From Infirmifilum sp. NZ (GTDB lineage Archaea > Thermoproteota > Thermoprotei > Thermofilales > Thermofilaceae), in the NCBI RefSeq assembly GCF_022693705.1, contig NZ_CP094288.1, positions 484,490-548,489 on the forward strand: a stretch of DNA of 64,000 bases, written 5' to 3'. The notes beneath the pieces were generated by a model. It saw only the letters and a list, made by a program, of their open reading frames with translations. It was not told where the DNA came from and did no database searches. Of the stretch, positions 1 to 64,000 are shown one piece after another (position 1 is the stretch's first letter; every line of letters begins with the position of its first letter). Made by a program: the position numbers and the translations under genes.

Positions 1-6
1 GAAGGT

Positions 7-825
7 ATGATAGGCGAGAAGTTGTTCAGGGCACTGCTCTACGTAATATTTGGATCGCTTACAGTGTTCTTCATTTTCCCGCTTATACCTGTGACTCTCT
101 GGGCTTTCTCGGAAAAGTGGCCGGGCGAGAGCCTTGTCCCCACGGAGTACGGCCTCAAGTGGTTTAAGCTACTTCTGGACAGCGGAGCCCTAATAGGGCC
201 CCTGACGCTCAGCGTGGTCATCGGAGTGATCGTGGTGGCTTTCTCTGCTCTGCTATCTCTCCCAGCCGCGTACGCGGTGGGGACTAAGCAGTTTAAGGGT
301 CGTGAGCTCGTCATATCTCTCCTAATGCTGCCCTTGATCGTCCCGCCTGTGGCGACGGGAGTCGGTCTCCTGGGCTACTTCACGAACATTGGCCTGAAGA
401 GCAACATCTGGGCTGTGGCTTTCGCGCACATGATCGGCGCAACGCCCTACATGTTCAGGAGCCTGGTGGCGAACTTCGAGGCAATTGACCCAGCCCTCGA
501 GGAGGCAGCAAGAGTATTGGGCGCTTCAACGTTCAAGGTGTTCATCCACGTTTACCTCCCTCTCGTGACGCCAGGACTGCTCTCGGGGACCATTTTCGCT
601 TTCTCCTGGAGCATCAACGAGTACCTGTTGACGGCGCTGGTCGGCCTCCCGGACATCATAACTATCCCTGTCCAGATCTTCAGGTACGTGGGCGGCTACT
701 ACGTAGCTATCGGACCAGTGAGCGCGCTTTCCATAGTATTGCTTGTTCCCTCGATTGTTTTCCTGATATTGACTGAAAAGTACGTTAGGACTGAGTTTAT
801 AGCGGGTGCAGGTATTAAGGGGTGA
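7..825 (+). CDS. ABC importer permease, PotC/ThiP-type
   Basis: Inner-membrane permease of a binding-protein-dependent ABC importer. It is strongly hydrophobic with about six membrane spans and carries the EAA loop that docks on the ATPase (EEAARVLGAS...LP..TPG, around residues 163-192). The family includes putrescine, thiamine, iron and phosphonate importers; the substrate cannot be read from this protein. The ATPase gene follows after 6 bp, so the two are co-transcribed. The partner permease and binding protein would lie before the window. The ATG at 7 has a possible GAAGG ribosome site just upstream, cut by the window edge, so a longer N-terminus cannot be excluded. Confidence 0.88.
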   Translation: MIGEKLFRALLYVIFGSLTVFFIFPLIPVTLWAFSEKWPGESLVPTEYGLKWFKLLLDSGALIGPLTLSVVIGVIVVAFSALLSLPAAYAVGTKQFKGRELVISLLMLPLIVPPVATGVGLLGYFTNIGLKSNIWAVAFAHMIGATPYMFRSLVANFEAIDPALEEAARVLGASTFKVFIHVYLPLVTPGLLSGTIFAFSWSINEYLLTALVGLPDIITIPVQIFRYVGGYYVAIGPVSALSIVLLVPSIVFLILTEKYVRTEFIAGAGIKG

Positions 826-831
826 GCCGGA

Positions 832-1902
832 ATGGTTGGAGTGCGATTGGAAAACGTGGAAAAGTACTTGACTGGTGTGAAAATACTCGACAACATCTCC
901 TTCGAGGTTAAAGACAAGGAGTTCTTCACACTGATAGGACCCTCTGGTTGCGGGAAGACTACAACCCTAAGGATAATCGCTGGCCTCCTGAAGCCTGACA
1001 AGGGTAACGTTTACTTCGACGGCCGGCTGATGAACGACGTCCCGCCCGAGAAGAGAAACATCACGATGGTTTTCCAGAACTTCGCGCTGATGCCCCACAT
1101 GACGGTATTCGACAACATAGCTTTCGGGCTTAAGATGCGCGGGTGGAGCCAGGAGGACATCAAGAGGAGAGTTAGAGAGGTCATGGAGCTACTCAGAATC
1201 GAGGGGCTCGAGAACAAGAAGCCGCACCAGCTCAGCGGCGGTCAGCAACAGCGCGTGGGAGTGGCTCGAGCTCTCGCCCCCAACCCCGACGTGATACTTT
1301 TCGATGAGCCTTTGAGCAACGTAGACGCAGTGCTAAGGGAGCAGCTCCGGTTCGAGATAAGAGACCTGATGAAGAAGCTGGGGATAACAAGCATATACGT
1401 CACACACGACCAGGCTGAGGCACTCGTCGTCTCCGACAGGCTAGCCATAATGAGTAAAGGACGGATCATACAGATCGGAACCCCAGACGAGATATACCGC
1501 AGGCCGGCTAACACGTTCGTGGCTGGGTTCCTCGGAGTTGTAAACCTGATTAAGGGCAGAGTTGTCAGCCGCACTCCTGAAGGCTACTTCGAGTTCCAGA
1601 CCAGCGAAGGCGCCAGGCTCCTGGCGCGCGAGTCCCTGATAGCTGTGGGAGGTGAGGGCTTCGCCGTGATAAGGCCAGAGCACATCCAGTTGGAACCATC
1701 TGCTCCGAGGCACAACGTCTTTGAAGCAATAATAGTGCGGAAGACGTTCTTGGGCTCAACCGTCGACGTCAGGCTGAGCGTAGCGAACTTAGGAGAGCTC
1801 AGGACTTTCGTTAAGACGGGGAGCGCCGAAGCTGAAAAACAAATACTCACCGTTTACATAAACCCGGACGACGTGATCATAGTACCTGAAGCTACAACAT
1901 AG
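832..1902 (+). CDS. ABC importer ATPase, PotA/UgpC-type with TOBE domain
   Basis: Cytosolic ATPase energising the permease encoded just upstream. Visible: Walker A GPSGCGKT at about residue 36, signature LSGGQQQR at 134, Walker B ILFDEP near 155, H-loop in VTHDQAEA, then a C-terminal TOBE-like regulatory domain (about 235-356). Length (356 aa) is normal for the spermidine/maltose/iron-type ATPases. The start is supported by GGTGAGC at 821-827, which overlaps the stop of the permease gene. Its last 11 bp overlap the end of the convergent DNA glycosylase gene. Substrate specificity is not determinable. Confidence 0.92.
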   Translation: MVGVRLENVEKYLTGVKILDNISFEVKDKEFFTLIGPSGCGKTTTLRIIAGLLKPDKGNVYFDGRLMNDVPPEKRNITMVFQNFALMPHMTVFDNIAFGLKMRGWSQEDIKRRVREVMELLRIEGLENKKPHQLSGGQQQRVGVARALAPNPDVILFDEPLSNVDAVLREQLRFEIRDLMKKLGITSIYVTHDQAEALVVSDRLAIMSKGRIIQIGTPDEIYRRPANTFVAGFLGVVNLIKGRVVSRTPEGYFEFQTSEGARLLARESLIAVGGEGFAVIRPEHIQLEPSAPRHNVFEAIIVRKTFLGSTVDVRLSVANLGELRTFVKTGSAEAEKQILTVYINPDDVIIVPEATT

Positions 1903-2455
1903 CTTTACAGTCCTTTTTTACCGAAAAGTTCAACGGCGTATCGAGATCCCTGCTAACCCCGATTCTTTTCTTCCTCTCTACGCAATCATCCGGAAGGACC
2001 TTATACGTCTGAACCTGCAACGGGCTTGAGGGTGAGAAAACCGGTTGCTGGTGCATCGATTTGTCGATCATCATGTAGCGTGTCACGCGTCCGGGACCCC
2101 TCACCTCCCCGAACTCCGTCTTGATCGAGCGTATGAGCACTGCGCCGGCCTCGCCCTCCGCGTGCGCCACCACGTTTAGCAGCCACTGCCTGTGGATCCC
2201 GTAGACGAGTGTGTAGCCAGCCGGGCCTTTCATCGCCTCGGTGAGCCTCCCCCTGCGGTGCCTCGCCCGGCTTGCGGGATCCTCTGGCCCGAAGTACGCC
2301 TCTGTCTCGGTGATCACGCCACGCATGGTGACGCCGCCCAAGACACGCACGAGCATTTTCCCGAGCAGCTCCAAGGCCACAGCGTCAGGCCTCCTGGCGT
2401 AAAAGGACTGAGGAAGGACCCCGTGCTCTGTCACACTCTTGGCTTTTATAACCAC
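1892..2455 (-). CDS. DNA-3-methyladenine glycosylase (AAG/MPG family)
   Basis: Base-excision repair enzyme that removes alkylated purines such as 3-methyladenine. The sequence shows the AAG signature: LLGKMLVRVLGG, then GVITETEAYFGPEDPASRA, in which the first Glu of TETEAY matches the catalytic glutamate, then a GxxYVYxxxG-like strand (GYTLVYGIHRQWLLNVV) and EAGAVLIRSI. Length of 187 aa fits the family. The start is GTG, with codons overlapping the last 10 bp of the upstream nitroreductase gene, so the two are translationally linked. It converges on and overlaps the ABC ATPase gene by 11 bp. Confidence 0.9.
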   Translation of the reverse strand: MVIKAKSVTEHGVLPQSFYARRPDAVALELLGKMLVRVLGGVTMRGVITETEAYFGPEDPASRARHRRGRLTEAMKGPAGYTLVYGIHRQWLLNVVAHAEGEAGAVLIRSIKTEFGEVRGPGRVTRYMMIDKSMHQQPVFSPSSPLQVQTYKVLPDDCVERKKRIGVSRDLDTPLNFSVKKDCKAML

Positions 2456-2931
2456 GTTAATATTTCTTCAACGCTCTTCCGGGGTCTAGGCGGCGGATGC
2501 TCCGCAGGGTAGCCGACGGCCAGCGCCGCCACAAGGACCTCGTCAGGCGGGATGGTGAGGATCTCGGAGTACCTGGGCCACCGGAGGGTGTTTATCCAGA
2601 CAGCTCCAAGCCCGAGGGCGTGCAGAGCGAGCCACAGGTAGGTGGTGAATATGGCGCCGTCCAGCAAGTAGGTGGTCGGGCTCACCTCAGGCCTCACCAC
2701 GACGCACAGAGCTAGAGGGGCTGAGGCGAGCGGCCTCGCGCCAGGCGTTACGCCTGCAAGCTCTTTGAGAATGCGGCGGTCTTTGACTGCAATCACGCGC
2801 CAGGGTTGGCGATTCCTAGAGCTCGGAGCGTGCCTTGCGATTTCAACAGCCCTGCGGACTAGGTCCTCCGGTACGTCCCTGTCCTGGAAAACCCTTATAC
2901 TTCTGCGGGATAGTAGCAGATCCACAGCCAC
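2446..2931 (-). CDS. Nitroreductase-family flavoprotein
   Basis: Small FMN-dependent oxidoreductase of the nitroreductase fold. N-terminal RRSIRVFQDRDVPEDLV and APSSRNRQPWRVIAV are the classic FMN-binding segments (residues about 9-48); the C-terminal GLGAVWINTL and VAALAVGYPAE complete the flavin site. At 161 aa it is a short member. The GTG start at 2931 follows GAAGGGGG by 8 nt, and a stop lies in frame just upstream. It forms an overlapping pair with the DNA glycosylase gene. The physiological substrate is unknown; members act on nitro compounds, quinones or flavins. Confidence 0.88.
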   Translation of the reverse strand: MAVDLLLSRRSIRVFQDRDVPEDLVRRAVEIARHAPSSRNRQPWRVIAVKDRRILKELAGVTPGARPLASAPLALCVVVRPEVSPTTYLLDGAIFTTYLWLALHALGLGAVWINTLRWPRYSEILTIPPDEVLVAALAVGYPAEHPPPRPRKSVEEILTWL

Positions 2932-3061
2932 CGCGAAGGCCCCCTTCAGGCTTCACGCAAACCATACTTTTAACCATTCATCACCTTCATTTCACAAAAA
3001 ACGGTGATTTCATGTAAAACCGTTGCTATCCTTATCAATCTGCCTCGCGGGGTATGTGGCG

Positions 3062-4150
3062 GTGAAGAGCGTGGGCAAAGCGGCTGTATCCGCAATCCTG
3101 ATCGCGCTGCTATTAACATACCCCCTGATCCTCGCACCCGTCCAGGCGCAGAGCCCCCAGGCTGACAGAATCCAGAAACTCATCTCGATCTTGGAGAACG
3201 AGTCGGCAAGGCTTGAAAAAGTGGTGAAGAGCAGGGTCACCAACGCCACGAAGCAGCAGGAGCTACTGAGCCAGTTGAGTGTCGTTAAGGAGCTGCTAGA
3301 CAACGCATCCCGCCTAGCCAACGCCGGGAGCTACAACGAGAGCCTAGCCCTGCTGAGGGAGGCTAGGGCTGAGCTCGTCTCGGTCTCAAGGCAACTGGTC
3401 CCCGTGATCCTAGGGGAGAGGAAGAAATTCGTCGCCAGGAGCCTAGAGGCCGAGATCCGCGCACTACAGAACCAAATAAAGGCCATGCAGAACGTGGCCT
3501 CGAGGATGCAGGAGAAAAGCGTGAACGCATCCCAGGTTCTAGCCCTCCTGAACGAGGCCTCCGGCCTCCTAGACCAAGCCTCCGAGAAGCTGAAAGCCAA
3601 CGACACTGCTGGAGCAGCGCAGCTGGTCGAGCAGGCCTGGGGCAAGGTTAAGGAGGCAGAGAGGCTAGTCTTCTCGCTTGCCACGCAGCTAAGAGCTAGG
3701 TACCTATCTAAAGACCTTGAACACCTCAAAGCCGCCTTTAACGTAACATACGCGAGGCTCAGCAAGGTCGCACCAGAGGTAGCTGAGGAGTTCAGGGCGT
3801 GGTTCGAGCAAAAAGTATCGAAGATAGAGGCCCTAGTTTCAGCCGGGAAGAACGCGGAGGCCTTGGCTGAGTTGAGGCGCCTCATGCTCGAGTACAGGGA
3901 CTACATGGTGCTGCTTACACAGGCCACGCGCCTCGAGAACCTAGCTAGAGCGGCGAAGCAGCTCGCGGGAGTTGTAAGGCCTTGCAACGCAACCCTAGCG
4001 AAAGAGCTCGAAGCCTCGGCCAACGCATTACTGGACGCGATAAAGTCGAGGGATATGGCCAAGGTACTCGGCACCTCGCAAAACCTGCGGAGCCTGATGG
4101 CTGAAGCCAGGTTCGCGTGCAGAGCAAGGAGAGCTCAGGGTAAGCCTTAA
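3062..4150 (+). CDS. Exported coiled-coil protein of unknown function
   Basis: No family recognised. The N-terminus is a signal-peptide-like segment (basic KSVGK, hydrophobic AAVSAILIALLLTYPLILAP, then VQAQS, a plausible cleavage site). The rest is almost entirely charged, Ala/Leu/Glu/Lys-rich heptad-like helix with several N-glycosylation sequons (NES, NAT, NAS, NES, NVT, NDT). An open frame extends to 3023 but only from TTG; GTG at 3062 places the signal peptide at the start and has GGGGT 10 nt upstream. It may be a secreted or surface-anchored rod-like protein. It stands alone, transcribed away from the nitroreductase gene. Confidence 0.7.
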   Translation: MKSVGKAAVSAILIALLLTYPLILAPVQAQSPQADRIQKLISILENESARLEKVVKSRVTNATKQQELLSQLSVVKELLDNASRLANAGSYNESLALLREARAELVSVSRQLVPVILGERKKFVARSLEAEIRALQNQIKAMQNVASRMQEKSVNASQVLALLNEASGLLDQASEKLKANDTAGAAQLVEQAWGKVKEAERLVFSLATQLRARYLSKDLEHLKAAFNVTYARLSKVAPEVAEEFRAWFEQKVSKIEALVSAGKNAEALAELRRLMLEYRDYMVLLTQATRLENLARAAKQLAGVVRPCNATLAKELEASANALLDAIKSRDMAKVLGTSQNLRSLMAEARFACRARRAQGKP

Positions 4151-4225
4151 ACTTTTTTTTACCAATCTTTTTCGTCTTCCTTCTTCGCCGTGAGGTATTC
4201 GAAGCTGTGGCAGTTACCACCGTAT

Positions 4226-4684
4226 CTACCAGATTACTTCCACTCCCTCTTTCAATGCAACGTATGCTAAGTCTCTGTCGCCAGTAAGTATCGGCACCTT
4301 CCTCCCGAGGGCTAGAGCTATTACTGTTGAATCCACTATGCTGAGCCTTCTTGACCGAAGACTCTCATCTTCAGCCCTTTCCAGAAGCGCATCACCTCTT
4401 ACCTTCACTCTTGCCGCCTGCACATACTCCTCCAGAGAAAGGTTCACAACTTTAAAATAGCTTCTAAGGTACGTTAACACTTCAATCGAGCTCTTAAATG
4501 CAGGAATCCTCCCCCTCAGCCAGTGTAGCACGTACTCGTAAGCAACTGTGACAGGGAGTAGCCCTTTAACTCGCCCCCAGCGTATCTCTTCGAGAATGTC
4601 TCTGGCCCTAGCACCAACCTCATCAAACACCATCGCTAGCAATGCGTAGGTATCTACAATTACCTCTCTAACCTCCTCCGCCAA
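4226..4684 (-). CDS. vapC: PIN-domain toxin, VapC-type
   Basis: Probable RNase toxin of a type II toxin-antitoxin pair. The PIN fold is indicated by VIVDTYALLAMVF with the first acidic residue, a central acidic position (SSIEVLTYL), and the C-terminal RLSIVDSTVIALALGRKVPILTGDRDLAYV with the Asp residues of the Mg site. Length of 152 aa is usual. The frame overlaps the antitoxin gene by 25 bp, so translation probably starts at a later codon, for example GTG of VREVIVDT. Its partner is the AbrB-type gene immediately upstream. Confidence 0.88.
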   Translation of the reverse strand: MAEEVREVIVDTYALLAMVFDEVGARARDILEEIRWGRVKGLLPVTVAYEYVLHWLRGRIPAFKSSIEVLTYLRSYFKVVNLSLEEYVQAARVKVRGDALLERAEDESLRSRRLSIVDSTVIALALGRKVPILTGDRDLAYVALKEGVEVIW

Positions 4685-4905
4685 TATTCTTCCTCCTCGG
4701 CGTCAAGCTCCCTCTCCGCCTCCTCTGCCGACCCCCTGCCTTTGCCACAACCCCACACTTTGTCCCAAAGGTCAATCGGCTTTAAGACGATCTTCCCCTC
4801 TTCAACGGAAACCTCAAGTAACATGCCTTCTTCTACCCCGGCCCTCTCCCTAATATCCTTAGGAAGAACTATAATGCCTTTTCTGTAAACCCTAGTTACA
4901 GCCAC
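4660..4905 (-). CDS. vapB: AbrB/SpoVT-type antitoxin, VapB
   Basis: DNA-binding antitoxin partner of the adjacent PIN toxin. Residues 1-45 carry the swapped-hairpin AbrB motif: VTRVYRKGIIVLPKDIRERAGVEEGMLLEV...GKIVLKPI. The C-terminal acidic/basic tail (EEAERELDAEEEEYWRRRLER) is the likely toxin-binding segment. The start is GTG at 4905 with GGGGGT 10 nt upstream. A perfect 17-bp palindrome lies just upstream of the promoter (4949-4965), a likely site for autoregulation. Confidence 0.88.
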   Translation of the reverse strand: MAVTRVYRKGIIVLPKDIRERAGVEEGMLLEVSVEEGKIVLKPIDLWDKVWGCGKGRGSAEEAERELDAEEEEYWRRRLER

Positions 4906-4940
4906 TGCTTCATACCCCCGTTACCTTTTGAGGAGCCAAC

Positions 4941-4965
4941 ATAAAAAGTTTAACCTCAGGTTAAA
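4941..4965 (-). promoter_or_regulatory. vapBC promoter with palindromic operator
   Basis: A perfect inverted repeat TTTAACCT-G-AGGTTAAA occupies 4949-4965 (8-bp arms, 1-bp centre). On the minus strand it abuts an AT-rich TATA-like stretch (CTTTTTAT, 4941-4949) about 40 bp before the vapB start. The position is what is expected for an operator bound by the AbrB-type antitoxin. The remainder of 4966-5170 shows no convincing gene. Confidence 0.6.
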
Positions 4966-5175
4966 ACGAAATCGCGTGATCTTCCGGAGGACTAGGGTTG
5001 ACGCTGAGAATCTGGAGCTTAGACAAACCTCTTCCGTTAATTCGATTGCACAGTTTTCAAGCTAGTTTCGAATACTTACCTCTCCCACACCAGGTAGCGT
5101 GTGCAGGACTAAAACCCTGGGGGGCGACACGCAGTCATACACCACCCCCTCTAGCCCGAAAACCAGTCACTTAAG

Positions 5176-5182
5176 TTTTAAA
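5176..5182 (+). promoter_or_regulatory. TATA box for P-type ATPase, leaderless start
   Basis: TTTTAAA centred 26 bp before the GTG at 5205. This spacing places the transcription start at or next to the start codon, and no ribosome-binding sequence precedes it. Confidence 0.6.
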
Positions 5183-5204
5183 CCGCACGACTTATTGTTT
5201 TTCC

Positions 5205-7583
5205 GTGTCTCACCGCACCCTTTATTTCGAGAGCCTTACCGTTGAGGAGACGCTGAGAATTCTCAACACATCCCCTGAGGGGCTCAGCAACGAGGAGGCG
5301 GAGAGGAGGCTGGCTGAAGTGGGTCCCAACGAGGTCATGGAAAAGAGGGAGAACCCTGTGCTCGAGTATCTGAAGAGGTACTGGGGGCCTCTCCCGTGGC
5401 TCATGGAGGCGACGGCTGTTCTCTCGTACTTGACGGGCAGAGTTCTCGAGGCCTGGATAATGGCCGGGTTGCTCGCGCTTAACGCCACGCTTGGGCACTT
5501 CCACGCGAGGTCGAGCAGGAAGGCTGTGGAGGCCCTGAAGAGGAGTCTGAGTATAAGGGTTAGCGTCCTGCGCGATGGCAGGTGGGTTGAGAAGGACGCC
5601 AGGGAGCTGGTCCCAGGTGACGTGATCTTTCTACGCCTCGGGAGCATTGTGCCTGCGGACGCTAAGATCATGGAGGGGAACGTTCTAGTGGATCAGTCCG
5701 CCCTGACGGGCGAAAGCCTTCCGGTTGAGAAAAGGAAAGGAGACGTGCTCTTCTCGGGCTCGGTCATCAAGCGGGGTGAGGCGAAGTGCGTAGTCGTGAA
5801 CACTGGAAGCAGGACGTACTTTGGCAGAACAGTAGAGCTGGTGAAGTCCGCCAAGTCGAGGTCGCTCCAGGAGGATACTGTTCTGGCTGTCACCCGCTAC
5901 ATGGTGGCTTTCGGCCTCTTTAGCCTAGCGGTGGCGGGCGCGGTAGGAGTGTTCGAGAAGTGGGGGTTTGTAGACCTTGCAAGCCTGGCTGTGGTGTTCC
6001 TCATGTCCTCCGTTCCGGTGGCTCTCCCGGCTGTCCTCACGATCCTTCAAGCGTACGGCGCCTTGGAGCTTTCAAGGCGAGGAGCCTTAGTGACGAGGCT
6101 CAGCGCCTCCGAGGATCTCGCCGCGGTGGATGTCGCATGCTTCGACAAGACGGGTACGATCACCCTAAACAAGCTCCGCGTCGTCCGTGTGGATGCACTG
6201 GGCATTGAGGAGAGCAGGGTGGTCGAGTACGCTTTGTACGCAACGCGGGAAGAGTCCCTTGACCCCTTGAACCTTGCAGTTATTGAGTATGCTAAAGGCA
6301 TCGGCTTGGAGAGGGGCAGACTCAAGCTTCTGCGCTTCATCCCGTTTGACCCGTCCCTGAAGAGGAGCGAGGCCTTCGTCGAGGAGGAGGGTCGGGTTCT
6401 GCGGATAGCTCTAGGAGAGCCTAGGACTGTTTTTCAGCTGTGCTCGAGAACCGAGAGCGAGGAGAGGTTCCTTGAGGAGAAGCTGGCCGACGCTGCGAAA
6501 CGGGGGTACAGGACGCTGGCTGTGGCGGTTGGGGAAGAAGGGGGTGAAAGTTTGAGACTGGTCGGCTTAATACACTTGATCGATCCTCCACGGCCTGAGG
6601 CTAGGGAGCTGATAAGCGCGCTGAAAAAGCTTGGAGTACGCCCAGTGATGCTGACCGGTGATAACGAAGCTGTCGCGCGTGAAGTAGCGAGGAGCGTAGG
6701 CCTCGGTGAGAACGTTGTCTCTGTGCGCAAGCTGGAGAGGGGAGTTGATATTGAAGAGCTCGACGGCCTTGCGGAGGTCTTTCCTGAGGACAAGTTTAAC
6801 GTTGTCAGGAAGTTCCAGGAGAGGGGCCATGTGGTGGCCGTGACGGGAGATGGGGTCAACGACGCGCCCGCCCTGAGCCAGGCTGAGGTGGGGATCGCTG
6901 TTGAGAACGCCACGGATGCGGCGAAAAGCGCCGCGAGCATAGTCCTCGTGAAACCTGGGTTGTCGGTGATCGTAGACGCTGTGAAGATCAGCAGGGTTAT
7001 CCACGAGAGGGCTGTAACGTGGGTTGTAAACAAGGTTGTTAAAACCGTCCAAGTTATAGGCGTCGTGCTCATAGCCATGGTGTGGCTCAGAAAGATGGCG
7101 CTCACGCCGCTCGATATGGCTTTGCTGCTGCTGGCCAACGACTTCCTCACCATGTCTATAGCAACCGACAACCAATACCCGTCTCAGAGGCCCGCAAGGT
7201 GGAACCTCCGGGGCGTTATGGTGCTATCTCTTCCCCTTGCAGTATTCTACCTGGTTCCCGCAACCGCTGTGTTGTGGCTATCCTACTTCCGCTTCGGCCT
7301 CGACTGGCACGCTTCGCGTAGCCTGCTCCTCCTGGCACTGGTCTACATGAGCCAGTTCAGGATCCTCCAAGTGAGAGAGAGGAGGTTCTTCTGGAGCTCT
7401 AAGCCGTGCCGCGAGCTGGCTTTGTCGATGATACTGACCAGCCTGATTTTCACCCTCCTAGCTCTAACGGGGCTCGTGATAGCGAGGCTCACAGTGGAAG
7501 AAGCGGCCTACGCGTTCGCGCTCTCCGCTTCTGTGCTTGTTTCCGACCCCTTGAAGGTCAAGCTTGCGAAAAGGCTTTTTTAA
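5205..7583 (+). CDS. P-type ATPase, P3A proton-pump type
   Basis: Cation-pumping ATPase of the plasma-membrane proton-efflux subgroup. Key motifs: TGES at residues 168-171 (actuator), the phosphorylated Asp in DKTGT at 314, KLVR-like nucleotide loop region, MLTGDN near 483, and GDGVNDAP at 548-555. The membrane-4 motif VPVALPAVLT and the late LLANDFLTMSIATDN resemble P3A pumps, and there is no N-terminal metal-binding domain. Length of 792 aa fits archaeal P3A pumps. It probably exports protons, though this is inferred from family resemblance. Start is leaderless GTG. The 3' end overlaps the convergent methyltransferase gene by 4 bp. Confidence 0.88.
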   Translation: MSHRTLYFESLTVEETLRILNTSPEGLSNEEAERRLAEVGPNEVMEKRENPVLEYLKRYWGPLPWLMEATAVLSYLTGRVLEAWIMAGLLALNATLGHFHARSSRKAVEALKRSLSIRVSVLRDGRWVEKDARELVPGDVIFLRLGSIVPADAKIMEGNVLVDQSALTGESLPVEKRKGDVLFSGSVIKRGEAKCVVVNTGSRTYFGRTVELVKSAKSRSLQEDTVLAVTRYMVAFGLFSLAVAGAVGVFEKWGFVDLASLAVVFLMSSVPVALPAVLTILQAYGALELSRRGALVTRLSASEDLAAVDVACFDKTGTITLNKLRVVRVDALGIEESRVVEYALYATREESLDPLNLAVIEYAKGIGLERGRLKLLRFIPFDPSLKRSEAFVEEEGRVLRIALGEPRTVFQLCSRTESEERFLEEKLADAAKRGYRTLAVAVGEEGGESLRLVGLIHLIDPPRPEARELISALKKLGVRPVMLTGDNEAVAREVARSVGLGENVVSVRKLERGVDIEELDGLAEVFPEDKFNVVRKFQERGHVVAVTGDGVNDAPALSQAEVGIAVENATDAAKSAASIVLVKPGLSVIVDAVKISRVIHERAVTWVVNKVVKTVQVIGVVLIAMVWLRKMALTPLDMALLLLANDFLTMSIATDNQYPSQRPARWNLRGVMVLSLPLAVFYLVPATAVLWLSYFRFGLDWHASRSLLLLALVYMSQFRILQVRERRFFWSSKPCRELALSMILTSLIFTLLALTGLVIARLTVEEAAYAFALSASVLVSDPLKVKLAKRLF

Positions 7584-9016
7584 ACGTCGGGGGGGCGTTG
7601 GCCAACTCTTTCCCATAGCACCTTCCTTACGCTGTTCAGTCTAGCCAGCCTGTCCCCGTCGAGTATAGGCGGTGCGTGCTCCCTGAGCGTCCGCAGCACC
7701 TCCTCGTGGGCCCAGTGAAGCAGGGACTGCTTCGCCTCCTTTCCTCTCGACGCGACGTCCCAGACTTTGGGCAGGTGTAGCTCCTCCCTGTACCTCGACC
7801 TGGTGTGCTTGTGGGCTAGGAAGTTGCCTCTCTTCTCGAGGACCACCTCCCTGATAACCTCTACCACCTCTGCGTCGGGGCTGAAGCCCCGGGCGATCCT
7901 ATCCGCCAGCATGCAAACCTCGTTGTCCAGTACTAGCTTCTCGAGAGACTGGACGCTCTCGAACTCGAGCATTCCCGGCCCAGACGCGACGTCGAACCCC
8001 GCTACAGCCGCTAGGACCGCCGTGTAGGCGGCTTCCGCCCCTGCCTGGTAGTCTACAGCCTTTGAGTCGCTGAGCCCGAGGTAGCCGTGCACTGGGAGCG
8101 AGAAGTGCCTAGCCAGGTCCCTGTACGCCAGCGTGACCAGGACGGACTCTGGTGAGGTTATCACCGCTGTGCCGTAGTAGGGGTGGATCAGCGTCGGCGA
8201 CCCCCCGTAGATGACCGGCGCGCCGGGCGAGACGATCTGGCTGAGCGCGATGCCGCTTAGGACCTCGGCGTGGTGCTGGACCAGCGCGCCGTAGACGGTG
8301 ACAGGGGATGTGCCGCCAAGCCCGGGCATCGATATGATCTCGGCTGGAACACCGAGCCTTGCTAGGTCTACGAGGTTCCTCGAGGTAACCCTGCTCCAGT
8401 TCAGCGGCGGGGTTGGGCACACGTCGAAGATGGCGAATGGCCTAGTGCGGTAGTCCTCCCTCACGGCTTTGAGCATCTCCACCATCAGAGGGAGGTTTTC
8501 GACGGTGAAAGCCCCGGTAACGATGGGCTTCGCGGAGTACTTCAGCACGACGTAGAGCCTCTCGGCGTCCTTAACCTCGTTCGGCACCTCTGAGGGCACT
8601 AGGGCCGTGCTCTGGGCCTTGAAGCCCTTGAGCGCATCGACGAGTATCACGAGGTCGCGAAGGTCCTTCAGAGTGGGGTTGCGGGGCTCGCTCGCGCCGA
8701 AGTCCAGTATCTTGATGGCCGCTGAGCCGGGGTTGAAGACAGTCCTCCCCTCACCCAGCACTGAGACGGGCCTCCCCTCCCTGTCGTAGAGGGGGATCCG
8801 TTTCGGCGCCTTCGAGAGAGCCTCCTTGATGCAGCTCTCCGTGAACAGCACGCGGCCGTTTCTGAGCTCGAGGCCGTTTTGCGTGAGAAGCCTCTCCACC
8901 CCCTTGTCCTCGAAGAAGACACCGACCTTCTCGAGCAGGCTGAGCGCCTTCGAGTGCAGTTCCTCTACCTCGTCCCGCGAGAGGAGCGTGAGAGCCGGCC
9001 TGGGCATGCTACTCAA
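7580..9016 (-). CDS. MttB-superfamily corrinoid methyltransferase, non-pyrrolysine
   Basis: Member of the trimethylamine methyltransferase (MttB, COG5598) superfamily: N-terminal LSRDEVEELHSKALSLLEKVGVFFED, a central TIM-barrel with FAIFDVCPTPPLNWS, GGTSPVTVYGALVQHHAEVLSGI, and GAPVIYGGSPTLIHPYYGT. There is no in-frame TAG, so it is not a pyrrolysine enzyme; non-Pyl members such as MtgB demethylate quaternary amines including glycine betaine. The cognate corrinoid protein gene lies directly upstream with an 8-bp overlap, so methyl transfer from a methylated amine to cobalt is likely. The substrate and the downstream methyl acceptor are not encoded beside it. Confidence 0.88.
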   Translation of the reverse strand: MSSMPRPALTLLSRDEVEELHSKALSLLEKVGVFFEDKGVERLLTQNGLELRNGRVLFTESCIKEALSKAPKRIPLYDREGRPVSVLGEGRTVFNPGSAAIKILDFGASEPRNPTLKDLRDLVILVDALKGFKAQSTALVPSEVPNEVKDAERLYVVLKYSAKPIVTGAFTVENLPLMVEMLKAVREDYRTRPFAIFDVCPTPPLNWSRVTSRNLVDLARLGVPAEIISMPGLGGTSPVTVYGALVQHHAEVLSGIALSQIVSPGAPVIYGGSPTLIHPYYGTAVITSPESVLVTLAYRDLARHFSLPVHGYLGLSDSKAVDYQAGAEAAYTAVLAAVAGFDVASGPGMLEFESVQSLEKLVLDNEVCMLADRIARGFSPDAEVVEVIREVVLEKRGNFLAHKHTRSRYREELHLPKVWDVASRGKEAKQSLLHWAHEEVLRTLREHAPPILDGDRLARLNSVRKVLWERVGQRPPDV

Positions 9017-9662
9017 CCCCGAGCATTTTCTTCACGATTCGAACCGCCTCGAAGGCGTCACGGCCCCAGACGTCGGCGCCGATCTCCTTAACCCACTCCT
9101 CCGTCACCGGCGCTCCCCCGGCTATCACGATGACCTTGTCGCGCAGACCCCTCCTCTTCAGCTCCTCGATAACGCTCCTCTGCTCGAGCATCGTGGTGGT
9201 CATGAGGGCGCTCATACCCACTATCCTGGCGTTGTGCTCGACCACGGCGTCGGCGAACCTCTCCGGGGGCACGTCGACCCCGAGGTCCACTACCTGGAAG
9301 CCCTCGGCCTCGAAGACCGCCACTGCGAGGTTCTTGCCCAGCTCGTGGATGTCGCCCCTAACGGTTCCGAAGACCGCTACGGCTTTCACGGGCGCGCCTG
9401 ACCCCTTGAAGTGGGGCCTTAGAAGATCCATCGCTGCCCTGAAAGCCTCCGCTGACATGACCAGCTCGGGTATGAAGTACTCGCCCCGCTCGTAGAGCTC
9501 GCCGACCTTGCGCATCGCGGGCACGAGCACCTCCGTGATGATGCTACGGGGATCCCAGCCCTCGCCGAGTAGTTCCCTCGTCGCTTCGCGCGAAAGCTCT
9601 TCGTCTCCATCTACGACGGCTTTGAAGAGCTTTTGCGCCGCCCCGGACTTCTCTCCCGGCAT
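9009..9662 (-). CDS. Corrinoid protein, MttC/MtbC-type
   Basis: Methyl-carrying corrinoid protein partner of the MttB-like enzyme. N-terminal helical cap (residues 1-88), then a B12-binding Rossmann domain with the base-off motif D104-x-H106-x-x-G109 (GDIHELGKN), the SxL strand GMSALMTTT and the GG strand VIAGGAPVT. Length of 217 aa is standard for MttC/MtbC/MetH-type modules. The gene overlaps the methyltransferase gene by 8 bp. No corrinoid-activating RamA-type protein is seen in the window. Confidence 0.92.
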   Translation of the reverse strand: MPGEKSGAAQKLFKAVVDGDEELSREATRELLGEGWDPRSIITEVLVPAMRKVGELYERGEYFIPELVMSAEAFRAAMDLLRPHFKGSGAPVKAVAVFGTVRGDIHELGKNLAVAVFEAEGFQVVDLGVDVPPERFADAVVEHNARIVGMSALMTTTMLEQRSVIEELKRRGLRDKVIVIAGGAPVTEEWVKEIGADVWGRDAFEAVRIVKKMLGVE

Positions 9663-9715
9663 ACGGGGCCACAGGAAGCCGTGCTTTAAAAAGGCTAAGC
9701 TTTAATGAGCCGCGG

Positions 9716-10048
9716 TTATCGAAGCTTCCCAACCAGCGTCTCGGCGATGTCTCCCAGTAGCGGGAACTTGTAGAGCTCCCCGCTGTAGGCCTTAACCATG
9801 CCGACGATCCACAGGATTACGAAGAGGGCGGAGATGAGCGGGGTTAGGATCCACCTCCCGGGAAAGAACGCCGCGAAGTGGTAGAGTAGGTAGAGGACTA
9901 TGAAGGTGACTGTTGACTGAGCGGCGTGGAAGCGGACGAAGGAGCTCTTCTGCTCGAGGATGAGTATGATGATTCCGGAGACGAAGAACAGCAGGTAGGA
10001 GAGAGCGGCTTCAACCTTCTCGTCGAGCCCAAGCGTCGTGTTCGCCAT
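9716..10048 (-). CDS. DUF4870-like small membrane protein
   Basis: About 110 aa with three hydrophobic spans (LSYLLFFVSGIIILILE, VTFIVLYLLYHFAAF, LTPLISALFVILWIVGMVKAY) and the VRFHAAQS motif between spans 1 and 2 typical of DUF4870/Tic20-like proteins. The function of the family is not established. An open frame begins at TTG 10105, but a TATA box at 10071-10080 lies 27-28 bp before ATG 10048, so the shorter leaderless start is chosen. Confidence 0.75.
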   Translation of the reverse strand: MANTTLGLDEKVEAALSYLLFFVSGIIILILEQKSSFVRFHAAQSTVTFIVLYLLYHFAAFFPGRWILTPLISALFVILWIVGMVKAYSGELYKFPLLGDIAETLVGKLR

Positions 10049-10070
10049 CGACCTCTCTACTGGGAGCAGA

Positions 10071-10080
10071 TCTTTAAATA
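10071..10080 (-). promoter_or_regulatory. TATA box for DUF4870-like gene
   Basis: On the minus strand TATTTAAAGA, centred 27-28 bp before ATG 10048. It decides the start of the small membrane protein gene and implies a leaderless mRNA. Confidence 0.6.
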
Positions 10081-10171
10081 CTTCACCAACGTGCTTCGAT
10101 GCCAAAAAAATATTTAGGTAATTAGGTGTAATGCCTATGTTGATTTTCAGCGTGGCTCCCTCAAGGCCATG

Positions 10172-10180
10172 TTTTTATAT
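10172..10180 (+). promoter_or_regulatory. TATA box for ATP-cone gene
   Basis: TTTTTATAT centred about 26 bp before the GTG at 10202. The upstream in-frame ATG at 10169 would lie before the predicted transcription start, so GTG 10202 is preferred. Confidence 0.55.
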
Positions 10181-10201
10181 GAGTTTTTCGGCGAAAAACA
10201 T

Positions 10202-10486
10202 GTGGGAATCGTAGTAGTTAAGAGGGATGGGACTCGCGAGGAGTTCGCCGTCGAGAAAATAGTCGTGAGCTGCCTGAAGGCCGGAGCACCGCTTGAAGTG
10301 GCGCGGAAAATAGGAAAAATTGTCGAGGGCGACCTTCTGAGGCGAAAGGTCAGCGAGATCACGACGAAGGAGCTCATGAAGGAGGTACTCACGCTGCTGA
10401 AAGAGGAGAACGAGGAATGGTACAGGAACTGGATAGTTTTCGACAAGGCCGTCAAGAGGAGGGCCTCAGATAAGGAGGTTGAGTGA
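10202..10486 (+). CDS. Stand-alone ATP-cone domain protein
   Basis: Consists almost entirely of one ATP-cone: VKRDGTREEFAVEKIVVSCLKAGAP at the start, then LEVARKIGKIVEGDLLRRKVSEITTKELMKEVLTLL. ATP-cones are nucleotide-sensing domains of ribonucleotide reductases and of the NrdR repressor. Here there is neither a reductase nor a zinc-ribbon, so a regulatory nucleotide-binding role is the most that can be inferred. Length is 94 aa from the leaderless GTG start. It converges on the TnpB-like cassette. Confidence 0.72.
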   Translation: MGIVVVKRDGTREEFAVEKIVVSCLKAGAPLEVARKIGKIVEGDLLRRKVSEITTKELMKEVLTLLKEENEEWYRNWIVFDKAVKRRASDKEVE

Positions 10487-10504
10487 GAGGTCGGCCTGCC
10501 CCTC

Positions 10505-10685
10505 CTTTTCTGCCCCCTGCTGGCCCCCTTAAATCTTCGTCATCCTTGGTCGGCCTCGGGGTTGCCCACACGGGGGCGACGCATCGCCTCTTCGGGCCTG
10601 CCCCTCGAGGGGGCTTCCGGGGAGGGGCAACCGGCGACCGCGGCGCCCATTGCGGGCAGCGGCGGCCAACCGCGGGCCAGAGCCT
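10505..10685 (-). ncRNA. GC-rich structured 3' element of TnpB cassette (copy E1)
   Basis: On the minus strand this follows the TnpB-like stop codon. It shares ordered blocks with other places in the window: AGGCCCGAAG (10590-10599), 42 nt, AAGGATGA (10540-10547), 23 nt, GGGCAGAA (10509-10516); the 52.7-kb copy has the same blocks with gaps of 40 and 21 nt. Hairpins include GGCGA-TGCG-TCGCC (10575-10588) and CCCC-TCGA-GGGG. One reading frame through it also resembles a TnpB C-terminal tail (AEQLEALARG, compare AERHLEALSQ of the 58-kb protein), so part may be former coding sequence. Interpreted as the right end and possible guide RNA scaffold; expression is unproven. Confidence 0.5.
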
Positions 10686-11891
10686 CTAGTTGCTCTGCTT
10701 TTTCTGGCTACTTAAGCGGTAGTGCCTCACTAACTTTTCAGCGAGCTCCTCGACCTCGCTTTCCTCTATGAATAGCTTTAGTGCGTGCAACACTGGAACG
10801 CTGTCCCTCTCGAAGGCTCTGCCGCAGCCCGTGCACTTCATAACCCTTGTTTCACCTCTCCTCTCTGCCTTCTCGAGCCTGCTCCCGCAGAGGGGGCAGC
10901 GCTTCGAGGGCAGCGTCCTCTCGATCGCCAGTACTCCATGGAATCCGAGTGCGTTCTCCAATTTCTTTGCGAAGCTGCGCAGAGTTCTCTGCAGGCCGTT
11001 GCCCCTCAAAGACTCGTCGAATGGGACGTCCACGAAGACTATAGCCCTTCTACCCTTAAGCTCCCCCGCTATCTTTGCGACGGCGTTCAGCAATGCGGCC
11101 CTGCGGCGCCTGTAAGCCTTCCTCTGCGCGCACCTCGCGGTGGCCCATGCGCCCGGCTTCCTGGACTTAGCCGCGGCTCGTTGCAGCTCCTTTATCCTCC
11201 TCCAGTTCACCTTTGGTATCTTGAACCTGCGGATCCTGAAGCCGCCGCTCCGCAGGTCGTACGCGAAGAGGTAGAAGCCGTGGCTGCTGTTTATATCTAC
11301 GACCGCGATTACTTCCAAGCCCTCGAGCAGCTCCTCCATGCCCAGGCTGTGCGAGCAGTGGAGCACGAGGTTTATCTCTCCCTCTCCCTTGATGGCGACG
11401 TACCTCGTCAGCCTCCCTCCAGACTCCCTGCAAGCCTCCTCCTGCATGCGAAGCCACCCTAAGCCGCGCTCAGGCAACGGAATACTGTAGGCTCTCCTGT
11501 AAACCCTGACGACCAGCTCATTTCCCCGAAGGTCTGCTCCATGATCCTTCAGCGTCCACGACATCAATGGAAACCTTACGTAGCTCCTCCTCTTCGGCAT
11601 CCTCAGTGCCGCAATGTCCTCGAAAGCCTTCCTGTAGCTCCAGGGAACCTGCTTCCAAACGTCTTCGAGCTCCTCGCCGTCGAGACCGAGCAGCCTCTGC
11701 CAGTAGCGCATCGATGCTCTCGGCTGGTAGACTCTCTCGATGAACTCCCTCAGCTCCTCCGGCAGCTCAGCCCTGAACCTCAGCACCCTGAAGCCTTCAA
11801 CAGTTACCCTGCTATCACGGGGGTCAGCCACACCACTCCCCCACCCGCTTCTCTTCTTTTCCCCGAGAGTGCAACCGACACTATGCGGCAC
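10686..11891 (-). CDS. TnpB-like RuvC/zinc-ribbon nuclease (copy 1)
   Basis: RNA-guided-nuclease-like protein of the IS605 OrfB/TnpB type, in a divergent branch. RuvC-I is VVDINSSHGFYL (D199); RuvC-II is IVFVDVPFDESLRG (D288, E293), where canonical TnpB has Glu at the position of V287; a zinc ribbon has C332, C335, C353, C356; RuvC-III is ERDSVPVLHAL (D363). No Y1 transposase (TnpA) accompanies it, so it cannot be autonomous here. The N-terminal 22 residues look unrelated to protein and a GTG at residue 21 is a likelier start. A broken winged-helix gene lies upstream and a structured GC-rich element downstream, the same order as at 58-60 kb. Confidence 0.8.
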   Translation of the reverse strand: MPHSVGCTLGEKKRSGWGSGVADPRDSRVTVEGFRVLRFRAELPEELREFIERVYQPRASMRYWQRLLGLDGEELEDVWKQVPWSYRKAFEDIAALRMPKRRSYVRFPLMSWTLKDHGADLRGNELVVRVYRRAYSIPLPERGLGWLRMQEEACRESGGRLTRYVAIKGEGEINLVLHCSHSLGMEELLEGLEVIAVVDINSSHGFYLFAYDLRSGGFRIRRFKIPKVNWRRIKELQRAAAKSRKPGAWATARCAQRKAYRRRRAALLNAVAKIAGELKGRRAIVFVDVPFDESLRGNGLQRTLRSFAKKLENALGFHGVLAIERTLPSKRCPLCGSRLEKAERRGETRVMKCTGCGRAFERDSVPVLHALKLFIEESEVEELAEKLVRHYRLSSQKKQSN

Positions 11892-12120
11892 CAGTTTTCT
11901 CGGGGAAGCACCCTGGCCCGTGCCGCTAATGCCGGCTCACCCCTTCACCGGCCAATGCATCGGCGGCGGGCCTCATTCTTCCCTGCACAGAGGGGGTTAA
12001 TATGTGCTCCGATGTTAACGCTGAAAGTATAACATTGTTACACTTCGCTGAAGGCTGAATGCTTCTTCCGCGCCTACGGCTACGTGTGCAAGGCCAGGAT
12101 ATGCACGCACATCGCCACTT

Positions 12121-12340
12121 TCATGCTCCATAGGAGACAGCTCCGGCTGCGCGTCGAATAAACCTCGAGGCGGCGTAGCCGCAGGTCAGCTCCTCGGGGG
12201 CCGTAACCGAGCAGGGCTAGGAGGCCGCAGGTCCTCCCCGTTGGGTAGATGTACCTCAAGTCGCCGACCACCGCCTCTTTTGCGAGGTCGGCCTGTAGCG
12301 GTCTCGTCAGCGGCTCAGCAGCGCTTTGACCCCTCGTCAT
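12121..12340 (-). pseudogene. Broken winged-helix gene upstream of TnpB copy 1
   Basis: The translated segment KEAVVGDLRYIYPTGRTCGL followed by LALLGYG matches the winged-helix protein at 58010-58347 (KEAVVGDARYVYLTERACGL, then LALLGYS). The frame breaks at the run of five C on the minus strand (12196-12200): removing one base continues as GPEELTCGYAASRF, which aligns with the other copy, and ends at TGA 12121-12123. The N-terminal helix is degenerate or shifted. The 230 bp between it and the TnpB-like gene (11892-12120) hold only an inverted TGTTA/TAACA repeat and no gene that I can support. Confidence 0.6.
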
Positions 12341-12381
12341 CCCCTCAGAGACGTCCGAACGGTTTGAGATATCTTTTTCTC

Positions 12382-12786
12382 TCAGCAGGTCAGGTGGAAA
12401 GCCCCCACCACTCTCTCCCCTTTGGAGACAAGCTCGTTGAACGTCTCAACGGCTTTCCCCGTCTTCTCCACGATAACCCTGATGCCGTTTTTTGCGCAGT
12501 AGTCGAGAACGCTCCGGTGAACCTTCAGGGCTCCAGCGGACCCGGCGCCGACGACGAGCACGTTAGGCTTGTACTGCTCTAAAGTGCCCTGTATGTCCTC
12601 TAGGGACAGTAGGTGGCCCTCCCTCCTCCACCAGTTCTCAACTATTACCCCTTCGTTGCCGAGGATTACGTCTCGATGGTAAACTTTCCCTAGCACTTTG
12701 ATCCTCCCGAAGGAGTAACCTTCGATCACGGGACTCCCTACCTCTGAACTTGGCTCGCATCTGATAAGTGTTTTCCCCTCTCTCAT
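12382..12786 (-). CDS. Mth938/NDUFAF3-like domain protein
   Basis: Small cytosolic protein of the Mth938 family (DUF498): PVIEGYSFGRIKVLGKVYHRDVIL, the central WWRREGH, then NVLVVGAGSAGALKV and KNGIRVIVEKTGKAVETFNEL. The family includes the human complex-I assembly factor NDUFAF3, but the archaeal role is unknown. The frame is open back to 12900, overlapping the divergent protease gene; ATG 12786 gives about 134 aa, a normal family length, and is used here. The start is not certain. Confidence 0.8.
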   Translation of the reverse strand: MREGKTLIRCEPSSEVGSPVIEGYSFGRIKVLGKVYHRDVILGNEGVIVENWWRREGHLLSLEDIQGTLEQYKPNVLVVGAGSAGALKVHRSVLDYCAKNGIRVIVEKTGKAVETFNELVSKGERVVGAFHLTC

Positions 12787-12853
12787 TTGGAATGCTCGGT
12801 CTGCCCAATCCAGCACCGTGACACGATGGGTTTGAATCAGAAGTACATAATCC

Positions 12854-12861
12854 TTAATTAT
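12854..12861 (+). promoter_or_regulatory. TATA box for Lon-like protease gene
   Basis: TTAATTAT centred about 27 bp before ATG 12885, predicting a leaderless transcript. Confidence 0.55.
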
Positions 12862-12884
12862 GCGGGGTAGCTCCTTCCTAATGT

Positions 12885-14783
12885 ATGTTGAGAGAGACAA
12901 TCTCTGGCGTTTTGCTCGCGTTGGTTCTACTCAGCACACTTGCATTCACCTCCCCTGCCCCGCAGCAGCTGAAGGTGATCGGCTCGGCGTGGGTGCTTGC
13001 CCCGGCTGTGTCGCAGACTGATACCGGCTACGTCGGCTCAGCCACGAACATCAGCGTGCTCGTCACCGAGGGCTGGGGTGACGTCTTCGTCTCAACGTAC
13101 TCGCTGACGCAGGAGGACTTCCAGGGCGCGGCTACAGCAGCCGCGAGAGTGGTGTGCAACGTTCTCGGGCTCAACTTCAGCCAGTACAACTTCTACTTCA
13201 AGGTCGCGAGCAACGCAGTGATAATAGGGGGGCCTAGCGCTGGCGTCGCCATGGCCGTGGCGGTCTACTCGGCTCTCACAGGCGAGCCCGTAAACAGGTC
13301 TGTGGCTGTTACGGGGATGATCTCCCCTGACGGCACGGTTGGACCGGTTGGTGGCGTCTACGAGAAGGCGCAGGCCATGGCCTCAAGCGGCGTAAAGCTG
13401 TTCCTCGTCCCACCGGGGCAGAGCGTGGTCACTACCTATAAGGTTGTGGTCAGGAGGATCGGACCGTTCCAGGTGTACTCGACTCAACCGGTGACTTTGA
13501 ACCTCACCGACTACGCTATGAGAAACTGGGGTCTTCGCGTAGTCGAAGTCTCAACCATCGAGGAGGCGCTCCACTACTTCTTCAACGCTCCCCTCAAGCC
13601 GGCTAGCCAAGCCAAACCGATCGTCACGGACGACGTGAGAGCCAAGGTCAACAGCGTCTGGTCAGCGCTGGAGAAGCTCGCGTCCGACGAGCTGAGCGCG
13701 GCGAGGGCGTACGTGAACGCCTCAACCCTCACGTCGTTAACCAAGAGCGCCCTTCTCAGGTACCTGAACGCTTACGCTGGCTCCTACCTCGACGCGGCGA
13801 GGAAGCGCAGGGGCGACGCTGGGAGCATACCCCTCCTCACGTCGAGCATAGCGGAGTCGAGGTGGGTTAAACTGGTCGTAGACTACTCGGAGGGGAGGAG
13901 CCTAGAGGCTCAAGTCAACAGCATCCGCGACGAGATAGCCACCTACCTCTCACTCGCGGAGAAAGCGGGTGCAAAGGACTTCGCGCAGCTAAACTTCAAG
14001 GTTCTAGCCGCCGACCTCGCGATAAGAGCCTCAAGGCTCTACAACGCGTCAGCCTCCCAGTGGTCCTCAGACCCGCAGAGCGCTCTGCAGAGCCTAGCCT
14101 ATGCCTCCGCGCTACTCGAGGAGGCTAAGCTCTGGCTCGACGGCCTCTCCCAAGATCAATCCACTAGCGCTTTCCAGCAGGCGAGCACGTACCTCTCAAT
14201 CGCGAGGACGACGTGGCCGTACGTGTACTCGGTACTATCACAGACTGGTTCACCCTCCACCCTCCTCGACTACGCTAGCACGTACTACTCAGCGGCGACG
14301 TCGCTCTTCAGCTCAGGCAAGTACTTCCTATCGGCCGTTGCCGCGGCTAGGAGCATTGCCCTAGCTGAGGCGGCGATGCTCGACTTCCAGGAGAGTGCTA
14401 GCGGCTCTACGGTCTACGTTGACGTGTCCTCAAGGAGGGCTAGTGAGATCGCGTCGTCAGCCCCGAACCTCCTTGTAAGCATATACTTCTACAACCAGAG
14501 CCTAACCGCTACCTCGGACACCGACAAACTAGCCTACTTGAAGCTGTCCTCAGAGCTCGGAAGCTTGACTGTCGAGCTTGCGAAGACATTCAACGCAACC
14601 GCCATGCCAACGCCAGGTGTTCAGGAAACCCCGCAACCCCAGCCTACCCCACAGCCCTCTCAGCCCCAGCCCAGAAAGGGCATCTGGGATCGGATAGCGG
14701 AGTGGCTCAACGAGCTCTACGTGAGGATCTCTCTGGCCATTGAAGGAGTCGTAAAGTTCTTGAGAAGCCTCATAGGAAAGTAG
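12885..14783 (+). CDS. Exported Lon-like (S16) serine protease without ATPase domain
   Basis: N-terminal signal or anchor (ISGVLLALVLLSTLAFTSPAP), then a Lon proteolytic fold. The catalytic serine is S118 in GGPSAGVAM and the catalytic lysine K161 in VGGVYEKAQA; the 43-residue spacing equals that of the Lon Ser-Lys dyad (S679-K722 in E. coli). No AAA+ module is present. Residues about 250-560 are alpha-helical with many tyrosines and N-glycosylation sequons; a Pro/Gln linker (PQPQPTPQPSQPQP) leads to an amphipathic C-terminal helix (EWLNELYVRISLAIEGVVKFLRS) that may hold the protein on the membrane. It is probably an outside-facing protease. A membrane-tethered winged-helix gene follows. Confidence 0.82.
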   Translation: MLRETISGVLLALVLLSTLAFTSPAPQQLKVIGSAWVLAPAVSQTDTGYVGSATNISVLVTEGWGDVFVSTYSLTQEDFQGAATAAARVVCNVLGLNFSQYNFYFKVASNAVIIGGPSAGVAMAVAVYSALTGEPVNRSVAVTGMISPDGTVGPVGGVYEKAQAMASSGVKLFLVPPGQSVVTTYKVVVRRIGPFQVYSTQPVTLNLTDYAMRNWGLRVVEVSTIEEALHYFFNAPLKPASQAKPIVTDDVRAKVNSVWSALEKLASDELSAARAYVNASTLTSLTKSALLRYLNAYAGSYLDAARKRRGDAGSIPLLTSSIAESRWVKLVVDYSEGRSLEAQVNSIRDEIATYLSLAEKAGAKDFAQLNFKVLAADLAIRASRLYNASASQWSSDPQSALQSLAYASALLEEAKLWLDGLSQDQSTSAFQQASTYLSIARTTWPYVYSVLSQTGSPSTLLDYASTYYSAATSLFSSGKYFLSAVAAARSIALAEAAMLDFQESASGSTVYVDVSSRRASEIASSAPNLLVSIYFYNQSLTATSDTDKLAYLKLSSELGSLTVELAKTFNATAMPTPGVQETPQPQPTPQPSQPQPRKGIWDRIAEWLNELYVRISLAIEGVVKFLRSLIGK

Positions 14784-14816
14784 GCATATCGTCGAGCCGA
14801 CTGGCCGTGATGCTAG

Positions 14817-14825
14817 CTTTATAAG
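14817..14825 (+). promoter_or_regulatory. TATA box for membrane-tethered wHTH gene
   Basis: CTTTATAAG centred 27 bp before the GTG at 14848, with no ribosome-binding site between; leaderless start. Confidence 0.55.
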
Positions 14826-14847
14826 CCTCCTTAATTAAATCCCTGTC

Positions 14848-15699
14848 GTGCTCGGTAAAGCCACCGCATTAGTTCCTTTGTTGCTTTTGCTCGTCGTGTC
14901 GCTGGGGGCGCTAGCCCAGAGCCTGCAGGGCTCTGAGGAGCTACTTGTGCTGCCTGGAGGTATAATAGAGGGGAGGATCACGGCGACTTCTCCAGCCGAG
15001 GACGTGTTCACGATTACGCTACCGGGGCAGGTCCAATCCCTCAGTGTGGGGAGCTCGCTGGGAGCAGTCCCGCTGTACAACCTTTCCGGCAGCACTCTAG
15101 CCATGCTGCTTGAACCCGGAGAAGCGGTGAACGTAACCTTCGTGTCCAGGATCTTGTCAGGCGACCCCGCTACGATAGTTGTCGACTCCTGGAATCAGTC
15201 GCTAGTCGTCCGGATCCACAGTAGCTACGTGCTACTGGGAGTAGAGCCCGTGCCGGACCGCATCGAGAGGGAGGGAGAGTACCTTGTCCTGAGATACAGC
15301 AGGCTCGGGGAAGACTTCTCGCTGAGCGTTGTCGAACTTCCACCGGAGACGCAGCAACCGCCCTCACCGAGCCCGGGCGCTCCTCAGGCACCCGGTGTAT
15401 CCGGTAGCTTAAACCCGTTAACCGTAGCCGCAGCCGTTCTGGTGGCTGCTGTAGCTGTGGGGGTTGCGGTCTACCTCGCGAAGAGGGGTAAGAGGGGCGG
15501 TGCTGTTCTAACAGAGGATGAGGAAATGATAGTGGAGTTCCTTAGAAGCCGCGGCGGGAAGGCGTACCTCAGCGAGATACGGAGCGCTCTGGGCATGCCT
15601 TCAACCACGGCCCTCAGGCGTGTGAGGAGGCTTGAGGAAAAAGGCATTGTGAGAACCACGAGAACCTCCGAAGGGCTACTCGTAGCCTTGGCAAGGTAG
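14848..15699 (+). CDS. Membrane-tethered protein with cytosolic winged helix
   Basis: Signal peptide (LVPLLLLLVVSLGALAQS), an extracytoplasmic beta-rich domain of about 150 residues, a Pro/Ser linker (PPSPSPGAPQAPG), one transmembrane helix (LTVAAAVLVAAVAVGVAVYLA, near residue 190-210), a basic stop-transfer patch (KRGKRGG) and a C-terminal winged helix (EEMIVEFLRSRGGKAYLSEI, then the recognition helix TTALRRVRRLEEKGIVRT). The layout is that of a one-component membrane sensor and transcription regulator. Its position directly after the exported S16 protease raises the possibility that the ectodomain is a protease target; that is inference. Confidence 0.72.
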   Translation: MLGKATALVPLLLLLVVSLGALAQSLQGSEELLVLPGGIIEGRITATSPAEDVFTITLPGQVQSLSVGSSLGAVPLYNLSGSTLAMLLEPGEAVNVTFVSRILSGDPATIVVDSWNQSLVVRIHSSYVLLGVEPVPDRIEREGEYLVLRYSRLGEDFSLSVVELPPETQQPPSPSPGAPQAPGVSGSLNPLTVAAAVLVAAVAVGVAVYLAKRGKRGGAVLTEDEEMIVEFLRSRGGKAYLSEIRSALGMPSTTALRRVRRLEEKGIVRTTRTSEGLLVALAR

Positions 15700-15752
15700 G
15701 GCTGACAAATAGGTTAATATTCCGACTGTGTAATATTTTCCTTGAAAAAAAG

Positions 15753-16028
15753 ATGTCTCAAGAATCAACTGTGTATATTGGGGAGAAGCCTGCAAGCACA
15801 TACGTGCTTGAGGTACTCACGCTTCTAAAGAAGGGAGCCAAAAAGCTGACCGTTAAGGCCAGGGGACATAACATATCTAAAGCCGCGGAAGTCACGGAGA
15901 GCATTAAGCGGATGACAGGTGATAAGGTATCGTACGGACAGATCAAGCTTTACAGCGAGGAAGTCGGTGAGGAGGCGAAAGAAAAGTCCGTCCCAGTGAT
16001 CGAGATCGAGATAATTTCTCACCTCTAG
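15753..16028 (+). CDS. alba: Alba chromatin protein
   Basis: DNA/RNA-binding chromatin protein of archaea. Full-length (91 aa) Alba: VYIGEKPASTYVLEVLTLL, the loop LTVKARGHNISKAAEVTE with the conserved basic ARG(H/R)xIsKA, and VSYGQIKLYSEE...VIEIEIIS. The lysines of KKGAKKLTVKARG line the nucleic-acid face. ATG 15753 follows a TTAATATT box by about 35 bp, so a short leader is likely. It is monocistronic, with its own promoter region. Confidence 0.95.
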   Translation: MSQESTVYIGEKPASTYVLEVLTLLKKGAKKLTVKARGHNISKAAEVTESIKRMTGDKVSYGQIKLYSEEVGEEAKEKSVPVIEIEIISHL

Positions 16029-16146
16029 CGCTCCTGGACATCGAGCGCCTACCACTCTTCACCCCAGCTTATATGCTCGAAAATCCTACCCACTGCGTGC
16101 TCTCCGCTGGGCAAAACATATATAGAACTGTATTGTTACATTACAC

Positions 16147-16941
16147 ATGGAAAGCGATGAGTTCAAGGGCCTGATCGAGGAGGTAAGGAAGCTGTGGGAA
16201 GAAACCTCCTCCAAGCTCGAGGAAATCAGCAAGCGTTTGGCGAACATCGAGTCAAGCATGGAGGGAGAGGTTTCGGATGCGCAAGCGCTAGAGCTTCTCG
16301 CCGAGGCGAGGAGACTCTCCGCGGAGCTGATGGAGCTGAAGCACAGGTTTAAGGCTAGGATTAGGGAGCTTCTAGTGCAGCGTGCCTCGCTGTTGGGCTC
16401 GGGTAGCCCGTTTTACTCTGACCTGAAGGAGTACATGGAAGATATCGCCGACGAGCTCGAGGAGAGGGTTGAGGAGGTTGAGGATAGGCTTGATACTCTG
16501 ATAGAGGATATAAAGGAGGCTATCAGGGATAGGAGGTCGCGCAGAGGTTTCCCCGTGGTCGCGATCTCCGGTCCAGGTGGCCCGACCGTCATAAAGGGGA
16601 GCATGCGTGCACTTGAGAAAGCCCTAGAGGAGGTGGACAGGATAATCAAGGAGACTCTGTCTGGCCCGTGGCTGCGGACTCCATCTACCATAATCTCTTC
16701 GGTCAGGTTACCGCAGGCTGATTTGAATGTCATCGATCTCCTCGTCGAGGCGGGGATCTTTAAGAGCAGGAACGAGGGTATCGCCTTCTTCGTGCACAAG
16801 GGTATCGAGGCCAGCAGGGACTGGCTTGAGAGGATTCGCGGGAAGCTTGACGAGATCAAGAGGCTGCAGGAGGAGGCACGCAGGGAGCTTGAAAGCATCA
16901 TGGGCGAGCAACGGGAGGGCGACGGGGAAGGGCGGAAATAA
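16147..16941 (+). CDS. Coiled-coil protein with ribbon-helix-helix domain
   Basis: No named family recognised. Residues about 1-125 form two coiled coils; residues about 180-230 read TIISSVRLPQADLNVIDLLV followed by EAGIFKSRNEGIAFFVHKGI, which has the ribbon-helix-helix pattern (a short strand with SVRLP, then Gly-containing turn and two helices) of CopG/MetJ-type DNA-binding proteins; a third coiled coil ends the protein. It probably binds DNA or forms a chromosome-associated filament; this is inferred. TATATA at 16119-16124 lies 26 bp before ATG 16147, giving a leaderless start. It sits between Alba and another HTH protein. Confidence 0.7.
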   Translation: MESDEFKGLIEEVRKLWEETSSKLEEISKRLANIESSMEGEVSDAQALELLAEARRLSAELMELKHRFKARIRELLVQRASLLGSGSPFYSDLKEYMEDIADELEERVEEVEDRLDTLIEDIKEAIRDRRSRRGFPVVAISGPGGPTVIKGSMRALEKALEEVDRIIKETLSGPWLRTPSTIISSVRLPQADLNVIDLLVEAGIFKSRNEGIAFFVHKGIEASRDWLERIRGKLDEIKRLQEEARRELESIMGEQREGDGEGRK

Positions 16942-16979
16942 CTTATAAACCTGGGCTCTTTCTTTACCCTGGTTGGTGA

Positions 16980-17717
16980 ATGTCAACCGAGGCTGAGGAG
17001 AGTTCTTACATCGTGGCCAGGCTGCTTAACGGCTTAAAGGAGGTTTACACCTTCAAGGAGCTCGAGGAGCTGCTCGGAATTCCGTCGCAGGTCCTGTGGA
17101 GGTACACCAGCTACTCGCACTTCCCCGAGAGGCAGACCGCGAAGAAGATACTCGAAGCGATACGCGAGAAAAGGCTCGTGGAGAAAGCCCTGAAGGAGTG
17201 CCTGACGCGCCAGAACGAGATAGTAGAGGAGTGGAGGCTACTGTTCAACCCCAGGGTGCTGAACCTCATCGGATACGTGGTCTGGAAGCTGTTCTCGGGA
17301 CTGGAGGTGGACACCATCCTGACTTACCCGGAGCGCAACGCCGGTTTAGCGGTTGTTGTCGCGGAGTGGCTCCTCGCAGACGTCGCCGTTGCCTCCGAGA
17401 GAGCTTACGGAAACTGGGGGAAGCTCCTCACAGCGTCCTACACGTCAGGAGAGAGAGGCGAGATTATTTACCTGCACGTTCCCAGGGATAGCATCGAGAA
17501 GGAAAGCAGAGTACTCGTCGTCAAGAGCATCGTGAATGATTTCCAGTCCCTCTCAGCGCTCGCGTCGCTAGTGGAGCAAGCGAAGGCTCACATTGTCGGG
17601 GCCGTCGCTGTTGTAGCACTATCGAGCAGGTGGGCAGAGACCGCTGAGCGGCTTGGGGTAAAGAATGCGAGAGCCTTGATTGTGCGTGAAAATGGAGGCT
17701 TCCGAGTAACAATATGA
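16980..17717 (+). CDS. HTH protein with phosphoribosyltransferase-like domain
   Basis: Residues 10-65 form a helix-turn-helix (YTFKELEELLGIPSQVLWRY). The rest resembles a type I phosphoribosyltransferase, as in PurR- or GfcR-type regulators, with DTILTYPERNAGLAVVVAEWL and a C-terminal AEIxN-like hood. The PRPP-binding loop, normally VDD(V/I)xTTGxT, reads RVLVVKSIVNDFQSLSAL, without the acidic pair and without TTG. A catalytic role is therefore unlikely; an effector-sensing regulator is inferred. ACTTATAAAC at 16941-16950 and GGTTGGTG before ATG 16980 support a short leader with a ribosome site. Confidence 0.72.
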   Translation: MSTEAEESSYIVARLLNGLKEVYTFKELEELLGIPSQVLWRYTSYSHFPERQTAKKILEAIREKRLVEKALKECLTRQNEIVEEWRLLFNPRVLNLIGYVVWKLFSGLEVDTILTYPERNAGLAVVVAEWLLADVAVASERAYGNWGKLLTASYTSGERGEIIYLHVPRDSIEKESRVLVVKSIVNDFQSLSALASLVEQAKAHIVGAVAVVALSSRWAETAERLGVKNARALIVRENGGFRVTI

Positions 17718-17805
17718 CTCGCTACGGCGCTAACTGCCTTCACTACTGCACCAGCTATCCCTTACAGAGTTCTAAAAACCTAAATCCTGTTAGGGGACGC
17801 AAGAA

Positions 17806-18141
17806 ATGAAACCTATCTTCCTCGCTAAGAAGGTTAGAAAGGAAAACAGCATTATAGGTGATGGGCACTTTGTGGCATCCTTCCTTGACTTTAGGGGCGG
17901 AATACATTACGTTAACGAAACCTCGTTCAAGATACTCAGCCTGTGTGACGGTGAAAAAACCGTCAAGGAAATCCTGGAAACTATTGAGGGAGAGTACCTA
18001 CTAAAGCACTCCGAGAGCATCGCAGGTGTGTATAATGTACTCTTGGAGGGGCTGAGAAGAGGTTTCCTAACAAATGACGGCAAGCGCTTCAAAGGCTTTA
18101 AACCGGAGATCGAGGGGGACCTCCACGTGAAACACTATTAA
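17806..18141 (+). CDS. PqqD-like peptide-recognition protein
   Basis: RiPP-recognition-element type protein: GIHYVNETSFKILSLCDGEK, then TVKEILETIEGEY, matches the PqqD pattern (Nxx(a/s)xxILxLCDGxxTVxEI). Such proteins present a ribosomal peptide to a radical SAM enzyme, and a radical SAM/SPASM frame begins directly downstream, overlapping the 3' end in another frame. The last 25 residues (KRFKGFKPEIEGDLHVKHY) may once have linked it to that enzyme. The gene itself is intact (111 aa). Confidence 0.78.
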   Translation: MKPIFLAKKVRKENSIIGDGHFVASFLDFRGGIHYVNETSFKILSLCDGEKTVKEILETIEGEYLLKHSESIAGVYNVLLEGLRRGFLTNDGKRFKGFKPEIEGDLHVKHY

Positions 18142-19156
18142 ACTACCTGTACGCTCCAGCCCAGGTTCTGTTCGAGATAACCTACCGGTGCAACCTCGAG
18201 TGCTTGCACCGTTATGTAGCCCGTGACTCGAGAAATGAGCTCTCGCTTGAAGAGATACTGGAGTTGGCCGATCAGCTTATCGAGATGCCGGTTCTTCAGG
18301 TGTCGGTGGGTGGCGGTGAGCCCTTACTCAGGTTCGAGGAGCTCATAGAGCTAGTGAAAAAACTGACCTCCCGCAGGATCGATGTGATTGTGGCGACAAA
18401 TGGTACTCTGCTCGAGAGGAAAAGGCGTTAGAGCTCAAGAAGGCCGGTCTCCTAACACTACAGTTTAGCCTAGACGGGATAGGTAAGGTGCATGATTCGA
18501 TACGAGGGATTACAGGAAGCTTTGAGAGAGTAGTGGAGGCCATAAAGCTGACGAAGGAGCTGGGTTTTAAAGTACTTATTAAAACAGTTGCCCAAAGGGA
18601 TAACCTAGGGCAACTCTACGATCTTTTCAGGCTGGTGAGCGAGCTCGGCGTAGACGGGTGGAGTGTCAATAGAGCGATCCCGAGCGGGAGAGCTAAGGCG
18701 AATTTCCAAAGGGTATACGTTAGTTTCGAGGAGTTCAACAGGGCAGTACAACCAATCAGGGAGTTTGCCCGGAGAGCCATCGGGATCTTAAGCATCTCCC
18801 TGGAGGATTACCCGAGGCCCTTCGAAGAGGTGCCACTCACAGGTGATTACGCGATATGTCCTGCAGGAACAACCTCCATACACATAAGCCCTGACGGAAG
18901 CGTAAAGCCGTGCTCGTACTTCCCTGATAGCTACATTTGTGGTAATGTAAGAATGAAGCCTCTCATCGATATATGGAATAACTCCCCCATTTTAAAGACT
19001 ATGAGGAGGCTGCGTCGTAGCGACCTCTTAGAGCCCTGCAGGACTTGTAAGCTCCCTTGCAATGGTCGATGCAGGGGTGCTGCAGCGTCTTTTTACGGCG
19101 ACGTCAGAGCCCCAGACCCCCTCTGCCCCAGGGTGGAGCCTCTTCTTGGAGTGTAA
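18142..19156 (+). pseudogene. Radical SAM/SPASM enzyme, frameshifted with altered cluster motif
   Basis: The frame opens without any ATG, GTG or TTG before the radical SAM motif. That motif reads C-N-L-E-C-L-H-R-Y: the third cysteine of CX3CX2C is Arg (CGT at 18210-18212; TGT would be Cys), so the SAM-binding 4Fe-4S cluster should not form. The frame breaks at the A run 18420-18423; one extra A restores RKKALELKKAG. After the break the protein continues to a typical C-terminal SPASM domain with CPAG, GSVKPC, CRTCKLPCNGRC and a last Cys. It is the maturase partner of the PqqD-like gene, now probably inactive. Confidence 0.75.
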
Positions 19157-19211
19157 AAAGCAGTACTTAATAGGGAGGCGTGAATCACGGTTTAGTGACC
19201 CCAACGCGAAC

Positions 19212-19381
19212 GTGCTGAAAGTGTACACTCAGGATGGACGAATAACACAAGTAGAAGCATATCTTTCAGAGCTGAGAGCAATGATATGGATCAAGAAAAA
19301 TTTGGAGACATAATTATAATTACTGAAGTATCACGAGAAAGCAGTGTAAGCTGGGAATTCATGAGGCGTATTGTGCAATAG
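19212..19381 (+). pseudogene. Two overlapping short frames, possible broken small gene
   Basis: After the radical SAM stop, one frame runs to TAA 19311-19313 (GTG 19212, 33 aa, ending MIWIKKNLET). A second runs from ATG 19286 to TAG 19379-19381 (31 aa, starting MDQEKFGDIIIITEVS). Joined by one base shift near 19281-19288 they would give a continuous small protein of 60-80 aa. Either could be the remnant of a peptide precursor or of an accessory protein; I recognise neither. The rest of 19382-19525 is AT-rich and shows no gene. Confidence 0.3.
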
Positions 19382-19525
19382 CTGCTTTTTTGAAGGCAGG
19401 CATCTTGCGTGTAGTAAGACGTAAGAGAATTTGCCCTCCAAGTAGAAAAATTACAAATAAGGTTTTGAATCTCTGCGGGTATAGCTTTGCTTGAGAGTAT
19501 GAACTGGGCTGTTTAGGGTGAGATT

Positions 19526-19606
19526 GTGGCTGATGATGCAACGGTGCTTGCCGAAAATTTGGTAAAGGAGTACGAGAGCTATGAGATCTCGGCTTTGTTC
19601 CAATGA
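19526..19606 (+). pseudogene. N-terminal fragment of the ABC exporter ATPase
   Basis: GTG 19526 opens a 26-codon frame beginning MADDATVLAENLVKEYESYE, the usual first strand of an ABC ATPase (V-x-AENLVKxY), and ends at TGA 19604-19606. The ATPase frame at 19603 (ATG overlapping as ATGA) continues with the next segment. A single-base change near 19600 would join the two, so the gene appears frameshifted at its N-terminus. Confidence 0.55.
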
Positions 19607-20631
19607 CGGATTTCGGGTTGTACGCCTTGTTCACCTTCTTTGGGGAAAGGGTAGGGAAGTATGAAAAAAGAGTTGTAAAAGCTCTCGATGGAGTCTCATT
19701 CGTCGCCCATAGCGGCGAGATTGTGGGCGTTCTGGGTCCTAATGGTTCTGGAAAGACGACGCTACTGAAGGTGCTGGCTGGGCTAACTATACCCACGAGC
19801 GGTAAAGCAGTGGTTGCTGGCCTGGATGTGGTGAGAGACCACGAAAAGCTACCACGAGTGGTCACATATGTCCCGGGGCTTGCTGCCATAAGCCTCTTCA
19901 CTAGACCCGAAATGACGGTCGAGTGGAATCTCAAGCGTTTTGCAGATCTGGCTGGTCTGACGCCTGATGCCGTGAGAGAAGCTTTAGAGCGCGTTGAGCT
20001 TCTAGAGGATGCTAGCAGGAGGGTTGGGGAGTTATCGACCGGGAAGCTTGCCCGCCTGGCTATCGCCTTTGGACTCATTAAGGAGTCTCAGGTCTATCTA
20101 ATGGATGAGCCCTTCTCCGGGGTCTCACCGGAAGTAAAAAACAGGTTGTTAAGGATGCTTAAAGAGTTAGTGAATGAGGGAGCCACGATCCTTTATGCTA
20201 CGCATATTCTGAGCGAGGCTGAGCAGGTTTGCGACAGGGTGCTCATCCTTCACAATGGGAGAGTCATCGCGGACGCTACTCCAAGCATTTTGAAAAGAGA
20301 GCTTGAGCTATTCGAGACGGTGGAGCTTGAGGTTAAAGTTGTTGAAGACCCTTACAGTCTCGTGGCATCTTTAGGCGAGAAGGCTGAGAGGCTTCTCAAG
20401 AGTGAAGTTGAAGAAGACGTGCTAAAAATGAGCGTGGTCACGTCTGATAGCAGGGAATTCATACAGCACGCAATTAACCGCGTGCTAGCTGGAAACAACA
20501 AGTTGCTGTACGTGAGGGTCCGTGAGCCTACTCTCGAGGACGCTTACCTTTCTCTTCTCAGCAAGTACGCTACACCGGCTCTCTTTGAGCATAAAGTTAA
20601 AACTTGCTATGTTTTCACAGCGGGTGGCTAG
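19603..20631 (+). CDS. ABC-2 exporter ATPase
   Basis: ATPase of a drug/peptide-export type ABC-2 system: Walker A GPNGSGKTT near residue 46, signature LSTGKLARLA (variant of LSGGQ) near 144, Walker B VYLMDEPFSG, H-loop LYATHILSEAE, then a C-terminal domain with REPTLEDAYLSLL. As it stands it lacks the first beta strand, which is found out of frame just upstream. It ends in TAG 20629-20631, and the permease lies in the same frame beyond that stop. Its neighbours, PqqD-like and radical SAM/SPASM genes, suggest export of a modified peptide. Confidence 0.78.
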   Translation: MTDFGLYALFTFFGERVGKYEKRVVKALDGVSFVAHSGEIVGVLGPNGSGKTTLLKVLAGLTIPTSGKAVVAGLDVVRDHEKLPRVVTYVPGLAAISLFTRPEMTVEWNLKRFADLAGLTPDAVREALERVELLEDASRRVGELSTGKLARLAIAFGLIKESQVYLMDEPFSGVSPEVKNRLLRMLKELVNEGATILYATHILSEAEQVCDRVLILHNGRVIADATPSILKRELELFETVELEVKVVEDPYSLVASLGEKAERLLKSEVEEDVLKMSVVTSDSREFIQHAINRVLAGNNKLLYVRVREPTLEDAYLSLLSKYATPALFEHKVKTCYVFTAGG

Positions 20632-20682
20632 AGCCGTGAAAACGGGAGAAACCATGAAACCATACGTCTCCTGCTACGGAGC

Positions 20683-21501
20683 TTGAAAAGGAGCCTGAAG
20701 GATTACACGGTTAACGTCTACGTGTGGTGGTTTGCGTACGTGCCCACGGAACTCCTCAACATCGGACTCACGCTCGCTTCGTGGTTCTACTACACGCGCT
20801 TCGTTGCAGGGACGACAGGCCAGGCTGAGTGGTTTCTCTCGTACATACTAATTGCCTTGATGATCGTTCCTTTGCTTAACATAGGAGTTGAACAACCCGA
20901 AGTTACGCTGAGGAGCCTCTACCGGGGGCACGTGAGCACTGGAGGCTTCAGGGTTCCAGTGTGGGCATACTACTACCTGGCTGGAATACCCAAAGCGGTG
21001 GCTGCTGTGGCTGGCTTCACGTTTGAATTACTGCGATTTTTAATAGAGGCTTCCATATACTTGATCCTCGGGCTTATCGTGTTCAGGGTAAGCTTTAGCC
21101 CCAGCGCCAATTACATAGCGGCCTTGCTGGTGATCATTCTCGGTTTCTTAGCTAGCCTTACTCTCGGTCTGCTCTTGGCTAACACATTCTGGCTGTTCCT
21201 ATACCGAGAAGATGTGCACATTAACCCCTTTACATGGCTTGTGACAACTGCAGCAAATGTTGTAGGAGGTGCGTATTTCCCAATTGAGGTGCTACCAAGC
21301 TGGCTCCGACCGCTGAGCTACCTATTACCTCATACGTATGTTTTCAGCGGAGTAAGGAAAGCTCTCCTCTTAGGAGTTCCGCTAGAGGGTGTTTCAGAGG
21401 AACTAGCGATCCTCTCCCTTTATGCCCTCCTTTTACCCGTAGCCATCCTGCTTTACAGAGGTACCGAGAACTTTATCACGTACAAAGCGCGCAAGCTGTA
21501 A
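20683..21501 (+). CDS. ABC-2 exporter permease with disturbed start
   Basis: Membrane protein with six spans; LRPLSYLLPHTYVFSGVRKALL near the end is typical of ABC-2 permeases. The first in-frame start is TTG 20683, which leaves the N-terminus short. Just upstream, ATG 20654 is out of frame by one base; one added base after MKP would give MKPIRLLLRSLKRSLKDY, a natural N-terminus. It is therefore probably frameshifted, like the neighbouring genes. The partner ATPase lies immediately upstream. Confidence 0.75.
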   Translation: MKRSLKDYTVNVYVWWFAYVPTELLNIGLTLASWFYYTRFVAGTTGQAEWFLSYILIALMIVPLLNIGVEQPEVTLRSLYRGHVSTGGFRVPVWAYYYLAGIPKAVAAVAGFTFELLRFLIEASIYLILGLIVFRVSFSPSANYIAALLVIILGFLASLTLGLLLANTFWLFLYREDVHINPFTWLVTTAANVVGGAYFPIEVLPSWLRPLSYLLPHTYVFSGVRKALLLGVPLEGVSEELAILSLYALLLPVAILLYRGTENFITYKARKL

Positions 21502-21544
21502 AAGACAGCTCACGAATACCCGTTCACCTGTGCGTCCGCTACTT

Positions 21545-21605
21545 CTTTTCCCCTCACCCATCCACTTAATATTCACCATCCTTCCTCGACCCCAAGGTTG
21601 CCCAC
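21545..21605 (-). ncRNA. Orphan 3' element related to TnpB cassette (copy E3)
   Basis: Shares ordered blocks with the element after TnpB copy 1 (forward-strand spelling): CTTTTC, CTTAA, CATCCTT and GGTTGCCCAC. The gap between CATCCTT and GGTTGCCCAC is 12 nt in both, and CTTAA to the CATCCTT block is 6-7 nt in both. No TnpB-like gene is near. It lies between convergent genes. It could be a solo right end or a shared RNA; homology over about 60 nt is modest. Confidence 0.4.
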
Positions 21606-21790
21606 CGCAACCATCCTGGCTCGCCTTGCGGAGAGCAACAGCTCGAGCGTGAGCGCGGCGCCTAGTGCCCCAAAAGCTAACGCGCTGGTAACAAGCTCGG
21701 GTAACTTGAGACCCTCAGTGACTTCAGATGACCCGTAAGCTTGAGCTACCTCTTCGTGTCGCTTTCTACTCTTAAGCGCTTACCTGATCA
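21573..21790 (-). pseudogene. C-terminal remnant of a membrane protein
   Basis: A minus-strand frame without a start codon encodes VAQAYGSSEVTEGLKLPELV, one hydrophobic helix (TSALAFGALGAALTLELLL) and a basic tail, and ends at TGA 21573-21575. The upstream side is closed by TAA, so only a C-terminal anchor survives. Its stop codon lies inside the orphan element E3. The remaining stretch to 21903 has no other gene that I can support. Confidence 0.4.
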
Positions 21791-21903
21791 TCGCTCACGT
21801 ACGTGAAGAATAGACTCCTTCTCCACTCTGCGAGGTAGGAAAACGTGGAGCAAACGTAACCGGAAAAGGGGAAAACTAAAATAGAGTATTACTTACTCCG
21901 TTG

Positions 21904-23370
21904 TCATGTGTTTTTAATCTCTTCTACCTCCTTTTCGCTCAGGGGTCTCCACTTAGACCCCTCCAGCTTCACGTAACCTCTCGCGTACTTTTCGTAGATC
22001 TCCAGGATCCTCCGGCGGAGCTCCCTGTAGGGTATGAAGTCGGGCCTGGCGTTGACGTTGTCGAAGTGTATCATCTCGACGTGCCACACCGGCTCGGCTC
22101 CGGGTAGCGTCCAGAGCCCGCGCTGGCTGATGAGGTAGAGGGAATGCTTGACGAGGGACTCTTCGAGGCGTACGAGGCCTCTCTGTATTCGCTCGGGCAG
22201 CGTCTCCACGTGCCTCCTGTCGTACCTTATCAGCGTCGGGTCGATGCCCTCGGCGAGCATCATGAGGAGTACGCCGTTGCACTTGAAGCATGTCCCACAG
22301 GGCTTCACGACGCCGTTCTCGATGTGCGTGGAGTGGCAGCTTGTCTGGAGCACGGAGAGCTCCGGGTACCTGTTGAACAGTATCCTCAGGACGATTATGG
22401 GGCTTATGGGCCTCAGGGGGGACCACTGCTTCACCCTGATCCCCCGCCGTTGCATCCAGTCCGTCATGTAGAGGTCGAAGTCCAGAGACTGGTCGTAGGT
22501 GGCGTAGTAGTGCCTGATCCCCTTGTACTCGAACGTGAGGCCTGAGGGGTCGTCGAACTCGTTTCCCATCACGACGTTCCCGACATTGTTCTTGGCGGCG
22601 AGAGGCAGGACTGAGAAGATGTAGTGCGCGTACCAGAAGAGCCTAACGGGGTAGATCTCCCGGTTCTTCCTCCAGTAGTTAGGGACGACGATCTTCATGT
22701 TCTTCTCGATGAACGCGAAGAGCCTGTCTACGTTGGTCCACACTTTCCTTGTCTTCGGGTCCGTCTCTCTCAGCGCCCTGAAGGCGGTAAGAGCGGTGTA
22801 CCAGTGCCTCCCCGCCTCGTTGACGAAGTACGGGTAGGTCTCGCAGCCGGCTTCCCTGAGTAACCCGTAGGTTAGCAGGCTCTCCTTCCCCCCGGAGGAC
22901 ATCACCACGCACTTGGAGTAGTCCGGCTCGAAGTCTACGTCGCTGCCCTGGAAGGTTTCGGCGACCTGCACCTCCGCGCGCGGCTTCGCGGTTTCCGGAG
23001 TGACCTCCTCCTCGCTCGGTATAAACTCCTCCTTGATGAGGTCTGTCCTGCTCAGAATCCTGTTCACGAATATGTCGCGGGCTGTGACGTCCATCATGTC
23101 CAGGATAAACTTGTAGTCGAGCTCGTGGATAGGGGCCTTAAACTGGATCGTGTCCGCGAAGAGGCCGTAGTTTATGGCGGGCACAACGCCCGCTAGGGTA
23201 GAGATCTCGGCGAACCCTCTGATGTCCACGCTCTCGGGGTACGACTGGATGAGCGTGTACTCCTTTCTGACGCCGTCGAAGTGTAGCTCGTACTTAACCC
23301 TGGCAGAGCGGGGCTTGACGGCGACTGGACCTACAACGATCTTGTCGAAGCACTTTAGCCTTTCCGACAC
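21904..23370 (-). CDS. PP-loop protein resembling MurL epimerase
   Basis: About 488 aa. A central PP-loop SSGGKESLLTYGLL (near residue 157) marks an adenylating (ATP-pyrophosphatase) fold, followed by the conserved FVNEAGRHWYTALTA, GNEFDD, and a Cys-rich segment CHSTHIENGVVKPCGTCFKC. This is the pattern of proteins annotated MurL, the bacterial enzyme that epimerises the terminal L-Glu of UDP-MurNAc-L-Ala-L-Glu with ATP. Archaea of this type lack murein, so the substrate must differ. Its start touches the end of the DUF1611 gene (1-bp overlap), the last of a three-gene operon. Confidence 0.7.
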   Translation of the reverse strand: MSERLKCFDKIVVGPVAVKPRSARVKYELHFDGVRKEYTLIQSYPESVDIRGFAEISTLAGVVPAINYGLFADTIQFKAPIHELDYKFILDMMDVTARDIFVNRILSRTDLIKEEFIPSEEEVTPETAKPRAEVQVAETFQGSDVDFEPDYSKCVVMSSGGKESLLTYGLLREAGCETYPYFVNEAGRHWYTALTAFRALRETDPKTRKVWTNVDRLFAFIEKNMKIVVPNYWRKNREIYPVRLFWYAHYIFSVLPLAAKNNVGNVVMGNEFDDPSGLTFEYKGIRHYYATYDQSLDFDLYMTDWMQRRGIRVKQWSPLRPISPIIVLRILFNRYPELSVLQTSCHSTHIENGVVKPCGTCFKCNGVLLMMLAEGIDPTLIRYDRRHVETLPERIQRGLVRLEESLVKHSLYLISQRGLWTLPGAEPVWHVEMIHFDNVNARPDFIPYRELRRRILEIYEKYARGYVKLEGSKWRPLSEKEVEEIKNT

Positions 23371-24431
23371 TAGCCTTTCACCTCGGGGAAGCGCTCGAGA
23401 ATCAGGTCTACCAGGCGCCCCACGCCCTCTAGTAGCGGGATGACGGTGGGGATTCCGTGCTTCGCCTCGAGCTCTGCGGCAACCCTTTTTGCCTCGTCGT
23501 GCGTCAAGTTCTCCGTGTTGATGGTTATCGCAAAGACGGGCCTGTCTGTGATCAGCTCTATCAGCTTAAGGTACTTCTCTAGAGGGGGCATCGGGTACTC
23601 TGGGAAGCCATCCAGTGTCTTCCGACCCGGAGCGTGCTGCAGGATGACCACTTCTGGCTTGAGGAGGTTCAGGATCTCGTAGCTCCCGGGGAATACAGGG
23701 TGGAGTAGTGAGCCCTGCCCGGGGACGACAAGGACCCTAGGCTTCTCCTCCGTGTACGCCCTCCAGACGACGTCCTCCAGCACGCCGGGTATGAAGTCGT
23801 TCACAACGGAGTCGAGGACGAACACGTACTTCGCGCCCTGCATCCACGCTGTCTGACCCGTGCCTATGAATACGGTCTTCACCCCTCTAGCGTTTAGCTC
23901 GTCGGCCACCATATGGGCCACCGTGCGTTTGCCGATGGCGGAGTCCGTGCCTACGACGACCACCTTGAGCGCCTTCACGTCCTTAATCTTCCCCGTGTAG
24001 AAGATTCTCGTGTTGTAGAAGATCTTCCTGACGTCAATCACCTCAACCCCCATCTGCCTGGCCAGGGGGCCGAGCTCAGGGTCGTCGCTTATGAACTCAT
24101 GGAGGCCGTTTACGATGCCTATACCTCTCAGTATGGCGCTCCTGACGATCTCCCTGTAGAGGTCCGGGAGCCTGCCTCCAGGGGTGGCCACCCCGATGAT
24201 GAGGTACTTTGTGTCAGGGTGCTCTGCCAGGGCCTCGTCCAGGTTCCTGTAGATCCTGATCCCGCGGGGCCTCCCGTCTAAAACCTCACCGGCGTCGCGG
24301 CCCGCTAGGGTGCTGTCGATCACGCCGACTATCCTGTACCGCAGGCTTTTCCTGACGAGCCCGTGCGCGGTTTTCCCGTCGGTTGACCTGAAGAGGCCCT
24401 CGGCAAGGATCAGTGCTTTAGGCGCCTCCAT
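23370..24431 (-). CDS. DUF1611/DgcN-like P-loop protein
   Basis: Two-domain protein of the DUF1611 family (COG3367): an N-terminal Rossmann-like domain (residues 1-140) and a C-terminal P-loop domain with VVVGTDSAIGKRTVAHMVADEL, then FIGTGQTAWMQG and VVPGQGSLLHPVFPGS. Members include DgcN, reported as a D-glutamate N-acetyltransferase in marine bacterial D-amino-acid catabolism. It overlaps the PLP enzyme gene upstream by 22 bp and the MurL-like gene downstream by 1 bp, so the three proteins probably act on one amino acid or N-acyl amino acid. Confidence 0.82.
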   Translation of the reverse strand: MEAPKALILAEGLFRSTDGKTAHGLVRKSLRYRIVGVIDSTLAGRDAGEVLDGRPRGIRIYRNLDEALAEHPDTKYLIIGVATPGGRLPDLYREIVRSAILRGIGIVNGLHEFISDDPELGPLARQMGVEVIDVRKIFYNTRIFYTGKIKDVKALKVVVVGTDSAIGKRTVAHMVADELNARGVKTVFIGTGQTAWMQGAKYVFVLDSVVNDFIPGVLEDVVWRAYTEEKPRVLVVPGQGSLLHPVFPGSYEILNLLKPEVVILQHAPGRKTLDGFPEYPMPPLEKYLKLIELITDRPVFAITINTENLTHDEAKRVAAELEAKHGIPTVIPLLEGVGRLVDLILERFPEVKG

Positions 24432-25402
24432 CTCCCTGTTACCACCGCGACAAGCGGGCCCTCAACCTCCCCCTCAGCCAGAAGCCTCTTTAGAGCTAGG
24501 ATAGATGAGGCAGAGGCTGGGAGTGAGCTGATTCTCTCCGTCACCCTCAGGAGCATGGCCATCTCCAGCATATCCTCGTCGCTGAACTCGTAAACCCTGC
24601 CTCCTGTCACTCTTATGGCTTCAAGGGCTTCGAGGGCGTTGAAGGACTTGTAGGCTACCAGTGGCTCGTTTACCGGGGTTTCCCTGACCTCGGACCTCGA
24701 CAGGGCGATGGGCTCCGCGGACCCCCTCCTCCAGCTCGCCGCGATCTGGTTGCCTAGGCTCGTTGTTCCGCCTATGAGCCTGGGTATTCTCGTCGCCTCG
24801 CCTTCGCGGTAGGCGCGGAGGAAGCCGAGGTAGATGCCGACGAGCGTTGTGCCGTTGCCCACGGGGACGGAGACAGCGTATGGCGCGTCGCCAAGGACGC
24901 TGATTATCTCGCGGGCTATAGAGCTGTAAGCCTCCGTGCTCACCTCATCGGACTCTGTTCCAGGGTTAGCGTCGTACCACTCGTTGGCTCTAGCTGCGCG
25001 AGAGCTGATTTCGACGGCTTCCTCGTAGGTGCCCTCCACGAATACCACGTGCGCGCCGTACCTCTTCATCTCCTCGACCCTGCTGTTCTCGTAGGATTTA
25101 GGGACGAAGATCACGGCGCGTAGACCGGCTTGCCTCGCGAAGTAGGATATTGCTACGCCGTAGTTACCGCAGGTGCCGACAGTAATGGTGTCCATACCGA
25201 GGTCGACTGCACGGGCGATATGAGCCCTCGCCGCCCGGTCCTTGTGGGTGCCGGTTGGGTTTGTACCCTCGTACTTCACGTACACGGGAGCGCCGTCGAA
25301 GCCGAGAAGCCTGTTGAGGGAGCGGAGCCTGAGAAGGGGGGTTTGGAGCCCCAGCAACCTGGCTAAGAGCTGTTTACTAGATGAGTCATCATCCACCTCC
25401 AC
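24410..25402 (-). CDS. PLP-dependent enzyme, threonine synthase-like
   Basis: Fold-type II PLP enzyme: NPTGTHKDRAARAHIARAV carries the Schiff-base lysine (HKDR), GTCGNYGVAISYFAR is the substrate-binding loop, and VPVGNGTTLVGIYLGF is the phosphate-binding glycine loop. At 330 aa it is close to threonine synthase, diaminopropionate or cysteine-synthase-type enzymes; the actual reaction is unknown. First gene of the operon; GTG 25402 follows GGTGA, and a TTAAAA box near 25443 suits a short leader. It may supply the amino acid used by the DUF1611 and MurL-like products. Confidence 0.85.
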   Translation of the reverse strand: MEVDDDSSSKQLLARLLGLQTPLLRLRSLNRLLGFDGAPVYVKYEGTNPTGTHKDRAARAHIARAVDLGMDTITVGTCGNYGVAISYFARQAGLRAVIFVPKSYENSRVEEMKRYGAHVVFVEGTYEEAVEISSRAARANEWYDANPGTESDEVSTEAYSSIAREIISVLGDAPYAVSVPVGNGTTLVGIYLGFLRAYREGEATRIPRLIGGTTSLGNQIAASWRRGSAEPIALSRSEVRETPVNEPLVAYKSFNALEALEAIRVTGGRVYEFSDEDMLEMAMLLRVTERISSLPASASSILALKRLLAEGEVEGPLVAVVTGRWRRLKH

Positions 25403-25631
25403 TTTTCACCCTCATACACGCGCTTTCATCCCAGAGGTTTTAATGTGACTCTACTCGGATGAGTATAGAGAAAAGGTGGTCTCTCTGTGTGGAAGTGGGA
25501 AATAAACGCTGGAGAGTTTAAGCATCGCACCGTCGCCTGTGGTGAGGTAACTTTCACAGGCACAACTTCGTCTGAAAGGTTTACCTCCACGGGGGAGTGA
25601 AAGATTTTAATGCGCCTGCGTAGAGGCTCCG

Positions 25632-26297
25632 ATGCTCGGAACGGTCGTAAACACACTTGCCGTCCTGGCGGGCTCCTCCATCGGGCTCTTCGCTGGTAAA
25701 AGAATCCCCGGTAGAGTTGTAAGATTTCTCCCAGAGGTTGTAGGGCTTTTTACGATTTCTCTGGGGCTCTCAATGGCCTTGAAGAGCGAGAGAGTGGTCT
25801 CGTTGCTCTTCTCGCTGATACTCGGCGCCGCCACGGGGGGCGCGCTCGGAATACATGATGGCATTGAGAGGGTGGCGAGCAGGTACAGCCGGGGCAACGG
25901 CAGGTTCGTTGAGGGGTTCATGGCGGCTTTCCTCACCTTCTGCGTTGGACCAATGACTATCGTCGGCTCGCTACGGGACGGAATGGGTGATCCCTCGATA
26001 ATCCTCGCGAAGTCGGTTATGGACGGCGTGGTGAGCGTAGCTTTGGCATCGTCGCTGGGCGTCGGTGTTCTTTTCAGTGCTCCCGCGCTTTTCCTCTTTC
26101 AGGGCTCTCTCGCGCTTGTCGGCTGGCTAGCGGGTCAGGTTCTCCCGGAGTTTGCTGTTAGAGAGGTGACAGCCGCGGGTGGTGTTCTGCTCGTTGGCGT
26201 GGGCTTAAACCTCCTAGAGTTGAAGAAGATCAAGGTAGCCGACGGCCTACCCGCCTTACTCTACGCCGCCGTCCTTCCGCTCCTCCTGACGTTCTAG
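25632..26297 (+). CDS. DUF554 membrane protein
   Basis: Seven hydrophobic segments and the family motifs GTVVNTLAVLAGSSIGLFAGKRIP at the N-terminus, GALGIHDGIE, FCVGPMTIVGSLRDG and KSVMDGVVSVALASSLGVGV identify DUF554 (YdfK-like). The function of the family is unknown; it is probably a transporter. ATG 25632 lies about 25 bp after ATTTTAAT (25604-25611). It overlaps the end of the convergent concanavalin-like gene by 4 bp. The 229 bp upstream of it hold two divergent promoters and nothing else seen. Confidence 0.85.
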   Translation: MLGTVVNTLAVLAGSSIGLFAGKRIPGRVVRFLPEVVGLFTISLGLSMALKSERVVSLLFSLILGAATGGALGIHDGIERVASRYSRGNGRFVEGFMAAFLTFCVGPMTIVGSLRDGMGDPSIILAKSVMDGVVSVALASSLGVGVLFSAPALFLFQGSLALVGWLAGQVLPEFAVREVTAAGGVLLVGVGLNLLELKKIKVADGLPALLYAAVLPLLLTF

Positions 26298-27022
26298 TAG
26301 ACTTTCACGTAGTCCACTTCGACGCAGGACCTGGACCTGTTCTCCTGCGTCAGGTGCCTGTAGACCTGCCCAGCGTCGCGCCGGTTGTACCCGAAAACCG
26401 CGTTGTCGATCCACACGTCAGCTCTAGCCTTCGAGGTTGCTCTCTTGCTGAGGGGGATTACCGCGATGAGCGCGTCGTCTATGTAGAAGCTAGCCTTCTC
26501 GCTCCGCCACTCCACCCTGTACACGTGCCACTCCCTGAGATCCAAGTCGGGGAAAACCGGCTTGCTCCTGTATATGGTGACGCCTATGGCGCCGCCCGTA
26601 GCCCTAGAGAGCAGGCTAGGGATGAGTAGGGAGCCCCTGTACAGCTTTATTGGCACGAAGCCCGTGTCGGCTTGGGCGAAGAAGCCCTGGAAGAGGTACG
26701 GACCCCTGCTCTGAAGGTGTATGAACCATATAGGCATGCTCAGGTCGAAAACCATCGAGTGGTTCCAGAAGCCCCACCCTGCAGAGCCGTAGTGCAGGTC
26801 TGTCATCCTGATCTTGGCCTCGAACGTCTTCTCCTCCCAGGGGAGATCGTCGAACCTCCCGTCAGAGATCTCGGCGTTGGAGTAGTAGAGAGCTTCGGTT
26901 GGACCGCTACAGAGAATGGCCTTGCTGTCCCTGACGGTTATTGACGCGTAGTTGTCGACGCGGTAGTCCCAGTAGGGGGTCTTTTCCTCGAAGTCGTCGA
27001 AGAGCGACTTCTCGTCCTTCAC
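26294..27022 (-). CDS. Concanavalin-like (GH16-like) beta-sandwich protein
   Basis: About 242 aa without signal peptide. WEEKTFEAKIRMTDLHYGSA, then LREWHVYRVEWRSEKASFYIDDALIAVIP, has the strand pattern of GH16/LamG-type beta-sandwiches (W-x-x-Y-x-V-E-W...x-F-Y-I-D). The GH16 catalytic motif ExDxxE is not visible, so a hydrolase activity is doubtful. It follows the RpiB gene by 21 bp on the same strand and may be co-transcribed. Possibly an intracellular carbohydrate-binding protein; uncertain. Confidence 0.6.
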   Translation of the reverse strand: MKDEKSLFDDFEEKTPYWDYRVDNYASITVRDSKAILCSGPTEALYYSNAEISDGRFDDLPWEEKTFEAKIRMTDLHYGSAGWGFWNHSMVFDLSMPIWFIHLQSRGPYLFQGFFAQADTGFVPIKLYRGSLLIPSLLSRATGGAIGVTIYRSKPVFPDLDLREWHVYRVEWRSEKASFYIDDALIAVIPLSKRATSKARADVWIDNAVFGYNRRDAGQVYRHLTQENRSRSCVEVDYVKVY

Positions 27023-27043
27023 GAAGCCCTTGGCCAGAGGCCC

Positions 27044-27487
27044 TCACCCCTCCGCGTCAACTCTTTTAAGGAACTCGATGTTCTCCCTTTCGGAGGGATC
27101 CGGCTCCCTCACGGAGAACCACTCCTCAAGGATCTCCTTGGCGACCTCCTCTGAGAGGAGCCTGGCGCTCAGGGCGAGGACGTTTGCGTCGTTCCAGAGC
27201 CTAGCCCCCCTGGCGTTTTTCGCGTCGAAGCAGAGGGCCGCCCTCACTCCCTTAACCTTGTTCGCTGCGATGCTGACCCCCGTGCCGGTGTAGCATATAA
27301 CCACGCCTGTATCGGCTTTCCCCTCGGCGACCAGCCTGGCGACCTCCAAGCCCACTTGGGGCCATGGGTAGGGCTTCCCGGTTGCCAGTGAGCCAAGGCG
27401 GATGACCTCAAAACCTCTCCTCTCGAGCTCGTCTGCTACGAAGCGAGCGATATAGTACGTGTCATCTGAGCCAACAGCGACTCTCAT
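27044..27487 (-). CDS. rpiB: Ribose-5-phosphate isomerase B / LacAB family
   Basis: Sugar-phosphate isomerase interconverting ribose 5-phosphate and ribulose 5-phosphate. Motifs: MRVAVGSDDTYYIA, GFEVIRLGS, VVICYTGTGVSIAANKVKGVRAALC with the family's Cys and GTG loop, and ARLWNDANVLALSARL. The ATG at 27487 lies 28-29 bp after TTTAAC (minus strand, near 27516), so it is preferred over TTG 27505. Length of 147 aa is typical. Confidence 0.85.
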   Translation of the reverse strand: MRVAVGSDDTYYIARFVADELERRGFEVIRLGSLATGKPYPWPQVGLEVARLVAEGKADTGVVICYTGTGVSIAANKVKGVRAALCFDAKNARGARLWNDANVLALSARLLSEEVAKEILEEWFSVREPDPSERENIEFLKRVDAEG

Positions 27488-27521
27488 ACAGTTTAATACT
27501 TCCAAGAGGGGTTTATTTGCG

Positions 27522-30059
27522 TTAAATTTCCTCCATGCTACCGCTTACTCTTACCACGCGCTCTATCCTCCCGTCCTCTACGTGAACCACAGTTGAATTG
27601 GGGGGCTCGTCTACGTCAACGTGGGTTATGAGGAAGATCTGGTCGAAGTACCTGGTGAGCTCCTCGCTGAAGTACCTCATTATACGCTCCCTTCTCTCAA
27701 CGTCGGAGGAGCCGAGGGGTTCGTCGAGAACCAGAAAACGGGGGTAGGAGCCCTTAGCCCCGGGGAGCAGGGTTAGCGTGAAAGCGATCCTCATGGCGAG
27801 GAGGAACTGGTCGTTCGTGCCGCCCGAGTACACGTCTCTCCTCAGCCACCTTCCAGCCTCGGTATCGTAGACTTCTATATCGTAGGTCTCCGGGTCGAGC
27901 CGAACAGCCCGGTACCTGCCGCCCGTGAAGTATGAGATAATATTGCTCATATGGTTTTCAACGCTCGGCGCGAAGGCCTCCCGCCTCTTCCTAGAGATCT
28001 CCCTCATGGCCTCAATAGCCTTCTGAGCGACTTTCACATCTTCCTCGATTTTCTGCAGCTCGGTACGCATGGTTTCAAGGTTCTTCTTTAGCTCGTCCAG
28101 ATGGAGTATTTTCTCCTCGGCTTCACTAATTCTCTCGGTCAGGTTCTTGATGGTCTCTTCCTGTCTTGCCCGCCTCTGGCTGACGTCGCTTAGCTCCTCG
28201 TCGACGCGCCTCAGAGCATCATTGACGGATTCAAGGGTTGGGTTTCTAGAAGCACCGTCGATGTAGTTAGGCTGACCTAACAGCTCCTCAGGTGGCTCTG
28301 GAGGCGACATGCTTTTAAGCTCTGCCTCAACCTTACTCTTTTCCTCTGCGAGCTGGCTGAGCCTGAGCCTCAGCGAGTCGATCTCGCTTCGCGTCCTCTC
28401 AATGCTTCTTCTCAGCTCCTGCTCTCTCTTCTCCAGAGCCATTATCTCCGCTTCGAGCTTCGACTTGCTTTGCCTTAGCTCCTCAACCTGGGCCTTCAGG
28501 CGCTCAACCTCTCCCTCGACGACGTCAACTACGTCTGATGGTGATTTCAACTCCTCTAGGCCAGACTTCGAGGCAATTTCGGATATTGAAGCCTCCAGGT
28601 TTCTAACCTTGTCCTCGAGACTGCTCTTCTCCCTCGTGAGCTCTTCCAACCTGCTCTTCTCGCGATCTAGGCGGGATGTCAGAGCCTCCTTGGCTTTTAT
28701 CTCTGAGTCAAGCTTCATCGCCTGAGACGCTATTGCGTGCTGTCTTCTCGCCTTCAGCTGAAAACCACTTAGAGCAAGCACAGCTCCGGTTAGAATGGAA
28801 ACTACAGAGACCAGGGGGCTAAGCGCAAGGAAGAGCAGAGCGGATACTAGGGATACAGCTACCCCTACTTTGGACCAGACCGGAGTGCTGACCTTGGACA
28901 GCTCCTGCTCCAGCGCCGCTTTCTGCCTTTTAATATTCTCGACTTCTTCGCGGGCCAGCTCCAGTCGCTTGACCTCGAGCTCAGCCTCGGATATCTGCTC
29001 GGCGAGCTGCTTTATCCTCGCCAGTATCTCCTCCCGCGTATCGTAGTACCTCTTGATCTCAGCCAGTAGCTTCGAGTGCTGCTCCAGCGTGCTTTGAGCC
29101 TGATTGATCTCGTCATCCAGATCCTTGACCTTCCTTTGCAGATAGGGCTTCTGTTCGCCTATGGATTTGAGGTCGTTCTCCTGGTCCTTAAGGCTCTTCT
29201 CGGAGTTCGCCAGGTAGTCCTGAATGGTCTTCGCCTCTCTCTCGACTGCTTCAATTTTCCTCTCTAGCTCTTGCCTGCGCTCCATAAATTTGCGAAGATC
29301 CTCTAGGTAGCTCCTTGCGGTTTTAAGGATTTTCTCTTTTTCCAGCAGCTTCGAAGCTTCAGCCCTAGTCTTCTCCAATAGGTCCCTCCACTCAGCGACT
29401 TTTTTCCTCAGCTCCTCTAGCTCCCTTATTTTCCCTTCAAGCTCTGCGACGGTCCTCGCGAGGTCCTCCCTTTTCCTCTCCTTGTCGCGCCTCTCCTCGT
29501 CCAGCCGCTGCATGGCCTTGTTGTAGCTCTCAAGCCCCATCATCAGGTTGATTATCTTCTCTCGGTCACCCTTGTTCATCTCGATTATCCTCTCGAGGTC
29601 CTTCTGCGCCACGATGTTCGTCGACAGCATCTCACGCCACGAGACGCGGATAATGCGCTGGACCTCCTCGTTCACTGCCTTAACCCCCGTTGCGATCAGC
29701 CTCTCTCCGCCACCCGTGATCTCGATCAGCTTGGCGCTCACCTGCCTGATCGAGTCCCCATCCCTTTCGAGCTCGCGAGCCACCCTGAACCTCTTTCCCT
29801 CAACCTCGAACTCAACTTCGACCAGCGCTCTGCGAGACCTGTGGTTCACGACTTCCGCGTAACCTCTCTGAGGGTTGCCCCTGATAGCGCCTATTGCCTG
29901 GTGGTCGCCGTAGATCCCGAAGAGTACGGCTTCGATGAGCGTGGATTTCCCTGCCTCGTTGGGCCCCCTGATTATTATGAATCCCCTGTCTAGGGGTAAG
30001 GGGTCGGGTATGCTGAGCCTCCTGAAATTGACCGCCCTGATACTTTTGATGACTACCAC
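27522..30059 (-). CDS. rad50: Rad50-type ATPase without zinc hook
   Basis: Double-strand-break repair ATPase partner of Mre11. N-terminal Walker A GPNEAGKSTLIEA near residue 33, two long coiled coils, and C-terminal signature VYSGGTNDQFLLAMR with Walker B FLVLDEPLGSSD. I find no cysteine in the protein, so the CXXC zinc hook is absent. Instead, at the exact centre (about residues 393-437, 28754-28882) sits a hydrophobic hairpin: VGVAVSLVSALLFLALSPL and VSVVSILTGAVLALSGF. This resembles two membrane-spanning helices, as in bacterial YhaN-type proteins. The start overlaps mre11 by 7 bp. Confidence 0.9.
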   Translation of the reverse strand: MVVIKSIRAVNFRRLSIPDPLPLDRGFIIIRGPNEAGKSTLIEAVLFGIYGDHQAIGAIRGNPQRGYAEVVNHRSRRALVEVEFEVEGKRFRVARELERDGDSIRQVSAKLIEITGGGERLIATGVKAVNEEVQRIIRVSWREMLSTNIVAQKDLERIIEMNKGDREKIINLMMGLESYNKAMQRLDEERRDKERKREDLARTVAELEGKIRELEELRKKVAEWRDLLEKTRAEASKLLEKEKILKTARSYLEDLRKFMERRQELERKIEAVEREAKTIQDYLANSEKSLKDQENDLKSIGEQKPYLQRKVKDLDDEINQAQSTLEQHSKLLAEIKRYYDTREEILARIKQLAEQISEAELEVKRLELAREEVENIKRQKAALEQELSKVSTPVWSKVGVAVSLVSALLFLALSPLVSVVSILTGAVLALSGFQLKARRQHAIASQAMKLDSEIKAKEALTSRLDREKSRLEELTREKSSLEDKVRNLEASISEIASKSGLEELKSPSDVVDVVEGEVERLKAQVEELRQSKSKLEAEIMALEKREQELRRSIERTRSEIDSLRLRLSQLAEEKSKVEAELKSMSPPEPPEELLGQPNYIDGASRNPTLESVNDALRRVDEELSDVSQRRARQEETIKNLTERISEAEEKILHLDELKKNLETMRTELQKIEEDVKVAQKAIEAMREISRKRREAFAPSVENHMSNIISYFTGGRYRAVRLDPETYDIEVYDTEAGRWLRRDVYSGGTNDQFLLAMRIAFTLTLLPGAKGSYPRFLVLDEPLGSSDVERRERIMRYFSEELTRYFDQIFLITHVDVDEPPNSTVVHVEDGRIERVVRVSGSMEEI

Positions 30060-31222
30060 GCTCCCACCTCCTGCAGGACCTCCAACCCCCTGCTGAGGGC
30101 CTTCTCCACGATCTCCGCCTCATAACCCGAGGACTGCTTTATGGCCTCCTCCATGTAGCGCCTGAAGGATTCTATTGGAGACGTTGCGTCGAGGGTCACG
30201 CGCACCTCTTTAAGGACGCACTTCAGGTCTGAGTCGTCGATCGTGACCAGGAAAAAGCGGTCTTCAAGCCTCCTCATTATCTCCGCCCTACTGTACCTCG
30301 AGAGTTTCTCAAGGGGGATTCTACCCGAAACCACGATCCGGATGATCATCTGCGGGTCGGGCGGAGGGGTCGAGCTGACCACACGCGCGACGGGGTTCTC
30401 CACGCTCTCTTCGAGCTCGACGTAGACTGTTTTCATTCTGCGCGTGGGGACCTCTTCGAAGCTCAGAGACGCCCCCGACCTCGGGTTGAGCCCCACGTAG
30501 ACGAAGCCCTTCTTCTCGTCGGTCTCCTCGTTGAAGCTCCTCCTTTCGGTGCTCCCGGGGTAGACAACGAGGGCGTTTCTAACTGTTGTGTAGGAGTGGG
30601 CGTGTATGTGGCCGAGGGCCAGGTAGTGGAGCCCCTCGGGTACATCCTCGGGTGCTATCGTTGGGGCAGACCAGCTTTTCGGTATCTTAAAGCCCGCGAA
30701 GTTGTAGTGCAGCATAGCTATGTTGACATCGCCCTCGACAGGAATCCTGAGGTTGCGGTAGCGAAGGGGGTTCTCCGTTGCTTCGATCGTGTGATCGTAT
30801 GATATGCCCGCCACGGCGACGTCGAAGCCCTCGACGCTGAGGTGCTCCACTCCGAACTCGACGGTATCCGAGAAGAACGTCACGTAGCCTGCGGCTTCGA
30901 GCTCGCTGAGGGGGGACATGCCTTCCTCCTGCGAGCGCGGCATGTCGTGGTTCCCCCCTACCGCGAAAATCCTGACGCCCTCGCCGCTAAGCCTCCTCAA
31001 GGCCTGCAGAACCCGCGTGCGTATAGGGTTTCTAGGGTTAACCGAGTCGAAAAGGTCGCCTGTGATCAGGAGAACGTGAGGCTTCACGCTCAGGGCGAAG
31101 TCGATGACCCGCAAGAAGGACTTGTAGAAGTCGAGCCTCCTCTCCTGCGCCTTTGGACCCATGAGGCCGAGCTTAGGATCAAGGTGGTTGTCGGCCGTAT
31201 GCACGATCCTTATCATGCTCAC
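30053..31222 (-). CDS. mre11: Mre11 nuclease
   Basis: Mn-dependent nuclease of the Mre11-Rad50 complex that processes double-strand ends. All phosphodiesterase motifs are present: HTADNHLD (residue 8 on), ITGDLFD, VGGNHD with catalytic His, MLHYN, and GHIHAHS. Length 389 aa, with the C-terminal part free to bind the Rad50 coiled-coil base. Overlaps herA by 4 bp and rad50 by 7 bp, so all are translated from one mRNA. Confidence 0.94.
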   Translation of the reverse strand: MSMIRIVHTADNHLDPKLGLMGPKAQERRLDFYKSFLRVIDFALSVKPHVLLITGDLFDSVNPRNPIRTRVLQALRRLSGEGVRIFAVGGNHDMPRSQEEGMSPLSELEAAGYVTFFSDTVEFGVEHLSVEGFDVAVAGISYDHTIEATENPLRYRNLRIPVEGDVNIAMLHYNFAGFKIPKSWSAPTIAPEDVPEGLHYLALGHIHAHSYTTVRNALVVYPGSTERRSFNEETDEKKGFVYVGLNPRSGASLSFEEVPTRRMKTVYVELEESVENPVARVVSSTPPPDPQMIIRIVVSGRIPLEKLSRYSRAEIMRRLEDRFFLVTIDDSDLKCVLKEVRVTLDATSPIESFRRYMEEAIKQSSGYEAEIVEKALSRGLEVLQEVGAW

Positions 31223-32841
31223 ACCTCCGCAAATCCCCCTCGGACAGGTGGAGGAAGCCTCGGCGCCGTCAGGTTCAGGTCCTCGCGGGTCTTACGTAGC
31301 TCCTCGACTAGGTCTATGTCTGCTCCACCCTCCCTAGTCATCCTCTCGCGCACTTTGACGATCACAGGTATACGGGTGAGCTCACCCACGATCACGGCCT
31401 CGCCGACGTTGAGCCCCGGCAGGTCCCGCATGAGCTCCTCCCCCAGCCTCTCGCTCGACTCCGCTACAGCTCTCTGGTCCAGCGGGTTCGTTATCCTCAG
31501 GATTATCTGGCTGTTGCACTGGCTGAGTGTGTCGGCGTCTATCTTGCTGGGCCTCTGCGTCACGAGTATTAGGAAGACGCCGAACTTCCTCCCCTCGGCG
31601 GCGATCGTGTTAATGATCTCCGCGGACATCGTCCTCCTCTTCGCTGCCTTGCTGGGGACAAACCTGTGCGCCTCCTCAACCACCACGAATACCGGGTACG
31701 GGAATTGGCCGGTAGCCCTCAGGTTAAACAGCCCCTCCAGAACCCTGCTTACGATGTAGTCCTGGCTCGCGTCGTTCAAGCCTGAAAGGTCGAGGATAGA
31801 GACGTGGCCGGGTCTCAGAATCTCGTCCTTCAGCGGCGTCGTTCTGTCCCCGAACACGCGGAGTTTGACGAGGCTATGCAGGTGGTTGTACGCTCTGCTT
31901 GCTGCCTCCCTCTTCTTCTTCTCCGAGGACCTCGCCATCTCGTCGAGCTTTGCGAGGAGGTCGTTAACCCCGTACGCGGTTCTCTTCTCCTCCCTGAGGG
32001 CCCTCACCGCCTCTCTTACAGCGCTCCTCACGTTCGCCCAGCTCTCAGGTATGCCCGCTATGGCCGCCACCTCGTCGCCGTCCAGTTCCGAGAGCTTGAA
32101 GATAAGCTCGTGAACGTTGTCCAGCTGATCCGGGGAGTACCTCCCCGTGCTGTTGGGGTTCCTGAAGATCTGGATCCTGCTTGAAAACTCGTGCCTCCTC
32201 ATGTCCCTCGTGCGACTTAGGAAAACGTAGTCCGCGTGCGGGTCGATCACCACCGCTGTGCCCCCAAGCCTCAGGAGTTCTTCGAGGATGACGCCGACCG
32301 TGTACGACTTTCCTGCGCCGGTCTGAGCTATGACCGCTACGTGCCGCCTGAAGCCGTTGACGCTCAGGTAAACGGGCACGGACGGCCTTGAGACGAGACT
32401 CCCGATGTGCAACCCTTCGTCTGGGTCATACGAGAAGAAGTCCCTCACGAGCTCGTCCGGCGCCAGGTAAACCGGGTTGCCCGGGAATAGAGCGCGCCTC
32501 GGCATCAGCACAACTTTCCTGCCGTTCTCCTCGGCTAGAAAGCCCAGCGTTCTAGCCATGCACAGTATGTTCGAGTCATCCACTCCTGCGCTGTACACTC
32601 GCTCGAGCGTCGCTAGGTCCAGCTTCGACGTGAAGGCATTGCTCCTCGACACTACTCCGACTACTTGAGCCAGAACGCTGACCTCCTGCAGCCGGCCTCC
32701 GAACCTCTCCTTAGACTTCACTACGACGTACTCGAACTTCTGCGGGTGCCCCTCCTTGGTCGTGACGAACACGAAGCTCTCCGGTGTAGCCTCCTCGACG
32801 ATCCTCCCGATCGGTTCAAGGGTAGTGTACACGCCTCTCAC
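31219..32841 (-). CDS. herA: HerA DNA translocase
   Basis: Hexameric bipolar translocase working with NurA in end resection. N-terminal HAS-barrel (about residues 1-95), Walker A AQTGAGKSYT near 172, VVIDPHADYVF, Walker B VFVVVEEAHRFVPS near 388, and the sensor/arginine region LVTQRPSKID. Length of 540 aa is usual. It overlaps nurA by 26 bp and mre11 by 4 bp. Confidence 0.94.
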   Translation of the reverse strand: MRGVYTTLEPIGRIVEEATPESFVFVTTKEGHPQKFEYVVVKSKERFGGRLQEVSVLAQVVGVVSRSNAFTSKLDLATLERVYSAGVDDSNILCMARTLGFLAEENGRKVVLMPRRALFPGNPVYLAPDELVRDFFSYDPDEGLHIGSLVSRPSVPVYLSVNGFRRHVAVIAQTGAGKSYTVGVILEELLRLGGTAVVIDPHADYVFLSRTRDMRRHEFSSRIQIFRNPNSTGRYSPDQLDNVHELIFKLSELDGDEVAAIAGIPESWANVRSAVREAVRALREEKRTAYGVNDLLAKLDEMARSSEKKKREAASRAYNHLHSLVKLRVFGDRTTPLKDEILRPGHVSILDLSGLNDASQDYIVSRVLEGLFNLRATGQFPYPVFVVVEEAHRFVPSKAAKRRTMSAEIINTIAAEGRKFGVFLILVTQRPSKIDADTLSQCNSQIILRITNPLDQRAVAESSERLGEELMRDLPGLNVGEAVIVGELTRIPVIVKVRERMTREGGADIDLVEELRKTREDLNLTAPRLPPPVRGGFAEV

Positions 32842-34141
32842 CCCTCGACAAGAGGAAGAACAAGCCGAGCTCCCGCATCAGAACCCCACGGTAAGTGTCA
32901 AGTGTGGAGTCTGAGATTTTAACCCTCCGGTCAGCTTCAAGCAGAAGAACGTTGTAGCCCCTGATCCCCGCGTACATCCCCCTCAGCAGGGCGATAACTC
33001 TCAGCAGGCTCTCAGGCTTATCATCCATGAAGCGACCCGCATCCCCCTGAAGCCCGTTAGCCCCGCTCAGCGCGCTAATGTCTCTCGCCACGACATCCAC
33101 TCGCACAGGGTCCTCCCCGCTCTCGAAGACTACGTAAAACATGGCAACAGGGGGGTAGCTCCGAAGCCTCGAGATGAGGTCCCTAGCCCTACCCTCAAAC
33201 CTAGAGCCAATCCTGTCACGCGTCTTCTGAAAGACCCTCGACAGCCTCTCCACATGGTCAACCGAGCCGTCGTCGAGCACGAGGTCAAGCTGGCCTGCCA
33301 GGACCCTCGACAGCTTGAGGAGGAGGGGCGTCGTGTACCCACTCCCCAGGTTCAGGTGGTACAGGATCTTCGAGTCGGGGACAGGAGACCTGGCCTCCTC
33401 GAAAAACTTGTAGAGCTCTGCGGGATACGCTCCGGAGCTGGTCTTCCTTCTCACCTCCTCTACTACCTCGCGGGGCCTCCGCCTAAGCCCAGACCACAGT
33501 TTGAGGATCTCTTGAGTGTCAAGACCGTGCTCACGGGCAATGCGCAAAACCTGCTCCTTGAGAACCTCTTCCTTGAAAAGAGTCGACCTCGAATCCTTGC
33601 TGACGCCCACGACAACCGCCCCCTTCCTGAGAGCAGCGCTGAGGAAATCGCTGTAGGCTTCAACGTAGTCGAACATGAAATCCTCCCTATCCTGTATTTC
33701 AACCTCCTTCAGCACGTGTATCATCCTGCCGTACAGCGAGCCGTCCACGAGTATGAACTCAGGATCCATCTCGAGGGCGTCAAGCGCCACCTCGTGCTCA
33801 AGGTGCTCGCGCAGGAGCCGCAAGTAGTCCTCGTAGTCTCTCAGATCCTTAGGGTAGAAAGCCTCCAGGCGCAAGCGCCTCTTCTGCAACCCTCCTATTC
33901 CGAGAGCTATCGAGCGCGCTACGACAAGAACCCCTCCACCAGCCAACTCCACCGTGCCGCTACTGCTATCGACGGCGTAAACACCCCGGCTCTCCAGGTC
34001 TCGCTCGGGGAAGCGATTCCACTTCCTCTGGACAAGCTCCCTGTACCACTCCGCTGTGGTGCTGGAGCCTCCCGCAACCTTTGCCAGCTCTTCTCGGTTG
34101 CGCTTAACCTCATCAAGCAACAGGTCTAGAAACTCAGGCAC
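32816..34141 (-). CDS. nurA: NurA nuclease
   Basis: 5'-3' nuclease partner of HerA. RNase H-like NurA motifs: GVYAVDSSSGTVELAGGGVL with the first acidic pair, EFILVDGSLYGRM, and the later LVLDDGSVDH and FYVVFESGEDPVRVD. Length 441 aa. It is the first gene of the operon nurA-herA-mre11-rad50. The GTG start at 34141 lies about 25 bp after GGTTATATAC, a leaderless arrangement. Confidence 0.9.
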   Translation of the reverse strand: MPEFLDLLLDEVKRNREELAKVAGGSSTTAEWYRELVQRKWNRFPERDLESRGVYAVDSSSGTVELAGGGVLVVARSIALGIGGLQKRRLRLEAFYPKDLRDYEDYLRLLREHLEHEVALDALEMDPEFILVDGSLYGRMIHVLKEVEIQDREDFMFDYVEAYSDFLSAALRKGAVVVGVSKDSRSTLFKEEVLKEQVLRIAREHGLDTQEILKLWSGLRRRPREVVEEVRRKTSSGAYPAELYKFFEEARSPVPDSKILYHLNLGSGYTTPLLLKLSRVLAGQLDLVLDDGSVDHVERLSRVFQKTRDRIGSRFEGRARDLISRLRSYPPVAMFYVVFESGEDPVRVDVVARDISALSGANGLQGDAGRFMDDKPESLLRVIALLRGMYAGIRGYNVLLLEADRRVKISDSTLDTYRGVLMRELGLFFLLSRGERRVHYP

Positions 34142-34234
34142 AGTAAGAGCTAGCTTTACAAGTATATAACCCTCCTGCAGATAATTATGAAAGCGAAAAC
34201 GTTACGTAGAAATAAAAAATTCAGGATTTAATTT

Positions 34235-34894
34235 TTAAATCTTTTTGTGACAGAACCACCAGTCGAAGCACTCGATCTCCTTTTTAGCAGCCTTCTCGAG
34301 CCTCTCCTTCGCTGTCTTCTCGTCCGCCGCAGGCGGTATGATAACGTGGTCACCTACTAGCTCGTTGTTGGGCCAGTTAGCGGGTATAGCGACTCCGTAC
34401 TTGTCAGCCGTCTGGAGGCCCTTGATCATCCTCAGGATCTCGTCCATGTTCCTTCCGAGCTCCTGCGGGTAGTAGAGCATTGCCCTGAGGACGCCGTTAG
34501 GGTCGATGATGAAGACCGCGCGCACCGTGTTCGTGCCCTTGCCTGGGTGGATCATCCCGAGCTTCTTCGCTATCTCACCCGTGTCGTCCGCAATTATGGG
34601 GAACTTGATCTCGACGCCAAGCTTCTCCCTGATCCACTCCACCCACTTGATGTGGCTGAACACCTGGTCGATGCTCAGCCCGATGAGCTGGACGTTCAGC
34701 TTCTGGAACTCATCCCACCTCTTCTGGAAAGCCACGAACTCTGTCGTACAGACAGGTGTGAAGTCGGCGGGGTGCGAGAATAGGACAACCCACTTTCCTT
34801 TGAAGTCGTCCGGGAATTTAAAGACGCCGTGTGTGGTCTTCACCTCCATCGTTGGGATTTTTTCTCCTAGGAGCGGTATCCTCCCTTCAGCCAT
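34235..34894 (-). CDS. Peroxiredoxin, archaeal Prx6-type with C-terminal cysteines
   Basis: Thiol peroxidase reducing hydrogen peroxide. From ATG 34894 the peroxidatic Cys is C49 in [10 protein letters not shown]; two further cysteines near the end, C209 and C215 in [11 protein letters not shown], match the resolving pair of archaeal enzymes such as APE2278. Conserved [20 protein letters not shown]-like segment and [15 protein letters not shown] follow. GGTGA just before ATG 34894 supports this start over the GTG three codons upstream. Length 219 aa. Confidence 0.93.
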
Positions 34895-35049
34895 ACTTTT
34901 CACCTTAGCGCTTCTAAATTGTAATAGGAGCTAATAAACCTTTTGGTTTACTTTTCGAACTTTTCATTCAGAATGACTTAAGGTATGAGTTCGCTAGCAC
35001 TTGAATACGAGAAAAAGTGTAAAGAACACATATTCTACGGGCAGGAGCG

Positions 35050-35748
35050 TTAGAAAATTCCCATTAACTGTAGCACGTAGAGTGTCGCGAACGAGGCAAT
35101 CGGGACCGTAATGTTATCATCCAGCCTTAAGCCACCCAGGTACTCGACTCGCTCCACCAAGCTGGCGGCGAGCGCAGATAAAACACCTGAGAGGCCGAAG
35201 TTTAGGGCTAGCGCCATCGCCGCGCTTACTATGAACATCGCCAGGTTACCGCTCCAGTGCTTGACCCTCCTTTTGAAGAGCGCGTTCCTCACGATGCCCG
35301 TCACCCCGTCGCCTACAGCCATGAAGAGGAGCGGTAAAGCGCCGAAGAGGAAGGGGCTGTTGTAGCCGAGCTGCTTCCCCGCAAACCACCCGAGCGTTAT
35401 AAATATGGCCCACATTATGCAGAAGTCGACCTCGTAGATGTTGTCGGGGTCCTGGAACCAGTACATCAGTTTACCTGTTTTGTGGGGAATGTACGTGAAA
35501 ACGGCTAGGAGTAGCCCCATTACGAAAGGCACCAGTGGGGTCTCGAAGAGGGGGTATAAGGCGATAAGGAGGGCCACAAGGCCGCCGGCCAATATGTGTA
35601 TGACCTTCCTGGCATAGTATATCGCGACCTTGTGGGTTTCGCGCTTGGCGAAGTAGTTGTAGGTTACACGCGCTATGACGATGACCACGAATAGAACCCA
35701 CGCTAGTAGTAGTACCGCGTTCAATATTTCACTTAATATGGGATGCAT
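35050..35748 (-). CDS. CTP-dependent polyprenol/dolichol kinase-like membrane protein
   Basis: Seven or so membrane spans with the kinase-family motifs YYARKVIHILAGG, a central GDGVTGIVRNALFKRRVKHWSGNLAMFIVSA. The GDG(V/I)TG...K(H/S)W(x)GN pattern is that of dolichol/phytol kinases. In archaea a role in recycling lipid carriers for glycosylation or in isoprenoid phosphorylation is inferred. ATG 35748 lies 26 bp after TATATAC (35771-35777), a leaderless start. Confidence 0.8.
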   Translation of the reverse strand: MHPILSEILNAVLLLAWVLFVVIVIARVTYNYFAKRETHKVAIYYARKVIHILAGGLVALLIALYPLFETPLVPFVMGLLLAVFTYIPHKTGKLMYWFQDPDNIYEVDFCIMWAIFITLGWFAGKQLGYNSPFLFGALPLLFMAVGDGVTGIVRNALFKRRVKHWSGNLAMFIVSAAMALALNFGLSGVLSALAASLVERVEYLGGLRLDDNITVPIASFATLYVLQLMGIF

Positions 35749-35875
35749 CGGGGCATCTCCGCTTTTCTAGTATATAACAATTGCTTTTTTAAAATACGTT
35801 AATTGACGAAATCTTCCCACGAGGTTCAAAGAACTACAGACTGCGTTTTCCTATCAGTTAAAACTATATAAAAAC

Positions 35876-36976
35876 ATGACGGTTCCGACCTCGAGACCCG
35901 CTTTGGTCGCTGAGACGCTGATCCTCAGGATAAACCCCCTTAAACCAGAGAGGGACCTCGTCAGGGTAGCTGCCGCTATCCTCAAGGAAGGAGGACTTGT
36001 GGCTTTCCCAACCGAGACCGTCTACGGCCTCGGGGCTGTCGCCAGCAGGCGGGATGCCGTGCTGAGGATCTTCAGGGTTAAAGGGAGGCCCCCGGACAAC
36101 CCACTAATCCTGCACCTTGCCTCCCCCGACTGGCTACCCAGCGTGTCGCGAGAGATCCCGGAGGTGGCCTACAGGCTCGCTGAGAGGCTGTGGCCGGGGC
36201 CCCTCACGCTCATCCTCCACAGAAGCGAAAGCGTCCTAGACGAGGTCACAGCTGGTTTACCCAAGGTTGCCGTCCGCGTGCCCGCGCACCCCGTGGCCCT
36301 GTCACTCATTGAAGAAGTCGGCGAGCCGGTAGCGGCCCCAAGCGCCAACAAGTCCGGAAGGCCTTCCCCCACCCGCGCGGAGCACGTGCTTGAGGACTTC
36401 AAGGGCGAGATCGAGGCGGTCATAGACTCGGGGGACACTCTGCACGGCGTGGAGTCAACTATCGTCGACGTGACGCAGAGCCCCCCGGTCCTGCTACGTC
36501 CGGGAGCTCTGCCTGTAGAGGACATCGAGAGGGTAGCCGGTGTGAAGCTGGTTATCCCGCCTTTCGCCAGGGGTCTAGGCGAGGCAGACAGAGCTCTGGC
36601 TCCAGGAACCAGGTACCGCCACTACGCACCAAGGGCGGAAATGGTGGTTGTGGAGCTTGAAGACTACTCCGAGCTATCGAGGCTCGCCCGGGTAGTGAGG
36701 GAGATAGCTCTCAGCAAGAAGGCGAGCGGGCTGAGGGTCGGCGTGCTCTGCAGCGACGAGACGGCGAGCTTCTACGAAGGGGTGGGGGTTGTGAGAAGCC
36801 TCGGCCCGCGTAGCAACATGTTCATCGTCGCCAGGAACCTGTTCGCCGCGCTCAGGGATTTGGACCGCGAGGGTGTTGACTTCATCGTAGCCGAGGGCTT
36901 CGAGGAGAGGGGCCTCGGCCTCACCGTGATGAACAGGCTCAGGAAGGCCGCAGGGTTCAAAGTCATCAGAGGCTAA
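35876..36976 (+). CDS. Threonylcarbamoyl-AMP synthase (Sua5 type)
   Basis: Makes threonylcarbamoyl-AMP for the t6A37 modification of ANN-decoding tRNAs. YrdC domain (about residues 20-220): GGLVAFPTETVYGLGAVA, KGRPPDNPLILHL, PAPSANKSGRPSPT-like (APSANKSGRPSPT) and VESTIVDVT; linker APGTRYRHYAPRAEM; then the C-terminal Sua5 domain. TATATAAAA at 35865-35873 is too close to ATG 35876 to serve it, so TTG 35903 (VAETLILRI) with a short leader may be the real start. Confidence 0.92.
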   Translation: MTVPTSRPALVAETLILRINPLKPERDLVRVAAAILKEGGLVAFPTETVYGLGAVASRRDAVLRIFRVKGRPPDNPLILHLASPDWLPSVSREIPEVAYRLAERLWPGPLTLILHRSESVLDEVTAGLPKVAVRVPAHPVALSLIEEVGEPVAAPSANKSGRPSPTRAEHVLEDFKGEIEAVIDSGDTLHGVESTIVDVTQSPPVLLRPGALPVEDIERVAGVKLVIPPFARGLGEADRALAPGTRYRHYAPRAEMVVVELEDYSELSRLARVVREIALSKKASGLRVGVLCSDETASFYEGVGVVRSLGPRSNMFIVARNLFAALRDLDREGVDFIVAEGFEERGLGLTVMNRLRKAAGFKVIRG

Positions 36977-36988
36977 GCCTGCCCCGGC

Positions 36989-37636
36989 TCAACTGACAGC
37001 GGAGCCGCGAAGGGCACGCAGGACGTCGTTGTCGCTCACCTCGCTGAAGTCCTCGTAGTACATGCCCACCGCCCACAGCACTGCGGGCCTCAAAACCCAG
37101 ACAACCTCGTCGCAGTGCCTCGCCACCAGGCCCACGACATCCTCGGCGACCACAGGCGTGGCGACAACCACTCTAGCGGCACCGGCGTTTCTCGCGGCCA
37201 TCGCCGCCGCGATGACGGTAGCACCCGTCGCGACGCCGTCATCCACGATAACCGCCGTCAAACCTCTCAGCTCCAGGGGGGCGCCGCCCCTGAACCTCGC
37301 CACGTACTCGTGCACTCTCTTCTTCTGCCGCTCTATCTCCCCCTTAAGGTACTCGTCGCTCACCCCCAGCTCCCGCACGAGCTCCCAGTTCACGTAGACA
37401 GCGTCGTGCTCGCTCACAGCCCCTATGCCGAGCTCAGGGTTGTACGGCGCTCTCAGCTTGCGCGAGACGATGACGCTCAGCGGCGCGCCCAGTCTCTTGG
37501 CCACGCTCCAAGCGGTGACGACGCCTCCCCTAGGTATTCCGAGGACGACGCTCGCGTGGGGGTCTACGGAGCCGCCCAGCTTTTCAGCGAGCAACCTGCC
37601 CGCGTGGACCCGGTCGCGGAAAATCCCAACCATCAC
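36989..37636 (-). CDS. Phosphoribosyltransferase-family protein
   Basis: Type I PRTase fold with intact PRPP loop: VIVDDGVATGATVIAA (acidic pair and ATGAT). N-terminal FRDRVHAGRLLAEKL and VLGIPRGGVVTA, then SRKLRAPYNPELGIGAV, match the broad COG1926 group, whose substrate is unknown. Length about 214 aa. The second Met may be the start. It converges on the Sua5 gene with 12 bp between. Confidence 0.82.
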   Translation of the reverse strand: MMVGIFRDRVHAGRLLAEKLGGSVDPHASVVLGIPRGGVVTAWSVAKRLGAPLSVIVSRKLRAPYNPELGIGAVSEHDAVYVNWELVRELGVSDEYLKGEIERQKKRVHEYVARFRGGAPLELRGLTAVIVDDGVATGATVIAAAMAARNAGAARVVVATPVVAEDVVGLVARHCDEVVWVLRPAVLWAVGMYYEDFSEVSDNDVLRALRGSAVS

Positions 37637-37689
37637 CTACTCAAGCCCCCTACACTACTCTCGGAGCTTTATCGGTTTCGCGCGGCGCG

Positions 37690-38433
37690 CTAGGCTTCCT
37701 CTATCCTGCGCTTCAAGGCCACGGTGCCAGCGGTGAGCCACACTGCGCTCGACACAGGCAGAGCCACAGCACAGGTGACGTCCAGCGCGCCTCTTAGCGC
37801 CACCGAGCGAGTCAGCTCGATCGCGGGCGTTAAAGGGTTGAAAAGCAGAAGCACGGCGAGCCAATGGGGTAAGACCGAGAGAGGGAAGTACACGGGGCTG
37901 AGCAGCGTGAGCGCCGAAGAGGCTAGGGACACCGCAAAGGAGGCCCTTGATATGTCCTTCGAAAGTGATCCAACAAGGGAGGCGAGTCCGACGAGGCTCA
38001 AACCGGCCAGTATCGATGCCGTGAGCGCGACCGCGATAAAGGTGACTGTCACAGAGACGTAGGCCCGGGACAGGAGTACGGAGAGAACGGCGGGGGGAAG
38101 CGCCGCGGTCACCGCCGCTAACGCCCTCGCGATTAGGACGATGTGGCGCGGAAGCGGAACCTGGAGGATCTGGTCGAGGAAGCCTAGGCGCAACTCGACC
38201 ACGTGGAGAACTGCGGCTGCGAGGGCCGCGCCCAGAGTAGAGGTCGCCACGAGAGCTGTGACGACAACAACGTGGAACTGCAGTGCCCCGCCGTAGAGCA
38301 TCAGGCCGTAAGGGAGTAGCGCGAACTCGAGGATCACCGAGAGGGTCGGCGCCGCTATAACCTCGCTCCTACGCTTCAGGAGCCTGGTCAGCGTGTGAGC
38401 GTACACAGCAGCGAGCAAGCGAGCGGAGTTCAT
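37690..38433 (-). CDS. ABC-2 type permease
   Basis: Six hydrophobic spans; the C-terminal SPVYFPLSVLPHWLAVLLLFNPLTPAIELTR is the ABC-2 signature. It is the membrane partner of the ATPase encoded upstream on the same strand. If the ATPase frame is repaired, its TGA overlaps this ATG as ATGA, so the two are translationally coupled. Substrate unknown. Confidence 0.82.
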   Translation of the reverse strand: MNSARLLAAVYAHTLTRLLKRRSEVIAAPTLSVILEFALLPYGLMLYGGALQFHVVVVTALVATSTLGAALAAAVLHVVELRLGFLDQILQVPLPRHIVLIARALAAVTAALPPAVLSVLLSRAYVSVTVTFIAVALTASILAGLSLVGLASLVGSLSKDISRASFAVSLASSALTLLSPVYFPLSVLPHWLAVLLLFNPLTPAIELTRSVALRGALDVTCAVALPVSSAVWLTAGTVALKRRIEEA

Positions 38434-38599
38434 TCTTGCCGCCCTACCCTTAGATCCTCGATCTGGGTTCGCTCCGCCACCTTCGCGAGAAAGGAGATCA
38501 ACCTCCCCGGCTGGTCTGCGCAGGCCTTGACCTTGACCGGCACAGGGCCCTCGTGATGGATCACCCGAGCTCCCGCCGGGAGCCCTTCAGGTGCTCTGG

Positions 38600-39406
38600 C
38601 TACGACGGCCGTGTATGCCCCTTGATGTCGACGCCCAGCAGTGATAGCAACCTCTCCACGTCTACCTCCACCTCCACCCCCACGCCCTCCACAGCCAGCT
38701 CCCCCAGCCTTGCGAAGGTCGCCCCATCGGTGACCGCCTTGGCTTCAGCGCAAAACGTTTGCCCTGCGATACCGGCTCCCTGTTTAACCTGGCCGCCCAG
38801 TGTTAAGACTGCCCCGCCCAGCTCGCTGACCAAGCCTGTGTCGTGCGTGGCAACTACGACGAGGCTCTCCTCGGAGAGATTCTTCAGCAGCCTCAAGACC
38901 CTGTCCCTGTACTCAACATCGAGTGCCATGGTTGGCTCGTCGGCGAGCATTATCGGGGCTCTCCTGACGAGGAGCTTTGCGAGCTCGACTCGCTTCCGCT
39001 GCCCCGCGCTCAGCTCGTGGAGCCTCTTCCGGAGTAGGTCCCTGAGCCCGAGCTGCTCGGCAGCATCCTCGACGCTACCTCGAACCTCCCTCGGGCTCGT
39101 AGCGGCGTAGAAGCGAAGGTACTCCGCAGGCGTCTCCAAAGCATCGGCCTGCGGCATCTCGGCTGCGAAGGACACGAAGCCCCTGACCCAGTGGTCGCGG
39201 AACGGGTCTGCCCCCATCACTCGCACGCGGCCCCTCTCCGGCCTCAGAACTCCCGCGATGAGCCTCAGCAGGGTGGTTTTGCCGGAGCCGTTCGGCCCGA
39301 GAACCAACAGGGCGCCCGGCGCCTCAGCGTGAAACGTTAGCCCTCTGAGCGTGTACTTTGACAGAGACTCGGCGCTCACCGACGCTTTACCGGGAATCCG
39401 GCTCAT
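38600..39406 (-). CDS. ABC-2 ATPase, frameshifted near its C-terminus
   Basis: Walker A GPNGSGKTTLL near residue 38, signature LSAGQRKRVE, Walker B IMLADEPTMALD, H-loop VVATHD. The frame ends at TAG 38600 after LLGVDIKG. In another frame the DNA continues as AYTAVVARAPEGLPAGARVI and on to IEDLRVGRQE, ending at TGA 38430-38432; such a tail (ending IxDLRVxxP-like) is normal for this family. One extra G in the run at 38618-38621 (CCCC on the plus strand) would restore it and couple the gene to the permease. So 38430-38599 is coding sequence displaced by a frameshift or sequencing error. Confidence 0.8.
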   Translation of the reverse strand: MSRIPGKASVSAESLSKYTLRGLTFHAEAPGALLVLGPNGSGKTTLLRLIAGVLRPERGRVRVMGADPFRDHWVRGFVSFAAEMPQADALETPAEYLRFYAATSPREVRGSVEDAAEQLGLRDLLRKRLHELSAGQRKRVELAKLLVRRAPIMLADEPTMALDVEYRDRVLRLLKNLSEESLVVVATHDTGLVSELGGAVLTLGGQVKQGAGIAGQTFCAEAKAVTDGATFARLGELAVEGVGVEVEVDVERLLSLLGVDIKGHTRPS

Positions 39407-39743
39407 TCACCTCCCTCCTCAGGCACGTAAGCAGATCGAGGAGATTACCGCTGCATTGTTGCGCGAGCTCTCTCACGTAGACATAGGCAGATGCATAGTA
39501 CTTTTCGTCCCCACCCAGCAGGTGAGAGACAAGTACCGGCATCACGCTTGCCAGCTGCTGCGAAAGCTCCGACATGCTACCCACTTGGATAACCTGAAAA
39601 TGCGACTCAGCGCTCCACTTCTCAAGCTCCTCTCTGCTGACAGGTGGCGTGGCGAGGAGCGCCTCCTCAGCCCTCTTGGCCAGCGCTTCATCGTGCAACC
39701 TGAGGGCTTGAACCGCAGCGTACGTGGCGAATCCCTCCAACAT
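39387..39743 (-). CDS. Small helical protein in ABC-2 operon
   Basis: 118 aa, not recognised. It appears all-alpha, with ALRLHDEALAKRAEEAL, SMSELSQQLASVMPVLVSHLLGG and two Cys near the end (QQCSGNLLDLLTC). ATG 39743 follows AGGTGG directly, a convincing ribosome site. Its 3' end overlaps the ABC ATPase gene by 20 bp and its start is 12 bp after the previous gene, so it belongs to the same operon and may be an accessory or regulator of the transporter. Confidence 0.6.
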   Translation of the reverse strand: MLEGFATYAAVQALRLHDEALAKRAEEALLATPPVSREELEKWSAESHFQVIQVGSMSELSQQLASVMPVLVSHLLGGDEKYYASAYVYVRELAQQCSGNLLDLLTCLRREVNEPDSR

Positions 39744-39755
39744 CCACCTAGGAAG

Positions 39756-40049
39756 TTACTGGGCTAACCCTTTGATCAACATAAAGGTCTCCACTACGCT
39801 GTGCAGGAAACCGAGGAGCCTACGGGCTTCATCCCCATCTTGCCACATTAGACCCACTGCATCAACACGTGTTAACTGGTTAAGGGGGAACTTGACCGCA
39901 GTTGTTCCTTTAGGTGAAAACACCGCCAGCACTTTTCTCACGCTAATCCCTAGCTCGTTAAGCTTCTCGACAAGTCTTAGGAGCAAGCCTTTTTCCGCTT
40001 CCCCAGCAGAAATACCAGCTACGCAAATCTCAACTCCTCTATTTAACAT
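39756..40049 (-). CDS. Small alpha/beta protein in ABC-2 operon
   Basis: 97 aa, not recognised. Alternating strands and helices: VEICVAGIS, LLLRLVEKLNELGI, VRKVLAVFSPKGTTAVKFPL, RVDAVGLMWQDGDEARRLLG. It is the first gene of a tight run with the 118-aa protein and the ABC-2 ATPase and permease, with only 12 bp to the next start. Function unknown. Confidence 0.55.
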   Translation of the reverse strand: MLNRGVEICVAGISAGEAEKGLLLRLVEKLNELGISVRKVLAVFSPKGTTAVKFPLNQLTRVDAVGLMWQDGDEARRLLGFLHSVVETFMLIKGLAQ

Positions 40050-40142
40050 GAATTTATTCCCTACCTCTCAATTGTTTTCGCATTAACAAATGTATGGTTT
40101 CGTTACTTCAATCTTCTGTTTCAGTTTGATAGAATTCCTAAT

Positions 40143-41261
40143 TTACGAGAATTTCCTAAGCCTAGCGAGGTTTATGCGGCGTTCTCTTTTCTTGTCCTTT
40201 GTCTTCGCGAAGCTCTTGTAGGCGGCCTCGAGAGCGTCGTAAACCGCCTGCACGGCGTCCCAGCCGGATGAGGACGCGGAGTGCACGCCCTTGTCCAGCT
40301 TGATCGACACTTGCACGTCGAACCTGCGCCTGTCGCCGGCCTTCTCCCTTGGCTTGACCACGACGTCGAGGCTCAGGAGGTTGGCCCTCTCGGCGACGCT
40401 CCTCGCAGTCTCGAGCGCTTTCCTGAGCACGAGGTTCTGCTCAATGAAGTCCAGCTCCTCAACCCCCTCTACCCTCACGAGGAGCTTTGCCTCCTCAACT
40501 TTGGGTAGGAGCCTGCGCAGGAAGAGGTACGGTGAGATGACTCCCACGACTCTTTCATTTGAGTCGACCACGACAGCGCCTTCGGCGATGTCTTCCCTGC
40601 TTGGAACGTGATCCACCTGCAGGACCCTGGTGGCTGGCAGCATGATTTTCGAGACCGGCTGCGAGAGGAAGTACTCGACATCGCCCTTGACCTCCCCGAG
40701 CCTGTCTCTGCGGAGAGGGGTGTTGTAAATGAGGTTTACAAGGTCGTAGACCCTCACGACTCCGGCGAGCTTCTCCTCGTAGGTGACGGGTGCGAGCCTA
40801 AGCCCCACCTCCGCCATCACCTTCCTGGCTTTCTCAATGCTTTCATCCGCCTTCAGGGGCTCAAGGGGGTACGCGAAGTGCTTCGCGGGGACACGGGGGG
40901 CAAGGTTTAGCAAATATATGACGCGCCTGGCCGAGATGACTCCCACAACCCTGTCGTCCTCGGTCACCGCCAAGCCTGGAAGACCCGTCTTCGTGAGGAG
41001 CCTTGCCACCTGCACTGGGTCTGATTGAAGTGCTACGGTGGGGGCTTTCTCGGCAACAGTCTTCAGCTTCGTCTCGCCTTGAACGCGCGTCCGGAGGATG
41101 GAGAATATCGAGACGATCCCAGCGTACTTACCTTCATCGTCGACGACCGGGACGACGGGGGTTTCGTAGCGCCACATTCTGTCGGCGGCGACGGAGACCG
41201 TCTGGTTGTGGGAGAGGGGTTCGAGCTCAACGAGAAAATGCTTCAAGTGAAGGTCGCTCAT
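40143..41261 (-). CDS. Multi-CBS protein with HPF-like C-terminus
   Basis: 372 aa. Four CBS-type repeats are visible (VVPVVDDEGKYAGIVSI; LAVTEDDRVVGVISA; LAPVTYEEKLAGVVRV; VVVDSNERVVGVISP), giving two Bateman modules that usually bind adenine nucleotides. The last 90 residues (VVVKPREKAGDRRRFDVQVSI, then GWDAVQAVYDALEAAYKSF) resemble the ribosome hibernation factor HPF/S30AE fold. A ribosome-associated role, comparable to the archaeal CBS factor Dri, is possible but unverified. TATAAAAA at 41287-41294 lies 29 bp before ATG 41261: leaderless. Confidence 0.75.
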   Translation of the reverse strand: MSDLHLKHFLVELEPLSHNQTVSVAADRMWRYETPVVPVVDDEGKYAGIVSIFSILRTRVQGETKLKTVAEKAPTVALQSDPVQVARLLTKTGLPGLAVTEDDRVVGVISARRVIYLLNLAPRVPAKHFAYPLEPLKADESIEKARKVMAEVGLRLAPVTYEEKLAGVVRVYDLVNLIYNTPLRRDRLGEVKGDVEYFLSQPVSKIMLPATRVLQVDHVPSREDIAEGAVVVDSNERVVGVISPYLFLRRLLPKVEEAKLLVRVEGVEELDFIEQNLVLRKALETARSVAERANLLSLDVVVKPREKAGDRRRFDVQVSIKLDKGVHSASSSGWDAVQAVYDALEAAYKSFAKTKDKKRERRINLARLRKFS

Positions 41262-41286
41262 AACATGTTTAATAGCACGGGGCTCG

Positions 41287-41334
41287 TATAAAAACCTCGT
41301 TCTTATCTGGTCTTACGTAAGAAGGTATTTTATT
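41287..41334. promoter_or_regulatory. Divergent promoters of CBS gene and ferredoxin-AOR operon
   Basis: Two TATA boxes face opposite ways: TATAAAAA (41287-41294), read on the minus strand for the CBS gene, and TATTTTATT (41326-41334) on the plus strand, 26 bp before the ferredoxin GTG at 41356. Both imply leaderless transcripts. Confidence 0.55.
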
Positions 41335-41355
41335 GGGGAAAACATTCGATTTAGC

Positions 41356-41751
41356 GTGGCAAGGCTTGTCGTTCAGGATGTTGACAAGTGCGTTGGGTGC
41401 ATGTCGTGCATGTTCGCCTGCTCCAGGCGTTTCGGCGAGGGGGGTTTGGCGAAGTCCGCTATACATGTCGCAAGCATAGGCGGCGTGGAGAGGGGCTTTA
41501 AGGTCGTCGTCTGCCGGGGCTGCGAGGAGCCTTCCTGCGCCGCCGCGTGCCCGACGGGTGCTCTGGTTAAGCGTAAGGGAGGGGGCGTGATCCTCAACTC
41601 TGCGAGGTGCATCGGCTGCGGGAACTGCGCGAGGGCCTGCCCCATCGGGGCTGTCATGTGGGACTACGAGAGCAACAAGCCTATAATATGCGTCCACTGC
41701 GGTTACTGCACAAGCTACTGCCCCTACGGTGTGCTCGCGCTCTCGAGGTGA
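41356..41751 (+). CDS. Ferredoxin-like 4Fe-4S protein (HycB type)
   Basis: 131 aa with four cysteine groups: CVGCMSCMFAC, CRGCEEPSCAAACP, CIGCGNCARACP and CVHCGYCTSYCP, enough for four 4Fe-4S clusters. Such proteins carry electrons for aldehyde or formate oxidoreductases. The AOR gene starts 3 bp after its stop, so it is the likely electron acceptor of that enzyme. GTG start, leaderless. Confidence 0.92.
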   Translation: MARLVVQDVDKCVGCMSCMFACSRRFGEGGLAKSAIHVASIGGVERGFKVVVCRGCEEPSCAAACPTGALVKRKGGGVILNSARCIGCGNCARACPIGAVMWDYESNKPIICVHCGYCTSYCPYGVLALSR

Positions 41752-41754
41752 AGT

Positions 41755-43530
41755 GTGATGGCTACGCTGGGCTCACTGGGTAGGGTCCTGTACATCGACT
41801 TGACGAACAAGAAGTACTGGGTTGAAGACAGGTCAGAGCTCTTCGAGGAGTTCCTGGGCGGCGTCGGTGTAGCGGTGAAGCTCCTCGAGGAGGAGCTCCC
41901 CAGAAACGCCGATCCACTGGGGCCGGAGAATGTAATCGTCTTCGCCGTCGGCCCGCTCAACGGGCTCTACCCAACTGCCTCGAAAACCGTGGCGCTGTTC
42001 AAGAGCCCACACACCGGCAACCTAGGCGAGAGCCACGCCGGGGGGAGGAGCGCCGTCGCTATACGCTTAGCGGGATACGGTGCGATAGTGATCAAGGGTG
42101 CAAGCGACCTGCCCGTTTGGGTCTCCGTGCAGGGGGACAGGGTGCTCTTTAGGGACGCACGCGCCCTCTGGGGGATGACGAGCAGCCACACCGTCGGAAG
42201 GATCATACGCGAGGTCGAGCCGGGTTCAGGGCTGAGAACGATAATGAGGATCGGCAAGGCGGGGGAGAGGATGGTCAGCTACGCCAACGTAATCACGGAA
42301 ACCTACAGGCACTTCGGCAGGCTCGGCCTCGGCGCCGTCTTCGGTAGCAAGAGGCTTAAAGCGCTGGTCGTCACGGGCAAGTCCTCTATCCCTGTGGCTG
42401 ACAGGAAGGCGTACAGGGAGGTCTACGACAAGCTGTTCAAGCTGATCGTCGAGAGCCCCCTCATGAAGAAGTACCACGAGATCGGCACGCCCGTGAACGT
42501 TCTACAGCTGAACGAGCTGAGAGCACTGCCATCGCTCAACCTACAGCAAGCGTTCCTCGAGACCGCCGAGAAGATTTCGGGCGAGTACCTCGCCGAGAGG
42601 TACCTCGGTAGAAGGGTCTCTTGCGCCCACTGCCCCGTCGCCTGCATCCACCTCGCGGTCCTAAGGGAGCCCTACGAGGAGGAGCCCTACTTCTACAAGA
42701 CGACCTTCGTGGGCTACGACTACGAGCCGATCTACGCTCTCGGCTCAATGCTGGGGGCGCGGGAGCCCGAGGGCATGCTGAAGCTCATCGACGTAGTCGA
42801 GGCCTACGGGCTGGACGCCATGACCACTGGAGTCGTGCTGGCCTGGGCCACCGAGGCCTACAAGAGGGGCATAATCACCAAAGAGGACCTCGACGGCGTC
42901 GAGCTCGACTGGGGCAGGTACGACGCGTACATCGAGGCCGTTAAGAGGATCGTTGAGCAGCCAACCGAGCTCTACAAGGCTATGGCCAGAGGCGTGAAGT
43001 ACGCCTCGGAGCGCTTCGGAGGGAGGGAGTTCGCCTTGAGCTTCTCGGGTAACGAGATGCCCGGATACCACACCGGCCCCGCCGCGCACCTCACGTTCGC
43101 CTTCGGCGCCAGGCACAGCCACCTCGACAGCGCAGGCTACTCCCTGGACCAGAAGACGATCGGTAAGACCCCGACCCCTCGCGAGGTCGTCGAGAGGCTC
43201 TACGAGGAGGAGTCGTGGCGCCAGGTGTTGTCAAGCCTCGTCGTGTGCTTCTTCGCACGCGAGATCTACAAGCCCGAGAACGCCGCAGAAGCTCTCAGAC
43301 CCTTAGGCTTCGAGCTCTCAGCAGACGACCTCCTCAAGCTCGGAAAGAGGATATACGGTGAGAAGTACAGGCTCAAGATCAGGGAAGGCTTCAAGCCCGA
43401 GGAGGTGGAGTTCCCCAAGAGGATCTTCGAGACACCAACCCCGCACGGCGTCCTGAGCCGGGAGTACATGGAGGAGGCGAAGAGGGAGTACGTCGCGCTC
43501 ATAAGGAGGGTGACCTCGGGCGAAGCCTAG
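41755..43530 (+). CDS. Aldehyde:ferredoxin oxidoreductase, tungsten family
   Basis: Oxidises an aldehyde to the acid with ferredoxin as acceptor, using a tungsto-bispyranopterin and a 4Fe-4S cluster. N-terminal GRVLYIDLTNKKYWVED and FLGGVGVAVKLLEEEL; pterin-site segments AGGRSAVAIRLAGYGAIVIKG; cluster cysteines CAHCPVAC near residue 291 with a further Cys in SLVVCFFAR near the C-terminus. Length 591 aa fits. Start is ATG 41758 or the GTG before it, behind GAGGTGA. MobB and a ThiF-like gene 3-5 kb away may serve its cofactor. Confidence 0.93.
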   Translation: MMATLGSLGRVLYIDLTNKKYWVEDRSELFEEFLGGVGVAVKLLEEELPRNADPLGPENVIVFAVGPLNGLYPTASKTVALFKSPHTGNLGESHAGGRSAVAIRLAGYGAIVIKGASDLPVWVSVQGDRVLFRDARALWGMTSSHTVGRIIREVEPGSGLRTIMRIGKAGERMVSYANVITETYRHFGRLGLGAVFGSKRLKALVVTGKSSIPVADRKAYREVYDKLFKLIVESPLMKKYHEIGTPVNVLQLNELRALPSLNLQQAFLETAEKISGEYLAERYLGRRVSCAHCPVACIHLAVLREPYEEEPYFYKTTFVGYDYEPIYALGSMLGAREPEGMLKLIDVVEAYGLDAMTTGVVLAWATEAYKRGIITKEDLDGVELDWGRYDAYIEAVKRIVEQPTELYKAMARGVKYASERFGGREFALSFSGNEMPGYHTGPAAHLTFAFGARHSHLDSAGYSLDQKTIGKTPTPREVVERLYEEESWRQVLSSLVVCFFAREIYKPENAAEALRPLGFELSADDLLKLGKRIYGEKYRLKIREGFKPEEVEFPKRIFETPTPHGVLSREYMEEAKREYVALIRRVTSGEA

Positions 43531-44219
43531 AGGGCTACCTCCAGCTCCTCCCTATCCAGCAGCACGGCGGACTCGGCTGGGTCGTAGTGAACGGAGAAAG
43601 CCCTGACCTCGACGCCGCGCTCCGCGGCCTTTCTCAGGAGCACGGCCAGCTCCGGGTCCCCCTGGACGTAAGGCTTGAAGGCCTGCACCCTGGGGAGGGC
43701 CGCGACGAAGACGATCATCGCCCTGCCACCCGCCTCGGCTATCTTGATGAGCTCGGCGATGTGCCTCCGCCCCCTCGCGGTGGGGCAGTCAGGGTACATC
43801 GCGTACCCGTCCTCCCTTAAAACTGCGCTCTTGAGCTCCACGTACTTGAGCTCCTCCCCGCACCTCAGAAGGTAGTCGAGCCTTGATGCCCCCACGCGGG
43901 GGTTCCTCGAAGCGATGATACAGGGAGCCCAGCGGAGAGCACCTTTCCCCAAAGCCTCCTCGAAGCTCCTCATCTGCAAGTCTGTGTCGATCAAGGCCGC
44001 CCCCTCCACGTCCTCCACGGCTATCAAGCGGTGGCTAGTCTTCCCCCTGTTCGGGAGGCAGTATCCGGTTTTGCCCCGTACGAGGTACTCGAGAAGGCGT
44101 CCCGTGTTGGTTATACGCGCCAGGCTGGCCTCCCCGCCGACCTCGACCTCTACGACGAACCTGTTGAGCCTGCGGATTATGGTGCAAACCTCGGGTTTCC
44201 CTAGCCTTAACAGCTCCAT
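43527..44219 (-). CDS. sfsA: SfsA family protein
   Basis: Family signature: residues 15-80 (RRLNRFVVEVEVGGEASLAR, TNTGRLLEYL) form an OB-like domain, and VGASRLDYLL, YVELKSAVL, MYPDCPTARGRRHIAELIKI form a nuclease-like fold with D-x(n)-ExK residues. E. coli SfsA was described as a sugar-fermentation regulator; a nucleic-acid-binding or nuclease role is likelier from the fold. Overlaps the AOR gene by 4 bp at its 3' end and abuts the methionine synthase gene upstream. Confidence 0.9.
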   Translation of the reverse strand: MELLRLGKPEVCTIIRRLNRFVVEVEVGGEASLARITNTGRLLEYLVRGKTGYCLPNRGKTSHRLIAVEDVEGAALIDTDLQMRSFEEALGKGALRWAPCIIASRNPRVGASRLDYLLRCGEELKYVELKSAVLREDGYAMYPDCPTARGRRHIAELIKIAEAGGRAMIVFVAALPRVQAFKPYVQGDPELAVLLRKAAERGVEVRAFSVHYDPAESAVLLDREELEVAL

Positions 44220-45172
44220 TACTCCACCTTGCTGGCAACGCTCACGAGGACTTTTATCTTCTTCAAAACGATCTCCTCGTACTCCCGGCCACCGAGGAAG
44301 CCTTTTAGGCCGCCGAAGCCGCAGTCGGGCTTCAGGAAAAGCAGGGCGTCACCGTACCTCTCCGCGGCATCCCGGGCCAGCGCGAGCACCTCCTCCTCTT
44401 TCTCGACGACCGGCTTGATTGGCGAGACAACGCCGTAGGCGAGCCTCTTGGAGTGGCTGACCAGCTCCTCCCGGGCGTAGTATGTTCTGTTAGCCGGGAA
44501 GTCGCTGTGCTCGTGGTCGAGGAAGTCGGCGTTCTTGAGCCTTAAAAGAATGCTTTTGAGGAGCGGGGGTAGCTTGCCGCAGACGTGGACACCCCTGTGC
44601 GCTCCCCCGAGCCTGCCTAGGACGCTGTCGAGGGTGGAGGCGACTTCCTCGGGGGTCAAGCCGTACATCAGGCTCCTTGCGCCCACAACCACCGACAGCA
44701 CCGGCTCGTCCACGCAGTACACCTCCCCCCTGACCTCCCTGTGAAGCCTGAGCGCGACCTCGCTCAAGTACTCCGCGACCATGCGACGCAGCTCCTCGTC
44801 TGTGAGAAGAGAAGAAGATATGTCCCCCACCCTCCCCCTAGGCAGAGAGACCTTGGAGGCGATGGTGAACGGCCCAGTGACTGGGACGCGGAACCTCACC
44901 CCCAGCTCGCGCGCGATGTCTGCGGCTATGAGAAGATCCTCGGGGGGCTCGGGCTCGACCTCTGCGACATCCCCCTTGAGGCGGAACCCCAAGCCCTCCT
45001 GCACCACAACACCTTCCCTCACCATAGGCTCGATGAACATGTAGACGAAGTCCCTTAGCTGGGGTAGGACGGGGAGCGTCACGCCAAGATCAACCTGATC
45101 CTCCAGAGCCCTCCGGATGTTGGCTTCAGAGTACTCCAGCGGGAAACTGCCCACAAGAGTCGTCGCAACCAC
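44219..45172 (-). CDS. MetE-like core methionine synthase (folate-independent type)
   Basis: Corresponds only to the C-terminal catalytic half of cobalamin-independent methionine synthase: ATTLVGSFPLE at the start, and zinc ligands visible as H and C in GVHVCGKLP, E in LDHEHSD, and C in KPDCGFGGLKG. Such core-MetE proteins in archaea (Mes families) take the methyl group from a corrinoid protein rather than folate. GTG 45172, 10 nt after GGGGG, fits the conserved start; an open frame to 45226 exists. The last base overlaps the SfsA start. Confidence 0.88.
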   Translation of the reverse strand: MVATTLVGSFPLEYSEANIRRALEDQVDLGVTLPVLPQLRDFVYMFIEPMVREGVVVQEGLGFRLKGDVAEVEPEPPEDLLIAADIARELGVRFRVPVTGPFTIASKVSLPRGRVGDISSSLLTDEELRRMVAEYLSEVALRLHREVRGEVYCVDEPVLSVVVGARSLMYGLTPEEVASTLDSVLGRLGGAHRGVHVCGKLPPLLKSILLRLKNADFLDHEHSDFPANRTYYAREELVSHSKRLAYGVVSPIKPVVEKEEEVLALARDAAERYGDALLFLKPDCGFGGLKGFLGGREYEEIVLKKIKVLVSVASKVE

Positions 45173-45311
45173 TCTTGAACCCCCATTACTTCCTAACGGA
45201 GCTACTTTTGACTTTTGCCCTGCCACAACTGGGAATCAGCTACTAAGCGACGCTGGTAGCAACCCGACACACATATTTTCCTAAACACTGATATCCACTG
45301 AATAGAGTTGG

Positions 45312-45683
45312 GTGCTCTCGGTGTGCAGTGAGCATGCAGAGAAGTTGAGCTGGGTCAGGTACCACTTTAACCACTTGAGGAGGTGGAGGGAGTACGCCGA
45401 GAAGGTGGCGAGGGCTGTCGGGGACCTGGCTCCGGGAGCTAAAGTGTTTGTAATCGGGAGCGTTGCCAGGGGTACCCCGACCATATACAGCGACATTGAC
45501 ATCCTCGTAGTGTTGGAGAGGGTAGATACGGAGACGAAAAAGAGGCTTCTCGTCGACATCCTTGAGAGGGCGATCGACCTGTACCAGCTCCCGTGGGACG
45601 CGCCCGTGGAACTACACATAGTGAGCAGGGAAGAGGCCGAGAGGTACTTCAGGGATGCGAGGAGAGTTATCGAGATAACCTGA
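45312..45683 (+). CDS. Minimal nucleotidyltransferase (MNT)
   Basis: 123 aa. The Pol-beta-type motif VIGSVARGTPTIYSDIDILVV has both catalytic Asp residues (GSxxRG...DxD), with a third acidic site near VELHIV. Such MntA-type proteins are usually antitoxins that AMPylate a HEPN toxin. No HEPN gene follows it on the same strand; the nearest lies at 46124-46576 on the other strand with its own MNT. It may be an orphan. Confidence 0.85.
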   Translation: MLSVCSEHAEKLSWVRYHFNHLRRWREYAEKVARAVGDLAPGAKVFVIGSVARGTPTIYSDIDILVVLERVDTETKKRLLVDILERAIDLYQLPWDAPVELHIVSREEAERYFRDARRVIEIT

Positions 45684-45792
45684 AAGGTCTGGGTATTCCG
45701 GAGAATCGCCTGGGATTTGTCAAGGGTGGAAGCGACTCAGGAACGCTGCGACGAGTCGGCGCATATGTTCCGCCTTGCATAGAACGCGTCCT

Positions 45793-46173
45793 TTATCCGC
45801 GCAAAGACGTCCTCGCTGCCTGCCAGCAAGACCCCCTCTCCACAGCTTCCTGGACTATGCGGCTTCCCTCGTAGGCGAGCCTCGTGATCTCGTCGAGAGT
45901 GTAGACAAAGGGGTCAACGTCCACTGGGAGAGTTGGATCAAGGAAGTCTGGTATCCTCTCGTGCGGCTTCTTATCGGACGATTCCAGCACCACCAACACG
46001 TCGGAGTCTGAGTAAGCCGTGTAGTCGCCCCTCGCTAGGGACCCCACCAGTACCACAAGCAGGGCTCCCTTAGCGACCGCCCGCCCTGCGTAGCTCTTTA
46101 AGGCCTCGAGCACGCTCCCATAGTCAAGCCTGAGCAATCTTACTCCGGCAGAACTCAACGATTTCTCGGGCAT
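45793..46173 (-). CDS. MntA-type nucleotidyltransferase antitoxin
   Basis: MNT motif VVLVGSLARGDYTAYSDSDVLVVLE with the GS...RG and D-x-D residues, then VDVDPFVYT carrying the third acidic position. ATG 46173 (MPEKSLSSAG) is preferred over the longer frame to 46224. It overlaps the 3' end of the HEPN gene by 50 bp, the usual order of the HEPN-MNT toxin-antitoxin module. The C-terminus ends soon after the fold. Confidence 0.85.
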   Translation of the reverse strand: MPEKSLSSAGVRLLRLDYGSVLEALKSYAGRAVAKGALLVVLVGSLARGDYTAYSDSDVLVVLESSDKKPHERIPDFLDPTLPVDVDPFVYTLDEITRLAYEGSRIVQEAVERGSCWQAARTSLRG

Positions 46174-46576
46174 ACCTGACAGCCCTCTCCGCATCAGATT
46201 TAGAGTAGTAATCCATCGGTGCACCCTCTGGGTGGAAGTTAGGGTAACGTGCAGGTATGTAGTGACGGTCCAGCTCCTTCGCCTTATCCACCAGCTCCTC
46301 CGGGGAGCTTACCTCCCGGGGGAGGCTCGCCAGGAGGCGCGACACAGAAAGCCCCCGTACCTCAATACCTAGGCTCTGGTAGAGAGCTTTAACCGCCTTC
46401 TCCGCGGCCTGCTGGGCGGCGAAGCAGGCCCACTCGTAATCCCCCGCCTCCAGAGATCTCTGAGCGTGCTCCAGGTCCCTTAGAGCCTGCCTAAGCCAGT
46501 CGGCACTCCGGGACACCATACCGGTTCCATCTCCGTGCGTTACTAGCGAGTGCAAAAACTTAACACTTGCTCTCAC
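46124..46576 (-). CDS. HEPN-domain protein, HepT-type toxin
   Basis: 150 aa, all-helical. SADWLRQALRDLEHAQRSLEAGDYEWACFAAQQAAEKAVKAL is the first HEPN helix pair, and AKELDRHYIPARYPN carries the R-x(n)-H/Y RNase-like region of the family (HEPN, DNA-binding type). Paired with the overlapping MNT gene downstream. The first 20 residues are weak and GTG/ATG within (MVSRSADWLRQ) may be the start. Confidence 0.86.
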   Translation of the reverse strand: MRASVKFLHSLVTHGDGTGMVSRSADWLRQALRDLEHAQRSLEAGDYEWACFAAQQAAEKAVKALYQSLGIEVRGLSVSRLLASLPREVSSPEELVDKAKELDRHYIPARYPNFHPEGAPMDYYSKSDAERAVRYAREIVEFCRSKIAQA

Positions 46577-46638
46577 TCGCGGGTTCTCGGTTTTCCAGCC
46601 CCTCGCCTCTACGAGGGTGGGGGTGTTATGCTAACAGG

Positions 46639-47382
46639 TTACAGGGTGATCTCCAGCCCAATCTTCTTGGGGTTCTGCTCGACTCCTTTGAGGGTGGTGA
46701 CGAGCCCCAGCACCACGTTCCTGAAGACGTCCTGGACGAAGGGGTTGAGCTCGACGGGCTTCCCGTCTACGAGGAGCTTCACGCGGCTGGCCAGCACGGT
46801 GCACTCCCTGTGCGTCGCCTCCCCCCGGGCGATGGCCTCCGCCAGCGCGACGCAACTGCCGTACTTGCAGAAGCCGCAGTTCAGGGCTGGAAGCGGCTCG
46901 ATGGAGCGCTCCACTGTGAGGTCTACGAGCCTCTCGGGCTCGGTTTCCGCGTCGATGACGGGCGCCGGCAGATCAGCCTGCGCAGCCTGCTTGGCTACTC
47001 TGCCCGTGTACGCGATGACCAGCGGGCTCGTGAGCTGCCTGGCCTCATCGACGCTACTTGCGACGACGATCCTCGAGCCGGGGAAAGCAGACTTGAAGCC
47101 CTCGACTACCAGGAAGTCGTAGCCCCTCAGCGACGAGATGTACTGCCAGAGGCTGAGCTTCCCACGCCTGTACTCCACGGCCTCGCCCTCCGAGAGCGCA
47201 ACTGAGACGTCTGCCCCAGCCCTGAAAAGCCTGCTCGAGTCGTCGCCGTAAAGGGTTACCCCGCTGTGCGCGTGCTTTAGCGCGGCTACGCGGAAGCCCC
47301 TGGCCTTCAGCCCCCTGACGAGGAGCTCTGCAACAGTCGTTTTGCCCGTGCCTTTGAACCCCACAACCGCTACGGCTTTCAT
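46639..47382 (-). CDS. mobB: MobB-like GTPase fused to an FeS-cluster segment
   Basis: N-terminal P-loop GFKGTGKTT and KHAHSGVTLYGDDSSRLFRAGAD identify MobB, which attaches nucleotides to molybdopterin/tungstopterin. After about residue 165 comes a short module with C-x2-C-x4-C and a later Cys (CGFCKYGSC...HREC), like the FeS domains seen in archaeal MobB fusions. It probably serves the tungsten enzyme AOR. ATG 47382 lies 28 bp from the shared AT box at 47405-47414. Confidence 0.85.
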   Translation of the reverse strand: MKAVAVVGFKGTGKTTVAELLVRGLKARGFRVAALKHAHSGVTLYGDDSSRLFRAGADVSVALSEGEAVEYRRGKLSLWQYISSLRGYDFLVVEGFKSAFPGSRIVVASSVDEARQLTSPLVIAYTGRVAKQAAQADLPAPVIDAETEPERLVDLTVERSIEPLPALNCGFCKYGSCVALAEAIARGEATHRECTVLASRVKLLVDGKPVELNPFVQDVFRNVVLGLVTTLKGVEQNPKKIGLEITL

Positions 47383-47404
47383 CGATAGCTTCGTGGCGCC
47401 CTGA

Positions 47405-47414
47405 AATTTAATAT
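47405..47414. promoter_or_regulatory. Shared AT box between mobB and ThiF-like gene
   Basis: TTTAATATT (47405-47414) is 28 bp from mobB ATG 47382 on the minus strand and about 31 bp from ATG 47441 on the plus strand. It is the only TATA-like sequence in this 58-bp divergent gap and may serve both genes. Confidence 0.45.
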
Positions 47415-47440
47415 TGCTGTAAAGCTTTGGATACGGTTGT

Positions 47441-48178
47441 ATGACGCTCTCAGAGGAGGAGCTGGAGAGGTATGACAGGCAGATAAGGGTGTGGGGTGTT
47501 GAGGCTCAGGAGAGGCTCAAACAGGCCACGGTGGCTGTCGTGGGTCTCGGCGGTCTAGGCTCGCCCGTCGCAATGTACCTTGCCGCAGCGGGCGTAGGCA
47601 GGCTCATACTCGTGGACCCCGAGAGGGTGGAGCTCAGCAATCTCAACAGGCAGATCCTGCACTGGACCCGCGACGTGGGCCGCCTGAAGGTCGAGAGCGC
47701 CGCAGAGAAGCTCAGGGAGCTGAACCCCCGCGTTCAGCTTGAGGTGCTCCCAAGGAGGATAGAGAGCCTAGAGGACGCGCTCGAGGTCGCTAGGAAAGCG
47801 GACGTGGTTGTAGACTGCCTCGACAACTGGAGGACTCGGTTCCTCCTGAACGAGGCGTGCGTGAGGCTCGGGAAGCCGCTGGTCCACGCCGCGGTGAGGG
47901 GGCTTTACGGCCAGCTCACGGTGGTGAAGCCGGGCGAGGGGCCCTGCCTGCGCTGCATCTTCCCAACAGAGCCCGTAGAGGAGAGGCCTTTCCCCGTGGC
48001 GGGCCCCACGGCAGGGGTCCTCGGCTCGCTCGAGGCCCAAGAGGTGCTCAAGCTGCTAACCGGGTACGGCGAGGCTTCTGTGGGAAAGCTCGTCCTGGTG
48101 GATGGGGCGCGGATGTCCTTCGACGTCTTGAAGGTTCAGAGGAGGAGTGACTGCCCCGTGTGCGGTAGCCTGGGCTAG
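47441..48178 (+). CDS. ThiF/MoeB-type adenylyltransferase (E1-like)
   Basis: Adenylates the C-terminus of ubiquitin-like sulfur carriers (MoaD/ThiS/SAMP). N-terminal YDRQIRVWGVEAQERLKQATV, nucleotide loop VVGLGGLGSPVAMYL, DLDxVELSNLNRQ-like VDPERVELSNLNRQ, catalytic arginine and Asp in VVDCLDNWRTRFLLNEA, and two zinc CXXC pairs (CLRC and CPVC). Length 245 aa fits. It faces mobB across a common promoter gap, consistent with cofactor synthesis for AOR. Confidence 0.92.
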   Translation: MTLSEEELERYDRQIRVWGVEAQERLKQATVAVVGLGGLGSPVAMYLAAAGVGRLILVDPERVELSNLNRQILHWTRDVGRLKVESAAEKLRELNPRVQLEVLPRRIESLEDALEVARKADVVVDCLDNWRTRFLLNEACVRLGKPLVHAAVRGLYGQLTVVKPGEGPCLRCIFPTEPVEERPFPVAGPTAGVLGSLEAQEVLKLLTGYGEASVGKLVLVDGARMSFDVLKVQRRSDCPVCGSLG

Positions 48179-48471
48179 AAGAGGCGTCTCTTCTTTTTCT
48201 TCTTCTCCTCGGCCTGCAGCTTCTCCGCGATCTCCCTCAGAGCCTTCTCCCTGTCGTCCCCTCCGGGCTTCGCCGGGGTCTCGGGGCCCGCTTCCTCGCC
48301 CTCGCCGGCCTCCCTCCTTATTATGTCGGCCGACTCCCTGAGGGCTTTAGCCAGCTCGGGGAGCTTCCTTGGGGCGAACAGTATGATGGCGAGAATCACA
48401 AGAAGGAATATCTCTGTCGGACCAAGACCTATAGAGTAGGCGCCAATATGCTGTGAGGCCGGAACTAGCAT
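48175..48471 (-). CDS. tatA: TatA/E translocase subunit
   Basis: One N-terminal transmembrane helix (PTEIFLLVILAIILFAP) with the conserved FGP-type hinge (LFAPRKLPELAKALRES), followed by an amphipathic helix and a basic tail (EEKKKKKRRLF). It forms the pore-like part of the twin-arginine pathway exporting folded proteins. TatC is not in this window. CTATATACG at 48496-48504 lies about 29 bp before ATG 48471 (leaderless). Overlaps the ThiF-like gene by 4 bp. Confidence 0.9.
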   Translation of the reverse strand: MLVPASQHIGAYSIGLGPTEIFLLVILAIILFAPRKLPELAKALRESADIIRREAGEGEEAGPETPAKPGGDDREKALREIAEKLQAEEKKKKKRRLF

Positions 48472-48681
48472 AAAGGAAGTTTGTTTTCGAGGCGTATATA
48501 GCTATCGGTTTGCTGCTCGAAGCGGTAGCACCCCGAACTTCAGAGCATCGTACATGCAGACATCGTAGCCTTGTGACTAGTAGTACATGACGAGTTCCAG
48601 CGGAAAACCTGGGAGTCAACTTTCCACTTAACGTCAGGACTATCCAGCAGAAAAGCGGCATTCCGCGTTACGTTTGCCCTC

Positions 48682-48915
48682 ATGCACCTGTACCCCTTAA
48701 CCGCGGCTATCATCGCGTATGGGATGACGAAGGAGTCCGAAGCAGCGGGTCTTATGTACATCCTTACAGGCCTGCCACTCCCCCTCTCCCCACTGCTCTT
48801 CTATCGGAAGAACAAAGTCTCGGCTTGGCTGGCCGTCGCGCTACCAGCGATCGCAGGCTTTCTTGCACTATACATCGGCGCCAGTGCAACGTTTGGACAC
48901 ATAAGCATGGGCTAA
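48682..48915 (+). CDS. Small membrane protein, tentative
   Basis: 77 aa with three hydrophobic runs (LTAAIIAYGM, AGLMYILTGLPLPLSPLLFY, AWLAVALPAIAGFLALYIGA). The frame is open about 100 nt further upstream without a start codon. No family recognised. The codon use looks genuine, but no clear promoter or ribosome site supports ATG 48682. The stretch 48472-48681 otherwise holds only the tatA promoter. Confidence 0.4.
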   Translation: MHLYPLTAAIIAYGMTKESEAAGLMYILTGLPLPLSPLLFYRKNKVSAWLAVALPAIAGFLALYIGASATFGHISMG

Positions 48916-48980
48916 GTGGGCACACTTGTACGGCGCCGTGCAAACCCCGTAAATCCCCACGCTAAAATAACTTTTTTTCT

Positions 48981-50168
48981 TTAGAGAGTTTCTTTCGCTC
49001 TGATCGAAAGTATTCCGGATATTAGCGAGGCTACGCTGAATACAATGAGCACAGGCTGGGGGTCGTTTAAGATGGCGCCTAGACTCTGGTAGACGGCGAC
49101 GGTTAGGAAGCCCACCATGTTGACGAAGGCGAATGTTGTCCCGGAGAACTCTGAGGGGTACGCTTCCCTCGCCATCGGCGAGATGACTATGTGCGTGGCG
49201 GCGATGCCGCCCAGCATTAGCATGTATAATTGTAGGAGGGGGACGGAGCCCGTCGCTGGTAGTAGCACAGCCGCGAGCCACGCCGCGCTGTGGAGGAAGC
49301 AGCTTGCTACGAGGATTGGCTTCCTCTTCTTGAGGACGGAGTCGCTCACGTACCCTACGATCGGCACCGTTGCGAGGAACGCTAAGGCTAAGAGGAGCAG
49401 TGCCTGAGCCGCCTCCCCCTTTGACAGCCCGAAGCCCCTCTGCATGTACTCGTAGGCCCAGTAGGACTGGAAGGCCAGGACTGCAGAGTACGTTCCGGTG
49501 TACGCGAGCGCCACGGCTATGGAGTGGTATGACGCCGCGACCACCTTGAGCTGGGAGATAGTCTGCTTCAGGCCTTCGAGAAAACCCCTGCTGCTGAGGC
49601 CTTCATCCCCGATCGTGCGGAGCGGTACGAGCGAGAGAGCGCCGGACGCCACGGTGAGCGCTGCGAAGAAGGCCGGGAAGCCGAGCGAGTCGAGGAGCAT
49701 CCTGGCCGGGAGAGTCGCGAACAGTGCTCCTAGATTCCCGACGGCTAGGGCGAGGCCCGTGAGCAGGCCTCCCTTATCTCTGGGGGCGTACACCCCGATG
49801 ATCCTCTGGATCGACACGTAGACAGCCGCCGCGCCCGCTCCGATGAGGAGCCGGCCGGCGAGCATGGGGTAGGGGTTCGCCGTGGCGAAGAGAAGAGCGC
49901 CCGCTGTCATCACGCCAGCGCTTATCGCGACGTACCTCCTGACCCCAAGGGCGTCGGCTAAAACCCCTGCAGGCAACTGCATGGCGGAGTAGGCGTAGAA
50001 GTATGCGGAGGCGAGCGCCGAGGAGAGCAGGGCGACGTCGAAGCTGTTCGACTCAGCTATCTGCGTTAGCTCAGGCTTCAGAACCCCGGTTACCGTCCTG
50101 TGGATGTACACGAGGAAGTAAAGGGAGTAGAGCACGGCGAGCATGAGGTAGAGCTTACTCCCCTTCAT
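48981..50168 (-). CDS. Major facilitator superfamily transporter
   Basis: 395 aa, about twelve hydrophobic spans in two halves. The first half has LPAGVLADALGVRRYVAISA, the D-x-x-G-R-R-like loop between spans 2 and 3, and the central loop SLVPLRTIGDEGLSSRGFLEG. The second half has VPIVGYVSDSVLKKRKPILV, the mirror motif. Substrate unknown. ATG 50168 begins MKGSKLYLMLAVLYSLYF. Confidence 0.88.
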   Translation of the reverse strand: MKGSKLYLMLAVLYSLYFLVYIHRTVTGVLKPELTQIAESNSFDVALLSSALASAYFYAYSAMQLPAGVLADALGVRRYVAISAGVMTAGALLFATANPYPMLAGRLLIGAGAAAVYVSIQRIIGVYAPRDKGGLLTGLALAVGNLGALFATLPARMLLDSLGFPAFFAALTVASGALSLVPLRTIGDEGLSSRGFLEGLKQTISQLKVVAASYHSIAVALAYTGTYSAVLAFQSYWAYEYMQRGFGLSKGEAAQALLLLALAFLATVPIVGYVSDSVLKKRKPILVASCFLHSAAWLAAVLLPATGSVPLLQLYMLMLGGIAATHIVISPMAREAYPSEFSGTTFAFVNMVGFLTVAVYQSLGAILNDPQPVLIVFSVASLISGILSIRAKETL

Positions 50169-50247
50169 CGACCTTCACGTGGCAAGGGTTTAAAGATTTT
50201 TTAACCTATCTGCTCTTCTCTCCCGGGAGAAGTTTCCGTAAAGGGCT

Positions 50248-51654
50248 TCAGTGCTCGTGCCTGTGCCACTCCTCTGGCTCGTGTAGGTGGAAGAAGGCTC
50301 GTTCGACGACCTCGGAGAGGGCGGGGTGTATGTGCATACCCCTGTAGATCGGCTCAGCTGTCTGATCATCGGTATACATCAGGTTGACGATCTCCTGGAT
50401 CAGTATCGAAGCCTCCGGGCCGACGATGTGGGCCCCGAGGATCCTGCGGGTGTCCTTGTCGAGGATGACCTTCACGAAGTAGTCGCTCACCATCATCGCC
50501 TCCCCCTTAGCCGTCTCGTCGTAAGTGGCGTAGCCCACGAGGATGTCGTACTTCTCCCTAGCCTCCTCCTCCCTCATCCCGACGCTCGCGACCTCAGGCT
50601 CGGTGAACACCGCGTGGGGGACCGCGTGGTAGTCTGCTTTGACCTCCTCGCCGAGGAACGCGTTGTAATAGACGATGACGCTCTCGTAGTTAGCCTTGTG
50701 CTTGTACATAAGCTTCCCGGTAGCGTCGCCGAACGCCCATATGTCCTCCTTCGTGGTCCTCAGGTACTCGTCGACGACGATCCAGCCCTTCTCGTCTGTC
50801 TTAACCCCGGTTTTCTCAGGCCGAGTGACGTCGCTGTAGGAGGCCCGCCCGGACGCTATGAGGATAGCGTCTGCCTCGAACTCGACGTTGTCCCCCGTGA
50901 CCTTGTTCTCTGCCACGACTATCTTCCTCTCACCGTTTTTCCTGAACTCAACCACCTCGTGGCTTGTCCTTATGTCCATGTACCTTGAGAGGTCCCTTTG
51001 GAGGAGCTCCGACACCTCGGGCTCTTCGCCGGGGAGGATGCGGGGCCTCCTGCCGAGAACCGTTACCTGGCTACCCATCATCGCCAGGAAGAAGCCCAGC
51101 TCCAGGCCGACGTACCCCGTGCCCACCACGACCGTTCTCTTGGGTAGCTCTCTCAGGTCGCGGAAGAAGTTGTCGTTCGTGTAGAAGTCTACCGAATCTA
51201 TGCCCGGGACCTTCGGGATGGCTGGCTTAGAGCCTGTGGAAAGGAGGATCTTCTCCCCCTCGATCTCCCGCCCGCCGACGTCGACGGTGTAGTCCCCCAC
51301 GAAAACCCCGTCTGTCTGGTAAAGGTCGATGAGCGGGTGGCGTTTCAGCGAGTGCTCTATCTCCTTGCTTTCCCGGTATATCCTCCTCCACACCCTCTCC
51401 ATGGTGTAGGTGAAGTCGGCGTGCTGGAGGCTGACCTTTATCCCGAACTTCTCGGCCTCTCTTATCCTCCTGATGTTCCTCGCTACCTCCAGCAGGAGCT
51501 TTGAGGGGATGCACCCCCTCGTCAGGCAGATCCCCCCGACCATGTTGTTCTCGATGACCGCGAAGCGCAGGTTCGCGCCCCTGTTTATCAGCTCTGAGAC
51601 AATGTTCATCGCGGATCCTGTTCCGAATACTATCACGTCGTAGTGCTTCACCAT
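50248..51654 (-). CDS. FAD disulfide oxidoreductase, lipoamide dehydrogenase-like
   Basis: Class I pyridine-nucleotide disulfide oxidoreductase. From ATG 51654: FAD site DVIVFGTGSAM, redox pair C43 and C48 in GGICLTRGCIPSKLLL, NAD(P) site VVVGTGYVGLELGFF, second FAD site DIWAFGDATG, and C-terminal dimer segment with HIHPALSEVVERAF. The H-P pair of the active site is present. The tail HEPEEWHRHEH is histidine-rich and unusual. The family covers dihydrolipoamide and mercuric reductases; no 2-oxoacid dehydrogenase is nearby, so substrate is open. A TTTTAAAG box at 51683-51690 suits ATG 51654 better than the frame start at 51696. Confidence 0.88.
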   Translation of the reverse strand: MVKHYDVIVFGTGSAMNIVSELINRGANLRFAVIENNMVGGICLTRGCIPSKLLLEVARNIRRIREAEKFGIKVSLQHADFTYTMERVWRRIYRESKEIEHSLKRHPLIDLYQTDGVFVGDYTVDVGGREIEGEKILLSTGSKPAIPKVPGIDSVDFYTNDNFFRDLRELPKRTVVVGTGYVGLELGFFLAMMGSQVTVLGRRPRILPGEEPEVSELLQRDLSRYMDIRTSHEVVEFRKNGERKIVVAENKVTGDNVEFEADAILIASGRASYSDVTRPEKTGVKTDEKGWIVVDEYLRTTKEDIWAFGDATGKLMYKHKANYESVIVYYNAFLGEEVKADYHAVPHAVFTEPEVASVGMREEEAREKYDILVGYATYDETAKGEAMMVSDYFVKVILDKDTRRILGAHIVGPEASILIQEIVNLMYTDDQTAEPIYRGMHIHPALSEVVERAFFHLHEPEEWHRHEH

Positions 51655-51694
51655 ACCCGAAACGAAGAAATAGCTCCAGCGCGGCTTTAAAAGC

Positions 51695-52621
51695 ATGTCT
51701 CAGCAAACGGTTCCAGGTAAGCTCAAGAGAAGGCTCCCGCTGCTCCTGATAATCGCCGTCGTGGTTGCGGGGGTAGCGCTTTCACTGTACTACTCCACAG
51801 CGCCGCAGCTCACCCTCACCCCCCACGTAGCGAAGATCGTTATAACGGGGACACTCGACTACTCCGCCTCCTCGATCCTAGGGGCTACGACGGGGGTTGA
51901 GGACTACATAAGCCTGATCAGGCAGGCCGAGAGCGACCCCACGGTCAGGGCTGTAATCCTGGTCTTCGACAGCCCAGGGGGCACGGTTTCGGCATCGTAC
52001 GACCTCTACACAGCCGTGAAGGAGCTTGCAAGAAAGAAGGTCGTCGTTTCCTACGCTAGGGGAACCATGGCCAGCGGGGCGTACATGGCCGCCTGCCCCT
52101 CCACCAGGATATACGCCAGCCCCTCGGCCCTCGTGGGCTCAGTCGGCGTGTACACCTCGGTTCTGACCGCTGAAGGCCTCCTGGACAAGCTCGGGGTTAA
52201 AGTATACACGATTAAGTCGGGTGAGCTGAAGGACATCGGCTCGCCCTACAGGAGCATGAGCCCCGAGGAGCTGAGGGTGATGCAGGAGATAATAGACGAG
52301 TACTTCGAGCTCTTCAAGAGCATAGTGCTCGAGAACAGGGGGAACGTGAGCAACGAGGTGTTCACCGGCAGGCCTTACAGCCCCCAGCAGGCTTTAAAAG
52401 CCGGGCTCATCGACGGCGTTACCACGCTCGAAGAGGCTTTAAACAAGACGAAGGAGCTCGCCGGCCTACCGCCTGACGCACCAGTAGTGGAGCTAACGCC
52501 CCCCAAGCCGGGGTTGCTCACCCTGCTGTTCGGGGGGTCGAGCTCGAGGCTCCCACTCAGTGTGCCGAGCATAGTCTACTTAGCGATGTGGCCTCCGCCA
52601 CAGTACATCGTCCTACCGTAG
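51695..52621 (+). CDS. sppA: Signal peptide peptidase SppA (S49)
   Basis: Membrane-anchored protease that degrades cleaved signal peptides. One N-terminal anchor (RLPLLLIIAVVVAGVALSLYY), then the S49 domain: ILVFDSPGGTVSASYDLY, nucleophile S127 in GTMASGAYMAA, and general base K179 in KSGELKDIGSPYR. The spacing of 52 residues equals that of the characterised Thermococcus enzyme (S162/K214). Length 308 aa. It is divergent from the flavin oxidoreductase gene. Confidence 0.93.
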   Translation: MSQQTVPGKLKRRLPLLLIIAVVVAGVALSLYYSTAPQLTLTPHVAKIVITGTLDYSASSILGATTGVEDYISLIRQAESDPTVRAVILVFDSPGGTVSASYDLYTAVKELARKKVVVSYARGTMASGAYMAACPSTRIYASPSALVGSVGVYTSVLTAEGLLDKLGVKVYTIKSGELKDIGSPYRSMSPEELRVMQEIIDEYFELFKSIVLENRGNVSNEVFTGRPYSPQQALKAGLIDGVTTLEEALNKTKELAGLPPDAPVVELTPPKPGLLTLLFGGSSSRLPLSVPSIVYLAMWPPPQYIVLP

Positions 52622-52689
52622 ACATGCATAGCTACAGTGATAAAAGCTCGCCTTTGCTTTCACCGGTTCCACTCAGCTACCATTACGCT

Positions 52690-52800
52690 TCTTCTCGAAC
52701 GCCCCGAGAGAGAGGCCCGAAGCCAGGCGACGCTGGCCCCTGTGAGGCCACCCCAGCTGAAGAAGGATGATGAAAATCGGTGGTTTGGTGTGGGCAGAAG
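52690..52800 (+). ncRNA. Orphan 3' element related to TnpB cassette (copy E4)
   Basis: Blocks AGGCCCGAAG (52713-52722), AAGGATGA (52763-52770) and GGGCAGAA (52792-52799) occur in the same order as after TnpB copy 1, with gaps of 40 and 21 nt against 42 and 23. Hairpins TCTCG-AACGCCC-CGAGA and CCAG-GCGACG-CTGG take the places of hairpins in E1. One frame (RTPRERGPKPGDAGPCEATP..EEG) resembles a TnpB C-terminal tail, so it may be the solo right end of a lost element. It lies in the 480-bp convergent gap 52622-53100, the rest of which shows no gene. Confidence 0.45.
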
Positions 52801-53100
52801 AAGCAGGAGCACCCCGAGCCGTTTGAAGGCCTTTAACACTCTGCCAGCCTGAGGGGGCTTTCAGAGCAACGGAGCGGTAACACATTGGCAAAAGATTTGC
52901 AACACCCTGCGTGAAACTCAGGGAGTCGACGCCTATTAAGGCTATGCAGTTTAGCCGTTCAGTGTTCTGCACGTTCACGGCGCTGGAGTAGCTAGGCACT
53001 CAGAGCTTCTGAGCCTCAAGACGGTAAACCTGCCTTGCGGCTGGCTGGTCGGGGCGAAATCGAGAAGTGATCAAGTGGTGAGAGGCGAGTTACCTTGCTC

Positions 53101-54495
53101 TCAAAGCTCCAGCCTTAGCAAGCTGTAGGCGGCAGCGATTAGGTAGGATGCTGAGATGGCGAAGGTGTAAAAGTTTCTTGCAATGAGCGACAGGATGGTT
53201 CCAATGAGCGCCCAGACGACGATGAGGTAGGGGGTTTTTTCCCTTGGCAGTTGCTTCTCTTTTTCTCCCTTCGGCGTGACCTCCCATCTGTAGCCGGTCC
53301 TCAGGAGTCCTTTAACGGCGCTTACGGACAAGTGAGGGGAGAGCACGGTGAGGATTGCGGCGAACCTCCCCAAGTTCACCATGTACTGCTTGAAACCGCC
53401 CTCGTAGATCTCGGGGACCAGCCGGTACATGAGGTACCCGTATATCGTGCTGAGAAGGACTAGAGGGGCCACCAGGGACGCTACGAGCAGGAGCTGGGCC
53501 CTCAGGGAGACGCCTACCGGCTGTGCAAGGGTGATCGCAGGCGCGAGCAGGAAGGCGGTGAACGTCGGCAGCGTGTGCAGTGGGTGCATCATGTATGCCA
53601 CCATCTCTAGCTTCGTGCTCCACGGCAGCTTCGCCGCGGCAAGCCTCCTGATGCTACCAGCTAGAACCTCGCTCGTGCCGTATGCCCACCTTGACTGTTG
53701 CTTGCGGAGGGCGTGAAGGCGGGAGGGCACGAGGACCTTCACCTCACCGTTCTCCAGCAGAGCCGTGCGGTGACCCGTAGTGGCCAGCTTGACACCCATG
53801 AATATATCGTCCTGGATTACACTGTCCCCCCACCCGCCCACTTCGAGAACGGTGGATCGGCGGTATGCTGTCCCCGAGCCGAGGGGGAAGATGAAGAAGC
53901 CTGCCCTCCACCTAAGCTTGTAAAGCAGCGCTGTGCCGAGGTTTGTGAAGAATGCCATCGCCTCCGCCACCCTGGTCTTCTCGTACGCGTAGCCCCTCCA
54001 CGGGATGACGTAGGCGTCCTCTCCGCCGATCTCTCTGCAGAGGGCCTCCAGCGTCGAGTGGTCCACGACCGCGTCGGCGTCGAGAATCAGAACGTAGCTC
54101 GACCGGGACGCTGAGAAGAAGCTGTCGAGAGCCCCCGTCCTGCCCCCTTTCGGGTTCTCCCTCCTCACCACCTCCACGAGGCCGTTGCCGCCGATCTCCC
54201 TTTTTAGACGGTCTACGTACTCAGCGTCGTCGTCTGAGAGAACCACGACCCTGCTGACGCAACTGGCCGAGGCGAAAGCCCTCATGTTTCTCCTGAGAGC
54301 TTTTTCGACGACGCTGATCGGCTCGTTCTTTATGGGAATGACAACCTCCAGCGAGCGCCCACGGCAACCTTCACTCCCCGACGCGGCTGGCCTTCGGGGG
54401 GATCTGTACGCCTTGACGGCTATTACAAGGTAGTAGATTAGGACCAGGTAGAGGGGGAGGATGAAAATCAAGAAGAGGGTGTACGCGGGATTCAT
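53101..54495 (-). CDS. Membrane glycosyltransferase, GT2 family
   Basis: Processive-type GT2 enzyme. One N-terminal span, a cytosolic catalytic domain with VVIPIKNE, ILDADAVVDHSTLEAL (DxD), the WGDSVIQDDIFMG acceptor Asp pair and RKQQSRWAYGT (the QxxRW motif), then four C-terminal spans. This is the cellulose-synthase-like arrangement that couples polymerisation with export. The polysaccharide is unknown. The membrane protein genes upstream on the same strand and the nucleotidyltransferase at 56550 may belong to one surface-glycan operon. Confidence 0.9.
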   Translation of the reverse strand: MNPAYTLFLIFILPLYLVLIYYLVIAVKAYRSPRRPAASGSEGCRGRSLEVVIPIKNEPISVVEKALRRNMRAFASASCVSRVVVLSDDDAEYVDRLKREIGGNGLVEVVRRENPKGGRTGALDSFFSASRSSYVLILDADAVVDHSTLEALCREIGGEDAYVIPWRGYAYEKTRVAEAMAFFTNLGTALLYKLRWRAGFFIFPLGSGTAYRRSTVLEVGGWGDSVIQDDIFMGVKLATTGHRTALLENGEVKVLVPSRLHALRKQQSRWAYGTSEVLAGSIRRLAAAKLPWSTKLEMVAYMMHPLHTLPTFTAFLLAPAITLAQPVGVSLRAQLLLVASLVAPLVLLSTIYGYLMYRLVPEIYEGGFKQYMVNLGRFAAILTVLSPHLSVSAVKGLLRTGYRWEVTPKGEKEKQLPREKTPYLIVVWALIGTILSLIARNFYTFAISASYLIAAAYSLLRLEL

Positions 54496-54501
54496 AAAAC
54501 G

Positions 54502-55170
54502 TCACTCAGGCGGTATCTCCTGCTCCACCAGTTCACGAGAGGAGACTTTCGCCCTCCTTGTCCTAAGCGATGCGGCGATATCTTCTAGGTAGTCTCCGAA
54601 GAAGGCCCAGAGCGAGAAAACCCCGATGAGGAGGCCCACACCGAGCGCTAGGCCCGCGGTTAGCGCCATTTTCACCTCGTTGGTTAAGGCTGCTAGGTCT
54701 ATAACCAGGATGACCAGTATAAGGGACGTGAGCATCACGAAGAACCTCTCTGTCTTCCTTTCAAGCCTGATTGACTTCACCACGGCGTCTACCATGACCA
54801 GTGCGAGAACCGAGAGAACCACGACGCTGCCAGCCCTCGCTAGGTAGCCTACGAGCTCCTGGTACAGCTGGGTCCCCTCGGGGACATACAGCCGCACGAT
54901 GATGGAGGAGGAGGCCACGATGACCGCGACGTCGGCAAGCAGTGAGGAGATCGTGTAGAGTGAGAGCCTCACTCCGCCGGGGACAACTTCCCTTAGCAGG
55001 TCCTCGAGCCTACCCGCCGCTATAAGCCACTTTATTGCCCTGTTTACCAGCTTGACTACGAGGAAGGTCACGAGGATGATGATGCTGGCTAGGAAGATCT
55101 TCGGTATTGCCTGGGCAATGTCCTGGAGGATCAGGAGGGCTTGCGACACGATGTCAGCTTCAGGAGGCAT
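54502..55170 (-). CDS. Membrane protein with MscS-like transmembrane part
   Basis: About 222 aa, five hydrophobic spans, short cytosolic tail. IPKIFLASIIILVTFLVVKLVNRAIKWLI and the glycine-rich span VKMALTAGLALGVGLLIGVFSLWAFFGDYLED recall MscS-type channels, but the beta-domain that normally follows the pore helix is missing. It is probably a truncated or minimal relative rather than a proven channel. ATG 55170 is preferred to the frame start at 55185. It lies 6 bp from the GT2 gene start and overlaps the end of neither neighbour. Confidence 0.6.
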   Translation of the reverse strand: MPPEADIVSQALLILQDIAQAIPKIFLASIIILVTFLVVKLVNRAIKWLIAAGRLEDLLREVVPGGVRLSLYTISSLLADVAVIVASSSIIVRLYVPEGTQLYQELVGYLARAGSVVVLSVLALVMVDAVVKSIRLERKTERFFVMLTSLILVILVIDLAALTNEVKMALTAGLALGVGLLIGVFSLWAFFGDYLEDIAASLRTRRAKVSSRELVEQEIPPE

Positions 55171-55171
55171 G

Positions 55172-56506
55172 CTACAGCCCCACAATCAACCAGCTCAACC
55201 GGTATATAACGTATAGCAGTGTTATCAGTGCAGCCAAGGCGAGGGCTTCCAGGGAGGTTTTAAAGAACTCCCTTGAGGCCTGGACGGTGAACGTGTAGCC
55301 GAGGACGCTCGTGGAGTAGATCATCCGGCTGTACTCGTAAGCCCTTCTCTCAGGTATGACAGCCGTCTCGGGAATGGCGAGCATGGCCATCAGCACGCCG
55401 ATGAGCTTCAGGAAGGCGGCTAGGATCAGGCCGCTGAATGGAGTTAAAATGCTTGACGCGGAGATCAGGGACGCAACGAGTAGGCCTGCGTAGTTAGCCG
55501 AGACGAGGAAAGCGGAAGCTCGGACTCTACCGAGCCTCTCGTTCAGCTCTGCGAACACCTGCATCCCTAGCAGGTTAGCTCCCGTGAACGTGAGCGAGGT
55601 CATGAAGGAGATCGCGACGTGGGCAGGCGGGTATGGGATGTAGGGGATCAAAGCCGTGAGGAAGGCGTTGATGGCTATAGCCACGAGGTACCCCCTGTAG
55701 GACTTCCAGAAGTACGCTCCCACCAGGCCTCCCAGGTTGCCTGCAACCGACAGAGCCAGCGGGACGTACACTGGAGCGCCCATCTGCTTCAGGAGGGGGC
55801 TCCAGGCTATGCCGACGAGGTTGCTCCCGGCGAAAAGCGCGATGAGGACTATGAACACGACGCTTCCCTTGATCTTCGCTTCCTCGTGGGGTGGCGCGGC
55901 CTCGACGGCTTCCTGGATGCTCGCAGGGACGTTTGGGGTGAGTAGGAGAGTGATGGAGCTGACGAGACCTGCTAGGAATGCCGTGAGGTAGGAGATTAAG
56001 TATGATGTAGGCGCCTGCTGGACAGCGGTGATGAAGGTCATGTAGAGGGAGCCGAGGATGCTGGCCGCGGCGCCTGCCGCCGACCTGTGGACTGAGACCT
56101 CGATGACCTCCCTGGTGGGGAACAGTGTGTAGATCAGTATGCCGAGAGACATGCTCACGAGAACGGAGACGATGTTCCCAGCCAGGTAGTCGGCGGAGAG
56201 CAGGTACGGGTTTGAGAGGAGGAGAGGAGGTAGGAGCCAGAGCACGCGTTCAGCCACGTGGGCTGTGAGGAGCAGGGCGCGAAACCTTCCCGTGACTCTC
56301 CTAGGGTTCCTGTAGAGCTCGTGCGCCAGGAGTATTCCCCCCAGCCCGGTGGGCGCGAGCACGGCTGAGAGCGCGTCGAGCCTGTAGCCGCTGTAGGCCA
56401 TCATCGGCACGAAGAGGCCCCTCGTTATGCTGACGTAGAAGCCTCCGAAGAATGCCTCCGCGACCAGGAGGATCTTCGCCAGCGTCCTCTGGTTAGACCT
56501 CTCCAT
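55172..56506 (-). CDS. MFS-like membrane transporter
   Basis: 444 aa, about twelve spans. Features such as LTAHVAERVLWLLPPLLL, VSMSLGILIYTLFPTREVIEVSVHRS and AGNLGGLVGAYFWKSYRGYLV fit MFS folds, but the standard MFS loop motifs are degraded, so family placement is loose. The N-terminus KILLVAEAFFGGFYVSITRG is a plausible first span. It precedes the MscS-like gene on the same strand. Substrate unknown; a flippase role next to the GT2 gene is a guess. Confidence 0.7.
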   Translation of the reverse strand: MERSNQRTLAKILLVAEAFFGGFYVSITRGLFVPMMAYSGYRLDALSAVLAPTGLGGILLAHELYRNPRRVTGRFRALLLTAHVAERVLWLLPPLLLSNPYLLSADYLAGNIVSVLVSMSLGILIYTLFPTREVIEVSVHRSAAGAAASILGSLYMTFITAVQQAPTSYLISYLTAFLAGLVSSITLLLTPNVPASIQEAVEAAPPHEEAKIKGSVVFIVLIALFAGSNLVGIAWSPLLKQMGAPVYVPLALSVAGNLGGLVGAYFWKSYRGYLVAIAINAFLTALIPYIPYPPAHVAISFMTSLTFTGANLLGMQVFAELNERLGRVRASAFLVSANYAGLLVASLISASSILTPFSGLILAAFLKLIGVLMAMLAIPETAVIPERRAYEYSRMIYSTSVLGYTFTVQASREFFKTSLEALALAALITLLYVIYRLSWLIVGL

Positions 56507-56549
56507 AAAGTTGCCGTGAAGTCACGCGCGCAACCATGTTAAAAATTTT

Positions 56550-57458
56550 TTACACTGACCCGTTCCTCACGGCGTTCAGGAAGTCCGAGACGAGGTTGTA
56601 GCCCCCGCTGTGCCTCAGCGAGAGCAGTATCGCCTTGAAGAAGGTCTCCCACGTTCCCACGTCGACCCAGTCGGCCGCCGACTCGTACGCGTAGAACTTC
56701 ACACCCCTATGCAGCAGTATCTGTATCGAGTCGGTGATCTCGACCTCCCCCCGCGGGCTCGGCTTTGTCTCGTCGATGGCTTTGAATATCTCCGGGGGGA
56801 AGACGTAGAGGCTCGTGTTGGCGAGGTATGAGACGGGCTTCGAGGGCTTCTCGACGATCCCCTCAACCTCGTAGAGCTTTTCCCCGACGCTCCTGCCCAC
56901 CACGACCCCGTACCTTCTGGGGTCGCTGACGCGCTTCACGGCGAGGAGGGGGGCTCCGAGCTTCTCGAAGAGCGAGACCAGGCTGAGGGCCACGTTCTCG
57001 CCCAGGAAGACGTTGTCTGCCGCCGCCGCTACGAAGTAGTCATCGCCCACGAAGGTCCTCGCCATCAGCACCGCGTGCCCCGTGCCCTTCGGCTTGGGCT
57101 GGTTGACCCAGGTTATGAAAGAGGACTCCACCTTGCTGTAGAACTCGCGCAACATCGCGGCGTACTCCTCCTTCCCACTCTCCTCCAGGTAGTCTACGAA
57201 CCCCCAGTCGGGGGTGAAGTGGTCTTCGATCGCCCTTTTACCCCTTCCGACGACGAAGCAGAACTCCCGGAGCCCGGCGTCGTACAGCTGCTCGAAGATC
57301 ATCTGTATCACCGGCTTGAGGAACACCTTGCCATCAGCTCCCTCGAAGAGCGGCAGCATCTCCTTCGGCATCTCCTTGCTGTACGGCACGAGCCTCGTTC
57401 CCAGGCCCGCGGCGAGCAACACCCCCTTCCTGATGCCCGTCAAAGCCCACACCCGCAC
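56550..57458 (-). CDS. Sugar-1-phosphate nucleotidyltransferase, GalU-like
   Basis: Makes NDP-sugar from NTP and sugar 1-phosphate, probably UDP-glucose. Motifs: KGVLLAAGLGTRLVPYSKEMPKEMLPL (nucleotide-binding signature), FVVGRGKRAIEDHF, PKPKGTGHAVLMA, and AAAADNVFLGE with catalytic metal-binding Asp. C-terminal RGEVEITDSIQILL and ADWVDVGTWETFFKA complete the family. GTG 57458 or 57452; TTGATAAAAGG near 57479 is 27 bp from 57452. Provides precursors for glycosyltransferases such as the GT2 protein nearby. Confidence 0.9.
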   Translation of the reverse strand: MRVWALTGIRKGVLLAAGLGTRLVPYSKEMPKEMLPLFEGADGKVFLKPVIQMIFEQLYDAGLREFCFVVGRGKRAIEDHFTPDWGFVDYLEESGKEEYAAMLREFYSKVESSFITWVNQPKPKGTGHAVLMARTFVGDDYFVAAAADNVFLGENVALSLVSLFEKLGAPLLAVKRVSDPRRYGVVVGRSVGEKLYEVEGIVEKPSKPVSYLANTSLYVFPPEIFKAIDETKPSPRGEVEITDSIQILLHRGVKFYAYESAADWVDVGTWETFFKAILLSLRHSGGYNLVSDFLNAVRNGSV

Positions 57459-57595
57459 TTAGAGACGCGAGCCTTTTATCAATAAAACTAACGCAACGCC
57501 GGCACATCGATCATAGGTAGAGGGCTCGGTCGGCTAAACCAGCGCCGGGAAGCAGCCTTGGGCGTCACGAGGGTATCCGCTACGCACCCCTACCC

Positions 57596-57808
57596 TTAAG
57601 TGGGACGCTCCTCCAGAGCCTCGTAGAGCGAGTCGAAAACATTGGCAAGGTACGTGAGGTCGCTCTTGTCAAGCTTCCTCAGGATCTTCTTGACATTCTT
57701 CTCGTCCATCTTCGAGAACCTGCAGTCGAGCCTTAGAACCCTGAGCACGGCCTCGATGAGCTTGTCCTTCTCGGCGTGCTCCCCCGCGGCACTCGGATCC
57801 TCGTGCAT
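57596..57808 (-). CDS. Small acidic/basic helical protein
   Basis: About 70 aa: EKDKLIEAVLRVLRLDCRFS, then KNVKKILRKLDKSDLTYLANVFDSLYEALEERP, predicted helical. Not recognised. CTAAAAAGT at 57831-57839 lies about 27 bp before ATG 57808, which supports that leaderless start over the one at 57826. Its gene stands alone between the nucleotidyltransferase and the TnpB cassette. Confidence 0.55.
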   Translation of the reverse strand: MHEDPSAAGEHAEKDKLIEAVLRVLRLDCRFSKMDEKNVKKILRKLDKSDLTYLANVFDSLYEALEERPT

Positions 57809-57980
57809 CCAAGTAGACCGTAGCAATGGTACTTTTTAGTCTTTCCCTGGTTTCCTCCCGTGTTCGACCCGCGCTTTCCCTCCCCCTCGAGTGCTTGGTG
57901 GGGGTTGCTGGTGGGTGTTCGGGTGCGGGCTCGTGACCGCTCGCCTCGGAAGACTAGGCGAGCACAGCCCGTGTGAATGC

Positions 57981-57987
57981 TTATAAC
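57981..57987 (+). promoter_or_regulatory. TATA box for winged-helix gene of TnpB cassette 2
   Basis: TTATAAC centred about 27 bp before ATG 58010. It shows that the winged-helix gene ahead of the TnpB-like gene has, or had, its own promoter. The 57840-57980 stretch is GC-rich with short inverted repeats (CTCGCC...GGCGAG around 57940-57962) and no gene. Confidence 0.5.
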
Positions 57988-58009
57988 CCTTCTCTCGCGT
58001 TTAGCTGTG

Positions 58010-58347
58010 ATGGTCGAGGTTGACGGGGAGGTCTGGAGGGCGTTGCGGGGTGGCTCGAGCTGACCCGCCTCACGAAGACGCTCTGGCGCCTCCGCGAGCC
58101 TAAGCCGCTCCGCAGGGCCTTCGGCACGAGGAATTCGAGGTACACAGCCAGCGCCCTCGATAGGCTCCGCTCAGCCGGATTCGTGAAAGAGGCGGTGGTC
58201 GGCGACGCGCGCTACGTCTACCTGACGGAGAGGGCCTGCGGCCTCCTCGCCTTGCTCGGCTACAGCCTCGAGGAGGCGGGGTGCGGGCTCCTTCTCAGGA
58301 AACGTAGTCTAACAGCTTCGGGTAGTCGCCCAGCTCAGCTACCCTGA
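58010..58347 (+). pseudogene. Winged-helix gene with one frame break, upstream of TnpB copy 2
   Basis: ATG 58010 begins MVEVDGEVWRALRG; the frame then breaks in GGGG at 58047-58050. One extra G continues WLELTRLTKTLWRLREP and on through SRYTASALDRLRSAGFVKEA and VVGDARYVYLTERACGLLAL to TGA 58345-58347, a protein of about 112 aa. The segment around ALDRLRSAGFVKE...VYLT reads as recognition helix plus wing. A homologous but more damaged copy lies in the same place before the other TnpB-like gene. It may be a repressor or partner of the cassette, either decayed or misread in a homopolymer. Confidence 0.65.
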
Positions 58348-58497
58348 GCCAGCGGTTGCCCCTTTAGTTGTGTTTTCACTTTCGGTGTTCATTTTCGGCG
58401 CAGGGATATAAGGCCACAAAGCACAGTGTAACGTGGGGCTGAAGCGCAGAAAGGGCTCGGGACCGCAGCGCATGCCAGGCTCCCTTGAGGTGGGAGC

Positions 58498-60060
58498 GTG
58501 GGCTGGGAAAGCTGGGGAAACGGCGAGGGGCTCGCCGACGCCTACAGGGTGTGGGAGATAAAGGCTAACAGGGAGGAGAGGCAGAGGATGCAGCGACTCT
58601 ACCTCAGGCTGTCGAGCGCAGTCAGGCAGGCCTGCAAGGCCCTCGAAGAGAGGCTCGGCAAGGATTTCAGAGAAGATCCAAAGAAGTTCAGCGAAGAGTT
58701 AATCGGGGAGGCCTCGAAGACGGCTGGGCTGCCGAAGGGCCTGTTCTGGTACGCCGTGGAGTGGCGCAGGATGGTCGCGGAGGCCAAGGGGAAGTCTAAG
58801 AGGCGTAGCGGGTTCACTCCGCCTCCGGTGCCGCTGCTAGTCAAGGTGGTCGGCAACGGCGATAGGCTACACGGCAACGGTAGCGCCGTAGCGGTGCTTG
58901 AAGCATCCAGGAATGAGCTACGCATTCCGAGCGCAGGTGTCGCGGTGAGGCTGAGGCCATCGCTGGTCAAAGCGGTGCTGGAGGACGTACAGAGGTTTGG
59001 CGACGTTAAGCTGACCTTGCAGCTAACGGCTAAAGGTAGGCTGAGGCTTATTGCGCACCGCGTTGTCAAGCAGGTAAGGTGGGGCGGCGAGGGCAGGCTG
59101 GCCGTCATAGCATTGGACGTGAACAGCTCTCACGGTTTGTACTTAATGGCCTTCACCTTCGACAGCAATGTGAGGCTGGTTGCGCAGCGCGTGTTTAAGC
59201 CGCCGAACACCACGTTGCTGAGGCTACTAGCAGCAATTATGACCAGCTACTCCGAGGTTAAGTGCTGGAGTGAGGCCGTCAAGAGGTTCAGGCAGAGGAG
59301 GGACGTCAGGAGTCTACAGAGAGAGGGGAGGGGCTCCGCGGTGGAGGGGGCCTTGAGGCTCGCGGAGAGGCTGAGGGCGAAGATAAACCTGACCTCTGAG
59401 AGAGCAGAGCACATAGCTGGGCAGGCGTCGAGGAAGGTGAGGAAGCTTAACGAGGACTGGGTCAGAGGCGTGCTCAAGGAGCTGAGAGCGTTGATAAGAA
59501 AGCTGAGGGATCAGGGTTACACTGTCGTCATCGTCGTGGACGTGCCGCAAGCCGAGTCCCTGAGGGGAACAAAGCTACAGAGAACGCTACTCAGAGCGGC
59601 GAGGAGGCTGGAGAACATGGCCTGGTACGAGGGGGCGAGGTGGTTCAAGCCTGACAATAACATCTCGGGCAAGCGGTGCCCCATCTGCGGGAAAGAGGGG
59701 GTGGAGGTGCAGAGAAGGTACTACAAGTGCCCTAAGTGCAACCTAGTTTACGGCAGGGACTGGACAGCAGCCTTCAACGCCGCAAAGCTCTTCCTGAGGG
59801 TTTGCAGAGCGGAGAGGCACCTCGAAGCCTTGAGCCAGTGGCTCCAGAGCCACAAGACAGCCCTAACGCCGGCAGGCCCCGGCCCCAGTTCCCCCGGCTC
59901 CCCGAGCAGGGGCGGTCCGGGGGTGCCGCGCGCGGCGCGAGGAGGGGATGTGCCCGCGGCAACGCGGGCAGAAGGCCGCCCAGCCAGGGCGGCCACCCCG
60001 CAAGGGGCACCCATGACACCCCGCAAGGGGGGCCCTCAGACCAGTGAAGGGGGCAGATGA
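58498..60060 (+). CDS. TnpB-like RuvC/zinc-ribbon nuclease (copy 2)
   Basis: 520 aa. RuvC-I is IALDVNSSHGLYL (D207); RuvC-II is VIVVDVPQAESLRG (D348, E353); zinc-ribbon cysteines C394, C397, C411, C414; RuvC-III is GRDWTAAFNAAKL (D421). Shares with copy 1 the family motifs NSSHG(F/L)YL and DVPxxESLRGxxLQRTL, but the N-terminal halves differ strongly. As in copy 1, the usual RuvC-II Glu is Val, followed by Asp. The last 75 codons are Gly/Pro/Arg-rich because the frame runs through a hairpin-rich element. No TnpA is present. Confidence 0.85.
   Translation: MGWESWGNGEGLADAYRVWEIKANREERQRMQRLYLRLSSAVRQACKALEERLGKDFREDPKKFSEELIGEASKTAGLPKGLFWYAVEWRRMVAEAKGKSKRRSGFTPPPVPLLVKVVGNGDRLHGNGSAVAVLEASRNELRIPSAGVAVRLRPSLVKAVLEDVQRFGDVKLTLQLTAKGRLRLIAHRVVKQVRWGGEGRLAVIALDVNSSHGLYLMAFTFDSNVRLVAQRVFKPPNTTLLRLLAAIMTSYSEVKCWSEAVKRFRQRRDVRSLQREGRGSAVEGALRLAERLRAKINLTSERAEHIAGQASRKVRKLNEDWVRGVLKELRALIRKLRDQGYTVVIVVDVPQAESLRGTKLQRTLLRAARRLENMAWYEGARWFKPDNNISGKRCPICGKEGVEVQRRYYKCPKCNLVYGRDWTAAFNAAKLFLRVCRAERHLEALSQWLQSHKTALTPAGPGPSSPGSPSRGGPGVPRAARGGDVPAATRAEGRPARAATPQGAPMTPRKGGPQTSEGGR
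59935..60057 (+). ncRNA. Hairpin-rich 3' element, possible guide RNA (copy E2)
   Basis: Inside and at the end of the TnpB-like frame. Perfect stems: TGCCCGCG-GCAA-CGCGGGCA (59951-59970), GGCCGCCC-AGCCA-GGGCGGCC (59974-59994), then CCCC-GCAA-GGGG at 59996-60007 and again at 60019-60030. GCAA loops are stable GNRA tetraloops. The terminal AAGGGGGGCC...GGGGGCAGA (last block 60049-60057) matches AAGGGGGCC...GGGGGCAGA at the end of E1. In TnpB systems the omega RNA overlaps the 3' end of the gene and right end in just this way. Expression and guide function are inferred. Confidence 0.55.
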
Positions 60061-60078
60061 GGCCAGGCGCGGCCTTTC

Positions 60079-60963
60079 CTACGGGTAAGCTTCCGTGCAC
60101 TCGCCTCTGAGCGGGCAGCGATCGCAGAGCCTCCTCGAGCAGTAGGTCTTGCTGTGAACGTAGAACACCGTCTGAACCCAGCCCGCCAGCTCGCCCAGAT
60201 CCCTGGAGGCCCTCCACCTCAGGCACCTGTCCCGGATGGGGCACTCGTCGCACCTGTGCTTAGCGCAGTACTCTTTGGCTGGCGGCCGCAACCCTGCGAA
60301 TATTCCGAGCCTCGAGCTCATCGCCACGAAGTGCCTGTCGATTGGGGGAGAGGTGGGGTCTGCGAGGGCGTATAGGATAAAGGCGTCAGCGGTCTTCGGG
60401 CCGACGTAGGGGCTGCTGACGAGGCGCCTCCTCAGCTCGAACCTGTCCCCGTTGAACGCCTCGGGGAGGCTTTCCAGCGCTTGAGGCAGCCTCTTCGCCT
60501 GGAAGCTCGGGATAGCCTTGGAGGCTATAGTGGCGGCTTCATGCGGGTTGTTCGTCTGGGACCACAGGTTGCTCGTCCACGAGAGGACGTTGCTGTGGTA
60601 GCTCGTGTTCTGGCTGAGGAAAACCGCCACGAATATGTGTAGGGGGTCGAGGGGGTCGACGGAGAGGCTTAGGGGCGCGTACACGAGGCGGAGGGTCTCG
60701 ACCAGGTAGCTGAGGCTCCTTTTCACCGTCGCCCTCTCGAATACCTCCCTGTACCACAACCCGCTGATGTAGCTTGTCGGCTCCTCGCTGCAGGTCGACT
60801 CGATCACGCCGCCGACCTGTCTGAGCGCGCAGCCCCTCTCCCGCCCCGCTACCTTAACGTAGCTGTCCTCCCCCTCCGGCTTCAGCAGGGATAGGGAGAA
60901 GGAGGGGTAGAGCGTGAGCGAGAGGTCGATCCCCCTGCTGTCGAGCACGGCTTTCGCGGCCAT
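60079..60963 (-). CDS. HhH-GPD DNA glycosylase with two FeS-type cysteine clusters
   Basis: Endonuclease III-like base-excision enzyme. AVFLSQNTSYHSNVL, then SSPYVGPKTADAFILYALA (helix-hairpin-helix with catalytic Lys) and PPIDRHFVAMSSRLGI with the catalytic Asp. The C-terminus has two cysteine groups with identical spacing CX4CX2CX5C (CAKHRC.EC.....C and CSRRLC.RC.....C), whereas standard endonuclease III has one CX6CX2CX5C. The N-terminal 110 residues look like an added beta domain, as in 8-oxoguanine-type glycosylases. Lesion specificity unknown. Confidence 0.85.
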   Translation of the reverse strand: MAAKAVLDSRGIDLSLTLYPSFSLSLLKPEGEDSYVKVAGRERGCALRQVGGVIESTCSEEPTSYISGLWYREVFERATVKRSLSYLVETLRLVYAPLSLSVDPLDPLHIFVAVFLSQNTSYHSNVLSWTSNLWSQTNNPHEAATIASKAIPSFQAKRLPQALESLPEAFNGDRFELRRRLVSSPYVGPKTADAFILYALADPTSPPIDRHFVAMSSRLGIFAGLRPPAKEYCAKHRCDECPIRDRCLRWRASRDLGELAGWVQTVFYVHSKTYCSRRLCDRCPLRGECTEAYP

Positions 60964-60969
60964 AGCGGT

Positions 60970-61392
60970 TTACTCTTCGTGGTGGTGCCTCTCCGAGGGC
61001 TCTACGAGCTGGAACATTATGTCGACCACCCTGGCGAACTCCTTCACTCTAACCACGGTGATGCCGTCCGGCCTCTCGAGCACGACGTCCCTAGCCTCGT
61101 CCACGCCACCGCACTCCTGGAGGCTCCTCGCGGTGCACACCTCCTCCGTTACCGCGACGAGTGGCTGCACACCGGCCTCCAGGAGCCTGTTCATCTCGCA
61201 GGGATCCTCGATCGCCGTAACGACCTCCTCCGCCTTCACGTCCCTCATCGCTTCAAGCACCTCGTCGGCCTTGGAGAGGGGCCCGACGCCGACGAGCACG
61301 ACGTCCTCCCCCAGCTGGGACGCGAGTAGGTCTCGAATGTACTTGTTGGGCGTGAAGTCCAGGGCCCAGGCCACGATCCTGATCGCGCTCAC
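60970..61392 (-). CDS. Small alpha/beta protein, unknown
   Basis: 140 aa. Strand-helix pattern RIVAWALDFTPNKYIRDLLASQ, DVVLVGVGPLSKADEVLEAM, EEVVTAIEDPCEMNRLLEA, QPLVAVTEEVC. It looks like a Rossmann-like or receiver-like fold with an SERHHHEE tail. No family recognised. Its start overlaps the end of the cyclophilin-like gene by 4 bp, and the glycosylase gene follows after 6 bp, so the three are likely co-transcribed. Confidence 0.6.
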   Translation of the reverse strand: MSAIRIVAWALDFTPNKYIRDLLASQLGEDVVLVGVGPLSKADEVLEAMRDVKAEEVVTAIEDPCEMNRLLEAGVQPLVAVTEEVCTARSLQECGGVDEARDVVLERPDGITVVRVKEFARVVDIMFQLVEPSERHHHEE

Positions 61393-62135
61393 CCCGATAG
61401 CGCCAGGACGTCTACAACCTTCAAGTAGTCGTTCACGACCTGCCTCACCACGTCCGGAAGGGTCTCTTCGCGCTGGGTGAACTCCGAGAGGATGACGTAG
61501 CCCTCCTCGTTCACGTCCACCCTGCTCCTGACGATCCTCTTCATCCTGTACTGGACAGCCTCGTCAAGCGTCGAGTAGTCCCTAAGGTACACCGGGTCCG
61601 ACTCCACCACGTAGCCGTAGCTCTCCGCGAAGACCTCGAACCCCACCCTGAAGTTGTGCCTAGCGAACGCGCCCGCAACGCCCTCGTACCCGCCCCAAAC
61701 CCTCGGCGTGGCGTAGAAGCCGGCCCTGTTGAGCAGATCGGAGGCCCCGCTAGCCCGCTCCGAGTACGCGCCCGGCTCGATCGCCTCCACCCTGACCTCC
61801 TGCTCCTCGGAGTACTCCGCGTCCTCTATGACCCCGAGTATGTAGTGCTTGGGGCCCAGGAGCCAGCCCACCTGCACGACAGGGCCGTACGGCTGGCTCG
61901 CCCACGAGAAGATGCAGATAGCCTTCCCGGGTGGCCAGTACGCCAGCGACCCGCTGGGGACGCGCGTCACGAGCTCCCCGGTGAAGTCGATGTTCGTCTC
62001 GAAGTACACCTCCTCCTTCCACACGAGGAGCTTAGACGCTATGGGTAGCTGGCCCCTCACCTTCTCGTAGAACTCCTTGCTCGTCACGACGACGGGTGCC
62101 TCGAAGCCCTCACCGAAGACAACCTTCAGGTACAT
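61389..62135 (-). CDS. Cyclophilin-like fold protein with C-terminal extension
   Basis: Residues about 1-100 match the archaeal/Thermotoga cyclophilin-like family: LPIASKLLVWKEEVYFETNIDF, then GSLAYWPPGKAICIFSW (the YWPPGKAxCIF signature) and VQVGWLLG. Peptidyl-prolyl isomerase activity is not established for this branch. The C-terminal 150 residues are unknown, with an acidic segment and a helix LPDVVRQVVNDYLKVVDVL. CTTATTTGG (62158-62166) lies about 27 bp before ATG 62135: leaderless. Confidence 0.72.
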   Translation of the reverse strand: MYLKVVFGEGFEAPVVVTSKEFYEKVRGQLPIASKLLVWKEEVYFETNIDFTGELVTRVPSGSLAYWPPGKAICIFSWASQPYGPVVQVGWLLGPKHYILGVIEDAEYSEEQEVRVEAIEPGAYSERASGASDLLNRAGFYATPRVWGGYEGVAGAFARHNFRVGFEVFAESYGYVVESDPVYLRDYSTLDEAVQYRMKRIVRSRVDVNEEGYVILSEFTQREETLPDVVRQVVNDYLKVVDVLALSG

Positions 62136-62170
62136 TGTGATTAGAGCTTACCCCAACCAAATAAGACTTT

Positions 62171-63148
62171 TCATCTGCCCGCCACCCTCGCTAGGGAGTT
62201 CTCGAACGACAGCATCGACACGTAGTCCATCAGGTGGGCGTAGTAGAGCGGCGCCAGGCTGGAGCCCTCGGCTACCCTCAGCGCGGCCTGAAGGCCCCTG
62301 TAGTGGTAGAAGGCCTCGAGGACAAGCTCGGCGAAGTCGAGGGGCAGAACGTCCACCGGGGGGAGCTTGGAGGCCACCTCCTCGAAGCCCCGCCTCGCGG
62401 CGCCGGCGTACCCCGCCTCCGCCAGGTTCCTGGCGACTAGGAGCGAGAGGTACACGTCCTCGAGGGAGCCGCCGAGGGGCACCTTCATGGCGATGCTCTC
62501 CACGGGGGTGCCAACCCCCTCCTCGTAGCGGGGGTGCTTAGCGAGCCTGGAGAAAAGGACAATCTTCTTCCTGCTGTCCCTCAGCTTCTCGACGAGCCTG
62601 ACGACCCTAACTAGAAGCTCGAGCGACTCGGGCCTCGACAGAGCGACCTCCACGTAGATCGAAGCCCTCCTCGAGCCCCTGAAGCCCTCCGCGACGCGCA
62701 CAGCCCTCTCCACCTCGCCGCACCTCGAAAAGGCCAGCGCGAGCCTGGCCTTCCCGGAGTAGCCCACGGGCGGCGCGTAGCTAGCGGCCATCGAAAGGAA
62801 TTCTTCGTGGCCGCCGGCCCCGAGCGCGTAGACCGTCTCAGCCAGCCTGGACAGCGCGTAGACCTTCTCCTCGTACCTCAGGGATGGGACCAGCGCGAGC
62901 ACCTCCCTGACCGTGCTGTCGAGCGAGGAGGGGTCGTATAGGGGCATCTCCGCGAGAACATACGCCCTGAGGTACGGGCTCCTCACCCTGCCTACGAGCG
63001 CTCTGTAATCCAAGCCGAGCCTCCCCGAGGCCCGAGCCAGCGAGGCGTAGGCGTAGTCCCTGTACCTTGCAGGGAGCGTCGATACCTCCTCGGGGTCAAC
63101 AACCTCAAACAGGTTCAGCATCAAGTGGAGTTCCCCCGGGCTGAGCAT
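62171..63148 (-). CDS. Alpha-solenoid protein of unknown function
   Basis: 325 aa made of repeated helix pairs (for instance YRDYAYASLARASGRLGL, KVYALSRLAETVYALGAGG, KARLALAFSRCGEVERAVRV, VARNLAEAGYAGAARRGFEE), a TPR/HEAT-like solenoid. No catalytic motif and no membrane span. Probably a scaffold. It is next to the cyclophilin-like gene on the same strand, with a small gap. Not recognised further. Confidence 0.65.
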   Translation of the reverse strand: MLSPGELHLMLNLFEVVDPEEVSTLPARYRDYAYASLARASGRLGLDYRALVGRVRSPYLRAYVLAEMPLYDPSSLDSTVREVLALVPSLRYEEKVYALSRLAETVYALGAGGHEEFLSMAASYAPPVGYSGKARLALAFSRCGEVERAVRVAEGFRGSRRASIYVEVALSRPESLELLVRVVRLVEKLRDSRKKIVLFSRLAKHPRYEEGVGTPVESIAMKVPLGGSLEDVYLSLLVARNLAEAGYAGAARRGFEEVASKLPPVDVLPLDFAELVLEAFYHYRGLQAALRVAEGSSLAPLYYAHLMDYVSMLSFENSLARVAGR

Positions 63149-63251
63149 TTATCAGTGATAATGTGCAATACCCGACGCTACGGAGGTAGCTCCACGGTAA
63201 GACAACCATACGGACTGTATTCGCTTAACAGAGCCTTGGTTCTCAATGAAT

Positions 63252-63662
63252 CTAGAAGTCCTCCTCGAGTAGCTCTCTTACTGAGAGGACTTTAACATGC
63301 CTCGAGGCTTTATTCCTCAGCCCCTTGTCGTCAGTTACTAGGGTGAGGTTGCGTTTTACAGCTAGGTAAAGGTAGGAAGCATCGTAAATCGTGAGGCCCT
63401 CATTTGTAGCGAGCTCAAGAACGCCTATCTCCCCGCCCGCAATACTATTGACCTTGAGCGCCCTAAACAAAGTATTAAGAGCATCAGCAAACTCGAGCGC
63501 TTCACCGTAATCCAGCCTCCTGAGCAGTGCCGTCTCTTTCCAAATAGCATTTAGCGCCTCATAGCGAGCCAGGTCCAGGGTTTCACCTTCGAGGAAGGCC
63601 GCGAGCCTACCCCTCTTTGCCAAGTTGACTACCGCGCTTGCATCAAAAATATACTTAGTCAC
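63252..63662 (-). CDS. vapC: PIN-domain toxin, VapC-type (second pair)
   Basis: 136 aa PIN protein: N-terminal KYIFDASAVVNLAKRG with the first Asp, ARYEALNAIWKETALL with the mid Glu, and YDASYLYLAVKRNLTLVTDDKGLRNKA with the C-terminal acidic residues. Likely an RNase toxin. Overlaps the antitoxin gene by 4 bp (ATGA). This pair differs from the VapBC at 4.2-4.9 kb in its antitoxin type. Confidence 0.9.
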   Translation of the reverse strand: MTKYIFDASAVVNLAKRGRLAAFLEGETLDLARYEALNAIWKETALLRRLDYGEALEFADALNTLFRALKVNSIAGGEIGVLELATNEGLTIYDASYLYLAVKRNLTLVTDDKGLRNKASRHVKVLSVRELLEEDF

Positions 63663-63886
63663 TTCAAATCCCTCTCTTCTCTAATTAGCTCCGCTATCTC
63701 CTCATCTCCTATGTTTTTCAGCTTCTCGCTAAGCTTCCTCAACTTCTCCTCCGCCTCCTCCAAGATCCTCCTCCTGACCTCCCTCTCTATAGCTTCCCTT
63801 ATTATAGGGCCCGGCTTAATCCCATACTTACTCATAAGCTCCTTCAGCTCCTTGGGGATCTTTGCCGAAACAGTAACGTACTCCAC
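63659..63886 (-). CDS. vapB: VapB-type antitoxin, ribbon-helix-helix-like
   Basis: 75 aa: EYVTVSAKIPKELKELMSKYG, then KPGPIIREAIEREVRRRILEEAEE, a ribbon-helix-helix-type DNA-binding start followed by a helical tail that would wrap the toxin. GTG 63886 lies about 30 bp after CTTTTAATAAG (63911-63921), so the mRNA is leaderless or nearly so. Overlaps the vapC gene by 4 bp. The last 114 bp of the window hold this promoter and nothing else seen. Confidence 0.87.
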   Translation of the reverse strand: MEYVTVSAKIPKELKELMSKYGIKPGPIIREAIEREVRRRILEEAEEKLRKLSEKLKNIGDEEIAELIREERDLK

Positions 63887-64000
63887 GTAAACCTTATTTC
63901 AGTAGACTTATTAAAAGTTTACTCTGAGCGCTACATCTGCAACTCCCGCTTTGCTTCGCCAAACCGGTGATGAACCCTACACAATTATCGCCGCGCGCCA

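Follow-up and report, generated by a model that had tools for sequence, protein, structure and literature searches.

Twice in the 64,000-nucleotide window, the whole stretch of DNA that we analyzed, a winged-helix gene is followed by a TnpB-like gene and a GC-rich structured 3' stretch. What holds these parts together, and what might such an arrangement do? The original prediction described the order as real and lacking TnpA, and both points stood: a winged-helix stretch, a TnpB-like ORF (520 codons in copy 1, 401 codons in copy 2) and the 3' stretch are present at 58010-60057 on the plus strand and at 12340-10505 on the minus strand, with no TnpA inside the element. The order is not due to chance, as it recurs in 10 of the 13 TnpB loci compared in the genome that contains the window (G000). 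The host is a hot-spring archaeon, and its genome is complete at 1.83 Mb.

Sequence comparison indicates that both window loci are copies of one mobile-element family in a Thermofilum species. Copies in G000 and in a second genome of the same species (G013) have common, sharp ends. When window positions 57500-60600 were compared with other loci of the same genome, homology set in at ∼57820 and ended at ∼60074, and the flanks beyond these limits were unrelated between copies. Given these common boundaries and unrelated flanks, the winged-helix gene (wHTH), TnpB and the structured 3' stretch lie within one mobile element, whose full order is left end (LE), wHTH, TnpB of type A or B, and right end (RE). 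The linkage of wHTH and TnpB, proposed earlier to be maintained, is thus explained by the location of both genes within a single mobile element, but it is not merely old: some copies, including the one at the second window locus, are strain-specific insertions. The 3' stretch had been taken to end at GGGGGCAGA, which proved too short, by 17 nt in copy 1 and 10 nt in copy 2.

The family has a single LE/wHTH module and two TnpB types, each with its own structured RE. The LE accompanies both types (L081 and L128 are type B examples), and elements with LE and RE but without a full TnpB also exist (e.g., L171, L168, L170, and L097). The TnpB type agreed with the RE type in all 38 loci having an RE (27 A and 11 B); no RE was found in the other 3 of the 41 TnpB loci. 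A joint query with LE, RE-A and RE-B gave at least 43 matches in G000 and at least 46 in G013, counts that are lower bounds because scoring covered 40 of 57 and 40 of 108 initial candidates, respectively.

The two window copies differ in history. Copy 1, of type A, spans 57820-60074 on the plus strand, as defined by the homology limits and unrelated flanks; by sequence comparison it is the older one and is present in G013 too, where the copy at the same site is 93.5% identical but truncated on the right by the end of a contig. Copy 2, of type B, lies at 10499-12283 on the minus strand and is 5' truncated inside the wHTH gene. Its site in G013 is empty, and a 12-bp exact direct repeat, CAGGCCGACCTC, surrounds it (left copy, 12284-12295; right copy, 10487-10498; both minus strand) and occurs once in the G013 empty allele (L284), as expected of a target duplication. 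A full left end was sought for copy 2 and none was found; the empty allele shows the 5' truncation. Long strain-specific copies had best long matches elsewhere that were only ∼70 to 82% identical, with no near-identical parent in the DNA compared, while right-end stretches of some of them reached 85 to 92% identity. Short strain-specific copies were closer to their best matches (88.7% over 300 of 388 bp for L097 and 93.4% over 256 of 335 bp for L170). Import from a larger pool, or loss of the parents, could possibly account for the missing parents. Hypermutation at insertion as the cause of the divergent copies was set aside, with pairwise omega at 0.16 to 0.53 in all sets of chosen open copies.

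The TnpB-A gene (58498-60060, plus strand) scored above the PF07282 cut-off and has a predicted Cas12f/TnpB-like fold. Its relatives align to about residue 456 (position 59868), and the rest of the window ORF reads through into the RE; most other full copies stop between about 456 and 520 in window-copy residues. The TnpB-B gene (10686-11891, minus strand) scored below the PF07282 cut-off. The two window proteins are indeed very divergent, as had been noticed, at 29% identity over the alignment. Median omega was 0.27 for TnpB-A (14 sequences) and 0.22 for TnpB-B (7 sequences). Across 36 aligned TnpB sequences, relatives from other species included, D207, D348 and the zinc-ribbon cysteines C394, C397, C411 and C414 are invariant, and D421 is at least 90% conserved (L080 ends before this residue). 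We read the RuvC triad as D207, D348 and D421, assigned by order and strand position in the model without residue-level superposition, which places Asp at the RuvC-II position in all 36 sequences. The RuvC-II residue is usually Glu, giving a D-E-D triad. The model (pLDDT, 88.7) matched Cas12f and TnpB structures, with low TMq values of 0.42 to 0.47 for the best chains (in Foldseek, AsCas12f at 1.3e-10, TMq 0.45, and ISFba1 TnpB at 1.4e-8, TMq 0.42), and no PDB chain was matched by sequence alone. With Asp at RuvC-II, nuclease activity is not certain. Two weak TnpB relatives were found in viral contigs.

Each TnpB type is followed by its own candidate guide RNA. RE-A (59868-60074, plus strand) is an omega-RNA-like structured stretch whose structure is suggested by covariation in 30 copies, and RE-B (10499-10673, minus strand) is specific to type B, following TnpB-B in all 11 type B loci with an RE found. 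In both types, a predicted helix closes at the RE, immediately before the right flank. Double-change cells numbered 50 in RE-A, where shuffles averaged 15.5, and 10 in RE-B, where they averaged 1.9; both counts also exceeded those in slid structures, although an excess over shuffles can arise among related sequences that have no structure. The number of RE-A pairs with a double change (7 against 5.3 in shuffles) was not clearly above expectation, since 37 of 500 shuffles reached 7. As originally suggested, the 3' stretch thus appears to behave as a structured RNA in both types. No Rfam match was obtained up to an E value of 0.1 for four loci. The TnpB guide is described as starting just past the right-end RNA, i.e., in the right flank (PMC8612924); by analogy, the guide of copy 1 would lie at 60075-60094 on the plus strand. 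The family resembles the OMEGA systems of ISDra2 and ISFba1 TnpB in predicted fold, zinc ribbon, covarying right-end RNA, a TAM-like motif beside the guide position and an RE that resembles but does not equal that motif. It differs in the Asp at RuvC-II and in junctions that are not of the Y1 type, and its activity is only predicted.

The expectation of winged-helix genes at both loci held in part: a wHTH coding stretch is present at each, but both window copies are broken. In copy 1 (58010-58344, plus strand), the gene carries a frameshift near its start and part of the following DNA is deleted, with the deletion junction at 58275-58286 relative to copies in the same genome; open-frame copies exist elsewhere. 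In copy 2, an ORF and a family match mark the remaining 3' part of the gene (12080-12283, minus strand), and the ORF consists of flanking DNA fused to wHTH, the 5' side having been removed by the insertion itself. The gene is part of the element and recurs upstream of TnpB. Of the 13 G000 loci, 10 have wHTH or a remnant upstream of TnpB on the same strand, as do 13 of 19 judgeable G013 loci (11 of 17 without L142 and L191, which were judged only since wHTH was found; 9 more of the 28 G013 loci lack upstream DNA). TnpB is therefore not the sole gene between the ends.

The wHTH family has a narrow distribution. It gave 25 matches in G000 and at least 51 in G013 (57 of 90 candidates scored; E value, 1e-4), and none at the same threshold in the other 79 of the 81 genomes searched from this class. 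The idea that the wHTH-TnpB pair is widely conserved across Thermoproteota was thus rejected, both genomes with wHTH being from one species. Twelve TnpB relatives in genomes G015, G016 and G009 lack an adjoining wHTH (for L154, only ∼0.1 kb upstream is visible), and the family search found no wHTH anywhere in these three genomes; no relative was found in plasmids or phages, searched with one query protein each, or in viral contigs. Median omega was 0.32 for 13 chosen open copies and 0.35 for three from elements without TnpB, values biased downward by the selection of open copies; the open copies look to be under purifying selection. Structure prediction gave a winged-helix-like fold at medium confidence (pLDDT, 75). 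Against PDB, the model gave weak matches, with none at an E value of ≤0.001 and the best at 0.016, and MarR, ArsR and TubR proteins were among the best. Searches of Pfam, PHROGs and NCBIfam returned no clear family (best, DUF6293_C at an E value of 0.05 and an uncharacterized PHROG at 0.007).

A short palindrome is a candidate target for this protein. The consensus TARCAATGYTA is found at the LE in many copies; in copy 1 it is represented by GTAGCAATGGTAC at 57820-57832 on the plus strand (match at 57821-57831, with one mismatch). An internal palindrome, TAACAATGTTA, lies between wHTH and TnpB-B of copy 2 (12030-12040, minus strand) as a candidate operator and is found in the same place in other copies. 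The window contains one further occurrence, at 55214. Of 20 wHTH-TnpB gaps, 10 have the internal palindrome within 2 mismatches and 8 within one. Exact matches numbered 22 in the loci compared, an element-rich and partly overlapping set, against 0 to 2 in five shuffles. Lying at the LE and in half of the gaps, the palindrome is a possible operator for wHTH.

To see how these elements enter DNA, we compared occupied alleles with empty alleles in G013, G000 or G011, yielding 39 pairs (27 type A and 12 type B). The right junction is precise and falls at a type-specific, TAM-like motif: YHC for type A and CAG|S for type B. Type A targets have a pyrimidine at -3 in 26 of 27 pairs, a base other than G at -2 in 26 of 27, C at -1 in 22 of 27 and a base other than G at -4 in 27 of 27. 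Type B targets have C at -3 in 10 of 12, A at -2 in 9 of 12 and C or G at +1 in 11 of 12. The type A motif was first noticed on 10 pairs, and the 17 later pairs have a pyrimidine at -3 in 16 and C at -1 in 13; binomial values for the motifs assume base frequencies. The counts include L135, L181 and L083 with shifted alignments and L141 with a weak one, follow adjustment by hand of the RE positions of L137, L129, L181 and L083, and leave out L077, which has two sites, L092, L093 and L094, in all four of which both alleles are occupied. At the element's own RE, G occupies -3 in each of the 27 type A pairs, and the sequence is GAG|C in 10 of the 12 type B pairs; in the window type B copy, the RE is altered and CAG|S is not cleanly shown. 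The motif stands 5' of the guide position, the right place for a TAM, and licensing of cutting is a candidate role for it. In ISDra2, the target motif doubles as the TAM that TnpB needs for cutting (PMC8612924). Guide-directed insertion was also considered and rejected: compared in register, right flanks (39 type A and 22 type B) resembled one another no more than they did at control offsets. Given this lack of resemblance between copies, targets do not appear to be picked by donor guides.

The left junction, by contrast with the right one, is loose. It was resolved in 18 of 38 pairs (L141 is absent from this set), with left flanks 82.6 to 99.6% identical to the empty allele and 16 of the 18 at ≥91%. 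Eight insertions have target duplications of 5 to 14 bp: L138 (+11), L083, the second window locus (+14 as aligned, with the 12-bp exact repeat), L096 (+11), L168 (+6), L076 (+9), L080 (+9), L097 (+11) and L087 (+5). Two are near zero, L171 (+4 as aligned, read as ∼0) and L140 (0, with ∼60 bp of extra DNA before the LE). Eight have target deletions of 10 to 484 bp, with lengths uncertain by 1 to 4 bp in some cases depending on how the last RE bases are counted: L170 (-10), L135 (-16), L129 (-62), L079 (-66), L136 (-116), L075 (-316), L078 (-348) and L133 (-484). Target DNA was thus duplicated or lost in 16 of 18 resolved insertions. Three insertions are 5' truncated: L083 and L138 start inside wHTH and carry duplications, and L129 starts near the wHTH 3' end and carries a deletion. 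Pairs were found via right ends, so 3'-truncated insertions escape this sampling. No terminal inverted repeats were seen when ends were compared by eye. At L096, an apparent LE piece precedes a second, fuller LE.

Taking these lines together, we consider it fairly probable, on the sequence data, that this is one mobile family with wHTH and a guide-nuclease-like TnpB, inserting in a one-sided manner, with TnpB acting to restore the element. TnpB would bind the right-end RNA, which would supply the guide scaffold while the right flank supplied the guide, and would cut empty alleles carrying the TAM motif beside the guide sequence, after which homologous repair would restore the element. Occupied alleles would be spared because the element's own RE carries G at -3 instead of the pyrimidine of the targets. 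The wHTH protein would repress the element via the palindrome at the LE and, where present, before TnpB. New insertions would be one sided, the RE being joined first at the motif and the LE later by an imprecise step that could leave duplications, target deletions or 5'-truncated copies; the copied molecule could be DNA or RNA. A self-regulated guide-nuclease cassette, one of the two functions first proposed, remains our best functional guess. More tentatively, and with considerable doubt, we propose a TnpB element that multiplies without a transposase of any known kind: TnpB and the right-end RNA would mark a target at the TAM-like motif, the RE would be joined first, and the rest would follow by target-primed or break-primed copying under control of the wHTH repressor.

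Among other routes of insertion, capture of element DNA at breaks made by TnpB, with microhomology at the RE and end joining at the LE, is doubtful. It would suit a motif specific to TnpB type, last element bases that often equal target bases, and a loose left junction. However, similarity among right flanks does not exceed that of controls, so insertion sites do not appear to be selected by the donor's guide. Cleavage by TnpB and Cas12 falls inside the guided target at a distance from the motif, whereas the joint here is at the motif itself.

Target-primed copying of RNA, in which a transcript 3' end at the RE would be copied at a nick by the motif and the 5' end joined late or shortened, is in our view unlikely. 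Non-LTR retrotransposons have a precise 3' joint, 5' truncation, and duplications or target deletions. The elements described here are alike in all of these respects within a sample based on right ends, three insertions being 5' truncated, and they show no visible terminal inverted repeats. Unlike those retrotransposons, they have an archaeal host and no tail seen at the 3' junction, and the complete genome G000 has no match to reverse transcriptase RVT_1 (PF00078); copies with 3' truncation, moreover, fall outside the sample.

Still less probable is that these are decayed IS605/IS1341-type elements mobilized in trans by a Y1 TnpA using the single-strand peel-and-paste route. TnpB, a left-end palindrome, a structured RE and a target motif that is similar to the element's RE are all IS605-like features, and L171, with a duplication of about zero, would fit Y1 insertion. 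A same-genus genome, G011, carries a Y1 gene, the only match among 17 family genomes; it has no match to the window TnpB at an E value of 1e-20, nor to wHTH. Y1 TnpA (PF01797) has no match in G000 or G013, so that no such enzyme for the left-end step is detectable by Pfam in either genome and peel-and-paste does not fit. The IS200/IS605 family is said to insert without duplicating its target (PMC7290912 and PMC8612924), whereas here 8 of 18 insertions duplicated 5 to 14 bp and 8 lost target DNA. As judged from the sequences, the junctions are not those expected of canonical Y1 transposition, even though the family shares with IS200/IS605 a palindrome near an end (the left end here) and the lack of visible terminal inverted repeats. 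It is likewise similar to the TnpB-only IS1341 group in having TnpB between the ends without TnpA, a structured RE and very diverse copies, but it differs in the extra wHTH gene, the duplications or deletions in 16 of 18 insertions, and two TnpB types with one LE. Haloarchaeal IS1341-type copies are also very diverse and mostly without an adjoining TnpA, according to a study of Haloquadratum that describes IS605-type elements without target duplications and deletion-coupled insertions without a targeting sequence (PMC3119063).

Movement of the ends in trans by an ordinary host DDE transposase is about equally improbable; several duplications of ∼8 to 11 bp would suit it, and the one-sided motif, 5'-truncated copies, large target deletions and lack of visible terminal inverted repeats argue against it. 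TldR proteins are nuclease-dead TnpB regulators. The remaining function proposed at the outset, a regulator co-opted from TnpB, here in the form of a TldR-like RNA-guided repressor, is very unlikely: it would be in keeping with the adjoining regulator gene and the Asp for Glu at RuvC-II, but the catalytic aspartates and the zinc ribbon are kept, as noted above, and the elements are mobile rather than fixed beside host genes.

We found no paper on TnpB in Thermofilum in the open-licence PMC literature, and none on the wHTH-TnpB arrangement was evident there. TnpB-only elements are widespread, and the autonomy of the IS1341 group is reported as unclear in one source (PMC9956272). The paired occupied and empty alleles, the type-specific motif and the junction signature of this Thermofilum family make that question testable. 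If TnpB does take part in insertion, guide-RNA nucleases would be linked directly to transposition.

Relative to L205 and L206, the insertions L078 and L075 in the genome of Infirmifilum sp. NZ have replaced ∼350 and ∼315 bp, respectively, of DNA present in G013, a genome labelled as the same species; the replaced segments seem to have belonged to host protein-coding regions. At the G013 insertion L140 (C28:62000-69000), ∼60 bp of additional DNA, which we interpret as filler at the 5′ joint, separates the left flank from the left end, and comparison of the occupied and empty alleles revealed no target duplication there.

The element L087 (Infirmifilum sp. NZ, 216964-219899) comprises a left end, a winged-helix gene, and an RE-A right end, with a 310-codon, membrane-protein-like open reading frame, interpreted as cargo or a nested insertion, occupying the TnpB position. 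TnpB relatives (34 to 39% identical) are encoded at G015 loci L144 to L148, in elements of ∼1.7 kb each that have their own conserved ends and lack the winged-helix gene. Among 17 genomes of the family, the sole Y1 transposase match is L289 (G011:C1:409638-409994), and in G011 neither the element's TnpB nor its winged-helix protein had a match.

An open winged-helix gene also stands alone in Infirmifilum sp. NZ (L088, 443994-444326), where neither a left nor a right end was detected in the surrounding stretch examined. Its counterpart is present in G013 (C1:307513-307845; dS, 0.05; dN, 0.02 between copies), and this solo gene is possibly a domesticated copy.
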